Source: Actinobacteria bacterium IMCC25003
GTDB taxonomy: Bacteria > Actinomycetota > Actinomycetes > Nanopelagicales > Nanopelagicaceae
Direction: 5' to 3'
Length of the DNA: 64,000 nucleotides
Assembly: GCA_002284855.1 (NCBI GenBank)
Contig: CP015603.1
Coordinates: 1,240,001 to 1,304,000 of the forward strand
In this document: positions 1 to 64,000 of the stretch, one piece after another
How positions within the stretch are numbered: position 1 is the stretch's first letter
Layout: each line of letters starts with the position of its first letter
Position numbers and translations under genes: made by a program
Notes under the pieces: model-generated
Told to the model about the DNA's origin: nothing
The model's input: the letters and a program-made list of their open reading frames with translations, nothing else
Database searches by the model: none

Positions 1-592
1 GATAGAAACCTGTCCATCCAAAGAAGACGAGGAAGATGACAAGGACCAGGATGCGTGCTGCATTGTCATGAGCTATTCCGGTCGCTTCAACGCGCTGCAC
101 CAATGGAAGTGAGAGAGCGATGATCATGAATGTCCCAGGGAATGAGAGCAAGAAATCTGCAAAACGACCTACTGATGCATCAACTTTGCCCTTGAAGTAA
201 CCAGTTGCAATTCCAATCAACATGCCAATGGCGATTGATGCGAATGTTGAAATAAATGCGACAAGGAATGAGAGTTGTGAACCGTAGAGAAGAAGTGCAA
301 AGACATCGCGCCCTACGCCAGGTTCGATTCCCAGTGGGTGCTGCCAAGAAACTCCGCCCCATGCACCCTTTGGCATTGCAAACTCATTGAGTACGCCTGA
401 ATAAATGGTGTGGTTATCAACGCCAAATGCGCGAGTAATAAGTGGTGCAAGAATTGAGCACGCTAAGAAGAAGAGAGTTGCATATCCTGCGAAGACGCCG
501 ACTTTGTTCCGCTTGAAACGGCCCCATGCGATCTGTTTCGGGGTGCGCTGAGCAATCTCTTGCGTCTCTTCAGTGAGAACAACGTCAGCCAA
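1..592 (-). CDS. Peptide/nickel-type ABC transporter permease (DppC/OppC-like), 3' part outside window
   Basis: N-terminal ~197 residues of a DppC/OppC-type inner-membrane permease that would import small peptides or similar solutes together with a DppB-like partner, ATPases and a binding protein. Seen: a cytoplasmic N-terminus, the OppC_N-type segment AWGRFKRNKVGVFAGY leading into a first membrane helix, a periplasmic loop with GVGRDVFALLLYGSQLS and the start of the BPD permease core. The frame is open to base 1, so the gene is cut by the window edge. The likely start is TTG at 592-590, preceded by GGGG about 8 nt upstream. No DppB gene lies upstream here, so the partner is elsewhere or downstream. 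The 146-bp gap to the MFS gene shows no convincing promoter. Confidence 0.8.
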   Translation of the reverse strand, partial: MADVVLTEETQEIAQRTPKQIAWGRFKRNKVGVFAGYATLFFLACSILAPLITRAFGVDNHTIYSGVLNEFAMPKGAWGGVSWQHPLGIEPGVGRDVFALLLYGSQLSFLVAFISTFASIAIGMLIGIATGYFKGKVDASVGRFADFLLSFPGTFMIIALSLPLVQRVEATGIAHDNAARILVLVIFLVFFGWTGFY

Positions 593-738
593 TTGATCGA
601 CCCCTTTTTTTGAACTAGGTGTAACCGTTTGCCTTGCGCGGAGTTACCCGCAAGTACTGCAAGGTAGTCGCATTGAGGCGAAAACGAAACCCCAAATGTC
701 CTAAATCACCCCATTTTGAGGTCACCGTGATGAAGTTG

Positions 739-1962
739 TTATCTCGAATTAGCGGCAGCCCTCTTCATCGCCAGAAAGAGTGGGATTGAGAGGAAACAGC
801 CGATAAACATCACGATGACCCAGGCCGTTGCTAGATCGGCACCAAGCATGAGGCCTGTGATTGCGGGGCCGAGAACCCCTGAGACTGACCATTGCAAACT
901 CATCCAAGCGTTGGCGCGACCACGAATATGTTCTGGTGCAAGTTCATTGGCAAGTGTTGGAATCGTGGGAGCTTGAATCATCTCTCCAATTGCAAATACA
1001 AATTGGCTCAGCGAAAGTGCAACCCCTGACGCAAAGAGAGGGAGGTATGGCGCTACTCCGACAAAGAGCCATGAAAGCGCCCACACTAAGCCGATCGCAA
1101 TCAGCGCTGTATACCTGGAGAATTTTTCGAGAATTCGCATGACAAGTGGTTGAAATACAACGATGGAAATCGTGTTGACTCCAAAGATAATTCCTAGCCA
1201 CTTCGGTGAAAGTCCTAGAAATTGAGTCGCAAATACCGGAATACCAGCTTGGATTGTTCCGTAACCAAATGTGAAGAGAATAATTCCCGCAATACCCAGC
1301 AGCATGAGCGGTTTAATTTCAAATAAATCTTTATATGAGCCAGTCTTCGGTTCATCTGCCTTTGGGATATAGCGATTAACATTTTCACCACGAAGAGAAA
1401 GAACAATTAAGAGGTAGAGCAAGAAAGTTGAGGCATCTACCCAATACATAATTTGAAATGAGAGTAAGTCTCCGCCTTGAATAATGAGAGACGAGAGAAG
1501 GCCGCCCATGCCTAATCCGAGATTAAGCAACATAAAATTAAATCCAAAAACTTTTGAGCGATCCTTCTCAGGTGTTACGCGAGTCAATATGACGCTCTGG
1601 CTTGGCCAGATTGCCTGTCCTGCAATATTGATAAAGGTAATTGCCAGGATTGCATGAAAATGCGTCTGCACTTGCGAAAGCGAGAAAGCGGCTGCCGAGT
1701 TCAGCAAAAGCCCGCCAATCATTACCTTTTTGGGGCCAATCCGATCAACAAGTGCGCCCATTGGTGTACTTGAGATGATGCTGACTATCGAACCGTAGGC
1801 AAGTAAGAGTCCGCCGAAGGTATTGGTGAAGCCGCGCATATCGTGGAGATAGACCAAGAGCAACGAGAGAGTCATTCCTCCACCGATTGCATTGAGGCAG
1901 ATGCCAAAGATAATTTTCCGTGACTGCGGATTGAGCAGCACGGTAAATTCTTTAAAGAGCAT
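739..1962 (-). CDS. MFS transporter
   Basis: A 407-residue major facilitator superfamily carrier with about 12 hydrophobic helices. The loop between helices 2 and 3 carries the motif-A-like signature GALVDRIGPKKV (residues ~69-80), and the layout resembles multidrug/H+ antiporters of the MdtG/Bmr kind. The substrate cannot be told from sequence. Its ATG abuts the stop codon of the upstream alpha/beta hydrolase, so the two are co-transcribed from the leaderless promoter at 2836-2841. A small-molecule hydrolase plus exporter pair suggests detoxification, but that is inference. Confidence 0.85.
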   Translation of the reverse strand: MLFKEFTVLLNPQSRKIIFGICLNAIGGGMTLSLLLVYLHDMRGFTNTFGGLLLAYGSIVSIISSTPMGALVDRIGPKKVMIGGLLLNSAAAFSLSQVQTHFHAILAITFINIAGQAIWPSQSVILTRVTPEKDRSKVFGFNFMLLNLGLGMGGLLSSLIIQGGDLLSFQIMYWVDASTFLLYLLIVLSLRGENVNRYIPKADEPKTGSYKDLFEIKPLMLLGIAGIILFTFGYGTIQAGIPVFATQFLGLSPKWLGIIFGVNTISIVVFQPLVMRILEKFSRYTALIAIGLVWALSWLFVGVAPYLPLFASGVALSLSQFVFAIGEMIQAPTIPTLANELAPEHIRGRANAWMSLQWSVSGVLGPAITGLMLGADLATAWVIVMFIGCFLSIPLFLAMKRAAANSR

Positions 1963-4120
<2,158 letters not shown>

Positions 4121-4135
4121 TTAGCCCAGAATTAA

Positions 4136-5524
4136 TTACTTCTGCAGATTTTTTAATTGATCTGCAGCGTTACCTACTGGCGCCCATCCGCCGGGCACAA
4201 GAGCTTGTGCCGCTTCAGGTCCCCATGTACCAGCTTCATATTGAACGACTGGATTTGGATTCTTCAAGAGATCTTCAAGAATTTGCCATGAGTGCAACAC
4301 TGCATCGATACGTGTGAAGCGGAAATGATCGCCCAGCATTGATGCACGAAGTAGTCGCTCATATGGCCCTTGGCGATCACCAAACTCAGCAACAAACTCA
4401 ACTGAAAGATCGACAGTCTCTGTTACCAACTTCGTTCCTGGCTTCTTCGCTTGAAGAGAGAGATCTACGCCATCTTTAGCGCCGAGGCGGAAACGAACTT
4501 GGTTTGACGCTGCCGCTCCAAAGAGTGCGCGTGGAGGTTGTTTAAATTCGACGATTACTTCAAGAACCGTTTCTGGCATCTTCTTACCAGTACGTAAGTA
4601 GATAGGAACACCCGCCCAGCGCCAGTTATCGATAAATAACTTCATAGCAACGAAAGTTTCGGTATCAGAATTTTCGGCAACACCATCTTCATCGAGGTAA
4701 CCCTCGAACTGTCCACGCACGACATCGTTCTTATTGATATCGCGGATAGCAGAGAGAACCTTGATCTTCTCGTTCTGCATAGCTTCAGAGCCCATATCGA
4801 TAGGTGGTTCCATCGTGAGCATTGTTAATACCTGTAACAAGTGGTTCTGGAGCACATCGCGGGTAGCACCGACTCCGTCATAGAACTTTCCGCGACCATC
4901 AATCCCAAAGTTTTCGGCCATAGTGACCTGAATGTTGGAGACGTAGTTACGGTTCCACACTGGCTCAAAGAGAGTGTTGGCAAAGCGGAAGACAAGGAGA
5001 TCTTCAACCGCTTCTTTACCGAGATAGTGATCGATGCGGTAAATCTGCTCTTCAGGAAGTAACTTCTTGAGTTCAGCATCGAGAGCTTTAGCGCTTTCAA
5101 GATCGCGACCAAATGGCTTCTCTACAACAACGCGTGCGCGTCGTGTAATTCCCACCATCGCAAGAGCTTCGGTAATGCGAGCAAAATATTCAGGTGCGAT
5201 AGCAAGGTAGATAACAGGGAGTTTGAAATCCTTGATTGCTTCTGCAAGTGCCACAAAGGTCTGTGGATCTTCGTAATCGCCCACAATGAGCTGCATCTCG
5301 CCAAGAAGTTTGCCGAGCGCTGCTTCATCAACCTCAGGCTTACGTGCACGAACTGCTTGTTCGACATTCTCTTTAAAGACTTCTTGGGTCCACTTAGATG
5401 ATGCAACGCCAAAGATCTTTACATCGAGTTCGCCGAGGTCTTCGAGGTCATAGAGAGCAGGGAATAACTTCTTCTTTGCAAGATCTCCGGTCGCGCCAAA
5501 TAGAACTAAAGCATCTGCCTTCAT
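4136..5524 (-). CDS. zwf: Glucose-6-phosphate 1-dehydrogenase
   Basis: First enzyme of the oxidative pentose-phosphate pathway: glucose 6-phosphate to 6-phosphoglucono-lactone with reduction of NAD(P)+. The 462-residue length is normal. The dinucleotide-binding segment GATGDLAKKKL begins at residue 10, EKPFG is at 135-139 and the substrate/catalytic motif RIDHYLGK is at 163-170. It is the last gene of the minus-strand group pgl-gnd-zwf; its ATG overlaps the gnd stop codon by one base (TAATG), so translation is probably coupled. Gene order is the reverse of pathway order. Confidence 0.97.
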   Translation of the reverse strand: MKADALVLFGATGDLAKKKLFPALYDLEDLGELDVKIFGVASSKWTQEVFKENVEQAVRARKPEVDEAALGKLLGEMQLIVGDYEDPQTFVALAEAIKDFKLPVIYLAIAPEYFARITEALAMVGITRRARVVVEKPFGRDLESAKALDAELKKLLPEEQIYRIDHYLGKEAVEDLLVFRFANTLFEPVWNRNYVSNIQVTMAENFGIDGRGKFYDGVGATRDVLQNHLLQVLTMLTMEPPIDMGSEAMQNEKIKVLSAIRDINKNDVVRGQFEGYLDEDGVAENSDTETFVAMKLFIDNWRWAGVPIYLRTGKKMPETVLEVIVEFKQPPRALFGAAASNQVRFRLGAKDGVDLSLQAKKPGTKLVTETVDLSVEFVAEFGDRQGPYERLLRASMLGDHFRFTRIDAVLHSWQILEDLLKNPNPVVQYEAGTWGPEAAQALVPGGWAPVGNAADQLKNLQK

Positions 5525-6501
5525 TAATTTCCCTTTGGCTTTTCATTATGGCCGCCGAATTTGTAGCGCATCGCGCTGAGTACACGGTTAGCAAATTCAT
5601 CATTATTGCGTGATGCAAAGCGTGCATAGAGTGAAGCGCTCAAGACGTGTGCAGGGATGCCCGCCTCGATTGCTGCCTGTACTGTCCAACGGCCTTCGCC
5701 GCTATCGCTCACCTCTGTTGAATATTCAGTCAGCTCTTCTGATTCAACAAGAGCTTGTGCTGTGAGATCGAGTAGCCATGATGCAACCACGCTTCCGCGA
5801 CGCCAGACTTCAGTGATTGCTGGGATATCAAGATTGTATGCAGGAGTCATCTCATCTGCTGCTTCAAAGATGGCAAGACCTTCAGCGAATGCCGCCATCA
5901 TTCCGTACTCAATTCCGTTGTGAATCATCTTCACGAAGTGCCCTGAACCAACTGGCCCGCAATGTAAATATCCGTACTCAGCTTGTTGTGGTTCGCCTGT
6001 GCGGCCCGGTGTGCGTTCTGCAGATTCAACACCTGGGCAGAGCGCCTTAAAGATTGGGTCTAGTGACTTTACGACAGCATCGTCGCCACCGATCATGAGT
6101 GAATATCCGCGTTCTAGACCGTAGACACCACCTGAAGTTCCGACATCGACAAAGTTGATTCCCTTTGTCTTGAGGAGTTCAGCGTTCTTGAGGTCATTCT
6201 TGTAATAACTATTTCCGCCATCGATGATGGTGTCGCCTGGTGATAGGTGCTCTGCCATTGCAGCGATTGTTGAATCTGTCACTGATGCAGGAACCATGAT
6301 CCAAATGGTGCGAGGTGTAGAAAGTTGTGAGGCTAAGTGAGCCATATCGGTTGAGGCGATTGCACCTTCGGCAGCGAGAGCTTGAACGGCATCAGGGCTG
6401 ACGTCATAGACGGCAGAGGTGATGTGGTGACGCGCCAGGCGACGGACGATATTTGCGCCCATACGGCCAAGGCCGACCATCCCGAAATTGGTAGTTGTCA
6501 T
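5524..6501 (-). CDS. gnd: 6-phosphogluconate dehydrogenase, decarboxylating, short NAD-type
   Basis: Converts 6-phosphogluconate to ribulose 5-phosphate and CO2. At 325 residues it is the short form (YqeC/GndA-like), not the ~470-residue NADP form. The Rossmann motif GLGRMG is at 10-15. Asp33 in VYDVS at the end of the second strand is the residue type that usually selects NAD+ over NADP+. The substrate loop VDVGTSGGVYGLERGYS and catalytic KMIHNGIEYGMM are present. It lies between pgl and zwf. In the 97-bp gap upstream a TAGGCA hexamer sits near the ATG, but its spacing is ambiguous. Confidence 0.93.
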   Translation of the reverse strand: MTTTNFGMVGLGRMGANIVRRLARHHITSAVYDVSPDAVQALAAEGAIASTDMAHLASQLSTPRTIWIMVPASVTDSTIAAMAEHLSPGDTIIDGGNSYYKNDLKNAELLKTKGINFVDVGTSGGVYGLERGYSLMIGGDDAVVKSLDPIFKALCPGVESAERTPGRTGEPQQAEYGYLHCGPVGSGHFVKMIHNGIEYGMMAAFAEGLAIFEAADEMTPAYNLDIPAITEVWRRGSVVASWLLDLTAQALVESEELTEYSTEVSDSGEGRWTVQAAIEAGIPAHVLSASLYARFASRNNDEFANRVLSAMRYKFGGHNEKPKGN

Positions 6502-6598
6502 GAAGATGCCTATCCGCTGGAGAAAACGCTCAACGTTGAGGTTCGTAGTCTATACGAGGCAGCTATTAACTTTCGAATTGCAGCCTTTTTTCACCTTT

Positions 6599-7330
6599 TT
6601 ATTCGGAGAAAAAGGCCTCTGTATCAACAATAAGTCGAGTGTGTGAATTTCCACGAACATAACTCGCGGGGATTGAGAGATCGCCTTCGATAATTTTTGT
6701 CACAGCATCAGCTTTGCTTTCACCTGCAGCAACTATCCAGACTTCATGTGCACTATTAATCAGTGACATCGTGAATGAAACGCGCACTGCTGGGGGCTTT
6801 GGGGAATCTGTAATTGCAAAGACTTTTCGGTGATCATCGATATCTACAATTCCTGGGAACAGAGAAGCGACATGTCCATCTGGACCAAGTCCTAAAATGT
6901 TGAGGTCCAAATCTACATTTTCAAGTGCTAACTCATAATCACTTACAGCTTCGTCAATACTCTTTGCGACATCTGAGGCAAGAGCCTGGTGGATAACGAT
7001 CTTGGTATTGGTGACAGTTTTATGGAACGGGAATGCATTTCGCTCCACGCTATCGGCAGGAACAAAGCGTTCATCGCTCCACCAGATATGAAGACCTGCA
7101 AAGCCATCGGGGTCAGCGTTAAATTCCTTCACGAGCGCTTCAGAAATCTGCACTCCCAACGTTCCGCCGGTAAGAACAAGATGGAATTGGCTTTTGAGTT
7201 TGAGACCCTTTTCAATTGCAGCAAGGATCTGAACTGTTACCTCTTCAGAAAGTTCAGCAGCATCGGCATAGAGAGTGAGGTCGAGCTCATCATCGATATC
7301 TCCAACTATTGCATCGAAATCATCGCTCAT
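6599..7330 (-). CDS. pgl: 6-phosphogluconolactonase
   Basis: Hydrolyses 6-phosphoglucono-lactone, linking Zwf to Gnd. The 243-residue protein has the sugar-phosphate isomerase/lactonase features LVLTGGTLG, WWSDERFVP and LGLGPDGHVASLFPG. The ATG at 7330 is chosen over one at 7351 because GGGGGAG lies just upstream of it. This start overlaps the end of the upstream GNAT gene by 11 bases, which suggests coupled translation. A 97-bp gap separates it from gnd. Confidence 0.93.
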   Translation of the reverse strand: MSDDFDAIVGDIDDELDLTLYADAAELSEEVTVQILAAIEKGLKLKSQFHLVLTGGTLGVQISEALVKEFNADPDGFAGLHIWWSDERFVPADSVERNAFPFHKTVTNTKIVIHQALASDVAKSIDEAVSDYELALENVDLDLNILGLGPDGHVASLFPGIVDIDDHRKVFAITDSPKPPAVRVSFTMSLINSAHEVWIVAAGESKADAVTKIIEGDLSIPASYVRGNSHTRLIVDTEAFFSE

Positions 7331-7886
7331 TGCTGCTCCCCCATTTCTCAATAAATTCTTTGGTGCTCATCTCATAGATGTTTTCTGGGCCGTCTTCGTC
7401 ATCAATCTGCTGGCCCTTGTACTCGAAACCAAAGTAGTTAATCACAGCGATGGAAGGCAGATTGTCAGGGCTCACGGTGTATCTCAAGGTTTTTACTTCT
7501 GGAAATCCGCAGACCCAACTCCACATTCCCGTAAGGGCTTCTTTTGCATACCCATTACCTTGAAACAGTTTCTCAATCCCAAGGCCAATCTCCATCATGC
7601 CATCTGAATCAGGAACTCCGTGAAAACTTGTACTACCGATCACTTCGTGGCTCTCTTTTAGAACAATGAATCTGACAAACCACTTATTCACCGATGGATC
7701 AACCTTAACCTGTGGAACACGCCATCCCAGTGGTCCGCTGTTATCGATCAGAACGCAATGTGGGTTTGTGAATTTTTCTTCAGCCAAAGCTACCGAATCC
7801 CGCTTCTCCTCAAAGAGCTCAATGATTGCTTCTGGAGATAAATGGTGAAGCTCTAGCCGAGGTGTTTCAATGACTGGCTCTTGCAT
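7320..7886 (-). CDS. GNAT-family N-acetyltransferase (RimJ-like)
   Basis: A 188-residue acetyltransferase of the ribosomal-protein/RimJ-like branch: ETPRLELHHL near the N-terminus, FHGVPDSDGMMEIGLGIEKLFQGNGYAKEA around the acetyl-CoA pocket (GxGxA-like) and VINYFGFEYKG near the end. The substrate is unknown. It heads the pgl-gnd-zwf group, overlapping pgl, but has no evident tie to pentose phosphate metabolism. The ATG at 7886 is preferred over a TTG 6 nt upstream because GATAAT ends exactly 6 nt before it, fitting a leaderless mRNA. Confidence 0.8.
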   Translation of the reverse strand: MQEPVIETPRLELHHLSPEAIIELFEEKRDSVALAEEKFTNPHCVLIDNSGPLGWRVPQVKVDPSVNKWFVRFIVLKESHEVIGSTSFHGVPDSDGMMEIGLGIEKLFQGNGYAKEALTGMWSWVCGFPEVKTLRYTVSPDNLPSIAVINYFGFEYKGQQIDDEDGPENIYEMSTKEFIEKWGSSNER

Positions 7887-7892
7887 GAGCAA

Positions 7893-7898
7893 ATTATC
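7893..7898 (-). promoter_or_regulatory. Putative -10 element of a leaderless promoter (GNAT-pgl)
   Basis: GATAAT on the minus strand, 6 nt before the ATG at 7886. It probably drives the GNAT gene and pgl, and perhaps gnd and zwf. Confidence 0.5.
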
Positions 7899-7906
7899 GC
7901 ACGCAA

Positions 7907-10516
7907 CTAAAGGATGAAGTGAGCCTTTGCCTTTTCGACTGCAGAGACGCGGCCGTCAACTTCCATCTTGCGATAGAGATTCTTTAAGTGAGTCTTCATT
8001 GTGTTGAGTGAGATATGAAGAGATGCTGCAATGGCACTGATTGGTCTATCTGTCGATAGATGCCGAAGTACTTCAAGCTCACGTTTTGTCAGTGATCGGG
8101 CAAATTCTGAAGGCTTATTGGCATCACTCTTAATTCGCTCCGCAACTCCTGAGGCTAATTCCTCCATATAGACCGTTGGATTATCTCCGGCAATCTTCAA
8201 AATCAGATTTCCCATTTTGGCTGACTGGCGAAGAAAAGTTTCCTTCGCTCCAACTGCTGCTCCAATTTCGAGAGCCTTCCTCATCTCCTTGAGGGCTAGG
8301 TTTTCTTGATCAATCACTTCATGTGCATCAGCCAGGTGTTTCCAAATTTTCTCCCGCGGAGTCCTTGCTGGGAGATTTCTAACATCTTGGCGCACATTTT
8401 TCTTACCCATCTGTTCGTCAAACGCAAGCTTAATTTGCTGAACAAATCGCACTCGTGGTGCGCGCTCTAGAAGACTTCCTAATCGGTCATAATCCTTTAC
8501 GGTGAAGCGAATGAATAGCTCGCTCAAGTCAATCAGCGCAACCAAATCCTCGGAATAATCAATTGTCGCCGCTCTCTCGCGCGCACTCTTCACGTTTTCA
8601 AGTGCTTCTGTAGTCATTCCACGCAGCACCAAGTCGCGAGCAAAGTAGCCGTCGGCTAAGAAATGCCAGGACCATTGCTGCCACTTTTCACCAAGTTCTC
8701 TAATCTGCCCAAAAAGTTCATAAGCAAGTCGAGTTTGGGAAAATTCAAGGTAGCAACGCGCCATGATGAACATTGTGTCGAGTGGTCCAAAAATCCCAAT
8801 AAAACCCCGCTTCATAAATTGCGAATGTGCAATCGAGGCAACCTCAAAGGCTCTCCTGTAATCGCCTATCTGAAAGAGCACCATCGCGTTCATCGAGGAA
8901 AGTAAGAGATTGTTATGTGGCAATTTTGACTTATTAGCAAGCTGCTTCGCCTGTTCGTAGAACGCTTCAACTTCCTCGGTCTCGTCAAGAATAAAGCTCT
9001 TCATTGCGGCTACGCGAAGAAGGGCAATATGTTCTTCGATTCCCAGTGAGAGTGGTCCATCCTCTGCCGAAAGTGCAGAATCAAAGCTCTGTGTAAATTC
9101 CGAGAATCTGCCAAGCGCAAATTGAATATGCGCTTTAGCTCCAGCTGTTATCTGCCGTATAAAGCTTTCCAGTGGAGTATCCCTTGCATCAAAGTTCATT
9201 TGATCAATCATGCTCAGCGCTGCCTGATATTCCTGTAGTGCAAGTCGACCAGTGAGCTCGACGGTTGCTCGCTTTAAGTGACCAATCTGCGAAGTATCTC
9301 CCGCAAAAATCGACCAACGGATGAGCTCTCGACCACGACCCTGTGCCTGCAATATTCGTGCCGCATCAGGGAAAAGGTGTGAGACCTTTTCAAAGTCTCC
9401 AGCCAAGTAAGCGTGCTCAAGCGCCAAGTTGGGTTCATTTCGATATACATGGAAGTCACATAATCTCGCGTGAATTGCCTTCTTCTTCTCTTTTTTCTCT
9501 CTGAGACGAGATAGGAGAATCTCCCGAATCAACACTGAAAATTCAAAAGTCTGCTCAGGCGAACCAGTTTGTGAGAAGAAATTTCCTTCGAGCGAGGTGG
9601 AATTAATAAAGTCGTAGGAGTAATCCTCTTGCAAGATTATCTCCGCCTGCTCGTGATTGAACTCCTTCAGTACAGAGAGCGCCTCTAGTTTTTCGCTGAT
9701 TCTTGGATCAAGTGATGTAATCACGGAAGTTGATAAGGCACGCAGCGGTTCTAACTGAGATGCCACCAGTTTTTCAAAGTCAACAGGCTTTTTATTCTTC
9801 TCAATCTGATGAATGAGCATTTTAACTGCAGCTGGCCAACCATGAGCAGCTTCAAGCGATTGTCTAATTTCACAATCTTCATAATTGATCTCATGCATAG
9901 TTGCGAGTGTAGAAATCTCTGTTTCAGTAAATGCTAAATCTGTCGCACCAATAACTGTTAGCGGGCCACGGGAAGAAAAAGTGGCATACACAGTTTCGAG
10001 AGAATCTCTACGTATAGTGACAAACTTAACATTAGTTGGAAATTGTTCAACTAAACGTGAGGCAATATCTACATCTCTCGCAGTGTGTTCGCGAAGATTA
10101 TCGATGACAAATGAATAGCTCTTTCCTGTTGAAATCAATTCATTTCCCCACCTGCGAACTATTTCAACTGGGCGAAGGCCTGGGTCTTTCTCAAACCAAG
10201 GAGCAAATCCAGGAATAACATTTCGCGTTGCTTGAATAAAGAGGGCAGACATATCTTCAAGAGAGTCGCTCTCAGTAATTGTCAGCCAAATCGTGTGCTC
10301 GCGTTGTGCAAGCGCCCATTCTGCAACGAGTGAAGTCTTTCCATATCCAGCTGGAGCGATGACAACTACAGTGCTGGGAGATGGTTGATCAAAAAACGAG
10401 AAGAGATTTTTACGAGAAAGATAATTCGGAGGGAGGGTGGGAATAAGTGTGCGCGAAAGGGTCACCCCGGAAACAACCTCAAACTCGGCGGGGCCATCAC
10501 CCTTTCGCTTTGCCAT
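7907..10516 (-). CDS. LuxR-family regulator with MalT-like ATPase (LAL type)
   Basis: An 869-residue large ATP-binding LuxR regulator. The P-loop APAGYGKT is at 54-61, followed by a STAND/NB-ARC-like ATPase region, a long helical middle of TPR character (about 400-760) and a C-terminal LuxR helix-turn-helix (about 805-869: LTKRELEVLRHLS then SLNTMKTHLKNLYRKM). Such proteins are inducer-activated transcription activators, the type being MalT. The inducer and targets are unknown. Neighbours are the aminotransferase upstream on the same strand (86-bp gap) and the GNAT-pgl group downstream. Its leader contains two mutually exclusive hairpins (10549-10576). Confidence 0.88.
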   Translation of the reverse strand: MAKRKGDGPAEFEVVSGVTLSRTLIPTLPPNYLSRKNLFSFFDQPSPSTVVVIAPAGYGKTSLVAEWALAQREHTIWLTITESDSLEDMSALFIQATRNVIPGFAPWFEKDPGLRPVEIVRRWGNELISTGKSYSFVIDNLREHTARDVDIASRLVEQFPTNVKFVTIRRDSLETVYATFSSRGPLTVIGATDLAFTETEISTLATMHEINYEDCEIRQSLEAAHGWPAAVKMLIHQIEKNKKPVDFEKLVASQLEPLRALSTSVITSLDPRISEKLEALSVLKEFNHEQAEIILQEDYSYDFINSTSLEGNFFSQTGSPEQTFEFSVLIREILLSRLREKKEKKKAIHARLCDFHVYRNEPNLALEHAYLAGDFEKVSHLFPDAARILQAQGRGRELIRWSIFAGDTSQIGHLKRATVELTGRLALQEYQAALSMIDQMNFDARDTPLESFIRQITAGAKAHIQFALGRFSEFTQSFDSALSAEDGPLSLGIEEHIALLRVAAMKSFILDETEEVEAFYEQAKQLANKSKLPHNNLLLSSMNAMVLFQIGDYRRAFEVASIAHSQFMKRGFIGIFGPLDTMFIMARCYLEFSQTRLAYELFGQIRELGEKWQQWSWHFLADGYFARDLVLRGMTTEALENVKSARERAATIDYSEDLVALIDLSELFIRFTVKDYDRLGSLLERAPRVRFVQQIKLAFDEQMGKKNVRQDVRNLPARTPREKIWKHLADAHEVIDQENLALKEMRKALEIGAAVGAKETFLRQSAKMGNLILKIAGDNPTVYMEELASGVAERIKSDANKPSEFARSLTKRELEVLRHLSTDRPISAIAASLHISLNTMKTHLKNLYRKMEVDGRVSAVEKAKAHFIL

Positions 10517-10548
10517 GGAGTTAGGGTGAGGCAGAGCCGGGGTTATGG

Positions 10549-10576
10549 AAAGGGGAAATCACCCCTTTAGGGGTGA
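10549..10576 (-). promoter_or_regulatory. Two overlapping alternative hairpins between the aminotransferase and the LAL regulator
   Basis: TCACCCC (10559-10565) can pair with GGGGTGA (10570-10576) over a 4-base loop, and AAAGGGG (10549-10555) with CCCCTTT (10562-10568) over a 6-base loop. The CCCC block at 10562-10565 is shared, so only one stem can form. On the minus strand this lies after the aminotransferase stop and before the regulator start. It could be an attenuator, a weak terminator or a protein site; there is no U-tract. Confidence 0.4.
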
Positions 10577-10602
10577 GAAAGCGCGGTGATTCTTACTTTG
10601 CG

Positions 10603-11943
10603 CTAGAGACTGGCAAAACCTTCAGCAAGAACGCCAAGGGCATCCTTCAGAAGTTCATCAGTGATGACGAGCGGAGGTAAGAATCGGATGACGTTTCCGT
10701 ATGTGCCTGCAGTCAAAATAAGCACACCCTTGCTCTGACAGTACTTAATAACCTTTGCCATCGCTTCTGGATGTGGATCCTTGGTTCCAGCATGAACAAG
10801 TTCGATAGCAACCATTGCACCGCGACCACGAACTTCACCGATTATTGGGTACTTAGCCTTTAACGCATTGAGCGAATCTAAGAGAATTGTGCCGATATGC
10901 GCAGCGCGTTCTACCAACTTCTCTTCCTCAATGGTCTCAATAACTGCAAGTGCTGCAGCACAGACGACAGGGTTTCCACCGTAAGTACCTCCGAGTCCAC
11001 CGACGTGGGAAGAATCCATAATTTCTGCGCGAGCAGTAACTGCAGCAAGAGGCATTCCGCCAGCAATTCCCTTTGCAGAGATGATCATGTCTGGCTCCAT
11101 ATTTTCATGCTCAACAGCAAACATCTTGCCTGTGCGAGCAAAGCCTGACTGAACTTCATCAGCGATAAAGACAATCTTATTTTCGGTAGCAAACTTCTGA
11201 AGTCCTGGCATAAATCCAACTGGTGGAACGATAAATCCACCTTCGCCGACAACGGGTTCGATCAAGATCGCTGCAACGTTATGTGCGCCAATCTCTTTTT
11301 CAATCTTGGAAATAACTGCAGCTAATGAATCTTCCGCGATTGTCGCAGGGTTACCTTCGTAACGATATGAATATGGCATTGGCATGCGATAGATCTCGTT
11401 GGCAAATGGACCGAAGCCATCTTTGTAAGGAAGGTTCTTTGCAGTCAGAGCCATAGTGAGGTTGGTGCGACCGTGATAGGCATGTTCGAAGACAACAACA
11501 GCCGCACGCTTTGTGTAGTGACGAGCAATCTTGATGGCATTTTCTACAGCTTCAGCACCTGAGTTTTGAAGGATTGACTTCTTCTTAAACTTTCCTGGTG
11601 TCAGGCGATTGAGCGCTTCACAGACTTCGATGTAACCCATGTAAGGAACTGTGGTGAAGTTTGTATGCGTAAAGTTTGCAACCGCTTCTTGAACAGCCTT
11701 TACAACGCGAGGCGCAGCATTTCCTACGTTTACAACGCCAATACCTGAACCCATATCGATGATGCGGTTGCCGTCGATATCTTCAATAATTGCATCGCGT
11801 GCGCGGCTAACAATCACCGGCATCGCAATTCCTAGTCCCCCAGATACAGCCTCTTTACGTCGCTGCATTGCTGCAGTGGAGAGCGGCCCTGGAATCTCAG
11901 TGGCCAAGTGGCGTGATTGTGGGAGGGGGTCCTTTGATGTCAT
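10603..11943 (-). CDS. gabT: Class III (4-aminobutyrate-type) aminotransferase
   Basis: A PLP-dependent aminotransferase of 446 residues, closest in motifs to 4-aminobutyrate:2-oxoglutarate aminotransferase (succinate-semialdehyde product). Seen: NSGAEAVENA (128-137), FEHAYHGRT (152-160), Asp262 in FIADEVQSGFARTG and the Schiff-base Lys291 in ISAKGIAGGMPLAA. Ornithine or diamine aminotransferase activity is possible. It is divergent from the Orn/Lys/Arg-type decarboxylase over 70 bp, so a role in amine or polyamine turnover is plausible but inferred. The ATG has TAGACT exactly 6 nt upstream. Confidence 0.85.
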   Translation of the reverse strand: MTSKDPLPQSRHLATEIPGPLSTAAMQRRKEAVSGGLGIAMPVIVSRARDAIIEDIDGNRIIDMGSGIGVVNVGNAAPRVVKAVQEAVANFTHTNFTTVPYMGYIEVCEALNRLTPGKFKKKSILQNSGAEAVENAIKIARHYTKRAAVVVFEHAYHGRTNLTMALTAKNLPYKDGFGPFANEIYRMPMPYSYRYEGNPATIAEDSLAAVISKIEKEIGAHNVAAILIEPVVGEGGFIVPPVGFMPGLQKFATENKIVFIADEVQSGFARTGKMFAVEHENMEPDMIISAKGIAGGMPLAAVTARAEIMDSSHVGGLGGTYGGNPVVCAAALAVIETIEEEKLVERAAHIGTILLDSLNALKAKYPIIGEVRGRGAMVAIELVHAGTKDPHPEAMAKVIKYCQSKGVLILTAGTYGNVIRFLPPLVITDELLKDALGVLAEGFASL

Positions 11944-11949
11944 GGAGAA

Positions 11950-11955
11950 AGTCTA
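11950..11955 (-). promoter_or_regulatory. Putative -10 element of a leaderless promoter (gabT)
   Basis: TAGACT on the minus strand, 6 nt before the gabT ATG at 11943. Confidence 0.6.
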
Positions 11956-12001
11956 AGCCCATCATTTTCTTCTGCGAGCCGAAGTACTGCTCGGTACAAG
12001 T

Positions 12002-12007
12002 TAGGCT
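12002..12007 (+). promoter_or_regulatory. Putative -10 element of a leaderless promoter (decarboxylase)
   Basis: TAGGCT, 6 nt before the decarboxylase ATG at 12014. The divergent gabT -10 is 46 bp away. Confidence 0.5.
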
Positions 12008-12013
12008 TGCCAC

Positions 12014-13450
12014 ATGAGCAACCTTAGAGAGAGCGCACCACTGCTCGACGCCTATCTCTCTTACTTTGAAAGTGCTCGAACACCATTCACGATTCCAGGG
12101 CATAAGCAGAAAACAAGCGCGCTCGATGCAGGTCTAGGTGCTGTGGTTGATTCTGATACTCCGCTCTACGGTGGCCTCGATGAAATCAAATTAACCAACC
12201 AGACCTTAAAGAAAGCTGAAGCTCTGGCTGCGAAGTTGTGGGGCGCTGACTACGCGCGCTTCTCTACCGGTGGATCTACTCACGCCAATCAAGCAATCAT
12301 CTTCGCGCTCGGAAAGCCCGGAGACAAAGTTGCAGTCTCACGCACTGCTCACCGTTCTGTCTTAAGCGCACTCGTACTTGCAGGGCTCGAACCGATCTGG
12401 ATGTCTCCCGAAATTGATTCTGCAACAGGCGTTCCTATTGGAATCGAAGTAGCGGAGTTGAAGCGCGCACTCATTGAAAAACCAATTGCAGTTCTGCTTA
12501 CTGAACCTGGTTACCTAGGAGCGATTTCAGATCTGCCGGTACTCATTGAGGCAGCACATGCAGTCGATGTTCCCGTCATTCTCGATGCCGCGTGGGGCGG
12601 TCACTTTGGTTTCCATCCCGATCTACCTCGTCATGCATTCCAAGTGGGTGCTGATGCCCTCATTACAAGTACACATAAAGCACTTCCTGGTTACAGCGCC
12701 TCAGCACTTTTGCTTGCACGAACCACATTGTTAAGCGCAGAAAGACTTGAGCAGAGCTTTGAAACAACTCACACAACATCGCCTGCAGGTGCACCACTTG
12801 CATCTATCGATGGAGTGCGCGCACTGCTTGAAACTCGAGGCGAAGAACTGATTGGAGCGTTACTTTCCAAAATCCACCGCTTCAAAGAGATGGTCCAGGC
12901 GGAATTTGCTCTTCCTATATTTCTCTATCCATCAGATTTCCCAGCAGGTCGCTTTGATCCTTCAAAAATCGTTCTCCGTGTACAGCAGTTAGGTGCATCT
13001 GGAGTTGAAATTGAGCAAGATCTTCAGGCAAAAGGAATCCGCGTTGAGATGGCCGACCGCGACACCATCGTCTTCCTTGCAACGATTGCCGATTCGCAAG
13101 CCGATTTAGATCAGTTGGCCGATGCACTCATTCCTATTTTGAAGAAGCGCCAAGAGCAACGGCGTGAAAGTGCGACTGCGTTGAGCTGGTCTGTTGTTCC
13201 ACAACGCGCAACATCTATGCGCGACGCCTACTTTTCTGAAACCGAGATGGTCACTGCGGCAAGCGCCGTCGGACGAATCTCTGCCGATTTGATTGCGCCG
13301 TACCCGCCTGGCGTTGCAGTCGTGGCTCCTGGAGAGCTTTTGACACAACAGATTATTGAAGGACTTAGCGCATCACGAGCTGCCGGCGTGCGTATTGCGT
13401 ACGCAACTGATGCAACTCTTTCAAGCTACCGAGTCGTCGCTCGTTCATAA
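12014..13450 (+). CDS. Orn/Lys/Arg decarboxylase family protein
   Basis: A 478-residue fold-type I PLP decarboxylase of the short Gram-positive SpeA/Cad type. Seen: FTIPGHKQ (25-32), FSTGGSTHAN (83-92), AHRSV (112-116), DAAWGGHFGFH (191-201) and the PLP Lys222 in TSTHKALPGYSAS, followed by a C-terminal domain with APYPPGVAVVAPGE. It would remove CO2 from lysine, arginine or ornithine to give cadaverine, agmatine or putrescine; the substrate cannot be decided here. It is monocistronic, divergent from gabT and convergent with the SDR gene (4-bp gap). Confidence 0.85.
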   Translation: MSNLRESAPLLDAYLSYFESARTPFTIPGHKQKTSALDAGLGAVVDSDTPLYGGLDEIKLTNQTLKKAEALAAKLWGADYARFSTGGSTHANQAIIFALGKPGDKVAVSRTAHRSVLSALVLAGLEPIWMSPEIDSATGVPIGIEVAELKRALIEKPIAVLLTEPGYLGAISDLPVLIEAAHAVDVPVILDAAWGGHFGFHPDLPRHAFQVGADALITSTHKALPGYSASALLLARTTLLSAERLEQSFETTHTTSPAGAPLASIDGVRALLETRGEELIGALLSKIHRFKEMVQAEFALPIFLYPSDFPAGRFDPSKIVLRVQQLGASGVEIEQDLQAKGIRVEMADRDTIVFLATIADSQADLDQLADALIPILKKRQEQRRESATALSWSVVPQRATSMRDAYFSETEMVTAASAVGRISADLIAPYPPGVAVVAPGELLTQQIIEGLSASRAAGVRIAYATDATLSSYRVVARS

Positions 13451-13454
13451 CCAC

Positions 13455-14213
13455 CTATCGAATTGGCTTGCGATACACCTTGTGCGAAACAGCTTGCGCA
13501 AGAGGCTTAATCATCATCGAATCAACGTTGAAGTGATCAGGGAGCATCACAACCCAGCGAATCGCTTCAGCAACATCTTCAGCCACCAAAGGCTTTTCGA
13601 TTCCTTCATAAATCTTCGCAGCCGCGTCAAGATTTCCCTTGTAGCGAATCTTGGCAAACTCTTCGGTCTTCACAATTCCTGGGGCAATCTCTGTCACACG
13701 AATTGGTTCGCCGTTAAGTTCGAGGCGCAATGTATCTACGAGTGATGCCTCGCCAAATTTTGCGGCAGCGTAACTGCCGCCATTCTCATAAGTACGGTGG
13801 GCTGCTGTTGAAGTAATAAGAACAATGTGCCCTTTGCGGTGTTCCCTAAAGAGCGGAGTAATTGCCTTCACCATACGGACTGCACCAACCACGTTGATAT
13901 CAAATGTTTTCTGCCAGATTTCAGGGTCCGAGTCCATGACGGAATCCGCATCAAATGCGCCGCCTGCACTATGTACGAGTACAGATACATGAGCATTTCC
14001 CAAATGAGCAATCAGGGCATCAACACTTGCTTGGCTCGTGACATCTAATTCAACTGCTTCAATATTTGGATCGCTCGCGGCGAGCGCTGCCAATTTATCT
14101 GTGCGTCGCGCTGCGGCGATAACGTGATAGCCATTCTTTGCCAAAATTTGTGCTGTGGCCGCACCGATTCCGCTGCTTGCTCCAGTAATAACTGCGTATT
14201 CACGTGATGTCAT
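13455..14213 (-). CDS. Short-chain dehydrogenase/reductase
   Basis: A classical 252-residue SDR with the cofactor motif TGASSGIG at 10-17, NVVG near 108 and the catalytic pair Tyr148/Lys152 in GGSYAAAKFGE. It resembles the YdfG-like NADP-dependent serine/3-hydroxy acid dehydrogenases, but the substrate is not determinable. It is a single gene, divergent from the DUF4389 gene; its ATG lies 6 nt after a minus-strand TACCCT. Confidence 0.88.
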   Translation of the reverse strand: MTSREYAVITGASSGIGAATAQILAKNGYHVIAAARRTDKLAALAASDPNIEAVELDVTSQASVDALIAHLGNAHVSVLVHSAGGAFDADSVMDSDPEIWQKTFDINVVGAVRMVKAITPLFREHRKGHIVLITSTAAHRTYENGGSYAAAKFGEASLVDTLRLELNGEPIRVTEIAPGIVKTEEFAKIRYKGNLDAAAKIYEGIEKPLVAEDVAEAIRWVVMLPDHFNVDSMMIKPLAQAVSHKVYRKPIR

Positions 14214-14242
14214 TGGGAAAGGGTATATGCGAGGACTAGGAT
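14213..14242 (+). promoter_or_regulatory. Putative leaderless promoter (-35/-10) for the DUF4389 gene
   Basis: TTGGGA at 14213-14218, an 18-bp spacer and TAGGAT at 14237-14242, then 6 nt to the ATG at 14249. The -35 begins at the base that is also the first base of the divergent SDR start codon. Confidence 0.6.
14220..14225 (-). promoter_or_regulatory. Putative -10 element of a leaderless promoter (SDR)
   Basis: TACCCT on the minus strand, 6 nt before the SDR ATG at 14213. It lies inside the -35 to -10 spacer of the opposing DUF4389 promoter. Confidence 0.5.
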
Positions 14243-14248
14243 TAAGCC

Positions 14249-14833
14249 ATGAGTAGACAAATTAAGACAGATATCGAAATCGCCTACAAGAAGCGCAATA
14301 AGACGACAGTTTTCTGGCGTGGAATTCTCGTATTCCCCGTTGCAGTCTTTGTAGGTGCCTTCGCGGTGAATTCCAGTTGGGATTGGGCCGCTGGATTCGT
14401 AATTCTGCCAGCGCTGCTATCGCTTGTTATTCGTGAGGTCTACCCAAGCTATCTACTCACCTTCAATCATGCTCTTCTCGAGCTACAAACTCGCGTGATT
14501 GCTTACGCCCTACTTCTTACCGATGATTACCCATCGATTGAACGTAATAAGAATATTGCTGTTATCTTTCCAGATATCAAGGGTGGAAAGACTCTCAACC
14601 GCTGGCTCCCACTTATCAAGTGGTTCTTGGCCATTCCGCTCATTGTGGTCGGAGTTATTTACACACTCATTGCCCTCGGAATGACATTGATTGCATGGAT
14701 TGTTACCTTCTCAACAGGAAATTATCCAAAGTGGGCCGGAAAATTTGTCTTCGGCACTCTCCGTTTCTGGAATCGAGTAAATGGTTATGCCTTCTTACTA
14801 GTTTCAGATAAGTACCCTTCCTTTTCACTCTAA
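14249..14833 (+). CDS. DUF4389 membrane protein
   Basis: A 194-residue integral membrane protein with four or so hydrophobic segments, two near the N-terminus and two near 125-165. The C-terminal region with YPKWAGKFVFG, FWNRVNGYAFLL and DKYPSF is typical of DUF4389, and a similar DDYPSIE segment near 92-98 suggests an internal duplication. No biochemical function is established for this family. It is co-transcribed with the following GNAT gene through a TAATG overlap. Confidence 0.8.
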   Translation: MSRQIKTDIEIAYKKRNKTTVFWRGILVFPVAVFVGAFAVNSSWDWAAGFVILPALLSLVIREVYPSYLLTFNHALLELQTRVIAYALLLTDDYPSIERNKNIAVIFPDIKGGKTLNRWLPLIKWFLAIPLIVVGVIYTLIALGMTLIAWIVTFSTGNYPKWAGKFVFGTLRFWNRVNGYAFLLVSDKYPSFSL

Positions 14834-15279
14834 TGACAACATCGGTACGCCCAATAAAGGCTGAAGATAAAGAGCGTTGGCTCGTGCTGTGGCAGGGATA
14901 TCTCGACTTCTATAAGACGGTAGTTCCCGCAGAGCAGACAGAACGCACATGGAATCGCATCATGGATCCTGATTTCAATATGAAGTGCGCTGTCGTTGAA
15001 CTCGATGGCAAGGTCGTTGGCTTCACTACCTACAACCTTCAGAATTCAACCTGGTCTCCAAATGGCCATTGCTATCTCGAAGATCTCTTTGTTGAGCCTG
15101 CTGCTCGCGGTACTGGTTCTGGTCGTGCGCTTATCGAATTCGTGAAGGCTTATGCGCTAGAAATGAAATGTTCGCGCCTTTATTGGAATACCGATGCTGA
15201 TAATGACACTGCTCGAAAGCTCTATGACACCTACGTACTTGAATCGGGTAAACGCCAATATCGCGTCCAGCTTCCTTAA
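14833..15279 (+). CDS. GNAT-family N-acetyltransferase
   Basis: A 148-residue acetyltransferase. The acetyl-CoA binding segment is VEPAARGTGSGRALIEF (RxxGxGxxL type) and the C-terminal part has YWNTDADNDTARKLYD, typical of GNATs close to spermidine/diamine acetyltransferase-like members. The substrate is unknown. The start overlaps the DUF4389 stop codon by one base, so translation is likely coupled. It is convergent with the next GNAT gene with no gap. Confidence 0.85.
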   Translation: MTTSVRPIKAEDKERWLVLWQGYLDFYKTVVPAEQTERTWNRIMDPDFNMKCAVVELDGKVVGFTTYNLQNSTWSPNGHCYLEDLFVEPAARGTGSGRALIEFVKAYALEMKCSRLYWNTDADNDTARKLYDTYVLESGKRQYRVQLP

Positions 15280-15777
15280 TTAATTGGTTGGAGTTTTTCT
15301 AATCATTCGCTGGTAATACATCCCTAGTTTGCGAGTACTTTCTTGCTTCTCGCCCATCTTTTGAAAACCTATTTTTTCATAGGCTCTGATTGCGACTTCG
15401 TTATCTACCCACACACCAAGCCCCTGAGTGAGCCAATCTCTCTCAGCTGCTTGGCTGTCAACGAATTGAAAGAGGGATTGCAGCACCCCTGTGCCACGAA
15501 ATTCAGGCTGTATCCAGCAAGAACCGATCCAACAGGTAGCTCCAAAATCTCCTTTAAGATTTTCCACTGACATAAACCCGATATCAACTCCATCGACAGA
15601 TGCAATTACGCCAGAGAAGATCTTGAATTTCTCTCGCCATGCATTTTCATCGTAAGCGCGTTCGGCCTCAAGATTTCCGCCGAATGCATGTCCATCGTTT
15701 TCGAGCGCAGCTAGGCGAATATCTCGTAAGCGCGCCCACTCATTTTCAGTTAGCTCTTCAACGTTGATGCGCTGCAT
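15280..15777 (-). CDS. GNAT-family N-acetyltransferase
   Basis: A 165-residue acetyltransferase with RLRDIRLAALENDGHAFG near the N-terminus, the CoA-binding region IQPEFRGTGVLQSLFQF and the typical C-terminal segment NEVAIRAYEKIGFQKMG. The substrate is unknown. It is translated from an ATG 6 nt after TAAAGT, so it probably has its own leaderless transcript although it follows the PGPGW gene by only 9 bp. Confidence 0.85.
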   Translation of the reverse strand: MQRINVEELTENEWARLRDIRLAALENDGHAFGGNLEAERAYDENAWREKFKIFSGVIASVDGVDIGFMSVENLKGDFGATCWIGSCWIQPEFRGTGVLQSLFQFVDSQAAERDWLTQGLGVWVDNEVAIRAYEKIGFQKMGEKQESTRKLGMYYQRMIRKTPTN

Positions 15778-15783
15778 AACCGA

Positions 15784-15789
15784 ACTTTA
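15784..15789 (-). promoter_or_regulatory. Putative -10 element of a leaderless promoter (GNAT 15280-15777)
   Basis: TAAAGT on the minus strand, 6 nt before the ATG at 15777. It includes the stop codon of the upstream PGPGW-family gene. Confidence 0.5.
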
Positions 15790-16038
15790 CTTCTTAAATA
15801 ATTTCCTTGGGTTGAGTTTTGCTCCGTGGTGGCGCACTCGAATCAACATCGCCTCAGCCCAAGCAAACTCAAGTGCTAGAACAACTAATCCGAGAATTAG
15901 AAGTGGCATCGTAAATGGACCAGGGAGAACTACGAGCAATAGCCCAGTAATGATTAGGGTAGAACCGATTACGAGAACGATTGTTTTGCGCAGTGCAGAT
16001 GGAAGCGATCTCCACGCCTGCGCCAATTTACTCTTCAA
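15787..16038 (-). CDS. PGPGW-family small transmembrane protein
   Basis: An 83-residue protein with two membrane helices separated by LLVVLPGPFTMPLLILGL, the hallmark of the actinobacterial TIGR02611/PGPGW family (function unknown). An ATG at 16068 would add 10 residues. The TTG at 16038 is preferred because GGGGGAA lies 6 nt upstream and it overlaps the terC stop by 11 bases, like the GNAT/pgl overlap. It is co-transcribed with terC. Confidence 0.72.
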   Translation of the reverse strand: MKSKLAQAWRSLPSALRKTIVLVIGSTLIITGLLLVVLPGPFTMPLLILGLVVLALEFAWAEAMLIRVRHHGAKLNPRKLFKK

Positions 16039-17017
16039 TGCTCGTTCCCCCGGTGATACGACCAGCATGCGCTTTCGAAGTTGGATCCGACTTTGTCTTG
16101 ATCAAACTTGCGACTGTCGATACGAGAAGTATGACACCAATGACACTGAGCCCGACAGATGTTGGGATCTTTGGAATCGAGTGGAACTGTTCGTGGAGGT
16201 AGGTCATGACCAGCTTTCCACCAATAAAAATCAGGATAAATGAGAGCCCAAGAGATAGATAGACCAATCGGTCGAGCAAACCTTTCACTAAGAAGTAAAG
16301 GGCGCGCAGACCAAGGAGCGCAAAGGCATTTGCTGCGAACACAAGGAAAGTTTCGGATGTGACACCGAAGGTCGCAGGAATCGAGTCAAGTGCAAAGAGA
16401 AGATCTGTAGAGCCAATTGCAATCATCACCAAGAACATAGGTGTGGCAACGCGCTTACCGTTCTGGCGAATGAACATCTTTGATCCATGGAACTCATCTA
16501 CCATGGTTAAACGCTTACGTATCTTGCGGACAATGATGTTGTCGCCAGGTTCTGGGTCTTCGTTCCAGTGCTTGAAGAGCCCAATACCTGTCCAGATAAG
16601 GATTGCTCCGAAGATGACAAAAGTGAAGGAGAAGGCAGCCAGAGCTGCTGCACCAACTGAAATAAATATCGCACGAAGTACTAGTGCCAACATCACACCG
16701 ATGAGCAATACGCGTTGGTGATAAATACTCGGTACTGCGAATTGGGCAAGGATGATGACGAAAACAAAGAGGTTATCTACAGAGAGTGACTTCTCGACTA
16801 GGTAGGCAGCAAAGAACTCTGTACCGCTCTGCGATCCGTAACGTTGAAAGACCCAGATGCCGAAGGCCACTGCGATACCGATATAAAAGGTTGACCAACC
16901 AGCAGCTTCCTTAAATTTCACTTCGTGAGGCTTTGAACTGACGGTGAATAAATCAATTAACAGAAGAAGTGCAATCAGCCCAACAGTTACGGACCAGACA
17001 GTTATGGATACGTTCAT
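16028..17017 (-). CDS. TerC/Alx-family membrane protein, riboswitch-controlled
   Basis: A 329-residue TerC-family integral membrane protein with about eight helices. The conserved acidic helix motifs are present: AYLVEKSLSVDNLFVF near residue 75 and IGSTDLLFALDSIPATFG near 200. Alx/TerC/MeeF proteins export Mn2+ or metallate secreted enzymes, and an upstream yybP-ykoY element (17051-17145) supports Mn2+ control. The ATG has GGAGAG about 7 nt upstream, so this gene is leadered, unlike many neighbours. It is followed by the PGPGW gene. A paralogue without riboswitch lies at 39162-40037. Confidence 0.93.
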   Translation of the reverse strand: MNVSITVWSVTVGLIALLLLIDLFTVSSKPHEVKFKEAAGWSTFYIGIAVAFGIWVFQRYGSQSGTEFFAAYLVEKSLSVDNLFVFVIILAQFAVPSIYHQRVLLIGVMLALVLRAIFISVGAAALAAFSFTFVIFGAILIWTGIGLFKHWNEDPEPGDNIIVRKIRKRLTMVDEFHGSKMFIRQNGKRVATPMFLVMIAIGSTDLLFALDSIPATFGVTSETFLVFAANAFALLGLRALYFLVKGLLDRLVYLSLGLSFILIFIGGKLVMTYLHEQFHSIPKIPTSVGLSVIGVILLVSTVASLIKTKSDPTSKAHAGRITGGTSIEE

Positions 17018-17050
17018 AATTTTCTCTCCTTGACTCGCGTGTGTAGTGAC

Positions 17051-17145
17051 GTGGTCAAGGTCTTCCTAACCGACATGTCGGCCAGCGCCCCGGGTTTTTA
17101 CACCGTAATGACGAGGTGGCTGTATCTAGGTACTCCCCTTAATTA
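17051..17145 (-). promoter_or_regulatory. yybP-ykoY manganese riboswitch
   Basis: On the minus strand the terC leader has the 5' signature AAGGGGAGTA (17140-17131) and the 3' part GCCGACATGTCGG followed by TTAGGAAGACCTTG. This matches the conserved blocks of the yybP-ykoY class (GGGGAGUA, then GACAU hairpin and AAGACC). The fold sits about 35 nt before the terC start codon and 10-15 nt after a good promoter. Known members sense Mn2+ and turn on Mn exporters. Confidence 0.88.
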
Positions 17146-17151
17146 CTTTAA

Positions 17152-17180
17152 ATTCTAGATGTGACTTATAAGTAGTGCAA
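17152..17180 (-). promoter_or_regulatory. Promoter for terC and its riboswitch
   Basis: On the minus strand TTGCAC (17180-17175), a 17-bp spacer and TAGAAT (17157-17152). The predicted start lies just upstream of the riboswitch. Confidence 0.65.
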
Positions 17181-17189
17181 CTCCTCCCC

Positions 17190-17195
17190 TATTAT
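17190..17195 (+). promoter_or_regulatory. Putative -10 element of the inositol operon promoter
   Basis: TATTAT about 26 nt before the iolA ATG, giving a short leader with the ribosome binding site. The -35 region is poor (TTATAA at 18 bp), so control by a regulator is likely. It overlaps the divergent terC promoter region. Confidence 0.45.
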
Positions 17196-17220
17196 GCGAG
17201 TCTGTCCACGAGGGGGAAAT

Positions 17221-18711
17221 ATGAGCGCAGTTGTTAATCACTGGATCAATGGAACTGAGTACGTCAGCAAGTCAGGTCGCACCGCACCTGTCTATGACCC
17301 AGCTCTTGGTACAGAGACAAAGCGCGTAGCCCTTGCAAACCAAGTTGAAATTGATGCTGCAATCAAGGCAGCTAAAGATGCATTCCCTGCATGGCGCGAT
17401 GAATCACTCGCTAAGCGTCAACAAATAATCTTTACCTTCCGCGAACTTCTCAACGCTCGCAAAGGCGAGCTTGCAGAGATCATTACAAGTGAACACGGAA
17501 AAGTCCTTTCCGATGCACTCGGTGAAATTACTCGCGGCCAAGAAGTAGTCGAATTCGCGACAGGTATCCCGCACCTTCTCAAAGGTTTCTATTCAGAGAA
17601 CGTCTCAACCGGCGTAGATGTCTATACAACTCGCCAACCACTCGGCGTCGTAGGAATTATCAGTCCGTTTAACTTCCCTGCAATGGTTCCGATGTGGTTC
17701 TTCCCGATCGCAATTGCTGCAGGAAATACAGTTGTCATCAAGCCATCTGAAAAAGATCCATCGGCATCGATGTGGGTTGCAAAGCTTTGGAAAGAAGCCG
17801 GTCTTCCTGATGGTGTATTCAACGTTCTCAATGGCGATAAGGAATCTGTAGACGGACTTCTCAACAGCCCTGATGTCGAGTCAATCTCCTTCGTAGGTTC
17901 AACTCCGATTGCACAATATATTTACGAGAGCGCTTCCCGCACAGGTAAGCGTGTTCAGGCGCTCGGCGGGGCAAAGAATCACATGTTGGTTCTCCCTGAT
18001 GCAGATCTCGAACTCGTTGCAGACTCTGCCATCAATGCTGGCTTCGGAAGCGCGGGCGAGCGCTGCATGGCAATCTCAGTTGTTGTTGCAGTTGAACCTG
18101 TTGCAGATAAGTTGATTCCAAAGATTGTCGAGCGCATGGGCAAGCTCCGCACCGGCGACGGTCGTCGTGGCTGCGATATGGGTCCACTCGTTACTCGCGA
18201 ACACCGCGATAAAGTCGCGTCATATATCGATATCGCCGAAAAAGATGGTGCCACAGTTGTTGTCGATGGCCGTAACCCTCAGGTTGATGGCGATGCCAAT
18301 GGCTTCTGGCTTGCACCTACTTTGGTCGACAAGGTACCTACAACTTCTAAGGTCTACACCGAAGAAATCTTCGGACCAGTTCTCTCTATCGTGCGCGTAA
18401 AGAGCTACGACGAAGGTGTTGCACTGATTAATAGCGGTGCATTCGGAAACGGAACAGCGATCTTTACCAACGATGGTGGCGCAGCTCGCCGCTTCCAGAA
18501 TGAAATTCAGGTAGGTATGGTCGGAATCAACGTTCCTATCCCGGTACCTGTTGCTTACTACTCCTTCGGTGGTTGGAAGCAATCACTCTTCGGCGATACA
18601 AAAGCACACGGCGTAGAAGGAGTTCACTTCTTCACTCGTGGCAAGGCAATAACTTCTCGCTGGCTTGATCCAAGTCACGGTGGAATTAACCTCGGTTTCC
18701 CACAGAACTAA
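17221..18711 (+). CDS. iolA: Methylmalonate-/malonate-semialdehyde dehydrogenase (CoA-acylating)
   Basis: Last step of inositol catabolism: malonate semialdehyde + CoA + NAD+ to acetyl-CoA + CO2 (also methylmalonate semialdehyde to propionyl-CoA). The 496-residue length matches MmsA/IolA. Seen: SPFNFPAMVPMWFFP, FVGSTPIAQYIY, GGAKNHMLVLPDAD and the catalytic Cys in GSAGERCMAIS near residue 285. The ATG at 17221 is used because AGGGGG lies just upstream; an in-frame ATG at 17194 overlaps the -10 element. First gene of the operon, 20 bp before iolB. Confidence 0.95.
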   Translation: MSAVVNHWINGTEYVSKSGRTAPVYDPALGTETKRVALANQVEIDAAIKAAKDAFPAWRDESLAKRQQIIFTFRELLNARKGELAEIITSEHGKVLSDALGEITRGQEVVEFATGIPHLLKGFYSENVSTGVDVYTTRQPLGVVGIISPFNFPAMVPMWFFPIAIAAGNTVVIKPSEKDPSASMWVAKLWKEAGLPDGVFNVLNGDKESVDGLLNSPDVESISFVGSTPIAQYIYESASRTGKRVQALGGAKNHMLVLPDADLELVADSAINAGFGSAGERCMAISVVVAVEPVADKLIPKIVERMGKLRTGDGRRGCDMGPLVTREHRDKVASYIDIAEKDGATVVVDGRNPQVDGDANGFWLAPTLVDKVPTTSKVYTEEIFGPVLSIVRVKSYDEGVALINSGAFGNGTAIFTNDGGAARRFQNEIQVGMVGINVPIPVPVAYYSFGGWKQSLFGDTKAHGVEGVHFFTRGKAITSRWLDPSHGGINLGFPQN

Positions 18712-18730
18712 TCGACACAGAACTAAGTAG

Positions 18731-19639
18731 ATGACCTCTGCAAGCAAGTGGTATTTCAAGAACTCTGAGTTAGCTCAGGGCGATTGGGATGTTCACATTG
18801 ACCCACAGAGCCCACCCGTCGCAGGTTGGAAGTTCACAGGTTTACGTGTCGGAACTTTGACTCCTGGAAAATCCCTCTCACTTCCAAATGATTCCAATGA
18901 ACGCATCATCTTTGCTCTCGAAGGTGAAGTGTTTCTTGTTGAATATGAAAACAAAGGGTTGATTGCTAGCCAAGTTCTGCGCGGTCGTACATCTGTATTC
19001 CACGGACCTTCTGATTTCATTTACCTACCTATTAATACATCAGCAACCATCTCTGGAAACGGTCGAATCGCAGTGGGTGAAACACCTGCAACCATTTCGA
19101 AGCCTGTGCAATTCACACCTAAAGAGAAGGTTTCGGTCACCATGCGTGGCGCAGGCCGTGAAACTCGCCAAGTACATAATTTGGGAATGCCCGATACTCT
19201 CGATGCGGATCGCATGATTGTCTGCGAAGTGATTGTCCCCGCTGGCAACTGGTCTGGCTCGCCTTCTCATAAGCACGATGCATATATCGCTGGCAAAGAA
19301 TCAAACCTTGAAGAGATTTACTACTTTGAAAGCGCAGTCACTCGTGGGGCGCCGGCACCGACCACATCTTCTCCCTTTGGTTATTTCCGCGGAACTACTG
19401 CAGATTCGCGTCCTTATGATGTTAATGAAGAGATTCATTCCGGTGATGTTGCCCTGGTTCCTTACGGTTGGCACGGACCAGCTGCAGCTGGACCTGGTTA
19501 TGACTTGTATTTCTTCAATGTCATGGCAGGCCCAGATCCTGAACGAGCATGGAATGCAACAGATCATCCAGACCAAGCTTGGATTCGCGACACTTGGCAA
19601 TCACAGCAAACAGACCCAAGATTGCCCTACGGAGCTTAG
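18731..19639 (+). CDS. iolB: 5-deoxy-glucuronate isomerase
   Basis: Converts 5-deoxy-D-glucuronate to 5-dehydro-2-deoxy-D-gluconate. It is a 302-residue bicupin with the metal-binding segment SPSHKHD, then NLEEIYYFES and the C-terminal VPYGWHGPAAAGPGYDLYFFNVMAGP typical of IolB. It lies between iolA and iolD. No strong Shine-Dalgarno is seen; the start context AACTAAGTAG-ATG is the same as that of the carrier gene at 25652, so both may depend on translation from the preceding gene. Confidence 0.95.
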   Translation: MTSASKWYFKNSELAQGDWDVHIDPQSPPVAGWKFTGLRVGTLTPGKSLSLPNDSNERIIFALEGEVFLVEYENKGLIASQVLRGRTSVFHGPSDFIYLPINTSATISGNGRIAVGETPATISKPVQFTPKEKVSVTMRGAGRETRQVHNLGMPDTLDADRMIVCEVIVPAGNWSGSPSHKHDAYIAGKESNLEEIYYFESAVTRGAPAPTTSSPFGYFRGTTADSRPYDVNEEIHSGDVALVPYGWHGPAAAGPGYDLYFFNVMAGPDPERAWNATDHPDQAWIRDTWQSQQTDPRLPYGA

Positions 19640-19651
19640 GAAGGAGTTGAT

Positions 19652-21565
19652 ATGGCCACACGCAGAATGACAGTTAGCCAAGCAATTGTTGAATTCCTTT
19701 CACACCAATACACAGTCGATGGCAATCACCGCGAACGCACAATTCAAGGCGTCTTTGGAATCTTTGGCCACGGCAATGTTGCCGGAATCGGTCAAGCGTT
19801 AAAGCAGCTCTCTGTAGAAGATCCTTCTCGCATGCCGTACTTCCAAGCTCGTAATGAACAAGCGATGGTTCATGAATCAACTGCATTTGCTCGCATGAAG
19901 CGTCGCCGCGCCACATTTGCATGCGCTGCATCCGTGGGTCCAGGAGCCACAAATATGTTGACGGGTGCTGCAGTAGCAACAACAAACCGTTTACCTGTCC
20001 TGCTTTTTCCTTCAGATACCTTTGCAAATCGATCATCTGATCCAGTGCTTCAACAACTTGAAATGCCACATGATGCATCACTTTCAGTTAACGATGCCTT
20101 TAAACCACTCTCTCGTTTCTTTGATCGGGTACAGCGTCCAGAGCAGGTATTTTCTGCCCTTCTTAGCGCAATGCGTGTGCTGACAGATCCATCAGAAACA
20201 GGTGCAGTCACCATCGCTCTACCTGAAGATGTGCAGGCTGAAGTCATTGATGTTCCTGAAGAATTCTTGGCAGATCGTGAATGGCATATCCGCCGTCCGC
20301 GAGCAGAAGTAGCTCTCCTTGCAGACGTTGCGCGAGTTATAGCGAATGCCAAGCGACCTTTCATCGTTGCAGGTGGCGGAGTCATCTACTCCGATGCCCA
20401 CGATGCGCTTCAGAAATTTGTAGAGCAGACCAAGATTCCTGTTGGCACATCGCAAGCCGGCGTTGGTTCACTTAATTGGGATCACCCACAACTTCTCGGT
20501 TCTGCCGGAGCAACCGGAACAACTGCAGCCAATAGAGCAGCAAAAGAAGCTGATGTTGTCATTGGTATTGGTACTCGCTATAGCGATTTCACAACCTCGA
20601 GCCGCACTGCTTTCCAGAACCCTGATGTTCGCTTTATCAATATCAATATCGCCTCCTTCGATGCCTACAAGCATGGAAGTGCGTTTCCTGTCGTGGCAGA
20701 TGCCCGCGAAACGCTTACAGAGCTGACCACTTTACTTGCTGGAGTTGCTACTACTTCTGAATATCAGAAGAAGTACTCAAGCGATAAAGCTGAGTGGGAT
20801 GCAATAGTTGATGCAGCATTTATAGATCAAAAGCTTGCGCTTCCAAGCCAGACCGAAATCATTCACGCAGTGCAATCAGCATCCGATGCCACTGACACCG
20901 TTATCTGTGCAGCAGGTTCCTTACCCGGAGATCTTCACAAACTCTGGCGCGTGCGTTCACCGCTGGGTTACCACGTTGAGTATGCATTCTCATGCATGGG
21001 TTATGAAATCGCCGCAGGACTTGGCGCAGCCCGTGCTGGTGCAACACCTATCGTGATGGTCGGTGATGGTTCTTACCTCATGATGCATACAGAGATTGTT
21101 TCAGCAGTTGCCGAGGGTCTCAAAGTAATCATCGTTCTTATTCAGAACCATGGCTTTGCATCAATCGGCCATCTCTCTGAAGATATTGGCTCGCAACGCT
21201 TTGGAACTCAGTACCGCTTCAAAGACCAAGCGGGCAATAACTTTGAGAACGGTGAAAAACTTCCGGTAGATCTTGCAGCTAATGCAGCAAGTCTTGGAAT
21301 AAATGTCATCGATATCAAACAGACACCATCAGCGATTGCAGATCTACATGAGGCAGTGAAGACCGCCAAGAAATCTGCAACATCAACTCTTATCCATATC
21401 AATAGCGATCCATTGCTCTACTCACCTGGCGGAGAAGGTTGGTGGGATGTGCCTATCGCTCCCGTTTCAAACCTCAAGAGCACCCAAGATTCATATGCGC
21501 AGTACTCAGAAGAAATTAAGAAGCAACGTCCGTTGCTTGGCAACGGCATAGAAGATAAGAAATAG
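19652..21565 (+). CDS. iolD: 3D-(3,5/4)-trihydroxycyclohexane-1,2-dione hydrolase
   Basis: Thiamine-diphosphate enzyme that opens the diketo-inositol ring to 5-deoxy-glucuronate. The 637 residues are typical. Seen: GVFGIFGHGNVAGIGQAL near the N-terminus, RNEQAMVHESTAFAR with the catalytic Glu, central GTRYSDFT and the ThDP/Mg motif GDGSYLMM in the C-terminal third. An AGGAG ribosome site precedes the ATG. Confidence 0.96.
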   Translation: MATRRMTVSQAIVEFLSHQYTVDGNHRERTIQGVFGIFGHGNVAGIGQALKQLSVEDPSRMPYFQARNEQAMVHESTAFARMKRRRATFACAASVGPGATNMLTGAAVATTNRLPVLLFPSDTFANRSSDPVLQQLEMPHDASLSVNDAFKPLSRFFDRVQRPEQVFSALLSAMRVLTDPSETGAVTIALPEDVQAEVIDVPEEFLADREWHIRRPRAEVALLADVARVIANAKRPFIVAGGGVIYSDAHDALQKFVEQTKIPVGTSQAGVGSLNWDHPQLLGSAGATGTTAANRAAKEADVVIGIGTRYSDFTTSSRTAFQNPDVRFININIASFDAYKHGSAFPVVADARETLTELTTLLAGVATTSEYQKKYSSDKAEWDAIVDAAFIDQKLALPSQTEIIHAVQSASDATDTVICAAGSLPGDLHKLWRVRSPLGYHVEYAFSCMGYEIAAGLGAARAGATPIVMVGDGSYLMMHTEIVSAVAEGLKVIIVLIQNHGFASIGHLSEDIGSQRFGTQYRFKDQAGNNFENGEKLPVDLAANAASLGINVIDIKQTPSAIADLHEAVKTAKKSATSTLIHINSDPLLYSPGGEGWWDVPIAPVSNLKSTQDSYAQYSEEIKKQRPLLGNGIEDKK

Positions 21566-21575
21566 GAGCCTCTCC

Positions 21576-22490
21576 ATGACACAGCAAATCCGCGTTGGTA
21601 CAGCACCTGACTCATGGGGTGTGTGGTTTCCGAATGAACCTCACCAGGTGCCTTGGGATCGCTTTCTCGATGAAGTAGTCGAAGCTGGATATCACTGGAT
21701 CGAACTTGGCCCATATGGATATCTCCCTACCGATCCCAAGCAACTTGAAGATGAACTTGGCAAACGTAACCTCAAGATGACGGCAGGAACAGTCTTTACC
21801 GGATTCCATAAAGAAGATGAGAGCCAATGGCAGCGCGCATGGGATCAAGCACTGGCAGTTGCAAATCTGGTTTCAAAGTTAGGTGTCGAACACCTCGTTG
21901 TCATCCCTGATCTATGGCGCGATGACAAGACTGGCCAGGCACGTGAGTCACGCACACTTACCAATGAGCAGTGGAAGCGACTCGCTGCAGGACATAACAA
22001 ACTTGGTAAAGCACTTCTCGAGGAGTTCGGAATCCATCAACAATTCCACTCCCATGCTGATAGCCATATCGGTACCTATCAAGAAGTAGAGCGCTATTTA
22101 CAAGAGACGGATCCGCTCTATTCAAATCTCTGTCTCGATACCGGTCACTTTGCTTATTACCTTGGCGATAACCTCAAGATGATGAATGCCTATCCAGAGC
22201 GCATTGGTTACTTGCACCTTAAGCAGGTACATCCTGACATCTTGGCTGAAACTTTGAAGAATGACGTTCCATTTGGAGATGCAGTTGCTAAGGGCGTCAT
22301 GACAGAGCCTGGTTTTGAAGGAGTTCCAAAGTTTGCACCAATCATCGAACGTGCACTTGAGATCAATCCTGAAATCTTCGCAATCATCGAGCAAGATATG
22401 TATGGCTGCCCAGTCGATATGCCATTCCCTATTGCACAACGCACCCGCGAACATATCCTTGCGGCCACACGCGCTGCTCGAGTGAAGTAG
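21576..22490 (+). CDS. iolE: Inosose dehydratase
   Basis: Dehydrates 2-keto-myo-inositol (scyllo-inosose) to the diketo intermediate used by IolD. A 304-residue TIM-barrel protein of the xylose-isomerase-like family. Seen: VGTAPDSWGVWFPNE at the N-terminus, WIELGPYGYLPTDP, HSHADSHIGTY and LDTGHFAYY with metal ligands. AGGAG lies upstream of the ATG. It ends 4 bp before the transaldolase-like gene. Confidence 0.95.
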   Translation: MTQQIRVGTAPDSWGVWFPNEPHQVPWDRFLDEVVEAGYHWIELGPYGYLPTDPKQLEDELGKRNLKMTAGTVFTGFHKEDESQWQRAWDQALAVANLVSKLGVEHLVVIPDLWRDDKTGQARESRTLTNEQWKRLAAGHNKLGKALLEEFGIHQQFHSHADSHIGTYQEVERYLQETDPLYSNLCLDTGHFAYYLGDNLKMMNAYPERIGYLHLKQVHPDILAETLKNDVPFGDAVAKGVMTEPGFEGVPKFAPIIERALEINPEIFAIIEQDMYGCPVDMPFPIAQRTREHILAATRAARVK

Positions 22491-22494
22491 AGAA

Positions 22495-23571
22495 ATGACC
22501 CAATCACCTTTTCTCTACATGAAAGAGAACTGCAAAACAGTTCTCTGGAATGACTCAGCTGATCCGAAAGAGCTCGCAGATGCACTTACGTGGGGAATTG
22601 TTGGAGCAACCTGTAACCCAGTCATTGCACTGACTGCCCTTAAGGCAGATACTCCACATTGGGTTGAGCGTATTAAGGAATACTCCAAGAGCCATCCAAC
22701 GGCTACCGAAGATGAAATCGGTTGGGCCATGGTTAAGGAACTCTCTATCAATGCCGCCAAGCTTCTTGAAGGTGAGTTTGAAAAGTACAACGGCCGTAAT
22801 GGACGACTCTCCATTCAGACCGATCCACGCCTCTACCGCAATCCGAAAGCACTTGCGGCCCAAGCGATTGAATTCTCACAGCTTGCCAAGAACATCATTG
22901 TCAAAATTCCCGTAACGAGCGAAGCAATCTCTGCATTTGAAGAAGCGACCTACCAAGGTGTCAGCCTCAATGCCACTGTCTCTTTCTCTGTTGCACAAAC
23001 CATTGCAGTTGCTGAAGCAATCGAGCGCGGACTCAAGCGTCGCGAAGCAGAAGGTCTTGATATCTCTCAGATGGGACCTGTCTGCACCATCATGGTTGGT
23101 CGCGTTGATGACTGGGTAAAGGTAGGCGCAGAAAAGGTGGGCGCCAAAGTAGATCCAGAAATCCTCGAGTGGGCCGGTGTTGCAGTCTTTAGGCATGCGC
23201 ACAAGATCTATGCCGAGCGCGGATATCGCACCCGTTTATTGTCGGCTGCTTTCCGCAATCACATGCACTGGTCTGAAATTCTTGGTGGAGACTCAGTGAT
23301 CTCTCCCCCATATGCGTGGCAGGTCAAGATCAATGAGTTAGGGATTACTCCCAACCTCAATAGCGTCAATGAACCTATTGCCCCACACATTCTTGATCCA
23401 CTTCTCGAGAATTTCCCTGAGTTTAGAAAGATGTATGACGTAGACGGCCTCAAAGTTGAAGAGTTCACTCATTTTGGTGGAACCCTTCGTACACTTCGTG
23501 GGTTCTTGCAATCAGTCAATGATCTTGAATCCTTTGTCCGCGATGTCACCGTTCCCAACCCAGATAAGTAA
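22495..23571 (+). CDS. Transaldolase-family protein of the inositol operon
   Basis: A 358-residue class I (Schiff-base) aldolase of the transaldolase family. Seen: Asp20 in VLWNDSAD (equivalent to TalB D17), ATCNPVIAL (38-46, TNP-like) and Lys137 in IIVKIPV (TalB K132). LSIQTDPR puts Gln108 where TalB has Glu96, as in fructose-6-phosphate aldolase, and CTIMVGRVDDW has Met at the TalB Phe178 position. It sits where iolC or iolJ would be expected, and neither of those is in the window. It may therefore split 5-dehydro-2-deoxygluconate to malonate semialdehyde plus dihydroxyacetone, or pass the three-carbon unit to glyceraldehyde 3-phosphate. That role is inference; an ordinary transaldolase is the alternative. 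Confidence 0.75.
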   Translation: MTQSPFLYMKENCKTVLWNDSADPKELADALTWGIVGATCNPVIALTALKADTPHWVERIKEYSKSHPTATEDEIGWAMVKELSINAAKLLEGEFEKYNGRNGRLSIQTDPRLYRNPKALAAQAIEFSQLAKNIIVKIPVTSEAISAFEEATYQGVSLNATVSFSVAQTIAVAEAIERGLKRREAEGLDISQMGPVCTIMVGRVDDWVKVGAEKVGAKVDPEILEWAGVAVFRHAHKIYAERGYRTRLLSAAFRNHMHWSEILGGDSVISPPYAWQVKINELGITPNLNSVNEPIAPHILDPLLENFPEFRKMYDVDGLKVEEFTHFGGTLRTLRGFLQSVNDLESFVRDVTVPNPDK

Positions 23572-23580
23572 GGTGAAGCT

Positions 23581-24603
23581 ATGACCACTCTTCCAAAGCC
23601 ACATGTATTTTCTGCGGCAGATTCCAAGCCACTTCGTTGGGGAATCTTCGGTGCAGGCTGGATTTCCGATGCGATGGTTAAGACTGCGCAGCTCAATTCA
23701 ACACAGCAATTTGTTGCAATCGCTTCTCGCACTCCCGGTAAGGCAGAGGCATTTGCTCAGAAGTGGAACCTCGAGTCATTCCATAACTCTTATGAAGAGT
23801 TAGCTGCCCGCGACGATATCGATGCAATTTATATCGGCACTCTGCCATCTGATCGTCTAGAAGTTGCACTTGTTGCCATCAACGCTGGCAAACATGTACT
23901 TATCGAAAAGCCCATCACTATGGATTATGCAGAAGCGGAACAGATTTACGCAGCAGCAAAGGCGAAGAAAGTTCTGGCGATGGAAGCAATGTGGACTCGC
24001 TTCTTGCCACAGATGGATATTGCCCGGCAACTTGTTGCTGATGGAGCTCTTGGAGATGTCGAACTCGTTGTCTCTAACTTCTGCCAGAACAATCTTGCCG
24101 TCACTCGTCTCTTTACTTTAGGGGGCGGAAATCCCATTATCGATATGGGCATCTATCCAGCGGCACTTTCGCAACAATTCTTAGGCAACCCAACTGAGAT
24201 TCATGCCTTTGGAAAGTTACATCCCAACGATATTGATGAAGAGACCCACGCCTTTATGCGCTTTGCTAACGGATCTCGTTCTAACTTCGTTCTCTCTGCA
24301 CGCACCACTCTTCCGCATTGGGCTGGCGTCTCTGGCTCAAAGGGTGCGATCACCTTTGGAACTCCGTGGTTTACGCCATCTTCCATCACATTCCATGAGT
24401 CCACATTTAATGGAGCTCAGACCACATGGGTCGACGACCTCGGAATTCCTGAACATTTAGGTCTTATCTACCAAGTACATGCCTTTGCTCAATATGTAGA
24501 ACAAGGTCTGCTCGAAGGAACGCTCTATACCCACCACGATTCACTCTCCAATATCAAAACTGTCCTTGAGATTGGCAATCTCATCGGAACTCGCTACAAA
24601 TAA
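23581..24603 (+). CDS. Gfo/Idh/MocA-family oxidoreductase
   Basis: A 340-residue NAD(P)-dependent oxidoreductase: Rossmann motif WGIFGAGWISDAM (20-32), IYIGTLPSDRLE, the family EKP motif in HVLIEKPITM and a C-terminal sheet domain with GGGNPIIDMGIYPAAL. It resembles the glucose-fructose oxidoreductase/dihydrodiol dehydrogenase branch more than IolG. In this operon it may oxidise another inositol isomer or a methyl-inositol, or epimerise inososes; the substrate is unknown. AAGGTGAAG precedes the ATG. Confidence 0.85.
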   Translation: MTTLPKPHVFSAADSKPLRWGIFGAGWISDAMVKTAQLNSTQQFVAIASRTPGKAEAFAQKWNLESFHNSYEELAARDDIDAIYIGTLPSDRLEVALVAINAGKHVLIEKPITMDYAEAEQIYAAAKAKKVLAMEAMWTRFLPQMDIARQLVADGALGDVELVVSNFCQNNLAVTRLFTLGGGNPIIDMGIYPAALSQQFLGNPTEIHAFGKLHPNDIDEETHAFMRFANGSRSNFVLSARTTLPHWAGVSGSKGAITFGTPWFTPSSITFHESTFNGAQTTWVDDLGIPEHLGLIYQVHAFAQYVEQGLLEGTLYTHHDSLSNIKTVLEIGNLIGTRYK

Positions 24604-24627
24604 TTTATCCATCCACGTATTAAGGAA

Positions 24628-24633
24628 TAGGCT
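24628..24633 (+). promoter_or_regulatory. Putative internal leaderless promoter before iolG
   Basis: TAGGCT, 6 nt before the iolG ATG at 24640, with TTATCC 17 bp further upstream. It lies in the widest gap (36 bp) of the operon. Confidence 0.5.
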
Positions 24634-24639
24634 CGCGCA

Positions 24640-25647
24640 ATGACTCAGAAAATCAGAATCGCAATCATCGGTGCCGGTCGTATCGGCTATGTCCATGCAG
24701 GAAGCGTCAATGACACTCCGGAACTCGAGCTTGTTTATGTGGTTGATCCCTTTGAAGAGAATGCCAAGAAGGTAACTGCTGCATTCGGCGGCAAAGTTTC
24801 AAACGATCCCTCTGCCGTTATTGCCTCTGGTGAAATCGATGCAGTCATTATCGGGTCGCCAACTGCAACACATATCCCGCTCTTGCGTGAATGTATTGCC
24901 AATGGAGTACATGCGCTCTGCGAAAAGCCACTAGATCTTGATATCAAAAACGTTGAAGCATTCCGCGCAGAAGCCAATGCTGCAAAGATCAACATCACTC
25001 TTGGCTTTAACCGCCGACAAGATCCTCAGTACCTTGCTCTTAAGGCCAAGGTTGTCGATGGAACTATCGGAACTATCGAGCAGGTAATCCTTACAAGCCG
25101 CGACCCAGGTCCTGCGCCACAGGCTTACATCGCAGTCTCTGGTGGAATCTTCCGCGATATGACTATCCATGATTTTGATATGGCTCGTAACTTCGTTCCC
25201 AATATTGTTGAAGTAACTGCATTCGGAGCCAATAGCTTCTGCGATTACATTAAGGAAGAGGGCGACTTCGATAACGTCAGCGTTGCCATGAGAGGTGCAA
25301 ATAACGAGCTCATCACAATCGTGAACTCACGCCACGCTGCCTTTGGTTACGACCAGCGCGCAGAAATCTTTGGCGATAAGGGAATGCTCCAAATTAGCAA
25401 TCTCTCTGACTCAACCGTAAAGTCATTTACCAAGGATGCAACTACTGCAGGAGAGCCATTTATGGACTTCTTCCTCGAGCGCTATGCCGATTCATATCGC
25501 AATGAACTCAAGCTCTTTATTGAAGGAATCAAGACCGGCAAGGTCCTTGGATCTACTTATGACGATGGCCGCGCTGCACTGATTCTCGCTGATGCAGCAC
25601 ACGAATCTGCGCACACTGGTAAATCAGTCAGAGTTAATCTCAACTAA
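24640..25647 (+). CDS. iolG: Inositol 2-dehydrogenase
   Basis: First step of the pathway: oxidises myo-inositol to 2-keto-myo-inositol with NAD+. The 335-residue Gfo/Idh/MocA protein has IAIIGAGRIGYVHAGS (7-22), VVDPFEEN with Asp selecting NAD+, CEKPLDLD and the IolG hallmark GGIFRDMTIHDFDMAR carrying the catalytic Asp/His pair. It lies late in the operon and may have its own leaderless transcript. Confidence 0.92.
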   Translation: MTQKIRIAIIGAGRIGYVHAGSVNDTPELELVYVVDPFEENAKKVTAAFGGKVSNDPSAVIASGEIDAVIIGSPTATHIPLLRECIANGVHALCEKPLDLDIKNVEAFRAEANAAKINITLGFNRRQDPQYLALKAKVVDGTIGTIEQVILTSRDPGPAPQAYIAVSGGIFRDMTIHDFDMARNFVPNIVEVTAFGANSFCDYIKEEGDFDNVSVAMRGANNELITIVNSRHAAFGYDQRAEIFGDKGMLQISNLSDSTVKSFTKDATTAGEPFMDFFLERYADSYRNELKLFIEGIKTGKVLGSTYDDGRAALILADAAHESAHTGKSVRVNLN

Positions 25648-25651
25648 GTAG

Positions 25652-26545
25652 ATGGCCGCTTCTCTTACCAAAACTCAACGAAGCGGCCTCTTCTTCGCCT
25701 TCCTTGGAATCTTTGCATTTTCACTCTCGCTTCCCTTTACTAAGTTAGCTCTGAAGAGTTTTGATCCCCTATTTACCGCCTTTGCGCGACCCGTTATTGC
25801 ATCCTTCCTTGCGATTCCTTTGATGTTCATCGCCAAGGTTCCAAAACTCCCTCGTGATCTCTGGCGACCAACTGCATTTACGGCAGCAGGTGCAGTATTT
25901 GGTTGGCCGATTTTGATCGCACTGGCTCTTCAAAGAACTACATCCGCGCACGTCTCGGTAATAGCCGCTGTGATGCCCTTAGTTACAGCAATCATCGCCG
26001 TGATTAAGAATCGAAAGCATCCAGGAGCATCATTTTGGGTCGCCTCAACTCTTGGCACAGTACTTCTCGTTACTTTTTCAATTACCCGAGGGGGAAGTTC
26101 TAACTCTGATCTGCTCACCGACCTCATCATTCTCGGTGCAGTTATCGCATCTTCTTACTGTTATGTGGAAGGTGCGGCACTGACTTCTCATATGCCAGGT
26201 TGGCAGGTTATTTCTTGGGTCGTTGTGGTGAGTCTTCCTATCGCTCTTCCTGCGGCTGCATTTGTCTTTGCTCGTACAAACTCTTCCTACGATTTCCATG
26301 GAGATGCACTCTTCGGTTTACTCGCAATCGGTCTTTCTTCAATGTATCTGGGTTTCTTTGCTTGGTATCGCGGACTCCGCGACTTTGGTGTTGCTCACGG
26401 CTCTCAAGTACAGCAACTTCAGGCAATCATGACTTTGGGTTGGTCCGCGCTTTTGCTCGGTGAAACCGTCACTCTCACCATGGTTCTCTCCGCAGTTGGA
26501 ATTATTCTCTGCGTGCTCTGGGCTATTTCCAACGTAAACAAGTAA
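25652..26545 (+). CDS. EamA/DMT-family transporter
   Basis: A 297-residue drug/metabolite-transporter protein with about ten hydrophobic helices in two EamA halves; GLFFAFLGIFAFSLSLPFTKLAL opens the first and SSMYLGFFAWYRGLRDFG marks the second. Members export or import amino acids, sugars or nucleosides. It begins 4 bp after iolG, so a role in moving inositol or a pathway product is possible, although such carriers are not the usual inositol importers. Confidence 0.82.
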   Translation: MAASLTKTQRSGLFFAFLGIFAFSLSLPFTKLALKSFDPLFTAFARPVIASFLAIPLMFIAKVPKLPRDLWRPTAFTAAGAVFGWPILIALALQRTTSAHVSVIAAVMPLVTAIIAVIKNRKHPGASFWVASTLGTVLLVTFSITRGGSSNSDLLTDLIILGAVIASSYCYVEGAALTSHMPGWQVISWVVVVSLPIALPAAAFVFARTNSSYDFHGDALFGLLAIGLSSMYLGFFAWYRGLRDFGVAHGSQVQQLQAIMTLGWSALLLGETVTLTMVLSAVGIILCVLWAISNVNK

Positions 26546-26548
26546 AAT
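26543..26548 (+). promoter_or_regulatory. Putative -10 element of a leaderless promoter (DUF1761 gene)
   Basis: TAAAAT, 6 nt before the ATG at 26555. Its first three bases are the stop codon of the EamA carrier gene. Confidence 0.5.
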
Positions 26549-26554
26549 TCTTCC

Positions 26555-26983
26555 ATGACATTTACAGGACTTAACATCGTTGGCGTTATCGTTGCATTTG
26601 GATTCTCATTCGTTAGTGGAGCTATCTGGTTCGGCCCCAAGACTTTCTATCCAATTTGGATGAAGGGTCGGGGAATTGCTACTGGGCAACTCGACTCAAA
26701 TCAGAATAAGCCAGTTGTCCTCTTTGGTGGCACCATCATTGGCGTTCTGACGCAAACGCTCACACTTGCTCTTGTTATCAACTCACTTCAGCAAGCTGGA
26801 ACTGATATCGGAATCTCAGATGGCGCGGGAATCGGTTTTGCACTCGGCGTAGGTATCGCAATGTTCGCTTCCCTTTCACACCGTGTATTTGGCGGCGACA
26901 CCCTGAAGATTTGGATAATTGAAACTGCAAATGATGCAATCAACCTCACCGTTGCGGGTGCAATCATCGCTTTCTTCAACTAA
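26555..26983 (+). CDS. DUF1761 membrane protein
   Basis: A 142-residue protein with four predicted membrane helices and the DUF1761 pattern SGAIWFGPKTFYPIWMK in the first loop; FALGVGIAMFASLSHRVFGG follows in the third segment. The family function is unknown. Its stop codon is directly followed by the start of the DinB-like gene. Confidence 0.8.
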   Translation: MTFTGLNIVGVIVAFGFSFVSGAIWFGPKTFYPIWMKGRGIATGQLDSNQNKPVVLFGGTIIGVLTQTLTLALVINSLQQAGTDIGISDGAGIGFALGVGIAMFASLSHRVFGGDTLKIWIIETANDAINLTVAGAIIAFFN

Positions 26984-27466
26984 ATGACCATCTCTCTCGA
27001 GCTCTCTCTTCGCCACCTTGCCTGGTCAAATCAGAAATTCTTCGCACTCTTTAAAGATATGCCCGATGAAGTATTCGGCTTACGTGCGGCGGAAGGCGAA
27101 TGGCCTGTAGGAAAAGTTCTTACCCACTTTGCTGGTAGCGGTGAGTGGTATAGATACTGCCTTGGTGGCGGCAGGTGGAGTGACCTAAAACCAATTACTT
27201 CAGGCTCTATTGCACTCGAATATCTACCCATCATGGCTTCGTTAGATGGTTCACTTCTCGAAAATCTCTCACTTCCGGATGAGAAATTAGAGATTCAAGG
27301 AGAGGACGGCATTATTCATGCGACCCGATCTCTCATTCTTTCGCAAGCCGTAATGCACTCTGCCGAACATAAGGGTCAAATTGCGGCAATCATGAAGCAA
27401 CACGGATTACATCTCGATTTAGATGCACTCGATGTCTGGAGCTTTGTAAGCCAAGACAAGAGTTAG
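26984..27466 (+). CDS. DinB-superfamily protein
   Basis: A 160-residue four-helix protein of the DinB/YfiT-like superfamily, which includes metal-binding thiol (mycothiol/bacillithiol) transferases. Candidate metal ligands are His in LTHFAGSGEWYRY and the two His of VMHSAEHKGQIAAI near the C-terminus. The exact reaction is unknown. It starts right after the DUF1761 stop and overlaps the convergent YciI gene by 4 bp. Confidence 0.8.
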   Translation: MTISLELSLRHLAWSNQKFFALFKDMPDEVFGLRAAEGEWPVGKVLTHFAGSGEWYRYCLGGGRWSDLKPITSGSIALEYLPIMASLDGSLLENLSLPDEKLEIQGEDGIIHATRSLILSQAVMHSAEHKGQIAAIMKQHGLHLDLDALDVWSFVSQDKS

Positions 27467-27786
27467 TGAAGCGGACGAAGTTCCACTTTTCTATTACACG
27501 CCTTAGAAGCTTCATAAGCTAACTTCTTAGCTCTCTCTGCATCAGCTGTTTCGATGAGCCAAAATCCGCTGTAATGCTCTTTTGCATCGAAGAGTGGCTT
27601 TCCTGTCTCGGTATTCAACCCATTGCGATTATCAATCACTGTAGCCGTTTCAGGCGCATGTAATCCCCAAGCAAAGATAAATTGATTGTTAGAGCGCAAA
27701 CCGTCGTTGAATGCATCGATGGCAGCCATCTCTTCTTTTGTGCCTGAATTTGATTGATCATCAATTACTGAAATTATGAAACGCAT
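27463..27786 (-). CDS. YciI-family protein
   Basis: A 107-residue YCII-related (DGPF) domain protein. Such small ferredoxin-like proteins are of unknown function; some relatives are fused to sigma factors. Seen: MRFIISVIDD start strand, a GLHAPETATVI segment and YSGFWLIETADAERAKKLAYEAS with the family's helix. It is the first of several small genes here and has TAAAAT exactly 6 nt before its ATG. Confidence 0.8.
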   Translation of the reverse strand: MRFIISVIDDQSNSGTKEEMAAIDAFNDGLRSNNQFIFAWGLHAPETATVIDNRNGLNTETGKPLFDAKEHYSGFWLIETADAERAKKLAYEASKACNRKVELRPLH

Positions 27787-27792
27787 AGATGT

Positions 27793-27798
27793 ATTTTA
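27793..27798 (-). promoter_or_regulatory. Putative -10 element of a leaderless promoter (YciI gene)
   Basis: TAAAAT on the minus strand, 6 nt before the ATG at 27786. It runs into the last codons of the upstream SRPBCC gene. Confidence 0.5.
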
Positions 27799-28278
27799 TC
27801 TTGATTCAGCTTCAGCGATAGATTTCAATCGCACCAAAGTCTTTGCCACAGCGAGTTGAGTCCATGGGTATGCCTTTCGGAGGTTAAGCCACACCTGCGC
27901 GATCGCAGGCGCATAAGTTCCATCGAAGCTTTCAGTCACCTGCGTTGAACCATTACCAAGATCAGTGAGCTCATATCGCCATCTCCAGTGCCCAAGATGT
28001 CGCCAAGCAATTAGTTCGTCCTTCTTGTATTCAACAACTGTATTTCGAATCCAATACGTAATCCCGAGGCGCATCTTCATACCAAATTTCGAACCAAGTA
28101 ATAATTCATCTGGGCCGCTGATATTTGCCGTAATTGTCGAACTACCATCGAAGTCTTGATGTCGCTTTGGGTTAGCAATAATTGCAAAAATAGCTGATGG
28201 CGCTGCCTCAATAAGGATGCGGGCAGATTTAATCTTGGGATTGCCAGTTTCAAGAATTTCAGAGCGGACTTTATCCAT
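27796..28278 (-). CDS. SRPBCC-family (polyketide cyclase/START-like) protein
   Basis: A 160-residue SRPBCC protein with a ligand-binding hydrophobic cavity fold: ARILIEAAPSAIFAIIANPKRH near the N-terminus, WRHLGHWRWRYEL in the centre and a C-terminal long helix with AKTLVRLKSIAE. Ligand unknown. The ATG at 28278 is preferred to a far upstream start because it lies 4 bp after the preceding YciI stop with AAGGG nearby; the longer reading would overlap that gene by ~100 bp. Confidence 0.8.
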   Translation of the reverse strand: MDKVRSEILETGNPKIKSARILIEAAPSAIFAIIANPKRHQDFDGSSTITANISGPDELLLGSKFGMKMRLGITYWIRNTVVEYKKDELIAWRHLGHWRWRYELTDLGNGSTQVTESFDGTYAPAIAQVWLNLRKAYPWTQLAVAKTLVRLKSIAEAESR

Positions 28279-28282
28279 CAGA

Positions 28283-28615
28283 TTAACCCTTGAACTTACG
28301 AATCTCTTGCGGCCAACCGCAGGCGACTCCAATTTTAGATCCCCAGTGTTTTGCCTCTTCGTCTGAGTTAACTTCAACAATAGTCATTCCCCCAAGGAAT
28401 TCACCATCTGTTGTTATAGGACCGCCAATAATGCCTTGGTCATCTGAGCCAAAAGCTTCTTCAATCTCTTCGACAAGTCCACCAGCAAATACCAGTACAC
28501 CGGCTTCCTTCATCTCGTCGACCACTGCTCGCGCTAAAGGACCGCGACCTTGAAACCATTCGGCGCTGTGGTCTCCCACCCATTGTTGGTTGAAATAGAT
28601 GATGTATTTCGCCAT
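28283..28615 (-). CDS. YciI-family protein
   Basis: A 110-residue YCII-domain protein, a second and different member from the one at 27463. Seen: KYIIYFNQQWVGDH at the start, GGPITTDGEFLGGMTIVEVNSDEEAKHW in the middle and VACGWPQEIRKF at the end. Function unknown. It lies 3 bp after the epimerase gene and just before the SRPBCC gene, so the set is one transcription unit. Confidence 0.8.
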   Translation of the reverse strand: MAKYIIYFNQQWVGDHSAEWFQGRGPLARAVVDEMKEAGVLVFAGGLVEEIEEAFGSDDQGIIGGPITTDGEFLGGMTIVEVNSDEEAKHWGSKIGVACGWPQEIRKFKG

Positions 28616-28618
28616 AAA

Positions 28619-29644
28619 TCAGAGGCCTCTCTTTATTAAGTAATCAGCAGATTCTCTGACCGAAACTTCAACCGGAATAAATTTCATTCCGAACAACTTC
28701 TTCGCTTTTTCTCCACTTGTCAGCATTGGCTTTCCAAGTAACGGCAGAACCGCCTTGATTTCACCATCGAATAGAGAAACTAATTTGATCAGCGCTGAAG
28801 GTGCTTGGGCGGTCTTCACTTTTGATTTCGGATAGATTGATTTCAGATACTTAGCAATCTCGACGAATGAATACGTTTCAGAAGAAGCCAGAATTCGTTC
28901 TCCTTTAGTCGTTTCATTCTTAATGGAATCCACATGCATTCTCGCAACATCTCTGACATCCACAATGGGGAATCGAAGGTCGGGAAGCATTGGGTCCTTC
29001 CCCTTCAAAATTCGCTCTACAACTGAGATTGATGATCCAAAGTTGTCATCGAGAGGCGCACCCAGGACTAGTACTGGGTTAATTGTTGTGAGTGCAATCT
29101 CGGGCGCTTGTGTTTTCACAAAGTCCCAGGCTGCTCTTTCAGCAAGAGTTTTTGACTTTGTATAGGCCACTCGACCAATCGGGTGGTTTACATCTGTCCA
29201 CATAGATTCGTCGTATTCGCTTTTATTTGCTGGAAGATCACAGCCATACACCGCCGCGTTCGAGGAGGTAAGAATTACTCGATGCACCCCCGCTGCCTTC
29301 GCGGCCTTAAGAGCACGAAGAGTTCCTTCTACTGCTGGGCGGATCAAGTCATTCTCATCTTTCGGAGATGCAATTGGAAATGGTGATGCGGTATGCATAA
29401 GAACGTCTACACCGCGCAGCGCGGCATCCCAGCCAGCATCTTCCTCAAGATCAAGTTCTACAAAGGTTAATCTGGCATCCAAATTTGATGTATCCAGCAA
29501 ATGTGGTCTTACTGCATTTGTTACTTCAGAAGACTTCTTACTACTGCGTACTGAGGCTCGTACGAAGTATCCCTGATTAAGAAGCTGAAGCGTGATGTGC
29601 TTACCGATATATCCACTTGCACCTGTAAGAAGGACTGTTGTCAT
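28619..29644 (-). CDS. NAD-dependent epimerase/dehydratase (extended SDR, dihydroflavonol reductase-like)
   Basis: A 341-residue extended SDR. Cofactor motif TGASGYIGKHI begins at residue 7, followed by ASVRSSKK (basic residues that favour NADPH), the active-site pair in RVAYTKSKTLAERAAW (YxxxK) and a C-terminal substrate domain. It resembles aldehyde/ketone reductases of the dihydroflavonol-4-reductase group; substrate unknown. Its start overlaps the DUF418 stop by 4 bases. Confidence 0.85.
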   Translation of the reverse strand: MTTVLLTGASGYIGKHITLQLLNQGYFVRASVRSSKKSSEVTNAVRPHLLDTSNLDARLTFVELDLEEDAGWDAALRGVDVLMHTASPFPIASPKDENDLIRPAVEGTLRALKAAKAAGVHRVILTSSNAAVYGCDLPANKSEYDESMWTDVNHPIGRVAYTKSKTLAERAAWDFVKTQAPEIALTTINPVLVLGAPLDDNFGSSISVVERILKGKDPMLPDLRFPIVDVRDVARMHVDSIKNETTKGERILASSETYSFVEIAKYLKSIYPKSKVKTAQAPSALIKLVSLFDGEIKAVLPLLGKPMLTSGEKAKKLFGMKFIPVEVSVRESADYLIKRGL

Positions 29645-30864
29645 GCTTGAAGTCTAATGGGAAGGATTCTCCAATAAGTAATGCATCTCCAAACCCATTC
29701 GAGTGGACCATATTTGAATAATTTCAGCCAGAGACCTGAAATTACAATCTGAGCTGAGAAAAGTAGGAGGCAAATCCCCAAGACTTGGAATCCATTCAAC
29801 CTCAAAGCGAAGCCCACTCCCCAGCCATACGATAGAAAGGTCAGTACGAGCGATTGTGTGAGGTAATTGGTGAGGGCCATTCTGCCTACTCGAGAGAAAA
29901 GGCCGAATAACTTTCGTTGAGGATTCTTTATAAATGCGAGAGTTAGCGCTGCTGCGTAACCCAGGCACAGAATTGGTCCAGCCAGATACTGATCCTCAAT
30001 GATTGCAATCAATGCACTTACGGTCGGAAGGAATTTGGTGCACGCGACAATCAATAACATAAGTGTAAATCCGACAGTCAATCCCCAAAATCTAACTTTT
30101 TTAAGAACTCCAATTTTCTCTGGCAATTGGCGAATGAAGTTACTGCGGCCTAGATATAGCCCAATAAGAAACATTGCCAACACTGTTGGGATTCGAGAAA
30201 AGAGAAGTGGAGAAAGTTCTAGGTATGTATGAATCCTCTCGGTAATTCCTTCAAGAAAGCCATTTTGTAGTAGCGCCTGAGTGGCATCTGTATTGGCAAA
30301 TTCCTTCGCCAATGATTTATCACTCTTGGCGAAACTAGCCGCCCCATCTGGAGAGAGTCGCGCGGCCAATGTATACATAAAGATCAAAAGGACAAGAAAT
30401 CCGGGCACTGCCAAAAGCCCAATAACCCATTTCTTGATACGAATGAAAGATGTTTTTCGAAATGCGATAAGAAGAGTCCCGGTAATGGCATAAATGACCA
30501 AAATATCGCCATCCCAGAGCAAAAGGATGTGGAGGAGGCCAAATACCAACAAGCCAAGCATTCTTCGCGAAATTCTTGGCAAGAATTTAGTGCCCTGCTT
30601 TTCGGCACTTTGTATTTGAATGGCAAATCCAATCCCAAATAAAAGGGAGAAAAGAGTGAAGAATTTCGACTCGACGAAGAACAGAATAAGATCTTGAAGT
30701 AGCCTGTCTGCAAACGGGATTTCTACAGTAAATGCCGGAGTAGAGCCTTTGACAGCGAGGATTGACATCGCATTAATTACCAGTATTCCGAAGAGCGCAA
30801 AACCTCTTAGGACATCTAAAACCTGTACTCGCTCAGATTGACTATTGTCGTTCACGTTTTTCAC
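29641..30864 (-). CDS. DUF418-domain membrane protein
   Basis: A 407-residue membrane protein with about ten helices. VLDVLRGFALFGILVINAMS at the N-terminus and the C-terminal DUF418 region (GRMALTNYLTQSLV, then LFKYGPLEWVWRCITYW) are the family signature. Members are related in layout to acyltransferase-3/heparan acetyltransferase-like proteins, but activity is unknown. The start is GTG at 30864, 6 nt after TATGAT. Confidence 0.85.
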   Translation of the reverse strand: MKNVNDNSQSERVQVLDVLRGFALFGILVINAMSILAVKGSTPAFTVEIPFADRLLQDLILFFVESKFFTLFSLLFGIGFAIQIQSAEKQGTKFLPRISRRMLGLLVFGLLHILLLWDGDILVIYAITGTLLIAFRKTSFIRIKKWVIGLLAVPGFLVLLIFMYTLAARLSPDGAASFAKSDKSLAKEFANTDATQALLQNGFLEGITERIHTYLELSPLLFSRIPTVLAMFLIGLYLGRSNFIRQLPEKIGVLKKVRFWGLTVGFTLMLLIVACTKFLPTVSALIAIIEDQYLAGPILCLGYAAALTLAFIKNPQRKLFGLFSRVGRMALTNYLTQSLVLTFLSYGWGVGFALRLNGFQVLGICLLLFSAQIVISGLWLKLFKYGPLEWVWRCITYWRILPIRLQA

Positions 30865-30870
30865 CGAGAA

Positions 30871-30876
30871 ATCATA
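30871..30876 (-). promoter_or_regulatory. Putative -10 element of a leaderless promoter (DUF418 gene, GTG start)
   Basis: TATGAT on the minus strand, 6 nt before the GTG at 30864. It lies just downstream of the doxX terminator. Confidence 0.55.
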
Positions 30877-30902
30877 AATTGAAATCGCTCCGGAATGACA
30901 AA

Positions 30903-30942
30903 TGGCCAGTTCGCGCCCACATAGAAGGGGGCGAACTGGCCA
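30903..30942 (-). terminator. Hairpin terminator after doxX
   Basis: TGGCCAGTTCGC (30903-30914) pairs with GCGAACTGGCCA (30931-30942), and the C and G runs inside extend the stem. On the minus strand the stem is followed by TTTGTCATT, a weak T-tract. It lies between the doxX stop and the DUF418 gene. Confidence 0.75.
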
Positions 30943-30950
30943 CTCGTAAA

Positions 30951-31304
30951 CTACTTAAGGACGAAAGTGATCAATGCGAGAACGCCAAGAACCAAAGGTG
31001 GAAGAAATGGCTCCTTGCGCTTGCGGTGGGTATTAGCCGCACCAAGCATAATGAGGAAAAGTCCAGCGGCTGCAGCCTTGGCTAAACCTTCAGCTACTGA
31101 CAATGCATGCGGAAGGATTAAACCAAGGGCTCCTAAAACTTCGGCTAATCCGATTAACTTAATCTGAGGAGCAGTGAAATCTGCAGCCCAGCCCATGTTT
31201 TTATTTTCAAGAAGCTTTGCGCGGCTTGTGGCCAACTTCATCAATCCAGAACCAAAGAATGCAAAAGCTGCGAGTCCCGCAACAATCCAATAAGCAATAC
31301 CCAT
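30951..31304 (-). CDS. DoxX-family membrane protein
   Basis: A 117-residue four-helix protein of the DoxX/DoxD-like family: GLAAFAFFGSGLMKLATS in helix 1, then MGWAADFTAPQIKLIGLAEVLGALGLILP. Family members take part in redox/thiosulfate or stress functions, but the role here is unknown. GGAG lies 9 nt before the ATG. It is divergent from a MarR gene and has a complete -35/-10 promoter overlapped by a palindrome, so MarR is its likely repressor. Confidence 0.85.
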   Translation of the reverse strand: MGIAYWIVAGLAAFAFFGSGLMKLATSRAKLLENKNMGWAADFTAPQIKLIGLAEVLGALGLILPHALSVAEGLAKAAAAGLFLIMLGAANTHRKRKEPFLPPLVLGVLALITFVLK

Positions 31305-31328
31305 TTTTTATATCTCCAAAATGCCATG

Positions 31329-31355
31329 TTGTTCTTGTCGGTGTGACAAAAACAA
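31329..31355 (-). promoter_or_regulatory. Inverted repeat in the doxX leader
   Basis: TTGTTCTTGTC (31329-31339) and GACAAAAACAA (31345-31355) form 11-bp arms with one mismatch and a 5-base spacer. It lies downstream of the doxX -10. It may be a second regulator site or an mRNA hairpin. Confidence 0.5.
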
Positions 31356-31368
31356 GTACTTGCGGGAG

Positions 31369-31397
31369 ATTAAACATTCAAATGGTTGATATGTCAA
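31369..31397 (-). promoter_or_regulatory. doxX promoter
   Basis: On the minus strand TTGACA (31397-31392), exactly 17 bp, then TTTAAT (31374-31369). This is the closest match to the sigma-70 consensus seen in the window. Confidence 0.75.
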
Positions 31398-31398
31398 C
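31385..31398. promoter_or_regulatory. Probable MarR operator
   Basis: Palindrome with arms GTTGA and TCAAC around a 4-base centre. It covers the -35 of the doxX promoter and lies in the spacer upstream of the marR -10, so one bound dimer could repress both genes. Confidence 0.6.
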
Positions 31399-31405
31399 TA
31401 TCTGA

Positions 31406-31411
31406 TAGCCT
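31406..31411 (+). promoter_or_regulatory. Putative -10 element of a leaderless promoter (marR-like gene)
   Basis: TAGCCT, 6 nt before the ATG at 31418. Confidence 0.5.
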
Positions 31412-31417
31412 AGGCAC

Positions 31418-31888
31418 ATGGAGACATACGGCTTAACTTTGAAGCAATTCAATGCGTGGCGCGCTTTCCATAAGTTGAGGTCTCAATTAATTCCTCATAT
31501 GACAAAGAAGATCTATCGGAATACGGGCCTCACTCCTGCGGAATTTGCCATCTTGGTAACTTTGCTTGAAACTCGAGATGGCTCCCTTCATGCATCTGAG
31601 ATATCAGAAAGATTGGATTGGGAGAAGAGCAGAATTTCACATCAGGGTAAGCGCATGGAGGAACGTGGCTTGATTTCACGCTATGAGTGTGAAACCGACG
31701 CTCGAAGCTGCGTCATAAAAATTACGCCTTCTGGCAGAAAATATATGAAGGATGCTCTCCCAACTCAGTTCCTTGACGTAAAACATTGCTTTGCTGATCT
31801 CTTAACTGCAGAGCAAATGGATGCGCTGATCGAAATTTCAAAGGTGGTGTCGCAGCATCTCGCAGAGCATCATCCCATTCAAAAATAA
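31418..31888 (+). CDS. MarR-family transcriptional regulator
   Basis: A 156-residue winged-helix repressor of the MarR family. Seen: dimer helix FHKLRSQLIPHMTKKI, recognition region ASEISERLDWEKSRISHQGKRMEERGL (about 62-90) and wing with ISRYECETDARSCVIKITPSGR. Inducer unknown; there is no obvious Cys redox pair. It probably controls the divergent doxX and itself through the palindrome at 31385-31398. It ends just before the 3' end of the opposing rnpB. Confidence 0.9.
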   Translation: METYGLTLKQFNAWRAFHKLRSQLIPHMTKKIYRNTGLTPAEFAILVTLLETRDGSLHASEISERLDWEKSRISHQGKRMEERGLISRYECETDARSCVIKITPSGRKYMKDALPTQFLDVKHCFADLLTAEQMDALIEISKVVSQHLAEHHPIQK

Positions 31889-31889
31889 A

Positions 31890-32238
31890 GAAGAGTCGCC
31901 CTATAAGCCGGATCCTGTAGTTCTTGCGAACCGATCACCATCCATCTAGATCTGTAATTACTTACAGATTCAAGCAACCTACCCGATAGCTTGCGCGAGC
32001 AACGCACTATCTTCTTGGTCTTGCTTCAGGTGGGGTTTACATAGCTACGAATATCGCTACTCGTACTGGTGGTCTCTTACACCGCCGTTTCACCCTTACC
32101 AATATTGCTATTGGCGGTTTACTTTCTGTTGCACTTTCCCGTGGATTGCTCCAGGTGGGCGTTACCCACCACCTTGCTCTGTGAAGTCCGGACTTTCCTC
32201 GGCATATTTCTATGACGCGGTGATCCGGGCGACTCTTC
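31890..32238 (-). ncRNA. rnpB: RNase P RNA, type A
   Basis: Catalytic RNA that removes tRNA 5' leaders. On the minus strand GAAGAGTCGCCC begins the RNA at 32238 and GGGCGACTCTTC ends it at 31890, closing helix P1. Conserved blocks are present: GAGGAAAGTCCGGACTTC near the 5' end, GTGCAACAGAAAG and AAACCGCC in the centre, then TAAGGGTGAAACGGCGGTG and GGATCCGGCTTATAGGGC at the 3' end. About 349 nt. Confidence 0.95.
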
Positions 32239-32246
32239 GTTGCCTA

Positions 32247-32252
32247 ATGGTA
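32247..32252 (-). promoter_or_regulatory. Putative -10 element for rnpB
   Basis: TACCAT on the minus strand, with TTTTCC 17 bp upstream. The predicted start lies 1-3 nt before helix P1. Confidence 0.5.
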
Positions 32253-32278
32253 CGGGGTAATAAAACTTTGGAAAATCT

Positions 32279-33283
32279 TTACTGCTGGGGGTGAATTACA
32301 ACCTTCATGGCTGCTGGGTTAGCTGTCATCTTGAGCCCCGCTTCAACGTCGCTCAGGCCAAAGTGATGCGTCACGATTGCATCGAGATCCACCTTGCCTG
32401 AAGCGAGGAATTCGATTCCGATCGGCCAGGTATTTGTGTAGCGGAAGACACCTGTAACAATAATTTCATTATTCTGGATATGCGAGACTGGCAACATCAT
32501 CTCGTCGCTTCCTAAGCCAACGAGAAGGGCTCGACCAGCGGGGCCAGTCGCCAAGATTCCTGCATGCACTGCGGCGGGTACTCCACATGCATCAACAAAT
32601 ACATCGAATTTTTCAGAGCCTAGGGTTTCCGATGAAGTATTGATTGTGCGAGTGGCACCGTATTTCTTCACAAACTCAAGTCGATGTTCGACTACATCTG
32701 TTACGACGACATCGGAAGCGCCAAATGCACGAGCAACTTGCGCCATAACAACGCCAATCGGACCCGCTCCAGCGATAAGAACGGTTGTTCCCTTTTCAAT
32801 CTTTGCCTTTTGAGCAGCCCAGATGCAGACAGACATCGGTTCAATGAGAGCAGCTGCATCAAATGAAATATTTGCAGGGATGTCATAGGCGAATTCAGAT
32901 TGAATTTTTACATATTCACAAAAAGCGCCATCAATCGGAGGAGTTGCATAAAATTCGATCTCAGGGCAGAGGTTATATCGACCAGCTTTACATTGTTTGC
33001 AGACTTTACATGCTCGCTGTGGTTCGACTGCCACCCGAGACCCAATTCGTTCCATTGCAACATCACTGCCGACGGCCGTGATGACTCCAGAAAGTTCATG
33101 GCCCAGAATGATTGGCTTTTCAACAATGTAAGGTCCAATTGCACCATGCTTGTAATAATGAACGTCGCTTCCACAAATACCCACGGATTCGACTTTGACC
33201 AAAACCTGATCAGAATCTAACTGTGGGATATCAATTTCTTCTGTGTAGACCTTGAGATTTTTATCTAGATATGAAGCCCTCAT
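32279..33283 (-). CDS. Zinc-dependent polyol (sorbitol/xylitol-type) dehydrogenase
   Basis: A 334-residue medium-chain dehydrogenase. Catalytic zinc site in GICGSDVHYYKHG and GHELSG, structural zinc ligands in CKVCKQCKAGRYNLC and the NAD motif AGAGPIGVVMAQ near residue 172. The layout is that of sorbitol/L-iditol or xylitol dehydrogenase, oxidising a polyol to a ketose. It is the last gene of the polyol operon, overlapping the mannitol-dehydrogenase-family gene by 4 bases. Confidence 0.9.
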   Translation of the reverse strand: MRASYLDKNLKVYTEEIDIPQLDSDQVLVKVESVGICGSDVHYYKHGAIGPYIVEKPIILGHELSGVITAVGSDVAMERIGSRVAVEPQRACKVCKQCKAGRYNLCPEIEFYATPPIDGAFCEYVKIQSEFAYDIPANISFDAAALIEPMSVCIWAAQKAKIEKGTTVLIAGAGPIGVVMAQVARAFGASDVVVTDVVEHRLEFVKKYGATRTINTSSETLGSEKFDVFVDACGVPAAVHAGILATGPAGRALLVGLGSDEMMLPVSHIQNNEIIVTGVFRYTNTWPIGIEFLASGKVDLDAIVTHHFGLSDVEAGLKMTANPAAMKVVIHPQQ

Positions 33284-34752
33284 CCGAGAATCCCTGCCAA
33301 AGTTGCTTGAGCTCCGGCCGTGTGGAGTGATTTGAGGGTATTGAGATAAGGCTCAGTAAATCGAGAGTCCGCGGAAAGCTCACCAAATAGTTTCTTATTC
33401 TGAACAAAGGCCAAAGGATTCTCCCGTTGTGTTTTAGCAATCGCAATTAATTCTTCTTTCAATGGATCTACTACGTTAATTGTTTCGCCATTTTCATCAA
33501 TTGCTTCATCGTAACGAGCCCAGCTGGCGACAATTGCAGCGCTCAAAGTGACCGATCGATCGCTCTTCAATTGCTCGCGGACAACAGGTAATAGCCATTT
33601 AGGAATGCGATCTGAAGACTCGGCTGCCAAGCGAGCCACAGTATCTAAAACTTGTGGGTTGGAGAATCTCTCAATCAATTCGTCTTTATATTCAGCAAGG
33701 TTGACGCCAGGTACTGGCGATAGCGTCGGAGAAGCTTCTTCATCCATATATCTACGCAATAGCTTCACAATCAGAGGATCGTCCATGACCTCATGCACAT
33801 ATGTGTATCCGCTCAGACGTCCGAAATAGCAGAGACCCTGGTGGCTTGCATTGAGTAGACGAAGTTTCATCAGCTCATATGGCATGACATCAGAAACCAT
33901 CTGCACATTGGCTTCTTCAAAAGGCGGTCTCCCGGTTGGAAAATGGTCTTCGATGACCCATTGGAAGAATGGTTCGCAGGGCACTGGCCAGTGATCGGCA
34001 AGACCGAGTGCGCTTGATGCAAGTTCAATATCTTCTAAAGCAGTCACAGGCGTAATGCGGTCCACCATCGAATTTGGAAATGCGACTGATTCGGATATCC
34101 ATGTTGCCATTTCTGGATCCTTAGCCTTGGCAAACTCAATAATCATGCGCTTTGCAACGTCACCATTACCTTGAATGTTGTCACAGGATTGCACTGTGAA
34201 GGGTGCAATTCCAAGAGCTTTACGACGCTTCAGGCCTTCCACGATAAAACCAAAAGCTGATACTGGATTTGGAGAACCTGCTAGATCTTCTTTTACACCT
34301 GGAGTTGTAGGATCAAATTCACCAGTAACTCGATCGAAGCTGTATCCACCTTCAGTGATGGTGAGGGAAACAATTCGGATAGCTGGATCAACTAACTTTT
34401 CTAAAACTAATTCAGGATTTTCCACGGCAAAGATGTAAGAAAGCATGCTTCCGATTACTTGGAAATCCTGCCGACCATCTGGATGTTTTGTAATAAGTGT
34501 GTACAGACAATCCTGAGGTTTAAGCGCCTGTTCCATCTTCTTGTCTGAAGGTAGGAGACCAACTCCAATAATTCCCCAATCATTGGCCAGACCTTTAGTT
34601 AGAAGGGTATCTATCGCAAGCGCTTGGTGAGAACGGTGAAAGGCGCCTACGCCAAAGTGAAGAATTCCTGGCGTCACTTTGCTTCGGTCATATGAAGGTG
34701 CAGAAACGCCTGCTGAGCGCTGTGAAAGAGTGGCATTGCTTAATCTAGGCAT
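33280..34752 (-). CDS. Mannitol dehydrogenase family protein
   Basis: A 490-residue long-chain polyol/uronate dehydrogenase: LHFGVGAFHRSHQA in the N-terminal NAD domain, GGYSFD, and the catalytic signature MKLRLLNASHQGLCYFG carrying the K-N-H residues. The length fits mannitol 2-dehydrogenase (mannitol to fructose); fructuronate reductase and D-arabinitol dehydrogenase are close relatives. It starts 2 bp after the ABC permease gene and is paired with a zinc polyol dehydrogenase, so a polyol substrate is favoured. Confidence 0.9.
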   Translation of the reverse strand: MPRLSNATLSQRSAGVSAPSYDRSKVTPGILHFGVGAFHRSHQALAIDTLLTKGLANDWGIIGVGLLPSDKKMEQALKPQDCLYTLITKHPDGRQDFQVIGSMLSYIFAVENPELVLEKLVDPAIRIVSLTITEGGYSFDRVTGEFDPTTPGVKEDLAGSPNPVSAFGFIVEGLKRRKALGIAPFTVQSCDNIQGNGDVAKRMIIEFAKAKDPEMATWISESVAFPNSMVDRITPVTALEDIELASSALGLADHWPVPCEPFFQWVIEDHFPTGRPPFEEANVQMVSDVMPYELMKLRLLNASHQGLCYFGRLSGYTYVHEVMDDPLIVKLLRRYMDEEASPTLSPVPGVNLAEYKDELIERFSNPQVLDTVARLAAESSDRIPKWLLPVVREQLKSDRSVTLSAAIVASWARYDEAIDENGETINVVDPLKEELIAIAKTQRENPLAFVQNKKLFGELSADSRFTEPYLNTLKSLHTAGAQATLAGILG

Positions 34753-34754
34753 TC

Positions 34755-35567
34755 TTACTTCACGGCTCCCATTGCTAATCCTCGAACTAACTGCTTCTGA
34801 GCAAACCAGCCGGCAAGAATGACGGGGAGTGCAGCAACTGTTGAAGCTGCAGACAGTACAGCAAGGAATTGCCCTCGTCCGTCTACAAAACTCGCAAGAA
34901 ATGGCGGAGTAGTTTTTGCATTTGCACTTGTGAGCAAGACTGAGAAGAAATACTCATTCCAAGAAAAAATAAAACATATCAAAGCTACTGCTGCGATTCC
35001 GGGCAAAACGATTGGAAGAACCACACTCCACAATTCTGTTTCAAAGTCCGCACCGTCGATTCGCGATGCTTCGATGACTTCGTGTGGTACTTCACTGAGG
35101 AAGGATCTCATCATCCAAATTGCAATTGGAAGATTCATAGCAGCATAAACAAGTGAAAGTGCGAAAATATTATCGAGGACATGTAGGTTCTTGAATATAA
35201 TGAAAAGCGGCAAAATTGAAGCTGCAGCAGGCATAAACCGAGTTGAGATAAAGAAGAACAAGGCGTCTTGGACTTTATGAATTGGCCTAATACTTAACGC
35301 ATATGCTGCAGGAATTGAAAGCGCCAAGACCAGTGCGGTTGAAACAACACTCGCCATCAAAGAATTAGTCAGGTAGTTCGACATTCCTCGCTCGCCTAAT
35401 CTAGAAAAACCCTCGAGCGTCGGTGTGAATATAAATTTTGGGGTCAGGCTGGCAGCATCATTTTCCGTCTTAAATGAGTTGATAAACATCCACGCGACTG
35501 GGAAAAAATATGTAACCGCAATAATCCAGGTCATTCCTGTTATTAATCTAGCTTTGGTTGATCTCAT
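34755..35567 (-). CDS. Sugar/polyol ABC transporter permease (MalG-type)
   Basis: A 270-residue inner-membrane permease with six helices and the EAA loop EVIEASRIDGADFETELWSVVLPIVLPG that contacts the ATPase. It pairs with the MalF-type permease, overlapping it by 4 bases. The operon resembles smoEFG-type polyol uptake systems. The ATPase subunit is not in the operon. Confidence 0.92.
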   Translation of the reverse strand: MRSTKARLITGMTWIIAVTYFFPVAWMFINSFKTENDAASLTPKFIFTPTLEGFSRLGERGMSNYLTNSLMASVVSTALVLALSIPAAYALSIRPIHKVQDALFFFISTRFMPAAASILPLFIIFKNLHVLDNIFALSLVYAAMNLPIAIWMMRSFLSEVPHEVIEASRIDGADFETELWSVVLPIVLPGIAAVALICFIFSWNEYFFSVLLTSANAKTTPPFLASFVDGRGQFLAVLSAASTVAALPVILAGWFAQKQLVRGLAMGAVK

Positions 35568-36475
35568 TTGCTTACTCCAGAAATAAAGACCTTGAAGAGA
35601 CTTCGAAGCGATACTGTCGCAACCACGATGGTGAGCACCACGGTCACAACTCCATATGCGGCAGCTTGACCCACATTCATGCCAACGAATGCTCTTTCAT
35701 ATAACAAGTAAGCCAAAGTCTTCGTTCCGCCCGTGCCTTTGGTCATGATTGCTACTGGGTCAAAGGCCTGCAAAAGCATGATTGTTCCGAGCAAAATCGC
35801 AATTTCAATATATTGGCGCAAATGAGGCAAGGTGATGAAAGCAAATGTCCGCCATATTCCTGCCCTATCAACAGATGCTGCTTCCAGTACTTCTCTGCTT
35901 TGACTCTGTAAGCCTGATAAGAGAATCAACATCATAAATGGCGCGAATTGCCAGGTAAGGAGGATGATTACTGAAATATATGGATATTGAGTACTCCACC
36001 CGATAGCCGAAAAACCAAGTTTTTGAATTACAAAATTGATAACACCAATATTTGTGTCAAACATAGAGAACTTCCAAATCAGCGCAGAAGCTGCCGGCAT
36101 TATCAAGAATGGCGTGATTATGAGGGTTCGGGCGACTGATTGCCCAAGAAACTTTCGATCAAGAAGAACTGCGAAAAATAATCCGACTAGCAGGGAAGTA
36201 ATTACTGAAAACGCTGTTAGACCTACAGTGGCGATGATTGCTGGAAGAAGGTCGCCAGTTTGAAATACATAGAGATAGTTATCAATCCCTGCAAACTTCT
36301 TATCCTGCGGCTTTAAAAGATTCCACTCGGTGAGAGAGAAATAGATGGTTGCAAGAAATGGGACCTGAGTGAGAGCAATACTAAAAATCAAGGCGGGAGC
36401 AATGAGCTTGCGTGGCAAATTCCTTTCTTTGGCTAAATCGCCAGTTGACTTTGCCTTTTTTACGCCCGCAGACAT
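35564..36475 (-). CDS. Sugar/polyol ABC transporter permease (MalF-type)
   Basis: A 303-residue permease with six helices, the first after a basic N-terminus. The ATPase-contacting EAA loop is EVLEAASVDRAGIWRTFAFITLPHL. It follows the binding-protein gene after a 107-bp gap that holds a strong hairpin, and overlaps the MalG-type gene by 4 bases. Confidence 0.92.
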   Translation of the reverse strand: MSAGVKKAKSTGDLAKERNLPRKLIAPALIFSIALTQVPFLATIYFSLTEWNLLKPQDKKFAGIDNYLYVFQTGDLLPAIIATVGLTAFSVITSLLVGLFFAVLLDRKFLGQSVARTLIITPFLIMPAASALIWKFSMFDTNIGVINFVIQKLGFSAIGWSTQYPYISVIILLTWQFAPFMMLILLSGLQSQSREVLEAASVDRAGIWRTFAFITLPHLRQYIEIAILLGTIMLLQAFDPVAIMTKGTGGTKTLAYLLYERAFVGMNVGQAAAYGVVTVVLTIVVATVSLRSLFKVFISGVSK

Positions 36476-36520
36476 GGTGAGGACTCCCTTTAAAGATTAT
36501 TGGTGAGATATGTATTAAGT

Positions 36521-36565
36521 AGTGATGCTGCACGAGGAAGGTCACTCACCCCGTGCAGCATCACT
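36521..36565 (-). terminator. Intercistronic hairpin between binding protein and permease genes
   Basis: A perfect 14-bp stem: AGTGATGCTGCACG (36521-36534) with CGTGCAGCATCACT (36552-36565) around a 17-base loop. There is no clear T-tract after it on the minus strand. By analogy with malE-malF it probably halts part of transcription or protects the 5' mRNA, giving excess binding protein. Confidence 0.7.
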
Positions 36566-36582
36566 TCTAATTGATGTGTTGC

Positions 36583-37905
36583 TTATTTCTTGTGTGCATC
36601 ACCTGCAGCTTGTGCGATGACTTGACCCTTATCGAGCGCTTCCTTAACGGTTGTGCGTCCGGCAATGGCGTCTGCAACAAGCTGTGCGACCTGGTTTCCA
36701 ACATCCTGGAATTCAGGGATCGCTACGTACTGGATTCCAACCCATGGTTGTGGGTTGACGCCAGGCTGCTTTGGATTAACTGCGCTCATAACTTCAAGTG
36801 TGATTGGAGCATAAGCAGCAGCAGCTTCTTTGTACTCAGGAATTGAGTATGTAGATGTACGAGCTCCTGGAGGTACTAGAGACCAACCAAGCTTCTTGCC
36901 TACGAGCTGGTGATAGTCCTTGCTGGTAGCCCATTTAATGAACTTAACAGCAGCTTCCTTATTCTGAGTATTTGCAGGAACTGCAAGGTTCCAAGACCAG
37001 AGCCAGCCCGCTTCCTTTGTCTTTACAACTGGAGCGTGTGCGTAACCCATCTTGCCCTTTACAGGAGAATCATCTGCTTCAAGCATTGAAGCTGCAACTG
37101 ATGCGTCGTACCACATTGCAACCTTGCCTGTCTTGAGAGCTGTAAGGCACTCATTGAAGCTGTATGAAACTGGGTCTTTCTCGCCAGCAGCGGCAAGGAG
37201 ATCCTTGTAGAAAGTAACAGCCTGGGTGAATTCAGGTGAATTTACCTTTGCATCCCAGTTCATGTCATACCAAGTTCCACCAAATGTTTGAACAACAGTT
37301 GTGAGTGGAGCAAAAAGATCTCCCCATCCTGGCTTTCCACGAAGACAGATACCAGCAGTCTTTGCGCTATTTACCTTCTTAGCTGCTGCTGCAACTTCAT
37401 TCCATGTTGGATTGTTAGAAAGCTTGACACCCTTGGCGTCAAGAATTTCTTTGTTGTACATAAGAATTGAAGATTCACCATAGAAAGGAACTGCATACTG
37501 CTTTCCATTCACAGAAAGCGCATCCTTTACAGGTGGCAAGATATCTCCGACATCGTATGCCTTATCTGCTAAATCAGGTGTGAGGTCGGTAAGCCAACCA
37601 TTTGCTCCCCACTGTGGAACTTCGTAAGCACCAATTGTGACGATGTCATATTGACCCGCCTTATTAGCAACGTCGGAAGTTACAGCTGAACGTAAGTCGC
37701 CTTCTTCCATCACCTGGAAGTTGACTTTAATTCCTGGGTTTGCTGCTTCGAATTCGCCCTTGAGCGATTCCATATCCTTCATTTGGCCGTTGTTAACAGT
37801 TGCAAGTGTGAGAGTTACATCTCCACCTGATCGCTGCTGAACAACGACAACTCCGGCGATTGCAACCACTACGACTGCAATAAGCGCCTTTACTTTGTTA
37901 TTCAT
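36583..37905 (-). CDS. Extracellular solute-binding protein (sugar/polyol, family 1)
   Basis: A 440-residue periplasmic-type substrate-binding protein that delivers a sugar or polyol to the MalF/MalG-type permeases. The N-terminus KVKALIAVVVVAIAGVVVV is a membrane anchor or signal; there is no lipobox Cys. Family 1 features include EFEAANPGIKVNFQVMEEGD, AVPFYGESSILMYNKEIL and KTGKVAMWYDASVAASML. AGGAG precedes the ATG. It is first in the operon and divergent from the AraC gene, whose product likely activates it. Confidence 0.92.
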   Translation of the reverse strand: MNNKVKALIAVVVVAIAGVVVVQQRSGGDVTLTLATVNNGQMKDMESLKGEFEAANPGIKVNFQVMEEGDLRSAVTSDVANKAGQYDIVTIGAYEVPQWGANGWLTDLTPDLADKAYDVGDILPPVKDALSVNGKQYAVPFYGESSILMYNKEILDAKGVKLSNNPTWNEVAAAAKKVNSAKTAGICLRGKPGWGDLFAPLTTVVQTFGGTWYDMNWDAKVNSPEFTQAVTFYKDLLAAAGEKDPVSYSFNECLTALKTGKVAMWYDASVAASMLEADDSPVKGKMGYAHAPVVKTKEAGWLWSWNLAVPANTQNKEAAVKFIKWATSKDYHQLVGKKLGWSLVPPGARTSTYSIPEYKEAAAAYAPITLEVMSAVNPKQPGVNPQPWVGIQYVAIPEFQDVGNQVAQLVADAIAGRTTVKEALDKGQVIAQAAGDAHKK

Positions 37906-38013
37906 TTAATCTCCTATTGGGTAGGTAAACGACTTGCTTCAAAGGCTTTATTCACGGATTCCTTTGAGGTGAGCCGAATTTTGGTAGAGATTATTAACTT
38001 TCTCGCAAAAAGA

Positions 38014-38047
38014 GGTACTTTTTTAATTCGAAGAGTGGTACTTTTTT
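38014..38047. promoter_or_regulatory. Tandem direct repeats, probable AraC-type operator
   Basis: GGTACTTTTTT occurs at 38014-38024 and again at 38037-38047, a 23-bp period (about two helical turns), each preceded by AGAG/AGAGT. The pair lies about 110 bp upstream of the binding-protein start. A minus-strand TAATAA near 37992-37997 could be a -10 with the proximal repeat at -35. Confidence 0.6.
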
Positions 38048-38103
38048 GCAAGGTTCCTTGTGTGAACTAGGTCTCAAAATGTTATCGACCTCGGGAGGGT
38101 GGG

Positions 38104-39150
38104 ATGCCAAAGCGCAGTTCAAGTCTAGAAAGAGCGCGTGCACAAGAGGTAACGCTCGAAATTTTACCGATGAGCGCATTCCAATCATTCCGATGTTTCA
38201 TGCACGACTACCCAACTCCCGGAGCCCGTTATTGCGTACACGTTGAATACGAAATACACCTCATCCGCAAAGGATCCGGACATTACAAAATCGGTGGAAA
38301 AATTGGAAAGTTTAAGGCTGGTCAAGTTTCAATTGTGGGTTCTCGAGTCCCCCATGACTGGGTTAGTGATTTAAGAAAAAACCAAGTCATTCGTGACAGA
38401 GATGTGGTCATCCAGTTTTCTAGAGAGTGGCTCGAAAAGGTGCGCAAAACAATTCCGGAGATAAATGATTTTGAGCAGCTTCTCAATCAGGCGCAAAGAG
38501 CAATCATTTTCCAGGGAGAGAGTTCAATCGCAGCCGAGAAGATTCTCGAGTCACTTACAAAGTATCAAGGGATCGAACAGGTGATTAAGTTGATGGAAGT
38601 TCTACTCATTATGAGCCGCGCACCCGAGTCAGATAAAGAATACGTCTTGGAAGATCCATACGAAGGCGACAGCAGTGCAGTGGCAAGACTTGCAGCAGAA
38701 AAAGGTGTTGCATACATCTTTAATAATATTGACAAGAAGATTCGACTTCAAGATGCAGCCAAGCTCTCGTTTATGTCAGATTCACAATTCTCTCGGGTAT
38801 TCAAGGAAGGATCAGGTTTAACCTTTAGTGAAATGATTCGAAAATTGAGAATTGAGCATGGTTGCAAAATGCTTTCCTCGACAGATTTATCAGTCGCAGC
38901 AATTGCCAAAGATTCTGGATTCACTAATTTATCTAATTTTAATCGACAGTTCCTGCGCGAAATGGGTATTTCGCCTCGATCTTTCCGGTTGCTAGATCAG
39001 AGAAAGAAGGCTGAACTTCTCGAGAATGTATTTGGCCATAAAAATCAGCTACTTCAGCAGGCAAAGGTAAATGTGTATATGGATCGCAATAGCGCGCAAA
39101 AGTCAGAGTTTATGACTTTAATTGATGCAGAGCGCATTAGGCGTCCATAA
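38104..39150 (+). CDS. AraC-family transcriptional regulator of the polyol operon
   Basis: A 348-residue regulator. N-terminal cupin-type sensor region (GARYCVHVEYEIHLIRKGSGHY, then GQVSIVGSRVPHDWV), and a C-terminal double helix-turn-helix at about 215-300 (LQDAAKLSFMSDSQFSRVFKEG; VAAIAKDSGFTNLSNFNRQF; GISPRSFR). About 45 residues follow the HTH, more than is usual. GGGAGG precedes the ATG. Divergent from the ABC operon, so it probably senses the polyol. Confidence 0.9.
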   Translation: MPKRSSSLERARAQEVTLEILPMSAFQSFRCFMHDYPTPGARYCVHVEYEIHLIRKGSGHYKIGGKIGKFKAGQVSIVGSRVPHDWVSDLRKNQVIRDRDVVIQFSREWLEKVRKTIPEINDFEQLLNQAQRAIIFQGESSIAAEKILESLTKYQGIEQVIKLMEVLLIMSRAPESDKEYVLEDPYEGDSSAVARLAAEKGVAYIFNNIDKKIRLQDAAKLSFMSDSQFSRVFKEGSGLTFSEMIRKLRIEHGCKMLSSTDLSVAAIAKDSGFTNLSNFNRQFLREMGISPRSFRLLDQRKKAELLENVFGHKNQLLQQAKVNVYMDRNSAQKSEFMTLIDAERIRRP

Positions 39151-39161
39151 ATTGGCTTTGT

Positions 39162-40037
39162 TTATCGCCTCTCTCTAGTGGCTGCAAGGCTAGTAATTGC
39201 AGTAACGATGAGCGTGAGAACAATGACGCCAAGGCTTACTTCGAGTGAAACTTCGGGGACTTCAACGCCATTGCCATGAAGCGCTTCAAGAATCATCTTT
39301 ACGCCAATAAAGGCCAAGATGAATGAGAGTCCACGAGATAAGTAAATCAAGCGATTGAGAAGTCCTTCCAGTAAGAAGTAGAGCTGGCGAAGACCCATGA
39401 GAGCGAAGATATTTGCGGTGGTCACAATGTATGCGCTGTGGGTTAATCCAAAGATTGCAGGAATTGAATCGAGTGAGAAGACGAGGTTTGCAAGCCCCAG
39501 GGCAATAAGTGCGATGCTAAAGGTTCCGAGGCCACGCTTCTTGAGCGCTGCAACAACTTTACCTTCTTCGTACTCAACTTCCTCTTTCTCGTTAATGAGT
39601 TTGTAAGCGGTGTAGATGAGGAAAGCGCCGAAGGCATAGAAGACGCTGCTGAAATGTGAAACAACTGTCGCGCCTAGTGGAATGAGTAATCCTCGGATAC
39701 CAATTGTTAAGAGGATTCCAAGGAGAAGTACGAGCTGCTGCTTCTCTTTCTGAACCTTGAGGTTTGCGAGGAGAATAATAAAGACAAAGATGTTGTCTAC
39801 TGAGAGCGCATATTCGGTAAGCCAGCCTGCGAAATACTCTTTCTGCAACTCATCATTAGCCCAGTGAGGCAGGAATATGCCGAAGCCGATTGCGAAACCG
39901 ACATAGAGGGCAGTCCAGAAGCCGGCTTCAAGAAAAGAAGTAGTTTTATTGCGGCGGATAATTGCAAAGGTGAGGTCAAAGATGATGACTGCAGCCAGGA
40001 ATCCGATGGTAAAGATCCATTCGGTAGTTGTAATCAA
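39162..40037 (-). CDS. TerC-family membrane protein (second copy)
   Basis: A 291-residue TerC/Alx-family protein with the same conserved helices as the copy at 16028: AGWLTEYALSVDNIFVFIILLA near residue 70 and LGLANLVFSLDSIPAIFGL near 185. It is shorter at both ends. It is translationally coupled (4-base overlap) to the RNase H/phosphatase gene and has no leader, so it cannot be under its own Mn2+ riboswitch. Confidence 0.93.
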   Translation of the reverse strand: MITTTEWIFTIGFLAAVIIFDLTFAIIRRNKTTSFLEAGFWTALYVGFAIGFGIFLPHWANDELQKEYFAGWLTEYALSVDNIFVFIILLANLKVQKEKQQLVLLLGILLTIGIRGLLIPLGATVVSHFSSVFYAFGAFLIYTAYKLINEKEEVEYEEGKVVAALKKRGLGTFSIALIALGLANLVFSLDSIPAIFGLTHSAYIVTTANIFALMGLRQLYFLLEGLLNRLIYLSRGLSFILAFIGVKMILEALHGNGVEVPEVSLEVSLGVIVLTLIVTAITSLAATRERR

Positions 40038-41116
40038 CGGAGGTGGCCTCTTTCGTTAAAGGAGCGCAGGGCGCGCAGACCATCAGATGGCCAGATTGAA
40101 ATGGAAGAGATAGAACAAGGGGTGGCATCCATATGGAATACCGCATCATTTGGACCGCCGACCGCAATCTTTGCAGCAGTTTTAATGACTCCATTATGGG
40201 TAACTACGATAATTTTCTTTCCAGGGTATTCAGCAACAAGTTTGTTGAGAGCTTCTTCAATACGGATTGCAGCATCGTCATATGACTCTCCCCCGCCTGG
40301 TGCATAAGAAGATGAGTTGAGCCACGCTTGATAAGCATCGGGTTCTTCTTCTCTGACCTCTTCAATAGACTTTCCATCCCATGTACCGAACGAGAGTTCA
40401 TACCAAGCTTCATCAAAGATGATTTCAAGGCCAGTGGTACGTGCAATCGCTTCAGCAGTCTGTCGGGTGCGCTTGAGTGGTGAAGCAATCAGAATTTCTG
40501 CGCCTAGCTTTACGCATTCTTCGGCGACAAGATCAGCTTGATCGAGCCCTTCTTGCATTAACTCTGGATCGAGAGATCCCGTGCCAGAAAACTTACGCAT
40601 CGGTGTGAGAACTGTTTCACCGTGGCGAACAAAGTAGATAAAGGTAGGAATTTCGGCGCTACGAAGGCGATCGGTAAGAAAGTTCTGCTGAATAACCGGT
40701 GTTGGCTTATGAGCACTTCCGCCGTCGAGGGCTTTATTGGCAAGGCGATCTGCGTGTGAATTCTCATCGCGCGGAATCCATGAATAGGTGACAAGTGATG
40801 CGGGGTGCGCGTCGCGACATTGCTTTGCAAGATCACGCATATCTGCATGCTTAATCTGCCAGCGTCCTGACATCTGTTCTACAACTAACTTGGAATCCAT
40901 GGCTACTTCAACAGTTGCCTGCGCATCGAGTTTATTGATGTGGGAAAGGCCTGCGAGAAGTCCGTTGTATTCAGCAACGTTATTGGTTGCTACTCCGATA
41001 ACATCGAAGAGTTCGGCAACAATCTTTCCGCCTTCGGAGACAACTGCGCCATAACCAGCAGGACCAGGGTTACCGCGAGATCCACCATCAGCGGTGAGTT
41101 TGAAATGGCGCGCCAT
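40034..41116 (-). CDS. Bifunctional RNase HI / histidine phosphatase (Rv2228c-like)
   Basis: A 360-residue fusion. Residues 1-135 are RNase HI (TADGGSRGNPGPAGYGA, then NNVAEYNGLLAGL, AMDSKLVVEQM and RDENSHADRLAN with the acidic metal ligands), which cuts RNA in RNA-DNA hybrids. Residues ~155-360 are a histidine phosphatase (FVRHGETVLTP with the catalytic His), CobC/alpha-ribazole-phosphatase-like. The same fusion occurs in mycobacteria. It sits between the zinc-ribbon gene (1-base overlap) and the second terC. Confidence 0.93.
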   Translation of the reverse strand: MARHFKLTADGGSRGNPGPAGYGAVVSEGGKIVAELFDVIGVATNNVAEYNGLLAGLSHINKLDAQATVEVAMDSKLVVEQMSGRWQIKHADMRDLAKQCRDAHPASLVTYSWIPRDENSHADRLANKALDGGSAHKPTPVIQQNFLTDRLRSAEIPTFIYFVRHGETVLTPMRKFSGTGSLDPELMQEGLDQADLVAEECVKLGAEILIASPLKRTRQTAEAIARTTGLEIIFDEAWYELSFGTWDGKSIEEVREEEPDAYQAWLNSSSYAPGGGESYDDAAIRIEEALNKLVAEYPGKKIIVVTHNGVIKTAAKIAVGGPNDAVFHMDATPCSISSISIWPSDGLRALRSFNERGHLR

Positions 41117-41844
41117 TAGTGATCACGCACCAAGATGCAACGGCACTCTTCGCAGCGAACAACTTCATCTTCACCAAGGCCCGCAATTCTCTGTAGCTCG
41201 ATGGTGTTCAGTGTGAGGTTGCAACCCTTGCACTGGTTACCAGTGAGAGCTGCTGCACCGATGCCGCTGTTGCCTTCGCGAATCTTCTCGTAGAGAGCAA
41301 GAATTTCTGCGCCCACTGATTGCGTGGTTGCTTTGCGATCAGTTTCGATACCTTCAAGTTCAATGTGAATTGCAGCAAGGGCGTTCTCTTTGCGGATATT
41401 GAGATCTGCTATAACCGCTGCGAGTTCATTCTCTTCGGCAGAAAGGACGGTAATGCGCTCTTTGATGCCGTCTACGCGCATCATGATTTCGAGTTCAACT
41501 TCCTCAAGCTCAGAGCGACGTGTAGCAAGAGTGGCGAGCTCGTGTTGAGTCTGCTCGAGTTCTTTAGGTGTTCCGGTGCCTGACGCTAAACGCTTCTCGT
41601 CACGTTCGATGCGAGTAACAATCTGCTCGACATCGCCTTCGGCGCGAGCAAGTTCGCGCTTCACATCGTTGAGTTCAGTCTCGGCGGCAATGCGTAGGTC
41701 GCGAACGTTATTCTGCTTAATAGTGGTGGATGAAAGTTCAGCAAGCTCTGGCAAGGTGGCTGCCTTGTTGCGCAAGGTGGTTGATTGAAGGTCGAATTTC
41801 TGAATATCGAGGATTGAACGCTGGTCGCTGACGCTTGCTTTCAC
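41116..41844 (-). CDS. Coiled-coil/C4 zinc-ribbon protein (Rv2229c-like)
   Basis: A 242-residue protein with a long antiparallel coiled coil (about 30-175) and a C-terminal zinc ribbon formed by NQCKGCNLTL and VVRCEECRCIL. It is conserved in actinobacteria next to the RNase H fusion, as here; a role in nucleic-acid handling is likely but not fixed. The start is GTG at 41844 with GAGGAG 6 nt upstream. First gene of the three-gene unit ending in terC. Confidence 0.9.
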   Translation of the reverse strand: MKASVSDQRSILDIQKFDLQSTTLRNKAATLPELAELSSTTIKQNNVRDLRIAAETELNDVKRELARAEGDVEQIVTRIERDEKRLASGTGTPKELEQTQHELATLATRRSELEEVELEIMMRVDGIKERITVLSAEENELAAVIADLNIRKENALAAIHIELEGIETDRKATTQSVGAEILALYEKIREGNSGIGAAALTGNQCKGCNLTLNTIELQRIAGLGEDEVVRCEECRCILVRDH

Positions 41845-41917
41845 GGCGTACTCCTCAAGATATATGGATTCGATATTGAATTCTTGGGCACACCTTACTT
41901 GATAAACATCTGCCTTG

Positions 41918-41923
41918 TAATAT
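41918..41923 (+). promoter_or_regulatory. Putative -10 element of a leaderless promoter (DUF1801 gene, GTG start)
   Basis: TAATAT, 6 nt before the GTG at 41930. Confidence 0.55.
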
Positions 41924-41929
41924 TCCAGC

Positions 41930-42280
41930 GTGCCGAAAGCCCTTCCAGCCGCAGTAAAGAAACATTATGTAACTGCCCCATCTCCCCATCGCGAAACTAT
42001 GCTCGAATTACGCGAACGAATTCTTGAAATTGTTCCTGGAGCTGAGGAAGTAGTCAGTTACGGTATGCCGGCATTTAAAGTTGAAGATCGCATCGTTGCG
42101 GGGTTATTGGCCAATAAGAACCATGTGGGTTACTACCCATTTAGTGGATCGATACTGCATCTATTTGGCGATGATCTTGCAAAGTATAAAACCACCAAGA
42201 GCGCTATTCATGTGCCGGTAGATAAGCCACTTACAAAAGGGTTGATTAAGAAGCTAATTAAGGCGCGAATCAACCAGTAA
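41930..42280 (+). CDS. DUF1801 (YdhG-like) protein
   Basis: A 116-residue small protein of the DUF1801 family: LELRERILEIVPGAEEVVSYGMPAF, then HVGYYPFSGSIL and a basic C-terminus LIKKLIKARI. Relatives resemble frataxin-like small folds, but no function is established. GTG start fixed by the -10-like hexamer 6 nt upstream. It is followed closely by the VOC gene. Confidence 0.85.
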   Translation: MPKALPAAVKKHYVTAPSPHRETMLELRERILEIVPGAEEVVSYGMPAFKVEDRIVAGLLANKNHVGYYPFSGSILHLFGDDLAKYKTTKSAIHVPVDKPLTKGLIKKLIKARINQ

Positions 42281-42289
42281 GAAATGGAT

Positions 42290-42295
42290 TATCCT
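42290..42295 (+). promoter_or_regulatory. Putative -10 element of a leaderless promoter (VOC gene)
   Basis: TATCCT, 6 nt before the ATG at 42302. It decides between that ATG and the one at 42284. Confidence 0.5.
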
Positions 42296-42301
42296 CTTCG
42301 G

Positions 42302-42778
42302 ATGGAAATCACAACATGCCTCTGGTTCAACGGACGTGCTCGCGAAGCCGCTAATTTCTACACAAGTATTTTTCCCAACAGCGAACTTGCTGATAACTGG
42401 ATTGCGCCGACAGATACACCCGGCAATAAGCAGGGCGAAGAAGTTGTTGTGAACTTTAAGATTTTTGGTCAGAATTTCATCGGTCTCAACGGCGGTCCAC
42501 AATTCCCCCACTCAGAGGCGATTTCATTCCAAATTCCATGTGCTGATCAAGCAGAAGTTGATAAGTACTGGGAGATCCTCACCGCAGATGGCGGACAGGA
42601 AAGCCAATGCGGTTGGCTCAAAGATAAATTCGGAGTCTCATGGCAGGTAACTCCCACTGAAATGGGTGCCTACCTCGGAGGACCTGATGCTGAAGGTCGC
42701 CAGCGCGCAACACAAGCGATGCTTGAAATGAAGAAGATTGATCTCGCTGCAATGAAGAAGGCTTACGAAGGAAAGTAA
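42302..42778 (+). CDS. VOC-superfamily protein (PhnB-like)
   Basis: A 158-residue vicinal-oxygen-chelate protein of the PhnB/3-dmu-9_3-mt group. Seen: ITTCLWFNGRAREAANFYTSIF at the N-terminus (the usual start of the family), QNFIGLNGGPQFPHSEAISFQI in the centre and CGWLKDKFGVSWQVTPTEMG near the end. Function unknown. The ATG at 42302 is preferred because the protein then starts as family members do and TATCCT lies 6 nt upstream. Confidence 0.85.
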   Translation: MEITTCLWFNGRAREAANFYTSIFPNSELADNWIAPTDTPGNKQGEEVVVNFKIFGQNFIGLNGGPQFPHSEAISFQIPCADQAEVDKYWEILTADGGQESQCGWLKDKFGVSWQVTPTEMGAYLGGPDAEGRQRATQAMLEMKKIDLAAMKKAYEGK

Positions 42779-42797
42779 TAACTCACAGAGCACCTGA

Positions 42798-42803
42798 TAG
42801 CGT
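42798..42803 (+). promoter_or_regulatory. Putative -10 element of a leaderless promoter (HEAT-repeat gene)
   Basis: TAGCGT, 6 nt before the ATG at 42810. Confidence 0.5.
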
Positions 42804-42809
42804 TTTCTT

Positions 42810-43445
42810 ATGGCGACACTAAAGGCACACTTAGAATCGCCCGATCAATCTGTACGCCTCAAAGCAGCGCTTGCAGCAGGCACTTTTCCAAAGCCTGAAT
42901 ACATCGATGTACTCGTAGAGCAATGTGCTCATGAATCTGATTTCTTCGTCAGAGATACGCTCACCTGGGCGCTGATGCGTAATGATGTTGAAAAAGTTGT
43001 TGATCGCTTAAAGCCTGAATTGGTTTCGGAGAATGCCCAAGCAAAGAGTCAAGCGCTTCACACACTGACAAAGATTGCTGACAAGCAGTTCTATCCGCTG
43101 ATTACCCACGAGCATCTCTTTGATTCTCACGATAAAGTCGCAGTGACCGCATGGCGCGCTGCCTCCGTTTTAGTACCTGAGGTTGAGAAACCGGCACTGA
43201 CGAATATCTTGGTGACGCAGTTAGGTCGAGGGAATTCTGATGTGCGGTTTGATCTGACTAGGTTTCTCTGCGCCTTGGGCGACTGCATCGTGGAACCGCT
43301 AACAGCGGCGACGAACTCCCTGAAGAGTGAAGTGGTGCTGCATGCTCAATTCACGCTGATGAGATATCAAGAGATGAAATTAGAAACAGCTAAGAAAAGA
43401 ACTGTGGGCGGTGAGGGTTTCGAACCCCCGACATCCTCGGTGTAA
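42810..43445 (+). CDS. HEAT-repeat-like protein; 3' end overlaps tRNA-Val
   Basis: A 211-residue all-helical protein with HEAT-like units (LESPDQSVRLKAALAAGTFP, then ECxx ESDFFVRDTLTWAL, SENAQAKSQALHTLTKIAD and SHDKVAVTAWRAASVL). Function unknown; related proteins are scaffolds. The reading frame runs 41 bases into the antisense strand of tRNA-Val, so the last ~14 residues (TVGGEGFEPPTSSV) are tRNA-derived, and this string should not be used for homology. The overlap is real in sequence, as no earlier stop occurs. Confidence 0.7.
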   Translation: MATLKAHLESPDQSVRLKAALAAGTFPKPEYIDVLVEQCAHESDFFVRDTLTWALMRNDVEKVVDRLKPELVSENAQAKSQALHTLTKIADKQFYPLITHEHLFDSHDKVAVTAWRAASVLVPEVEKPALTNILVTQLGRGNSDVRFDLTRFLCALGDCIVEPLTAATNSLKSEVVLHAQFTLMRYQEMKLETAKKRTVGGEGFEPPTSSV

Positions 43446-43476
43446 ACGAGGCGCTCTACCACTGAGCTAACCACCC
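43405..43476 (-). tRNA. tRNA-Val (anticodon UAC)
   Basis: Minus-strand cloverleaf of 72 nt. The acceptor stem is GGGTGGT with ACCGCCC (one G-T pair), the D arm contains TAGCTCAGTGGTAGAGC, the anticodon stem CCTCG/CGAGG closes loop TTTACAC with anticodon TAC, and the T arm has GGTTCGAAACC. The discriminator is A and CCA is not encoded. Confidence 0.97.
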
Positions 43477-43575
43477 TGTGTAAATCTGTCTGGACCAGCG
43501 TGAGCTGGCTTTCGGACTTGCGAATACTACTTTATATACTCGAAAGAACGAAAATCGTGCGTGAAGTACGCGAGA

Positions 43576-44049
43576 TTAAAGGGCTGCAATCGCAGTCTTG
43601 TAATCACCATTGTTGCGAGCATCGCCGAGGCCATTTACTACAGACCAGCGAACGATGCCTTCTTTATCAATGATAAATGTTCCACGCATTGCGCATCCGA
43701 GATCTTCATTGAAGATTCCGTATGCCTTTGCAGCTGCACCATGTGGCCAGAAGTCCGCAAGTACTGGGAACTTGTAACCTTCCTGCTCCGCAAATACTTT
43801 CTGCGTGAAGGGTGAATCACAAGACACGGCAAGAACTTGCACATTGTCATTCTGAAATGCTGAAAGGTCATCGCGGATTGCACAGAGTTCACCTGTGCAT
43901 GTTCCGGTGAATGCAAACGGAATAAAGAGAAGAACAACGCTTTTCTCTCCCTTAAAGGAAGAGAGTTTTACTAATTCTCCGTATTGATTCTTCAATTCAA
44001 AATCTGGTGCGGTTTCACCGACACTTAAGCCTGCTGGAAGTTGAGTCAT
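43576..44049 (-). CDS. Peroxiredoxin (AhpE-like)
   Basis: A 157-residue thioredoxin-fold peroxidase that reduces peroxides. The peroxidatic Cys is residue 51 in FAFTGTCTGELCAIRDD; a second Cys at 56 is close by. The PxxxTxxC-like context resembles mycobacterial AhpE. It lies 9 bp after a DUF3052 gene and beside divergent aceE, the same neighbourhood as ahpE in mycobacteria, which supports the assignment. Confidence 0.92.
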   Translation of the reverse strand: MTQLPAGLSVGETAPDFELKNQYGELVKLSSFKGEKSVVLLFIPFAFTGTCTGELCAIRDDLSAFQNDNVQVLAVSCDSPFTQKVFAEQEGYKFPVLADFWPHGAAAKAYGIFNEDLGCAMRGTFIIDKEGIVRWSVVNGLGDARNNGDYKTAIAAL

Positions 44050-44058
44050 GGCGCGAAT

Positions 44059-44451
44059 CTATCGCTTGCCCGCCTTGCGTGCCACTAGACGAGTTGCGGT
44101 CCAATCTTTAGCAACAGCCAACGTTGATGTCTGGCTCAATCCACATGTAGGTGCAGCATCTTGAATATCGCTCGGTTCAACATGGCCATCGCGACCAACC
44201 TTGGGAGTAAGCACCCAGATTGGTCCGGTCTCAGAGAGATAGGTGACTGCATCCATCAATTCATCGACGAGATCACCATCGCGATCGCGGAACCAGAGCA
44301 GCACGGCATCGACAACTTCATTGGTTGAATTTTCGTGGAAATCTGTGGCAACAATCTGCTTAATCTCGGCGCGTAGAGCATCATCACAATCAGGTCCATA
44401 CCCGATTTCGAGGATGAGCTCTCCTTTAGCAAAACCCATGCGCATTGCCAC
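44059..44451 (-). CDS. DUF3052 protein
   Basis: A 130-residue actinobacterial protein with [17 protein letters not shown], a [18 protein letters not shown]-like central helix (here [17 protein letters not shown]) and [21 protein letters not shown]. No function is known. It is conserved between ahpE and aceE in mycobacteria and lies in the same place here. The start may be GTG at 44451 or the ATG 6 nt downstream; the first is given. Confidence 0.85.
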
Positions 44452-44538
44452 GGGATAAGTCCAACGGATGAGACGGATATTTACAAGGGTTTAACCTGCC
44501 TCACAGCCGATTTTTTTGCGCTCATCCCCCTTTGGCGC

Positions 44539-44544
44539 GAGAAT
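44539..44544 (+). promoter_or_regulatory. Putative -10 element of a leaderless promoter (aceE)
   Basis: GAGAAT, 6 nt before the aceE ATG at 44551. The identical hexamer and spacing precede the DUF4032 gene. Confidence 0.45.
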
Positions 44545-44550
44545 ACGGCT

Positions 44551-47271
44551 ATGACCGAATTCGTTGGATCGCCAGATCAGATAATCGACCAATTAGTAGA
44601 TACAGATCCTTCTGAAACAGCTGAATGGCAGGCGTCCTTCGATGCAGCCCTCACCGCTGCTGGCCCAGTCCGTGCTCGTTACTTGATGTTGTCACTTCTC
44701 AAGCGAGCGCACGAAAAGAAGATTGGTCTTCCTGACCTTCGCACAACGGATTACATCAACACTATTTCTCCAGAGAACGAACCAGCATTCCCAGGCGATG
44801 AAGATATCGAGCGCCGAATTCGCGCAGCAGTTCGTTGGAACGCAGCAATCTTGGTTCACCGAGCACAGCGCCCAGGAATCGGCGTAGGCGGACACATCTC
44901 CACTTACGCATCATCTGCTGCGTTATATGAAGTTGGTTTCAACCACTTCTTCCGCGGACAAGATCACCCAGGTGGCGGAGATCAAATCTTCTTCCAGGGC
45001 CATGCATCTCCAGGTATGTACTCACGTGCATTCCTCGAAGGACGTTTCACTGAAGATCAGCTCGATGGATTCCGTCAGGAACTTTCACATACAGCTGGCG
45101 GATTATCTTCATACCCACACCCACGTTTGATGCCTGACTTCTGGCAATTCCCAACAGTATCTATGGGAATCGGACCACTCAATGCAATTTATCAAGCGCG
45201 CTTTAACCGCTACCTACACAACCGTGGCATCAAGGACACCAGCGATCAGAACGTGTGGGCATTCCTTGGCGATGGTGAAATGGATGAAGTCGATACATTG
45301 GGCGCAATTGGTCTTGCATCTCGCGAGAAGCTCGACAACTTAACTTTCGTCGTTAACTGTAACTTGCAGCGCCTCGATGGCCCTGTGCGCGGTAATGGCA
45401 AGATTATTCAAGAGCTCGAATCAATCTTCGGTGGCGCAGGATGGAATGTCATCAAGGTTGTATGGGGTCGCGGATGGGATCCGCTTCTTGCACAAGACCG
45501 CGAAGGCGCACTTGTTAATTTGATGAACACCACTCTCGATGGTGATTACCAGACATTTAAGGCTGAAAGTGGCGCATTTGTACGCGAACACTTCTTCAAT
45601 AAAGATCCACGCACTGCTGCAATGGTCTCTGGTTGGTCTGATGATCAGATCTGGAACCTCAAGCGCGGTGGCCACGACTATCGCAAGCTTTTTGCTGCCT
45701 ATACAGCTGCAACAGAAAAGAATGGTCGCCCGACAGTTATTTTGGCTAAGACCGTTAAGGGCTGGACACTTGGTTCGCACTTCGAAGCACGTAACTCAAC
45801 GCACCAGATGAAGAAGATGACTCTCGAAGACATCATCGAATTCCGCGATCGCCTTGAGATTCCATTGCCAGATAGCGCTTTGGATAAGTACACACCTTCT
45901 TATTACAGGCTCCCTGCTGATTCTCCAGAGATGAAGTACCTTGAAGAGCGTCGTCGCGAACTCGGTGGATCAATCCCAAGCCGCCGCAAGGTTTCTCGTC
46001 CACTTACACAGCCAGCTGATGAGGCTTACGAATCAGTGCGCCGTGGTTCAGGTCAGCAAGAAGTCGCAACCACAATGGCATTTGTACGTATGTTGAAGGA
46101 TCTCATCAAGGATCCAGGACTCGGCAGCCGCCTTGTTCCGATCATTCCTGATGAAGCTCGCACATTCGGTCTAGATTCGCTATTCCCATCACTGAAAATC
46201 TACTCACCACATGGTCAGCAGTACATGGCAGTCGACCGTGAATTGATGTTGTCCTACAAGGAATCAACATCAGGTGTCATCCTTCACGAAGGTATTAACG
46301 AAGCCGGATCAGTTGCTTCATTTACTGCAGTGGGTTCTTCATACTCCACACATAACGAACCAATGATTCCGATCTACATCTTCTACTCAATGTTTGGATT
46401 CCAGCGCACAGGCGATGCCTTCTGGGCAGCATCTGATCAGTTGGTTCGCGGATTCGTTCTCGGCGCAACAGCAGGTCGCACAACCCTTAACGGCGAAGGT
46501 CTACAGCACGAAGATGGCCATTCACACCTACTTGCTGCAACAAACCCTGCAGTCGTTTCATACGACCCAGCATTTGCTTACGAAGTCGGACATATCTTTA
46601 AAGATGGACTCCGTCGTATGTATGGCGAGAACAGCGAGAATATTTATTACTACATGACCGTTTACAACGAGCCATATATGCAACCTGCAGAACCAGATAA
46701 CTTAGATCTCGAAGGTCTGCTCAAGGGAATCTATCTCTACGCTGGCGCATCTAAGCAGCGCAAGAAGAATGCTCAACTCTTGGCATCAGGTGTCGGCGTT
46801 AACTGGGCTCTTAAGGCGCAGAAACTTCTCGCGGAAGATTGGGGAGTTGCAGCATCTGTGTGGTCAGTAACTTCTTGGAATGAACTCCGTCGCGATGGTC
46901 TCGAAGTAGATCGTCACAACATGCTCAATCCAAAGGATAAGAAGACTGCCTATATCTATGACAAGCTCAAGGGAACTGAAGGTCCAGTCATCGCAGTCTC
47001 TGACTTCATGCGTGCAGTGCAAGACCAGATCTCACCATGGGTCCCAAATGCATTCCACTCACTCGGTACTGATGGCTTCGGTCTTTCAGATACTCGCGGA
47101 GCTCTTCGTCGCCATTTCAAGGTCGATGCAGAATCAATCGTCGTTGCAACTCTTGCAGAGCTTGCTAAAGCAGGAGAAGTAAAGGAATCAGTCGTTCAAG
47201 AAGCTATTGATAAGTATCGCATCTTCGATGTACGTTCAGCAGATGCTGGCAACACTGAAGGTTCAGGTTGA
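44551..47271 (+). CDS. aceE: Pyruvate dehydrogenase E1 component (homodimeric)
   Basis: Decarboxylates pyruvate with thiamine diphosphate and passes the acetyl group to E2 lipoate. At 906 residues it is the single-chain AceE type. Seen: [22 protein letters not shown] near residue 110, [17 protein letters not shown], the ThDP motif [15 protein letters not shown] and [17 protein letters not shown], then GINEAGS and QHEDGHSHL in the C-terminal half. It is divergent from DUF3052/AhpE and overlaps glgE by 4 bases (TTGA). Confidence 0.98.
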
Positions 47272-49232
47272 TCAATAGAATCCCCGTCACCGACATCTCC
47301 CCCACAGTATTTTTTGGGGGAGATTTCGTTCCTGTAAAGGCGATCGCCGGTGAAGAGATTCCAGTAAGTGCAACAATATTTCGCGAAGGGCACGATTTAC
47401 TCGGTGCCGATGTAGTTCTCTATAACGCCCAAGGCAGAGAGCTTTCTCGCTCAGTAATGGCTGAACAGTGGCACGGCGGAGACCGTTATCAAGGCTCTGT
47501 ACGTATTCCAGCGCAGGGTGATTACACATTCACCATCGACTCATATGACCACCCATTTGCTACATGGATTCACGATGCTGAAATCAAGATTCCTGCAGAT
47601 ATCGATGCTGAACTCATGTGCACAATCGGCCGCACTATCTTTGAAGAGAAGTTAGCTGAAGATCCATCTGCCAAGTCAATGCTTACTGCAGCAATCAAGA
47701 TTCTTCGCGATACAACTCTCTCTGCGATGAATCGCTTCTCGCAGACATCGACCGAAGAGATTCGCGCATACTTCACAGCACATCCATTGCGTCGCCTCAC
47801 CACATCAACCGAGCACTACCCAATCCGCGCAGACCACGAACGTGCTCTTGTGGGATCTTGGTATGAATTCTTCCCCCGTAGCGAAGGCGCCAAAGTTGGA
47901 ACAGATGGCACAGTCATCAGCGGAACATTTAAGACTGCAGAGCTTCGTCTGCCTGCAGTTGCAGCCATGGGATTCGACATTCTCTACCTGCCACCAGTTC
48001 ATCCCATCGGAACAAAGTTTCGCAAGGGAAAGAACAACACCCTGACACCTACTGCCAGCGACCCAGGTGTTCCTTGGGCAATCGGCAATAAAGAAGGTGG
48101 CCACGATGCAATTAACCCTGCACTCGGCACGATGTCTGACTTTGAGAACTTCGTAAAGGCTGCAAAGAAGAATGGCCTCGAAGTAGCGATGGACTTTGCT
48201 CTCCAAGCATCTCCTGACCACCCATGGGCCACAGAACATCCTGAATTCTTTACAACGCGTCCCGATGGATCTATTGCATATGCAGAGAATCCTCCGAAGA
48301 AGTATCAAGATATTTATCCGATTAACTTTGATAACGATTACAGCGCAATTGTTGCTGAAACTCTTCGTATCCTTCGTCTCTGGATTAACAAGGGAATCTC
48401 TATCTTCCGCGTAGATAACCCACACACCAAGCCCGTGCACTTCTGGGCTGAAATCATGAAGACTATTCATGCGGAAAGCCCTGATGTCATCTTCCTTGCT
48501 GAAGCATTTACCAAGCCATCGATGATGCATGCGCTCGGAAAGGCTGGCTTCCACCAGTCGTATACATATTTCACATGGCGCACCAGCAAGCAAGAGCTCA
48601 CCGATTACGCCACTGAAGTTTCACAACAGACCAGCGCATTCTTTAGGCCAAACTTCTGGGTCAATACTCCCGACATTCTGCCCTTCCATCTGCAATCAGG
48701 AAATCCTGCAATCTTTGCAATTCGCGCAGCTCTCGCCGCAACGCTGACTCCATCATGGGGAATGTATGCAGGGTATGAACTTTACGAACACCGCCGGTTT
48801 AAAGAGGGCGGCGAGGAGTACATCGACTCCGAAAAGTATGAGATCAAGGTCCGCGACTGGGATGGCGCTACCAAGAAGAAGTTAACGCTGGCTCCCTTTA
48901 TCACTCAACTGAACTCGATTCGCAAGAAGAATGTTGCACTTCAGCGTCTTCGCAATCTTCGGTTCCACACAACTGAGAATGACTCGATCATCGCTTACTC
49001 AAAGCGCGATGGAGATAACCTCATTCTTGTCGTAATCAACCTCGATCCTTCATTTGCACAAGAGACAACCGTGCATTGGAATATGTCAAAACTCGGTCTG
49101 CACAAAGATAACTTTGAGGTAACGGATTTGATTGATGGCGCCTCTTATCACTGGTCAGCACACACCTATGTGCGCCTTGATCCAACAAGGTTGTCAGGCA
49201 AAGTCGTTCACATTGCGCAGGTAAAGCTTTAA
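47268..49232 (+). CDS. glgE: Alpha-1,4-glucan:maltose-1-phosphate maltosyltransferase
   Basis: Extends alpha-1,4-glucans with maltosyl units from maltose 1-phosphate. A 654-residue GH13 protein: N-terminal domain with [17 protein letters not shown], catalytic barrel with [18 protein letters not shown] (nucleophile Asp) and [17 protein letters not shown] (acid Glu), and [17 protein letters not shown], all typical of GlgE. The start TTG overlaps the aceE stop (TTGA), tying glycogen synthesis to the pyruvate dehydrogenase transcript. TreS and Pep2, which would make maltose 1-phosphate, are not here. Confidence 0.95.
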
Positions 49233-49235
49233 GAT
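49230..49235 (+). promoter_or_regulatory. Putative -10 element before glgB
   Basis: TAAGAT, 5 nt before the glgB ATG at 49241. It includes the glgE stop codon. One base shorter than the usual spacing. Confidence 0.35.
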
Positions 49236-49240
49236 TACGC

Positions 49241-51178
49241 ATGTCTTTTTTCTCCCGCCTCTTTAAGAGCGGAACATCGGGAGAAGAAAATACTTATCTT
49301 CCTCAAGGTTCATACCTCAACCCCTATTCAACGCTGGGCGAACTCGACTTCCACCTCATCGCCGAAGGTCGCCACGAACGTTTATGGGATGTACTCGGTG
49401 CACACATTAAACGCGAAGCAGATGGAACTCTGCTTGGTACGGCGTTCTCAGTCTGGGCGCCAAATGCGCAAGCTGTAAGCCTTGTGGGCGATCACAACTT
49501 CTGGGATCGCGCGACGCACCCTATGGTGCGCGCTGGTTCCACCGGTATCTGGGAGATATTCATTCCTGATGTTGGACCTAACACATGTTACAAATTTGCA
49601 ATCTGCACCAGCAACGGAAATTGGGTTGATCACGCAGATCCCATGGCGCGTGCAACTGAACATCCACCTCGCACAGCATCTGTTGTCACTGAATCTACTT
49701 ACAACTGGAACGATTCACAGTGGATGGAGAACCGAAAGAGTTACCAACCATGGCGCTCTCCAGTCTCTGTCTATGAAGTCCACGCAGGTTCTTGGCGTCC
49801 AGGTCTTTCGTACTTGCAGATGGCTGAAGAACTTGTTGCCTACGTTCTCGAACAAGGTTTTACCCACGTTGAATTCTTACCGATTACCGAACATCCATAT
49901 TCACCGTCGTGGGGTTATCAAGTTACTTCTTTCTTTGCACCAACATCGCGCTTTGGTTCACCCGATGAATTCCGCTTTCTCGTTGATGCCCTCCACCAAT
50001 CAGGTATCGGAGTCATTCTCGATTGGGTTCCTGCTCACTTTCCTAAAGATGAATGGGCTCTTGCAAAGTTCGATGGCACAGCGCTCTACGAACATGCTGA
50101 TCCACGGTTAGGCGAACACCCTGACTGGGGCACTCTGATCTTCAACTTCGGTCGTAATGAAGTCCGTAACTTCCTCGTCGCTAGCGCTCTCTACTGGCTT
50201 GAAGAGTTCCATATCGATGGCCTGCGCGTTGATGCTGTGGCATCCATGCTCTACCTCGATTACTCACGTAAAGAAGGCGAATGGTTACCCAATAAGTTCG
50301 GTGGCCGCGAGAATCTCGAGGCAGTTCAGCTCCTCCAAGAAGCGACATCAACTGCTTATAAGCACCATCAAGGCATCATGATGATCGCTGAAGAATCAAC
50401 AGCGTGGGGCGGGGTCACCAAAGAGACTTCCGGTGGCGGCCTGGGCTTCGGCTTTAAATGGAATATGGGTTGGATGCACGACACCCTCGAATATCTGCAG
50501 CACGAACCTATTCACCGCATGTATCACCATAATGAAATTACCTTCTCCATCCTCTATGCCTGGTCTGAAAACTTCATGCTTCCGCTTTCACATGATGAAG
50601 TAGTTCACGGCAAAGGATCACTTGTAAATAAATTCCCCGGAGATCGCTGGCAGAAGCTTGCGACTCTTCGCGCGCTCTACGGATTTATGTGGGCGCATCC
50701 AGGAAAGAAGTTGCTCTTCATGGGGCAAGAATTTGCCCAGAATGATGAGTGGAACCAAGAAGCAGGTCTGCAGTGGTACCTCACTGAATTTGCTGAACAT
50801 AACGGGGTGCAAAAGGCGCTAGCTGATATCAATCAGAGTTATAAGGCACTGCCATCTTTGTGGGAGAAAGATATCTTCGCCGATGGATTCCAGTGGATCG
50901 TTGGCGATGACGGAGCAGGCAATACCCTTGCATTTGTTCGCTGGTCCGATAAGGGAATTCCTGTTGTCTGCGTAACTAATTTCTCTCCAGTGCCCCACGA
51001 GCAATACTCGCTACGTTTGCCAGTTTCGGGAGTATGGCGTGAAGTCGTCAATACCGATGACCTGAAATACGGCGGAAGCGGAATTACCAATAGCTCATTT
51101 GCAGTCGATGTCGATACAAACTTATATGCAACGGTACGTATCCCGCCACTTGCAACCGTCTGGTTTGAGCGCGTTTAA
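49241..51178 (+). CDS. glgB: 1,4-alpha-glucan branching enzyme
   Basis: Adds alpha-1,6 branches to glycogen-like glucan. A 645-residue GH13_9 enzyme: CBM48 region with [21 protein letters not shown], then [27 protein letters not shown], catalytic [18 protein letters not shown] (nucleophile Asp), [10 protein letters not shown] (acid Glu) and [15 protein letters not shown]. It follows glgE by 8 bp; GlgE plus GlgB form the glucan-building half of the GlgE pathway. It overlaps the convergent MFS gene by 4 bp. Confidence 0.97.
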
Positions 51179-52380
51179 ACTTTAGACTTTGAATCTGCTT
51201 TGAGTGAGTTGACGAAGAAGACCGTTGCAAGCATCATTACGGTCGGAATCATCATCGCAAGTGCAATCGATCCTGTGAACTGAATCGTCCACGCCACAAT
51301 CCACTTGATTCCAAAGAGAAGTACGTTGTTTACGACTCCAAATTGGCCTACAACCACAGCGCTTGGCTGTGATGAGCGACGGTTAGCGGCTGCGAAGAAT
51401 GCAGGTCCGGCAAAGGATGAACCAAGGCCCGCGATAGCAAATGCCACGATGAAAAGGCTATAGGACCACCACTTCAGCGATGCTGGCATAACTGTCGCGA
51501 TGATAATAAGAGAACCAAAACCAAGGCCAGCTAAGAGCGCAGCGCGCTTGACCAAGAGATCGATTGGATTTCTCTCTTGTAAGCGATGAACCAAAAGTCG
51601 ACCCACAATCATCATCGCAGTAAAGATAATGAATGGCGCTGTGCTCAAGCCACCTGAAACATCGAGTCGATCTTTGGTAAAGATTGTTCCCCAGTCACCG
51701 AGTGCAAATTCAAGATAGACAACACATGCCATACCAAGGCTTACTGGCCAATCGATTCGGAAACCGGTGAATATCTGCTTGATTGAGTAATCGCTCTCGG
51801 AATCTGTATTGGATTCAAGAAGAACTGACTTCAACCGAATAACAATTGCAATCATTGAGATTGCAAGTAATGCACAGAGAACATCGATATGAGTAATGAG
51901 GCCCACTCGGCCAACCAAGAACCCTGAAACAATCGCAGTTGTCAGAGATCCCGCACTCCAGTATCCAGCGGTGCTGGTGATGAGATTGATCTTGCTACGT
52001 TCTAAGAAGTGGAATCCCTGGCTATTGAGACAGACATGTACGGCAGTAATTCCAAAGCCAAAGAGAATATTGAGAATCAAGAAGATAAAGCTCGATTGAA
52101 CATGAACGAGTAGTCCAAGTGAGCTAAAGAGAAGTCCGATAGATATCACCGTCACTCTGAATGCGCCGAAGCGATGGATGATGTGGCCAACGGTGAGGAG
52201 ACCAAAGAATGCACCGATAGAACCAGTACTCATCAGCGAACCAAATGCGCCGTTCTGTAATCCAAGGTGCGCCTTTACTTCAGGAAAGCGTGGCACCCAC
52301 GCCATGATGCCAAAGCCAAAGAGGAAGAAGAGAGTGTGGAGAAGTCTCTGCTCTAGTGAATGATCAAGGTCTTGCGCCAT
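51175..52380 (-). CDS. MFS transporter
   Basis: A 401-residue major facilitator with 12 helices. Features include [21 protein letters not shown] after helix 1 and a short FGAFRV loop; the layout is that of sugar- or fucose-type MFS carriers (YbjJ-like). Substrate unknown. Its ATG overlaps the stop of the thioredoxin-like gene by one base (TAATG), so it belongs to the DUF4032-Trx-MFS unit. Confidence 0.85.
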
Positions 52381-53240
52381 TAGAACAGGGCATTCGCAAG
52401 CTGAGTACGGGCCTTCATGACGCGTGGATCTGCTGGATCTACAAGTGCAAAGAGTTCGAGAAGGCGATCTTTAATGCGCTTCTGCTCATCACCATCGAAG
52501 AGAACTAGTAGACGAAGAAGACGGTCGAATGCTGGCTCGAGATATCCGCTCATAACTTCAACATCTGCACATTGAATCTGGAGATCAATATCGTCCGGGC
52601 TCTTGATGGCATCTTCCATAATCTTGGCAGCATCGAGGCCGTGTGTGCGAGCAAGAAGTTGCACCTGAGCAAGACCTAACTTCGCATATGAATCGTTTGG
52701 CTTACGAGCAATCAAGCGCTTGTAAGCAGCTTCGGCAGTTGCGTAATCACCTTGATCGAGCGCAGCTAGCGCTTCATCTTCTTCAGGCTCTGTCGCTTCA
52801 ACTGGCTCTTCGCCAATTCCTTGTTGCGCTGCAAGTGTAAGAATTTTGTTCAGCACTTCGCGAAGCTGTGCCTCGCTCAAAGGCTGTTCGAGGAATGGAA
52901 CTGCTTGTCCCCCGATAAATACAACACCGAATGGAATTGTCCTCACTTGTAGCGCCTGAGCGACGGCTACTTCTTGATCGGCGTTGACGTGAGCAAGTAC
53001 CCACTTACCTTCATCTTGACCTTCGAGCTTTCCAAAGGTGCGAAGTAGCTCAACTGATTCTGCAGATCGTGGTGACCAACAGAGAACTACGACAGGCTTT
53101 GTCTGAGATAACGGAAGAACTTCAGCCTGTAAATTGAGTGGTGTAACTTCAATTCCTGGAAGTGGAGAAGTTGTATCAGGTGCTGGCTTTCCAAGTGAGC
53201 TGAGATCGACAGCTTGTGAAAAGTTTGGCGGCAAACTCAT
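52380..53240 (-). CDS. Thioredoxin-like/TPR protein (CnoX/YbbN-like)
   Basis: A 286-residue protein: thioredoxin fold at about 25-145, then TPR-like helices. The active site reads CWSPRS, with Cys54 but Pro at the second Cys position; the cis-Pro loop VRTIPFGVVF is kept. The fold and lack of CxxC match YbbN/CnoX chaperedoxins, which act as holdases and pass clients to chaperonins. A homologue lies near glgB/glgE in mycobacteria. GAGGAAG precedes the ATG. Confidence 0.88.
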   Translation of the reverse strand: MSLPPNFSQAVDLSSLGKPAPDTTSPLPGIEVTPLNLQAEVLPLSQTKPVVVLCWSPRSAESVELLRTFGKLEGQDEGKWVLAHVNADQEVAVAQALQVRTIPFGVVFIGGQAVPFLEQPLSEAQLREVLNKILTLAAQQGIGEEPVEATEPEEDEALAALDQGDYATAEAAYKRLIARKPNDSYAKLGLAQVQLLARTHGLDAAKIMEDAIKSPDDIDLQIQCADVEVMSGYLEPAFDRLLRLLVLFDGDEQKRIKDRLLELFALVDPADPRVMKARTQLANALF

Positions 53241-53252
53241 GACACTTCCTCG

Positions 53253-54500
53253 CTATTGCATCACGCCATCTACACGTACATCGACTCCAGAGTCGCGACG
53301 GAATGGCAAAACTTGAGTTACATAGGACTTCGCGGCAAACTCTAGTCCAACATCGTGGCCTGCGCGTTCGCTCAAATACCAGCGGTGTTCAAGGGCTTCA
53401 TGGAAAAATTGAGCACGTTCAATACGTCCTTCAAGTTCCGGTGGAATCAGATTTACAGTCGGATGGAAAACTTCATCAAGCCAACGCTTTGCTGAATCAT
53501 GCATCGGTGGCTTCGGAGATTTTTCACGGCCTCTGAATCGATCAAAGGATGCGAGCAATCGCTTTGCCTGAAGTTCTTCCGTTTCAAGTCCCATCAACTC
53601 ACGTAATCGGTTCTTGTGATACCCCGCGGCCACAAGCTTTGGCTGGAAGACAAGTTTTCCGGCGTTCTCGCCTTCTTCCATGGATACAGAAACTTCTTCA
53701 ACAGCGAAGCCAAGGTCATGTAATTGGCGCATCGCTCTTTCGACAGCATGGCGATCAGTGGGATCGAGTACCTGTCGATCTTTCAGCGCAGACCACAGAC
53801 GGTGGTAGCGCTTAATCAGCGCGGTACTTGCACGGATTGGATCCATGCCCGGATAGAGAACTCCTGAGAGTTGTAGGTCCTCTAGCTCTGCCGCAACGTT
53901 GAAGTGCGCAATTTCAAGATCATGTTCGCGCTGACCTGCCGTGAGCGACTTTTGGAATTCTCCCGTTTCAGCATCGACGAGATAGGCGGCATACCCTTCA
54001 GCGTCACGACGGAAGAGAGTATTCGAGAGCGAGCAGTCGCCCCACCAGAAGCCAAGCAAGTGAAGTCGCACCAGAAGAAGTGCAAGAGCATTTGCCATCA
54101 GCGTGACATCTTCAGCGGTAACTGTCTTATCACTGAGTACGACACGATATGGAAGTGAGTAAGGCAAAAATCGAGTAACAAGTGCGCAAGGAAGTTCTTC
54201 ACCATCTTTATCAGTCCGACCTTCAATCACAGCAATTGATTGCACGCTTGGAGAATCGAGCTGAGTAAGTTCGCGCAAGATTTTGTACTCGCGATTGGCG
54301 AACTCAGAGACAGTCTCTTTCACTGCATAGACTTCAGATTCAGGGTCATCAGTTGAGCGCACTAAGCGCACGATGTGGCGCGAAATACCGCGCTTTTCAG
54401 CGAGCATTGGGTCTTCCGGCCACTCCTCAAGAGGGACGTTCCAAGGCAGGCCAGTTACAGCTGCGATTTCCTCGCCTAGTCCTGTAATCCGTAACGCCAT
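53253..54500 (-). CDS. DUF4032 kinase-fold protein
   Basis: A 415-residue actinobacterial protein with a protein-kinase-like N-terminal part: VYAVKETVSEFANREYKIL (Lys and Glu), VTRFLPYSLPYR hinge, LHLLGFWWGDCSLSNTLFRRDA (catalytic-loop-like with D and N) and YLVDAETGE (DxE in place of DFG). A C-terminal DUF4032 region follows. Substrate unknown. First gene of the unit that continues with the Trx-like and MFS genes; ATG 6 nt after GAGAAT. Confidence 0.85.
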   Translation of the reverse strand: MALRITGLGEEIAAVTGLPWNVPLEEWPEDPMLAEKRGISRHIVRLVRSTDDPESEVYAVKETVSEFANREYKILRELTQLDSPSVQSIAVIEGRTDKDGEELPCALVTRFLPYSLPYRVVLSDKTVTAEDVTLMANALALLLVRLHLLGFWWGDCSLSNTLFRRDAEGYAAYLVDAETGEFQKSLTAGQREHDLEIAHFNVAAELEDLQLSGVLYPGMDPIRASTALIKRYHRLWSALKDRQVLDPTDRHAVERAMRQLHDLGFAVEEVSVSMEEGENAGKLVFQPKLVAAGYHKNRLRELMGLETEELQAKRLLASFDRFRGREKSPKPPMHDSAKRWLDEVFHPTVNLIPPELEGRIERAQFFHEALEHRWYLSERAGHDVGLEFAAKSYVTQVLPFRRDSGVDVRVDGVMQ

Positions 54501-54506
54501 GGTCTT

Positions 54507-54512
54507 ATTCTC
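54507..54512 (-). promoter_or_regulatory. Putative -10 element of a leaderless promoter (DUF4032 gene)
   Basis: GAGAAT on the minus strand, 6 nt before the ATG at 54500. Only 9 bp from the opposing AI-2E -10. Confidence 0.45.
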
Positions 54513-54521
54513 TCGTACCTT

Positions 54522-54527
54522 TACAAT
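54522..54527 (+). promoter_or_regulatory. Putative -10 element of a leaderless promoter (AI-2E family gene)
   Basis: TACAAT, 5 nt before the ATG at 54533. The -35 would fall on the start of the divergent DUF4032 gene. Confidence 0.5.
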
Positions 54528-54532
54528 AAAGC

Positions 54533-55648
54533 ATGGCCATTTCAGACCGCATCAAGAGAAAACCAAAAGAATCACCCGTTATTCCTGATTTTGGTGCAGC
54601 AGGTGCACCCATTGATCGCGGACATCCCTTCTATTTTGGATTTGTCGCAACTATCGGAGCTCTCAGCGCCTTTGTTCTGATGCGTGCATTGGCAAGTGCC
54701 TCTGGAGTATTTGTCTTAATTCTCGTCGCTCTCTTTTTAGCAACTGGCCTCAACCCTGCCGTTGAAGCAATTCGTAAACGAGGCCTCTCTCGATCTGGGG
54801 CCGTTGCAGTTATCTTTGTGGCGGTAATCCTCTTCGTCGGGCTCTTTGCTGCTCTTGTAGTTCCTCCACTTGTAACTCAGGGAACTCACCTCATCCAGAC
54901 GGCTCCTGCTCTACTCGAAAACCTGAAAAACAACACAACGATTGCAAACCTCAATGACCACTACGGGCTTATCGATACCCTGCAGAAGAAATTAGCGTCA
55001 GTAACTTCTGATGGAACCTTACTCATCACCGCCTTCGGTGGTGTTATCGGCGTTGGTAAGAGCGTTCTCTCTGGAACATTTACCGCGCTGACAATTATTG
55101 TTTTAACCCTCTACTTCATCACCTCACTGCCCCAGGCAACAGAGCTTGGACTCAAGTTAGTTCCAGCCTCACGTAGGCCACGTATTGCAGCTCTTACCGA
55201 AGCAATCATTGCCCGCGTCGGCGCCTTTGTCGGCAGCCAGATTCTTGTCTCTTTCTTTGCAGCAATATTCATGACTCTTCTCGCCTTTATTTTGGGTCTC
55301 CCATCTCCCATTGCAATCGGAATCATCATCTTTATCTGTGGACTTGTTCCATTAATCGGCCATTTCATAGGAACAGCGATCTACACAATTATCGCTCTCA
55401 CGCAATCGGTCACTATCGGTGTTGCTGCATTTATCGGTTATGTCGTTTACGTGCAGGTTGAGAATTACATCATTACGCCAAAAATTATGAAGCGCACCCT
55501 CGCAGTTCCTGGTGCAGTCACTATTATTTCAGCGCTGATTGGCACTTCTCTTCTGGGGCTTGTTGGTGGATTACTGGCAGTACCTGTCGCAGCTTCCATC
55601 ATTTTGATTTTGGAGGAAGTTGTCTTTCCTCGCGCAGAAAAGTCTTAA
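54533..55648 (+). CDS. AI-2E family (PerM-like) membrane protein
   Basis: A 371-residue polytopic protein of the AI-2E exporter/PerM family with about eight helices: LILVALFLATGLNPAVEAIRKRGL in the first pair, VPPLVTQGTHLIQ in the long loop, and the conserved GLPSPIAIGIIIFICGLVPLIGHFIG plus YVQVENYIITPKIMKRTLAVPG near the C-terminus. Members include a Na+/H+ antiporter and a proposed AI-2 exporter; the role here is unknown. It overlaps the convergent hydrolase by 4 bp. Confidence 0.9.
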   Translation: MAISDRIKRKPKESPVIPDFGAAGAPIDRGHPFYFGFVATIGALSAFVLMRALASASGVFVLILVALFLATGLNPAVEAIRKRGLSRSGAVAVIFVAVILFVGLFAALVVPPLVTQGTHLIQTAPALLENLKNNTTIANLNDHYGLIDTLQKKLASVTSDGTLLITAFGGVIGVGKSVLSGTFTALTIIVLTLYFITSLPQATELGLKLVPASRRPRIAALTEAIIARVGAFVGSQILVSFFAAIFMTLLAFILGLPSPIAIGIIIFICGLVPLIGHFIGTAIYTIIALTQSVTIGVAAFIGYVVYVQVENYIITPKIMKRTLAVPGAVTIISALIGTSLLGLVGGLLAVPVAASIILILEEVVFPRAEKS

Positions 55649-56355
55649 AGCTCAGTTGGTAATGGCAAACGCGAAGGTGCAACTATTCGCGTGATTTCAC
55701 TTAAGACGCGATGGACTGAAGGTTCTCCAACCCATAAGTGCTTTGCACCATCGACTGGAATTAATTCAATCTGCGGAATAACTGCAAAGCGCTCTTTGGC
55801 TTGATCTGGTTTTAAATAATCATCATGCTCTGGAATAAGCGCTGTAATAGGTCTTCCATCGTGAGCCCAGAATTCAAGATCTCCATCAACGATATCGAGA
55901 AGAGTGGGGCTTAAGAGAATCAAACCCTTCACTCGTGGATCACGTGCATGACTAATGGCGATACTGGTTCCAAATGACCAACCAACAACCCAGAGTTCAG
56001 TAACTTTCAAGGTATCGAAGCAGTAGCGGATCATCGCTTCAACATCGTATTTCTCAGCGCGGCCATTGTCGTAAGAACCTGTACTGGTTCCTGCCTCGCT
56101 CGTTGTTCCGCGAGTATTAAAGCGAACGACGGTAATGCCGGCCATATCGGGCAAGCGGTTTGCTGCCTTCTTGTAGATGTGGCTATCCATCATTCCGCCG
56201 CCGGTTGGATTAGGGTGGCAGCAGAGAATTGCAGATGTGGGATTGCTCAGCGGTGCGCTGACTTCGCCGATAAGGGTTTCGCCATCATCGGTGGTGACGG
56301 TGAAGGGAGTGCGTAGACCCGGAAGAATTGTGCTGGGGCGGATTGGTTCCGACAT
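55645..56355 (-). CDS. Alpha/beta-hydrolase (dienelactone hydrolase-like)
   Basis: A 236-residue alpha/beta-hydrolase of the OsmC-companion/YpfH-like group: LCCHPNPTGGGMMDSHIY, VRFNTRGTTSEAG, nucleophile elbow VVGWSFGTS with Ser, and late acid/base PEHDDYLKP and GAKHLWVGEP. Substrate unknown. Divergent from the aldehyde dehydrogenase across only 22 bp; ATG 6 nt after TAGACT. Confidence 0.87.
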   Translation of the reverse strand: MSEPIRPSTILPGLRTPFTVTTDDGETLIGEVSAPLSNPTSAILCCHPNPTGGGMMDSHIYKKAANRLPDMAGITVVRFNTRGTTSEAGTSTGSYDNGRAEKYDVEAMIRYCFDTLKVTELWVVGWSFGTSIAISHARDPRVKGLILLSPTLLDIVDGDLEFWAHDGRPITALIPEHDDYLKPDQAKERFAVIPQIELIPVDGAKHLWVGEPSVHRVLSEITRIVAPSRLPLPTEL

Positions 56356-56361
56356 AGTTGC

Positions 56362-56371
56362 AGTCTAGTCT
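56362..56371. promoter_or_regulatory. Divergent leaderless promoters with overlapping -10 elements
   Basis: Minus-strand TAGACT (56367-56362) is 6 nt before the hydrolase ATG; plus-strand TAGTCT (56366-56371) is 6 nt before the aldehyde dehydrogenase ATG. The two share bases 56366-56367. TTGGTT lies 17 bp upstream of TAGTCT. Confidence 0.65.
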
Positions 56372-56377
56372 TTGCAT

Positions 56378-57859
56378 ATGGCACCTACCAATGCAGCGAC
56401 ATTTGATTCACATAACCCAGCAACCAATGAGGTTATCGCCTCCCACGAAATCTATAGCGAGGAAGCAGTAAGGGCAGCTGTAGAGAGAGCGCGCAACGCA
56501 TCGCGCGAATGGCGCGAGCTTGGTTTTAGCGGTCGTCGCAAAGTACTTCTTAAGTGGAGTAACGATCTTCTTGTGAATATCGATTCACTCACAGAGTTAG
56601 TCTCACTAGAGACTGGTAAGCCAGTCAGTGATGCAAAACTCGAAGCATCACTTGCCGCAGGCCACATCGCATGGGCTGCTCGTCACGCCGAATCCGTGAT
56701 GCGCACTTCCCATCGCTCTCCAGGTCTTTTGATGGCAAATATGTCTGCAACTGTCGAGCGTTCACCTGTTGGTGTTGTCGGCGTTATTGGGCCTTGGAAT
56801 TATCCAGTCTTCACTCCGCTCGGATCGATTGCATACGCACTCGCTGCCGGAAATACCGTCGTATTTAAACCCAGTGAATTCACACCTGGCGTCGGCGAAT
56901 ATCTCGCTCAATCCTTTATCGATTCATCCCTATTGGCTGACATCTTTACCTGTGTGACAGGTCTTGGTGAGACAGGAAAATTCCTCTGCGAAAGCGGAGT
57001 CGATAAGTTGGCCTTCACAGGTTCTACTCGCACCGCAAAAATCGTTGCTGCAACATGTGCCGCTCATATGACACCTGTTGTTCTCGAATGCGGTGGCAAA
57101 GATCCTGTCATTGTCGCTCACGATGCTGATATCAAGCGAGCTGCCGATGCCACTGTCTGGTCAGCCTTCTCTAACGCAGGTCAGACCTGCATTGGTGCTG
57201 AGCGCGTCTATGTTGATGAGCGAGTGGCAGATAAGTTCATCGAGAAAGTCTTGGAGATTGCTAAAGATATTCATCCGGGCGCTCCTGGCCATGGAAAGTA
57301 TGGGCCGACCACTATGCCTAAGCAGATTCCTATTATTCAATCGCATATCGACGATGCCATTGCACGAGGTGCAAAGGTATTGATGGGTGGCTCTGAGTCA
57401 GTAAAGGCGCCCTTCGTCGAACCCGTGATCTTCTGTGATGTCCCTGAAGATTCCATTGCAATGACTGAAGAGACTTTCGGACCAACGATTGCAATCAATC
57501 GAGTGAAGAATATGGCTGAAGCAATTGCATTAACGAATGCAAGTAGATATGGACTTGGCGCTTCTGTCTGGTCAAAGCGTCGCGGCAAGAATATTGCTTC
57601 TCAGCTCCATACCGGAATGGTTGCAATCAACTCAGTGATCTCATTTGCTGCAGTTGATTCTGTTCCTTTCGGTGGAGTGAAAGATAGCGGCTATGGTCGT
57701 ATTCACGGGCCTGAAGGAATTTTAGAATTCACGTACCCACGCACTGTCGTGCGTGCAAGATTCCAGTTGCCAATTGCATTTACCAGTTTCTCTCGCACAC
57801 CAGGTAATGACAAACTAATTGTGGGGCTTACTAAGTTTCTAAAAGGCAGATTGAGCTAA
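56378..57859 (+). CDS. Aldehyde dehydrogenase family protein
   Basis: A 493-residue NAD(P)-dependent aldehyde dehydrogenase: GVIGPWNYPVFTPLGSIAYAL, AGNTVVFKPSEFTPG, FTGSTRTAKIV, ECGGKDPVIVAHDAD (general-base Glu) and the catalytic Cys in FSNAGQTCIGAERVY. The C-terminus KDSGYGRIHGPEGI is typical of the succinate-semialdehyde/benzaldehyde-type branch. Substrate unknown. The ATG at 56378 is preferred over TTG 6 nt upstream because of the TAGTCT spacing. Confidence 0.9.
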   Translation: MAPTNAATFDSHNPATNEVIASHEIYSEEAVRAAVERARNASREWRELGFSGRRKVLLKWSNDLLVNIDSLTELVSLETGKPVSDAKLEASLAAGHIAWAARHAESVMRTSHRSPGLLMANMSATVERSPVGVVGVIGPWNYPVFTPLGSIAYALAAGNTVVFKPSEFTPGVGEYLAQSFIDSSLLADIFTCVTGLGETGKFLCESGVDKLAFTGSTRTAKIVAATCAAHMTPVVLECGGKDPVIVAHDADIKRAADATVWSAFSNAGQTCIGAERVYVDERVADKFIEKVLEIAKDIHPGAPGHGKYGPTTMPKQIPIIQSHIDDAIARGAKVLMGGSESVKAPFVEPVIFCDVPEDSIAMTEETFGPTIAINRVKNMAEAIALTNASRYGLGASVWSKRRGKNIASQLHTGMVAINSVISFAAVDSVPFGGVKDSGYGRIHGPEGILEFTYPRTVVRARFQLPIAFTSFSRTPGNDKLIVGLTKFLKGRLS

Positions 57860-57862
57860 TAC

Positions 57863-58180
57863 TTAATAACGCGGCGCATTACGAGTGCGCTCTGTACGTG
57901 GACGGCGATTGTTACGCTTCGTCCAGCATGCATTGTGCCAATGTCGGCGATTATCTTCATCGCCCTCAAGCCAAGCCACGGTGTGCGGTGTTGCCATCGG
58001 AATTACTTGATCGCATCCAGGACAGCGATACGGTTTATTTGCAGCAGAACCTGTGAGCTTTCGAACAATCCAGAGACCGTTCTCATCTTCTTCAAAACTT
58101 TGGTTTGATGCGATTGTGATTGGTTCATCATCGCCACTTTTAGGCCTACGATTTTTGGGATAATTCTTACGCGGGCTCAT
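57863..58180 (-). CDS. Small actinobacterial zinc-binding protein
   Basis: A 105-residue basic protein commonly named 'ATP/GTP-binding' in actinobacteria without evidence. Two ligand pairs are visible: YRCPGCDQVIPM and HWHNACWTK, together a likely zinc site with HTVAWLEGD between them. Termini are basic and disordered (SPRKNYPKNRRPK; RNNRRPRTERTR), suggesting nucleic-acid contact. ATG 6 nt after GAAAAT; a GTG at 58198 is the alternative. Confidence 0.75.
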   Translation of the reverse strand: MSPRKNYPKNRRPKSGDDEPITIASNQSFEEDENGLWIVRKLTGSAANKPYRCPGCDQVIPMATPHTVAWLEGDEDNRRHWHNACWTKRNNRRPRTERTRNAPRY

Positions 58181-58186
58181 GGCGCT

Positions 58187-58192
58187 ATTTTC
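58187..58192 (-). promoter_or_regulatory. Putative -10 element of a leaderless promoter (zinc-binding protein)
   Basis: GAAAAT on the minus strand, 6 nt before the ATG at 58180. Confidence 0.4.
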
Positions 58193-58215
58193 TCGCACTT
58201 TTACCCAGTCGGTGA

Positions 58216-58221
58216 CAAGAT
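58216..58221 (+). promoter_or_regulatory. Putative -10 element of a leaderless promoter (ABC exporter)
   Basis: CAAGAT, 6 nt before the ATG at 58228. Weaker than the TANNNT matches. Confidence 0.35.
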
Positions 58222-58227
58222 AGCCAT

Positions 58228-59082
58228 ATGAGCACAGTTATCAGCGTTTCTGGCCTGCATAAGAGCTACGGAGCCAACCACGCTGTCGCTGGCATTGATC
58301 TAGCCATCGAACAAGGTGAAATCTTTGCTCTGCTCGGCCCTAATGGAGCTGGCAAAACAACTACAGTCGAAATTCTCGAAGGTTTCCGTGATCGTGACTC
58401 AGGAGAGGTACGGGTTCTCGACATTGACCCCGCAACCAAGGGACGTACCGGACAAGCGTGGCGCGACCGAATCGGAATTGTTCTGCAATCTACCAATGAT
58501 GCCGGTGATCTCACTGTCTATGAATCCGTTTCACATTTTGCAACGTATTATGAAAATCCAAAAGATCCACGTGAAGTAATAGACCTTGTCGGACTTACAG
58601 ATAAAGCAGATGCACTAGGTCGAACTTTGTCCGGAGGTCAACGACGGCGATTAGATGTGGCTCTTGGCATTATCGGTAACCCTGAACTGATCTTTCTCGA
58701 TGAACCGACAACTGGCTTCGACCCTGAAGCTCGACGTGCATTCTGGCAACTTATTCGAAAGCTGCGAGATGAAGGTGCCACGATTCTGCTGACCACTCAC
58801 TATCTCGATGAAGCTGAAGCTCTTGCTGATCGCGTTGCCGTCATCAATCGCGGAACAATCATTGAGGTCTCGACTCCAGCACTGCTGGGTGGCCGAGCAA
58901 CTTCCCTAGCTACTGTCTCTTGGCGCGATGGCACAGAACTTCGCAGCGAGAAATCGGCTAACCCGACTCAGCTCGTAACTCAACTCTCTACTCAGTTCGG
59001 TGGCGAAGTGCCAGAGCTGAATGTGAAGCGTGCTTCTCTTGAAGATATCTACCTCGAGATGATTGGAATCAGCCATGAGTAA
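58228..59082 (+). CDS. ABC transporter ATP-binding protein (DrrA/CcmA-type)
   Basis: A 284-residue ATPase of a two-component ABC-2 exporter: Walker A GPNGAGKTT (37-45), signature LSGGQRRRLDVAL, Walker B LIFLDEPTTGFDPEARR and switch His in TTHYLDEAEALADR. The C-terminal ~60 residues form the DrrA-like regulatory tail. It drives the permease encoded next, with which it overlaps by 8 bases. Substrate (drug or lipid) unknown. Confidence 0.93.
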   Translation: MSTVISVSGLHKSYGANHAVAGIDLAIEQGEIFALLGPNGAGKTTTVEILEGFRDRDSGEVRVLDIDPATKGRTGQAWRDRIGIVLQSTNDAGDLTVYESVSHFATYYENPKDPREVIDLVGLTDKADALGRTLSGGQRRRLDVALGIIGNPELIFLDEPTTGFDPEARRAFWQLIRKLRDEGATILLTTHYLDEAEALADRVAVINRGTIIEVSTPALLGGRATSLATVSWRDGTELRSEKSANPTQLVTQLSTQFGGEVPELNVKRASLEDIYLEMIGISHE

Positions 59083-59866
59083 GCCCACTGCGCTCTCGAT
59101 TGGTATTCAACGAGGTGGCCTCGAAATCAAACAATTTATGCGCCAACGTGAATCAGTTGTCTTCACCATGCTCTTTCCGCTGATCTTGCTGGCAATCTTC
59201 GGTTCCGTATTTTCAAACTCCATCGCAAAGGGCGTCACCTTTAGCCAGTACTTCGTCGCAGGAATGATCGCTTCTGGCCTTGTGAATACTGGTTTTCAGC
59301 AGCTGGCCATCATGATTCCGGTTGAACGCGATTTCGGAACGCTCAAGCGATTGCGTGGCACTCCAATGCCAGCGAGCAGTTACTTCATTGGTAAAGCCAT
59401 CTTGGTCACCGTCAGCATGCTGATTCAAGTTTTTCTCTTACTTGCGGCAGGCGTTGCATTCTTCGGAGTTAACCCTCCAACGAGTGCGCATAAATGGCTT
59501 CTCTTAGTAGCGCTCTTAATTCTCGGTAGCGCATGTTCAACAATTCTCGGAATTGCATTCTCTAATGTTCCTAAGAGTGGACGAGGTGCATCTGCAGTCG
59601 TTTCTCCCGTTGTTATCGTTCTTCAATTCTTTAGTGGAGTCTTCTTTATCTTCACCGACCTTCCGCATTGGATGCAACAAGTCGCTGCGATATTCCCTCT
59701 TAAGTGGATGACACAAGGCGCTCGTTCGATCTTCCTTCCCGACTCATTTGCTACGCGTGAAGTTGCGGGCAATTGGGAAACTGGCCGTACCTTTGCCATC
59801 ATTGGTGCATGGCTCGTAGTCGGATTGATCTGGGCAATGCGCAGCTTCAAGTGGGAGCGCGATTGA
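59075..59866 (+). CDS. ABC-2 type transporter permease
   Basis: A 263-residue permease with six helices of the ABC-2 family: ESVVFTMLFPLILLAIFGSVF in helix 1, then QQLAIMIPVERDFGTLKRLRGTPMPASSYFIGKA (conserved intracellular segment) and LPHWMQQVAAIFPLKWMTQGARS near the end. ATG at 59075 lies inside the last codons of the ATPase gene. It probably exports together with that ATPase. Confidence 0.92.
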   Translation: MSKPTALSIGIQRGGLEIKQFMRQRESVVFTMLFPLILLAIFGSVFSNSIAKGVTFSQYFVAGMIASGLVNTGFQQLAIMIPVERDFGTLKRLRGTPMPASSYFIGKAILVTVSMLIQVFLLLAAGVAFFGVNPPTSAHKWLLLVALLILGSACSTILGIAFSNVPKSGRGASAVVSPVVIVLQFFSGVFFIFTDLPHWMQQVAAIFPLKWMTQGARSIFLPDSFATREVAGNWETGRTFAIIGAWLVVGLIWAMRSFKWERD

Positions 59867-60552
59867 GAAGACTCTCACTCTTCCTTGTACTCGCAATGGC
59901 GGTATCAGGAAGTTCAGCATCTGCTGCAACGAAGAAGCCAACACCTACTACGACTCCGACTGTAAAGGCGACATCTAAGACCACTGCAAAGGTGACCGCA
60001 AAGCCATCTGCAAGCGCAACGACAAAGAGCAGTGCAAAGCCTGCAACACCATCGACTTCATCATCTTCATCTACCTCAACTGCCAAGCCCACCGTAAAAC
60101 CGAAACCGAAGCCAAAGCCTCGCAAGAAGATAAAGGTCTCGCCATCTCCTAAACCAAAGTGGCCACCTGTTGGTTTCGAATATGAATCTGGAATCTACGC
60201 AAAGATCCCAACAAGTAAAGAACTTGTTGGAGTTATCTCCGCTAAGGAAAACCTTGCTTCTCAAGTAGCCGCCTGCTCTAAGTTCATCTGTGGCGCGGTT
60301 CAGGTAGCAGCAGAGCCAGGTTGTGTCTGGTGGGAGGTTAATTCAAAGGTTTATGGGCAGAATAAGGAGCTCATCGGAAGCCTGCGCACCATCACAGGGC
60401 AAAGCTTGGCGCGCGAAATTAAAACAATTCTTCTGATCTCACCTGAACCGCTGGAATCACTTGAATATGTATCGAGTATCGAAGTTGTCTGCCATCAGGA
60501 GGCAAAGCCTGAAGGAACTCAATCGGTGACTTTCACAAAGGTGGGTAGCTAA
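59863..60552 (+). CDS. Secreted protein with Thr/Lys/Pro-rich linker
   Basis: A 229-residue exported protein of unknown function. The start TTG overlaps the permease stop (TTGA) with GGGAG 5 nt upstream. The signal peptide RRLSLFLVLAMAVSG ends near SASA-AT. Residues ~25-100 are a low-complexity linker of Thr, Lys, Ser, Ala and Pro ending in KPKPKPKPRKK, fit for spanning the wall. The C-terminal domain has paired Cys (AACSKFICGA, EPGCVWW, EVVCHQE), probably disulfide-bonded. Any link to the ABC exporter is only by position. Confidence 0.75.
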   Translation: MRRLSLFLVLAMAVSGSSASAATKKPTPTTTPTVKATSKTTAKVTAKPSASATTKSSAKPATPSTSSSSSTSTAKPTVKPKPKPKPRKKIKVSPSPKPKWPPVGFEYESGIYAKIPTSKELVGVISAKENLASQVAACSKFICGAVQVAAEPGCVWWEVNSKVYGQNKELIGSLRTITGQSLAREIKTILLISPEPLESLEYVSSIEVVCHQEAKPEGTQSVTFTKVGS

Positions 60553-60878
60553 TGCTAGGTGGAGTAGATAACAAGCTCTTCTTTATGAGTCTTGCCGGAT
60601 TCCCTGCCGTCCTCTTCCTAATCTTTATGTTGAAGTGGACATCTGCTCGCGGCAAATCTGTTGTTGCATCTGCTCCGAAGCAAGGACGCGAAGATGAATA
60701 CGGAACTCTCGTAGCCGTTGCATCACCCTTAAATCATATTGAAGGTGAGATGCTACGACAGAAGCTAGTTGCTGTTGGAATTCGAGCAACACTGACGCAG
60801 ACTAAAGATGGCCCACGCCTATTTGTATTTCCCAACGAAGAGAGCGCAGCGCGCGCTCACCTTCGATCTGCAAATTAG
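60552..60878 (+). CDS. Small membrane-anchored protein (DUF2007-like)
   Basis: A 108-residue protein with one N-terminal helix (SLAGFPAVLFLIFMLKW) and a C-terminal domain GTLVAVASPLNHIEGEMLRQKLVAVGIRA plus RLFVFPNEESAARAHL, which resembles DUF2007 'signal transducing' domains. Function unknown. Its ATG overlaps the stop of the secreted-protein gene by one base (TAATG), and it overlaps the convergent adenosyltransferase by 4 bp. Confidence 0.7.
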   Translation: MLGGVDNKLFFMSLAGFPAVLFLIFMLKWTSARGKSVVASAPKQGREDEYGTLVAVASPLNHIEGEMLRQKLVAVGIRATLTQTKDGPRLFVFPNEESAARAHLRSAN

Positions 60879-61447
60879 CGGTTAGCTCCAGGAACCCAAA
60901 GCTGATCGCCAATCTTTTTATTGGCTACACGTGCAAGAACAAAGAGAAGATCTGAACAGCGGTTGAGGTACTTCGCAGTGAGTGGATTTACTCCGCCACC
61001 AAATGCGTGAATTGCAGCCCATGTGCGGCGCTCTGCACGACGAACAACGGTGCGAGCGACATGCAGGTGTGCGGCTGCTGGAGTACCTGATGGAAGTACG
61101 AATGAACGAAGCGCTTCGAGATCCTTGTTGTAGTGATCGATCTGCTCTTCAAGGTAAACAACCTGTGACTCAAGAACGCGAAGTGGTTCAAAGGCAGGTG
61201 AATCTACGACTGGGGTGCAGAGATCAGCTCCGACATCGAACATATCGTTCTGGATGCGCACTAAGAGGGCTCGGACATCTTCGGTTAGCTCATCAGTTGC
61301 GAGGACTACACCGATAGTGGAGTTCGCTTCATCAACTGTTGCATATGCTTCAAGACGAGGGTCATTCTTTGAAGTACGGCTCATATCTCCAAGAGATGTA
61401 GTTCCGTCATCGCCTGTCTTTGTATAAATACGCGTTAAATTAACCAT
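60875..61447 (-). CDS. Cob(I)yrinic acid a,c-diamide / cobalamin adenosyltransferase (PduO-type)
   Basis: A 190-residue ATP:corrinoid adenosyltransferase that makes adenosylcobalamin from cob(I)alamin. PduO/EutT-type motifs: IYTKTGDDGTTSLGD at the N-terminus (ATP site), VRRAERRTWA in the centre and LNRCSDLLFVLAR near the C-terminus. No cobalamin-dependent enzyme is in the window. ATG 6 nt after minus-strand TAGGGT; divergent from murA over 28 bp. Confidence 0.94.
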   Translation of the reverse strand: MVNLTRIYTKTGDDGTTSLGDMSRTSKNDPRLEAYATVDEANSTIGVVLATDELTEDVRALLVRIQNDMFDVGADLCTPVVDSPAFEPLRVLESQVVYLEEQIDHYNKDLEALRSFVLPSGTPAAAHLHVARTVVRRAERRTWAAIHAFGGGVNPLTAKYLNRCSDLLFVLARVANKKIGDQLWVPGANR

Positions 61448-61453
61448 GTACGT

Positions 61454-61459
61454 ACCCTA
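61454..61459 (-). promoter_or_regulatory. Putative -10 element of a leaderless promoter (adenosyltransferase)
   Basis: TAGGGT on the minus strand, 6 nt before the ATG at 61447. Only 4 bp from the opposing murA -10. Confidence 0.55.
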
Positions 61460-61463
61460 TAAG

Positions 61464-61469
61464 TAGACT
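61464..61469 (+). promoter_or_regulatory. Putative -10 element of a leaderless promoter (murA)
   Basis: TAGACT, 6 nt before the murA ATG at 61476. Confidence 0.6.
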
Positions 61470-61475
61470 TCGGAT

Positions 61476-62741
61476 ATGGCATCTTCGTCGCTCGACCGCT
61501 TCCGAATCTCTGGGGGCTGCCGTCTTGAGGGCGAAGTAACAGTAACTGGCGCCAAGAATTCAGTCCTGAAATTGATGGCCGCATCCCTTTTGGCTGTCGG
61601 AACCACAACAATTCGCAATGTTCCAGATATTGCTGATGTCGACATCATGGCCGATCTCCTTACTCGCCTTGGTTGCACCGTCAAACACGAAGAATCTGTT
61701 GTCACTATCGATGTTCCTGCCGCTCCCCTGCACCGCGCTGATTACGATCTTGTACGCAAGATGCGCGCATCCATCAACGTACTTGGCCCACTTGTTGCTC
61801 GCGTTGGAAAAGCTGAAGTCGCGCTTCCTGGTGGAGATGCAATTGGTTCCCGCGGACTCGATTTCCATATTAAGGGCCTTGAATCTCTCGGTGCCACAGC
61901 ACACGTCGAACACGGTTACGTCATCGCCGAAGCACCCAACGGATTAACTGGGACGACCATTGAATTGGATTTCCCATCTGTGGGTGCAACCGAGAACTTG
62001 ATGACTGCAGCAGTTCTTGCACAAGGTGTTACTACTATCGATAACGCAGCGCGCGAACCAGATCTTGTGGACCTTGGTGAATTTCTCATTGGTATGGGCG
62101 CACAGATTGATGGACTCGGTTCTCCGCTCATCACCATCACTGGCGTTAAAAAGCTAAGGCCAACTGATCACACCACTATTACTGATCGCATCATCGCTGG
62201 CACATGGGCATTTGCAGCCGCTATGACACAAGGCGATATCACCATCCATGGTGGCCGCGCAGACCATATGGAAGTCATGCTCGAAAAACTCACCTCTGCC
62301 GGCGCCATTATTACTTCAACGCAAGATGGAATCCGCGTTCAAATGAATCAACGTCCACGCGCTATCGATGTTGCAACCCTTCCCTATCCAGGTTTTGCTA
62401 CCGACCTACTTCCATTCATCATCGGTATGAATGCCATCGCCGATGGCCACTCCATCGTCACTGAAAATGTCTTTGAATCACGCTTTATGTTCGTTAATGA
62501 ACTCATGCGCCTAGGCGCTCAAATCACCGTAGATGGCCACCATGCCTCTATCGACGGTATTCCACAACTATCTGGGGCACCAGTTGAAGCCACAGATATC
62601 CGCGCCGGTGCAGGTCTTGTATTAGCAGCGCTCGTATCCGACGGTGAAACAACCGTCGATGGCGCGTTCCATATTGATCGTGGCTATCCGAATTTCGCCG
62701 AGCAATTGGTTTCTCTCGGCGCCAAAGTTTCTAGAGAGTAA
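61476..62741 (+). CDS. murA: UDP-N-acetylglucosamine 1-carboxyvinyltransferase
   Basis: First committed step of peptidoglycan synthesis: transfers enolpyruvate from PEP to UDP-GlcNAc. A 421-residue EPSP-synthase-fold enzyme with Lys27 in [30 protein letters not shown] and the active-site loop [10 protein letters not shown]. Asp121 stands where E. coli has Cys115, the residue alkylated by fosfomycin; mycobacterial MurA also has Asp here, so intrinsic fosfomycin resistance is expected. Monocistronic, divergent from the adenosyltransferase. Confidence 0.97.
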
Positions 62742-62763
62742 TCAAATACTTCTAATCAGGATT

Positions 62764-63447
62764 CTAAGATTTCACAAATCTCAGCATCATGGGCGCTATT
62801 CTGCTCAAGGAATTTACTGGATTTCCTAAGCTAAGAATATGGAGCATGTATCCAGCCAGGGCTAGCCATGAATTGATGAAACTTAGTGAAACTAGAACAA
62901 TCCCTCCGACAGCTGGAATTAATTGAAAGATGATAAGAAATTTCTGTTGCTCTTTGTGAGGAAAGGACGCCAAGACAAAATCATCCGTGAATGTCACCGA
63001 GGTGTCGCCCTTAAAAATCTGAACCACTATCCGTTGAATAATTAGTGTCCATGCTGAACCAAATAGACAGACTCCGAAGTAGAAGACTCCCCACTCCATA
63101 TTCGGTGTATTGAGATTCTCGGCAAGAATGGCAACGCCGAATGGCATGAGCGCAACCCACGCCATAGTGAGCCCGTGATTCCACACTGTCATCGCAGTAG
63201 TTCCAACGACATATTGCCCAGTGACGTGATATTGGTACCACCAAGAAAAGAGAACGACAAAGCCAATAACGTAAGCTAAAAAGGTTGGCCAGTTATGAAA
63301 AAGCTCTCCATTAAAATCTTCGCTCTCGCTTATTTTGGGAACCAGAGCAACCACATCTAGACCTAAAAGAGTGAGCGCAATAGAAAAGACTCCATCGCTC
63401 AACGAGTCGATCAATTTATGGCTGATGTGTTTGATTTTCAGTTCCAT
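62764..63447 (-). CDS. TMEM175-family (DUF1211) membrane protein
   Basis: A 227-residue membrane protein with six helices. Helix 1 has LIDSLSDGVFSIALTLLGLDV, matching the FSD motif of the TMEM175 potassium-channel family (usually RxxxFSD; here the Phe is Leu). Bacterial members have one six-helix repeat and assemble as tetramers. Helix 2 begins LAYVIGFVVLFSWWYQYH. The ATG at 63447 is preferred over GTG 63465 because GGAG lies 6 nt upstream. Confidence 0.8.
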   Translation of the reverse strand: MELKIKHISHKLIDSLSDGVFSIALTLLGLDVVALVPKISESEDFNGELFHNWPTFLAYVIGFVVLFSWWYQYHVTGQYVVGTTAMTVWNHGLTMAWVALMPFGVAILAENLNTPNMEWGVFYFGVCLFGSAWTLIIQRIVVQIFKGDTSVTFTDDFVLASFPHKEQQKFLIIFQLIPAVGGIVLVSLSFINSWLALAGYMLHILSLGNPVNSLSRIAPMMLRFVKS

Positions 63448-63553
63448 TTGGCTCTCCGAATTCACCTAAATTTCAGAGAAAAATAACTCGAAAATTAGAA
63501 AGGTGCGCTCGACTCGCCCATTGAAAGTGGGAGAAAGTCCAAATTAAGCTGAA

Positions 63554-63805
63554 TTAACCTACGGATTCAGTAAGAATCGAAACGCGATCGTTAGAGACTG
63601 ATAAGAAGCCTCCGCGCACAGTGAATTCCTGTGTCGTTCCGTCGGTGCCTTTAATGCTGACAGCTCCGTCGACTAGTACACCAAACAAAGGTGCGTGACC
63701 TGGAAGAACTCCAAGATCACCTTCGGTGGTACGAGCAGAGACAAATGATGCCTCGCCTGACCACACCTGTTGTGTTGGCGATACTAGTGCGACGTTAAGA
63801 GCCAT
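63554..63805 (-). CDS. atpC: ATP synthase epsilon subunit, beta-sandwich domain only
   Basis: An 83-residue F1 epsilon subunit of the rotor stalk: LNVALVSPTQQVWSGEASFVSA, then GDLGVLPGHAPLFGVL and the end strand GGFLSVSNDRVSILTES. Usual length is 120-140 residues; the C-terminal helical hairpin that inhibits ATP hydrolysis is absent. ATG at 63805, 2 bp after the atpD stop; an upstream start at 63862 would lie inside atpD. Confidence 0.93.
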   Translation of the reverse strand: MALNVALVSPTQQVWSGEASFVSARTTEGDLGVLPGHAPLFGVLVDGAVSIKGTDGTTQEFTVRGGFLSVSNDRVSILTESVG

Positions 63806-63807
63806 TG

Positions 63808-64000
63808 TTAGTTCTTTGCCAATTCTGCAGCCTTGCGCTCGACATCGTCGAGGCCACCGCACATAAAGAATGCTTGTTCTGGAACGTGGTCGTACTTTCC
63901 ATCAGCAAGCGCTTCGAAAGCTGCGATTGTGTCTGCAAGCGGAACGAATGAACCGTCGATACCAGTAAAGACCTTTGCCACGAATGTGTTCTGTGACAAG
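63808..64000 (-). CDS. atpD: ATP synthase beta subunit, C-terminal end (cut by window)
   Basis: The last ~63 residues of the catalytic F1 beta chain: [36 protein letters not shown] and [18 protein letters not shown]. The frame is open to the window end, so the gene continues past 64000. It precedes atpC in the usual order; the rest of the atp operon lies outside. Confidence 0.97.

Follow-up and report, generated by a model that had tools for sequence, protein, structure and literature searches.

Judged from gene content and gene order, a divergent transaldolase-family protein (here called TAL) very probably takes the place of both the kinase IolC and the aldolase IolJ in inositol breakdown. 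Its gene lies in a DNA stretch of 64,000 nucleotides which we refer to as the window (contig 1, positions 1240001-1304000, of genome G000, a single-contig genome of 1,353,947 bases that is 99.99% complete). Positions 17194-25647 of the window hold, on the + strand, a compact operon with the order iolA-iolB-iolD-iolE-TAL-Gfo/Idh-iolG. Together with the EamA gene behind it there are eight genes, all on the + strand and separated by gaps of 4-36 bases:

17194..18711, + strand: iolA, (methyl)malonate-semialdehyde dehydrogenase (TIGR01722, 668.6 bits, cut-off 448.5)
18731..19639, + strand: iolB, 5-deoxy-glucuronate isomerase (TIGR04378, 205.7 bits, cut-off 205)
19652..21565, + strand: iolD, trihydroxycyclohexane-dione hydrolase (TIGR04377, 825.2 bits, cut-off 715)
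21576..22490, + strand: iolE-like gene, inosose dehydratase family (TIGR04379, 132.9 bits, well under the cut-off of 290; PF01261)
22495..23571, + strand: TAL, divergent transaldolase/FSA-family protein of 358 aa (PF00923, 128.6 bits, cut-off 27)
23581..24603, + strand: second Gfo/Idh/MocA oxidoreductase (PF01408, PF22725; below every NCBIfam cut-off)
24640..25647, + strand: iolG, inositol 2-dehydrogenase (TIGR04380, 350.5 bits, 4.5 bits short of the cut-off of 355)
25652..26545, + strand: EamA-family transporter (PF00892), 4 bases after iolG

The order, coordinates and lengths which a sequence-only reading had given for these genes, with a TAL of 358 residues directly after iolE, are correct. 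Its naming of iolA, B, D, E and G stands for A, B and D, which are over their cut-offs, whereas iolG falls just under and iolE well under. No recognised inositol transporter is among the eight operon genes; the EamA gene adjoins iolG also in some close relatives of this genome. The nearest relatives come from actinobacterial metagenome assemblies and Candidatus Planktophila, both freshwater organisms. Five metagenome assemblies titled Bifidobacterium breve (L009, L011, L037, L042, L051) carry a TAL that shares 66-90% identity with the window protein; these titles look wrong.

The same reading had found neither a PfkB-type kinase nor a class II aldolase in the window, and indeed the three PF00294 matches and the one PF01116 match of the genome all lie outside of it. 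Against the IolC model (cut-off 300) the three PfkB (PF00294) proteins reach 88, 51 and 76 bits; over-cut-off matches in the class score 319 to 394 among the matches listed. One PfkB gene (L001) follows a gene read by eye as pseudouridine-5'-phosphate glycosidase. The single class II aldolase (PF01116), a protein of 348 aa, is encoded next to a gene read by eye as purA-like, which is presumably the setting of a glycolytic class II aldolase. Cgl0159 (PF22649), which in actinobacteria adjoins IolC or is fused to it and is a candidate for the IolJ equivalent of this group, was not found in the window genome. Profile searches of the complete genome thus led us to reject the possibility that iolC (over the cut-off) or Cgl0159 is encoded at some other place. 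The lack seen in the window holds genome-wide for IolC and, as far as Cgl0159 and class II aldolases were searched, for a recognised IolJ.

TAL itself exceeds the cut-off of the PF00923 superfamily (128.6 against 27 bits) and stays far under all matched NCBIfam models for transaldolase or fructose-6-phosphate aldolase (FSA), with 76.4 bits for TIGR00876 (cut-off 233.75) and 58.1 bits for TIGR00874 (cut-off 396.2), both describing canonical transaldolases, and 37.3 bits for the FSA model TIGR00875 (cut-off 245.95). By profile search it is the sole PF00923 gene in the complete window genome. An AlphaFold2 model (pLDDT 94.8, pTM 0.92) matches long transaldolases with Z values from 28 to 40, among them 3clm (Z 39.8, rmsd 2.0 over 322) and 3r5e (Z 38.6), compared to about 22 for SF-TAL and about 21 for FSA. 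As modelled, the overall fold of TAL is of the canonical transaldolase type.

For the analysis of single residues, 79 non-redundant members of the TAL clade (from 119 collected) were aligned with E. coli TalB as reference. The Schiff-base Lys137 (TalB Lys132) is present in all 79, and Lys137, Asn41, Asn159, Thr161, Arg203 and Arg254 are invariant, the two arginines being the counterparts of TalB Arg181 and Arg228. At the position of TalB Glu96 all 79 sequences have Gln (Gln108), as has E. coli FsaA (Gln59), and the canonical actinobacterial transaldolases have Glu (9/9). The FSA-like Gln at this site, proposed from the window alone, was therefore borne out by the alignment, and Glu was not found in the clade. 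Met (Met200) occupies the position of TalB Phe178 in 79 of 79 members; FsaA is gapped there in the alignment, and we take its Tyr131 to be the FSA counterpart. Gln108 hints at an aldolase because FSA has Gln there, but the partner Tyr is absent and Met200 fits neither enzyme. The gene of G250 was flagged with one TGA; its reading frame is nonetheless open over query residues 15-356.

With the canonical actinobacterial transaldolase (TIGR00876; C. glutamicum 3r5e) TAL has in common the fold, a similar length and the active-site Lys, Asn and Thr together with Arg203. It differs by an identity of only ~30%, by Gln108 for Glu, Met200 for Phe and its iol context, and at the site of Arg254 the nine canonical actinobacterial sequences usually have another residue. 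The position of the natural Gln108 is also the one engineered in E. coli TalB E96Q and E96Q/F178Y (PDB 4rz5, 4rz6). These are, however, laboratory variants, and the TAL clade pairs Gln with Met, not with Tyr.

To relate TAL to the inositol genes, iolD, TAL and iolC were each searched for in one set of 393 genomes from the class. Membership of the TAL clade was defined by at least 53% identity (the next match has 30%), and iolC was called by best E-value against the 300-bit cut-off. Over-cut-off iolD was found in 168 genomes, over-cut-off iolC in 155 and TAL in 21. All 21 TAL genomes carry an over-cut-off iolD (p = 8e-9 for the 393 genomes). At first sight, TAL genes that stand alone in members of the window's family argue against an inositol role; this objection was dropped, since every TAL genome of the class has iolD. 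Within the 168 iolD genomes, TAL occurs in 11 of 17 without iolC versus 10 of 151 with iolC (p = 6e-8, pooled and with kinship ignored). Three further genomes have iolC without iolD, and one of the 155 is unplaced, probably the borderline G059, G197 or G257; when all three of these are counted as iolC-positive, the contrast becomes 11/14 versus 10/154 (p = 2e-9). The 11 TAL genomes lacking iolC are G000, G021, G065, G329, G370, G377, G231, G189, G110, G357 and G266. As to the other six iolD genomes without iolC, G059, G197 and G257 are slightly below the iolC cut-off, G152 and G234 possess Cgl0159 together with a kinase that stays below the cut-off, and no other iol genes flank the iolD of G123 within the stretch read.

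The pooled value is weakened because 9 of the 11 genomes with TAL and without iolC are kin of the window, belonging to its own family. Within this family alone, the contrast is 9/10 versus 4/8 (p = 0.12). Outside of it, TAL is present in 2/7 iolC-less iolD genomes versus 6/143 by the strict call (p = 0.046), and in 2/5 versus 6/145 if the borderline kinases are counted as iolC (p = 0.023). We lean most on an IolD gene tree, calculated by a quick method for 74 of 75 chosen rows (G263, with no iolD in the stretch, was left out) and including 17 of the 21 TAL genomes of the class. At least 12 changes of the TAL state and 13 of the iolC state fall on this tree. Among 11 independent pairs differing in TAL, iolC changed in the opposite direction in 7.4 on average, in the same direction in 0.0 (one in a few pairings), and was unchanged in 3.6 (sign test, median p = 0.016, range 0.004 to 0.125). 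These independent pairs suggest that TAL and iolC were probably exchanged for each other several separate times.

The exchange is not strict. TAL coexists with an over-cut-off iolC in 10 of the 21 TAL genomes of the class, which counts against a strict replacement, and with both iolC and Cgl0159 in nine. At locus L063 (G182) an IolC-Cgl0159 fusion adjoins iolB-iolD-TAL, a counter-example to strict exclusion, and in G038 TAL stands alone and iolC, Cgl0159 and iolB lie in a row elsewhere. In such genomes TAL may form a parallel branch, or may have a role in the pentose phosphate pathway only, as in G038. Cgl0159, searched for in 80 selected genomes, was detected in none of the 11 TAL genomes without iolC, in 9 of 10 TAL genomes with iolC and, among the iolC genomes without TAL that were examined, in 20 of 24. 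Taken by itself, its absence is not diagnostic, because the four exceptions among these 24 include two in the window's family (2/4 there).

Linkage of TAL to inositol genes without iolC, which the sequence-only reading had suggested looking for in related genomes, recurs in other families and in another phylum. In 151 genomes of an Acidobacteria-type class (the class of G412, whose locus L082 is titled Acidobacteriaceae), we found over-cut-off iolD in 28, TAL in 10 (at least 55% identity to the L082 protein; next match 38%) and iolC in 13. The 28 iolD genomes divide into nine with TAL and no iolC, none with both, nine with iolC and no TAL, and ten with neither (p = 0.026). One of the ten TAL genomes has no iolD, and G523, which has iolC, holds only a TAL relative of 36%. 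TAL adjoins iolB, iolD, iolE or iolG in eight of the nine genomes possessing TAL and iolD (for instance, iolG-iolA-iolD-TAL-iolB in G543, locus L200). At L082 the flanking IolG (469 bits), IolD (921) and IolB (341) are well over their cut-offs and IolE (182) is below. Another 26 TAL genomes, reached through their TAL loci and with titles from actinobacteria, Chloroflexi, Acidobacteria and others, hold iolD in 18 and over-cut-off iolC in six cases; among the eight without iolD, G414 has an iolD in two frames at the TAL locus. At the level of gene content the proposed replacement of iolC/iolJ by TAL is thus supported.

Possible other endings of the pathway were also seen. Two iolD-iolE-iolG runs of the Acidobacteria-type class (L188:9537-14262 and L189:6190-10879; iolD 48%) include an HpcH/HpaI aldolase gene (by Pfam in L188, by eye in L189); iolB is absent from the stretch, and their genomes have neither an over-cut-off iolC nor TAL. 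They might represent a different pathway ending or act on another substrate. At L207:2008-4673, in the Chloroflexi-titled G407, a Cgl0159-like gene (BLAST) adjoins iolD; iolC is not over the cut-off in this genome, and TAL is at a separate locus (L077).

Neighbouring genes were also scored at 80 TAL loci within 8 kb around TAL, high-GC loci being read by simple ORF calling. At 25 loci iolB or iolD is found within this distance, and only two of these 25 have iolC as well. An IolA-type gene is present at 28 of the 80, including clusters without iolD, and 45 have neither iolB/iolD nor an IolA-type gene in the 8 kb, many of these having short flanks but eight having 10 kb on both sides. Six loci (L052, L059, L060, L061, L064, L074) combine TAL with varying sets of UPF0261 (Tm-1-like), PEP_hydrolase and BKACE genes, identified by Pfam in L061 and L064 and by eye in the rest; record titles name Blastococcus, Modestobacter, Geodermatophilaceae and Nocardioidaceae. 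An IolA-like gene (59-60%) occurs at L052, L059, L061 and L074, and iolD was not found in the five genomes tested (L052, L059, L061, L064, L074). Possibly, these clusters encode another keto-acid sugar route that gives a semialdehyde. A neighbour resembling the enzyme for the proposed product, kept without iolD, fits a wider role of TAL. L210:6449-9493 points to yet another subfamily in a setting of its own: a 30% TAL relative there neighbours genes for a Gfo/Idh protein and an HpcH/HpaI aldolase.

How could TAL replace a kinase and an aldolase? IolG, IolE, IolD and IolB would, as usual, oxidise, dehydrate, ring-open and isomerise inositol to 5-dehydro-2-deoxygluconate. Read from C6, this compound is a ketose with a CH2OH group and with C4/C3 configured as C3/C4 of fructose (Fischer projection). 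Lys137 of TAL would form a Schiff base with C5 of the unphosphorylated 5-dehydro-2-deoxygluconate, and cleavage between C3 and C4 would give malonate semialdehyde, the substrate of IolA. The enzyme-bound dihydroxyacetone unit would, as in the sulfo-TAL pathway, most likely pass to glyceraldehyde 3-phosphate and yield fructose 6-phosphate; certain lineages may instead release free dihydroxyacetone. Substrate, products and acceptor are here inferred.

The same logic would apply as in the sulfo-TAL pathway with its 6-deoxy-6-sulfofructose transaldolase (SqvA / BmSF-TAL). According to the available part of a description of that pathway (PMC12890257), a Schiff-base transaldolase cleaves an unphosphorylated acid-tailed ketose and transfers the dihydroxyacetone unit to glyceraldehyde 3-phosphate, and the acid-tailed aldehyde goes to a dehydrogenase or reductase. 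However, SF-TAL is a short decameric enzyme of 216-226 residues (Z about 22, aligned over 197-199 residues), whereas TAL, at 358 residues, is closest to the long transaldolases. The proposed TAL substrate has a carboxylate tail and would give malonate semialdehyde. The place between IolB and IolA that TAL would occupy is otherwise held by IolC plus IolJ, by an IolC-DUF2090 fusion or, putatively, by IolC plus Cgl0159. DUF2090 was proposed as an IolJ equivalent and was fused to IolC in each case found by Price et al. 2022, in the available part of that study (PMC9007349). The IolC-based forms phosphorylate first and cleave the 6-phosphate, in contrast to the window genome with its lack of an IolC kinase and of Cgl0159.

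In the window genome TAL, as the only transaldolase, probably has a second role in the pentose phosphate pathway. Among the 22 genomes of its genus (g1), nine have TAL, eleven the canonical transaldolase and two neither, never both. This mutual exclusion suggests that TAL can do the work of a transaldolase. The two without any transaldolase match (G118 and G154) are single-contig genomes, hence the need for a transaldolase in this genus is not absolute. The furthest-reaching form of this explanation, to which we give slightly less than even odds, is a kinase-free route in which TAL, with a natural Gln/Met active site, converts 5-dehydro-2-deoxygluconate and glyceraldehyde 3-phosphate into malonate semialdehyde and fructose 6-phosphate. 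In this form TAL would have displaced IolC and its aldolase repeatedly, across at least two phyla, and would be the sole pentose phosphate transaldolase in the freshwater genus of the window.

Alternatively, TAL could be an aldolase that releases free dihydroxyacetone and malonate semialdehyde, with a dihydroxyacetone kinase acting after the cleavage, so that the kinase step would be moved, not lost. This is possible but, to our judgement, on the doubtful side. The uniform Gln at the Glu96 position (79/79), as in FsaA, favours it, and so does the statement in the available part of PMC13259622 (citing Stellmacher et al.) that swapping the residues which hold the catalytic water interconverts the activities of FSA and TalB. 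Furthermore, L084:1-3663 holds a gene for Dak1, one matching DhaL and one for a DhaM-like PTS protein of the EIIA-HPr-EI type, next to iolE-iolD-iolB and TAL and with the two groups convergent; yet L084 is the only one of 133 stretches searched (window included) with DhaK/DhaL homologues. Met200 instead of Tyr at the Phe178 position, the retention of Arg203 and Arg254 and the mutual exclusion with the canonical enzyme in g1 speak against it. Could TAL then be a mere pentose phosphate transaldolase that is carried in the operon, the inositol step being done by an unrecognised kinase and aldolase? The window genome holds no second PF00923 gene, TAL stands in for the canonical transaldolase in 9 of the 22 genus members, and the separate arrangement in G038 would fit. 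But a second transaldolase match exists in 10 of the 21 TAL genomes of the class (at 27-31% in G110, G231, G250 and G357 among the matches listed), and in G357 it lies right after a transketolase-like gene (by eye). Such a role was rejected as the full account on the ground of these second matches. It also fails to explain why TAL goes with iolD, why iolC and Cgl0159 are missing together and why the linkage recurs in another phylum, and it appears improbable to us.

Still less credible, and very unlikely in our view, is that the IolC and IolJ steps are performed with low specificity by a generic sugar kinase (L001, L002 or L003) together with L004, the class II aldolase. Three PfkB proteins do exist in the genome, and IolJ of B. 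subtilis is a class II aldolase, like L004. The B. subtilis enzyme is the reference for the aldolase step in the available part of Price et al. 2022 (PMC9007349). Nevertheless, the IolC scores of 51, 76 and 88 bits compare poorly with the 319 to 394 of the class matches listed, and the genomic positions of L001, behind a putative pseudouridine-5'-phosphate glycosidase gene, and of the class II gene, beside the purA-like one, speak against this reading. A last reading is compatible with our preferred transaldolase route: TAL may belong to a wider family that gives malonate semialdehyde, or a homologue of it, from several keto-sugar acids, inositol being one source. We consider this well conceivable, if somewhat short of an even call. 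The UPF0261/PEP_hydrolase/BKACE clusters with TAL speak for it, four of them with an IolA-like gene and five genomes tested without iolD.

In the open-access literature searched, no earlier description was found in which an inositol step is assigned to a transaldolase. As far as the available parts of the papers go, a figure legend on Clavibacter mentions a transaldolase and inositol genes with no link between them (PMC5358740), a proteome lists transaldolase and IolC separately (PMC7736159), talB is placed in the pentose phosphate pathway (PMC12130570), and no inositol step is given to a transaldolase in PMC12008989. A survey of 24,812 bacterial species, again in its available part, found the capacity for inositol use in 29.8%; iolC is among the four core genes that it uses, and it puts a missing fourth gene down to incomplete genomes, assembly errors or frameshifts (PMC9430895).

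The TAL route, as far as sequences can tell, appears to be an undescribed variant of a well-studied inositol pathway in some lake and soil bacteria. If this is true, the sulfo-TAL pathway would have a counterpart for a carboxylate, and the E96Q change known from TalB engineering would have a natural example. Moreover, a part of the cases in that survey which lack a core gene may then represent a real pathway, including relatives of the freshwater actinobacteria and soil lineages of the Acidobacteria type.
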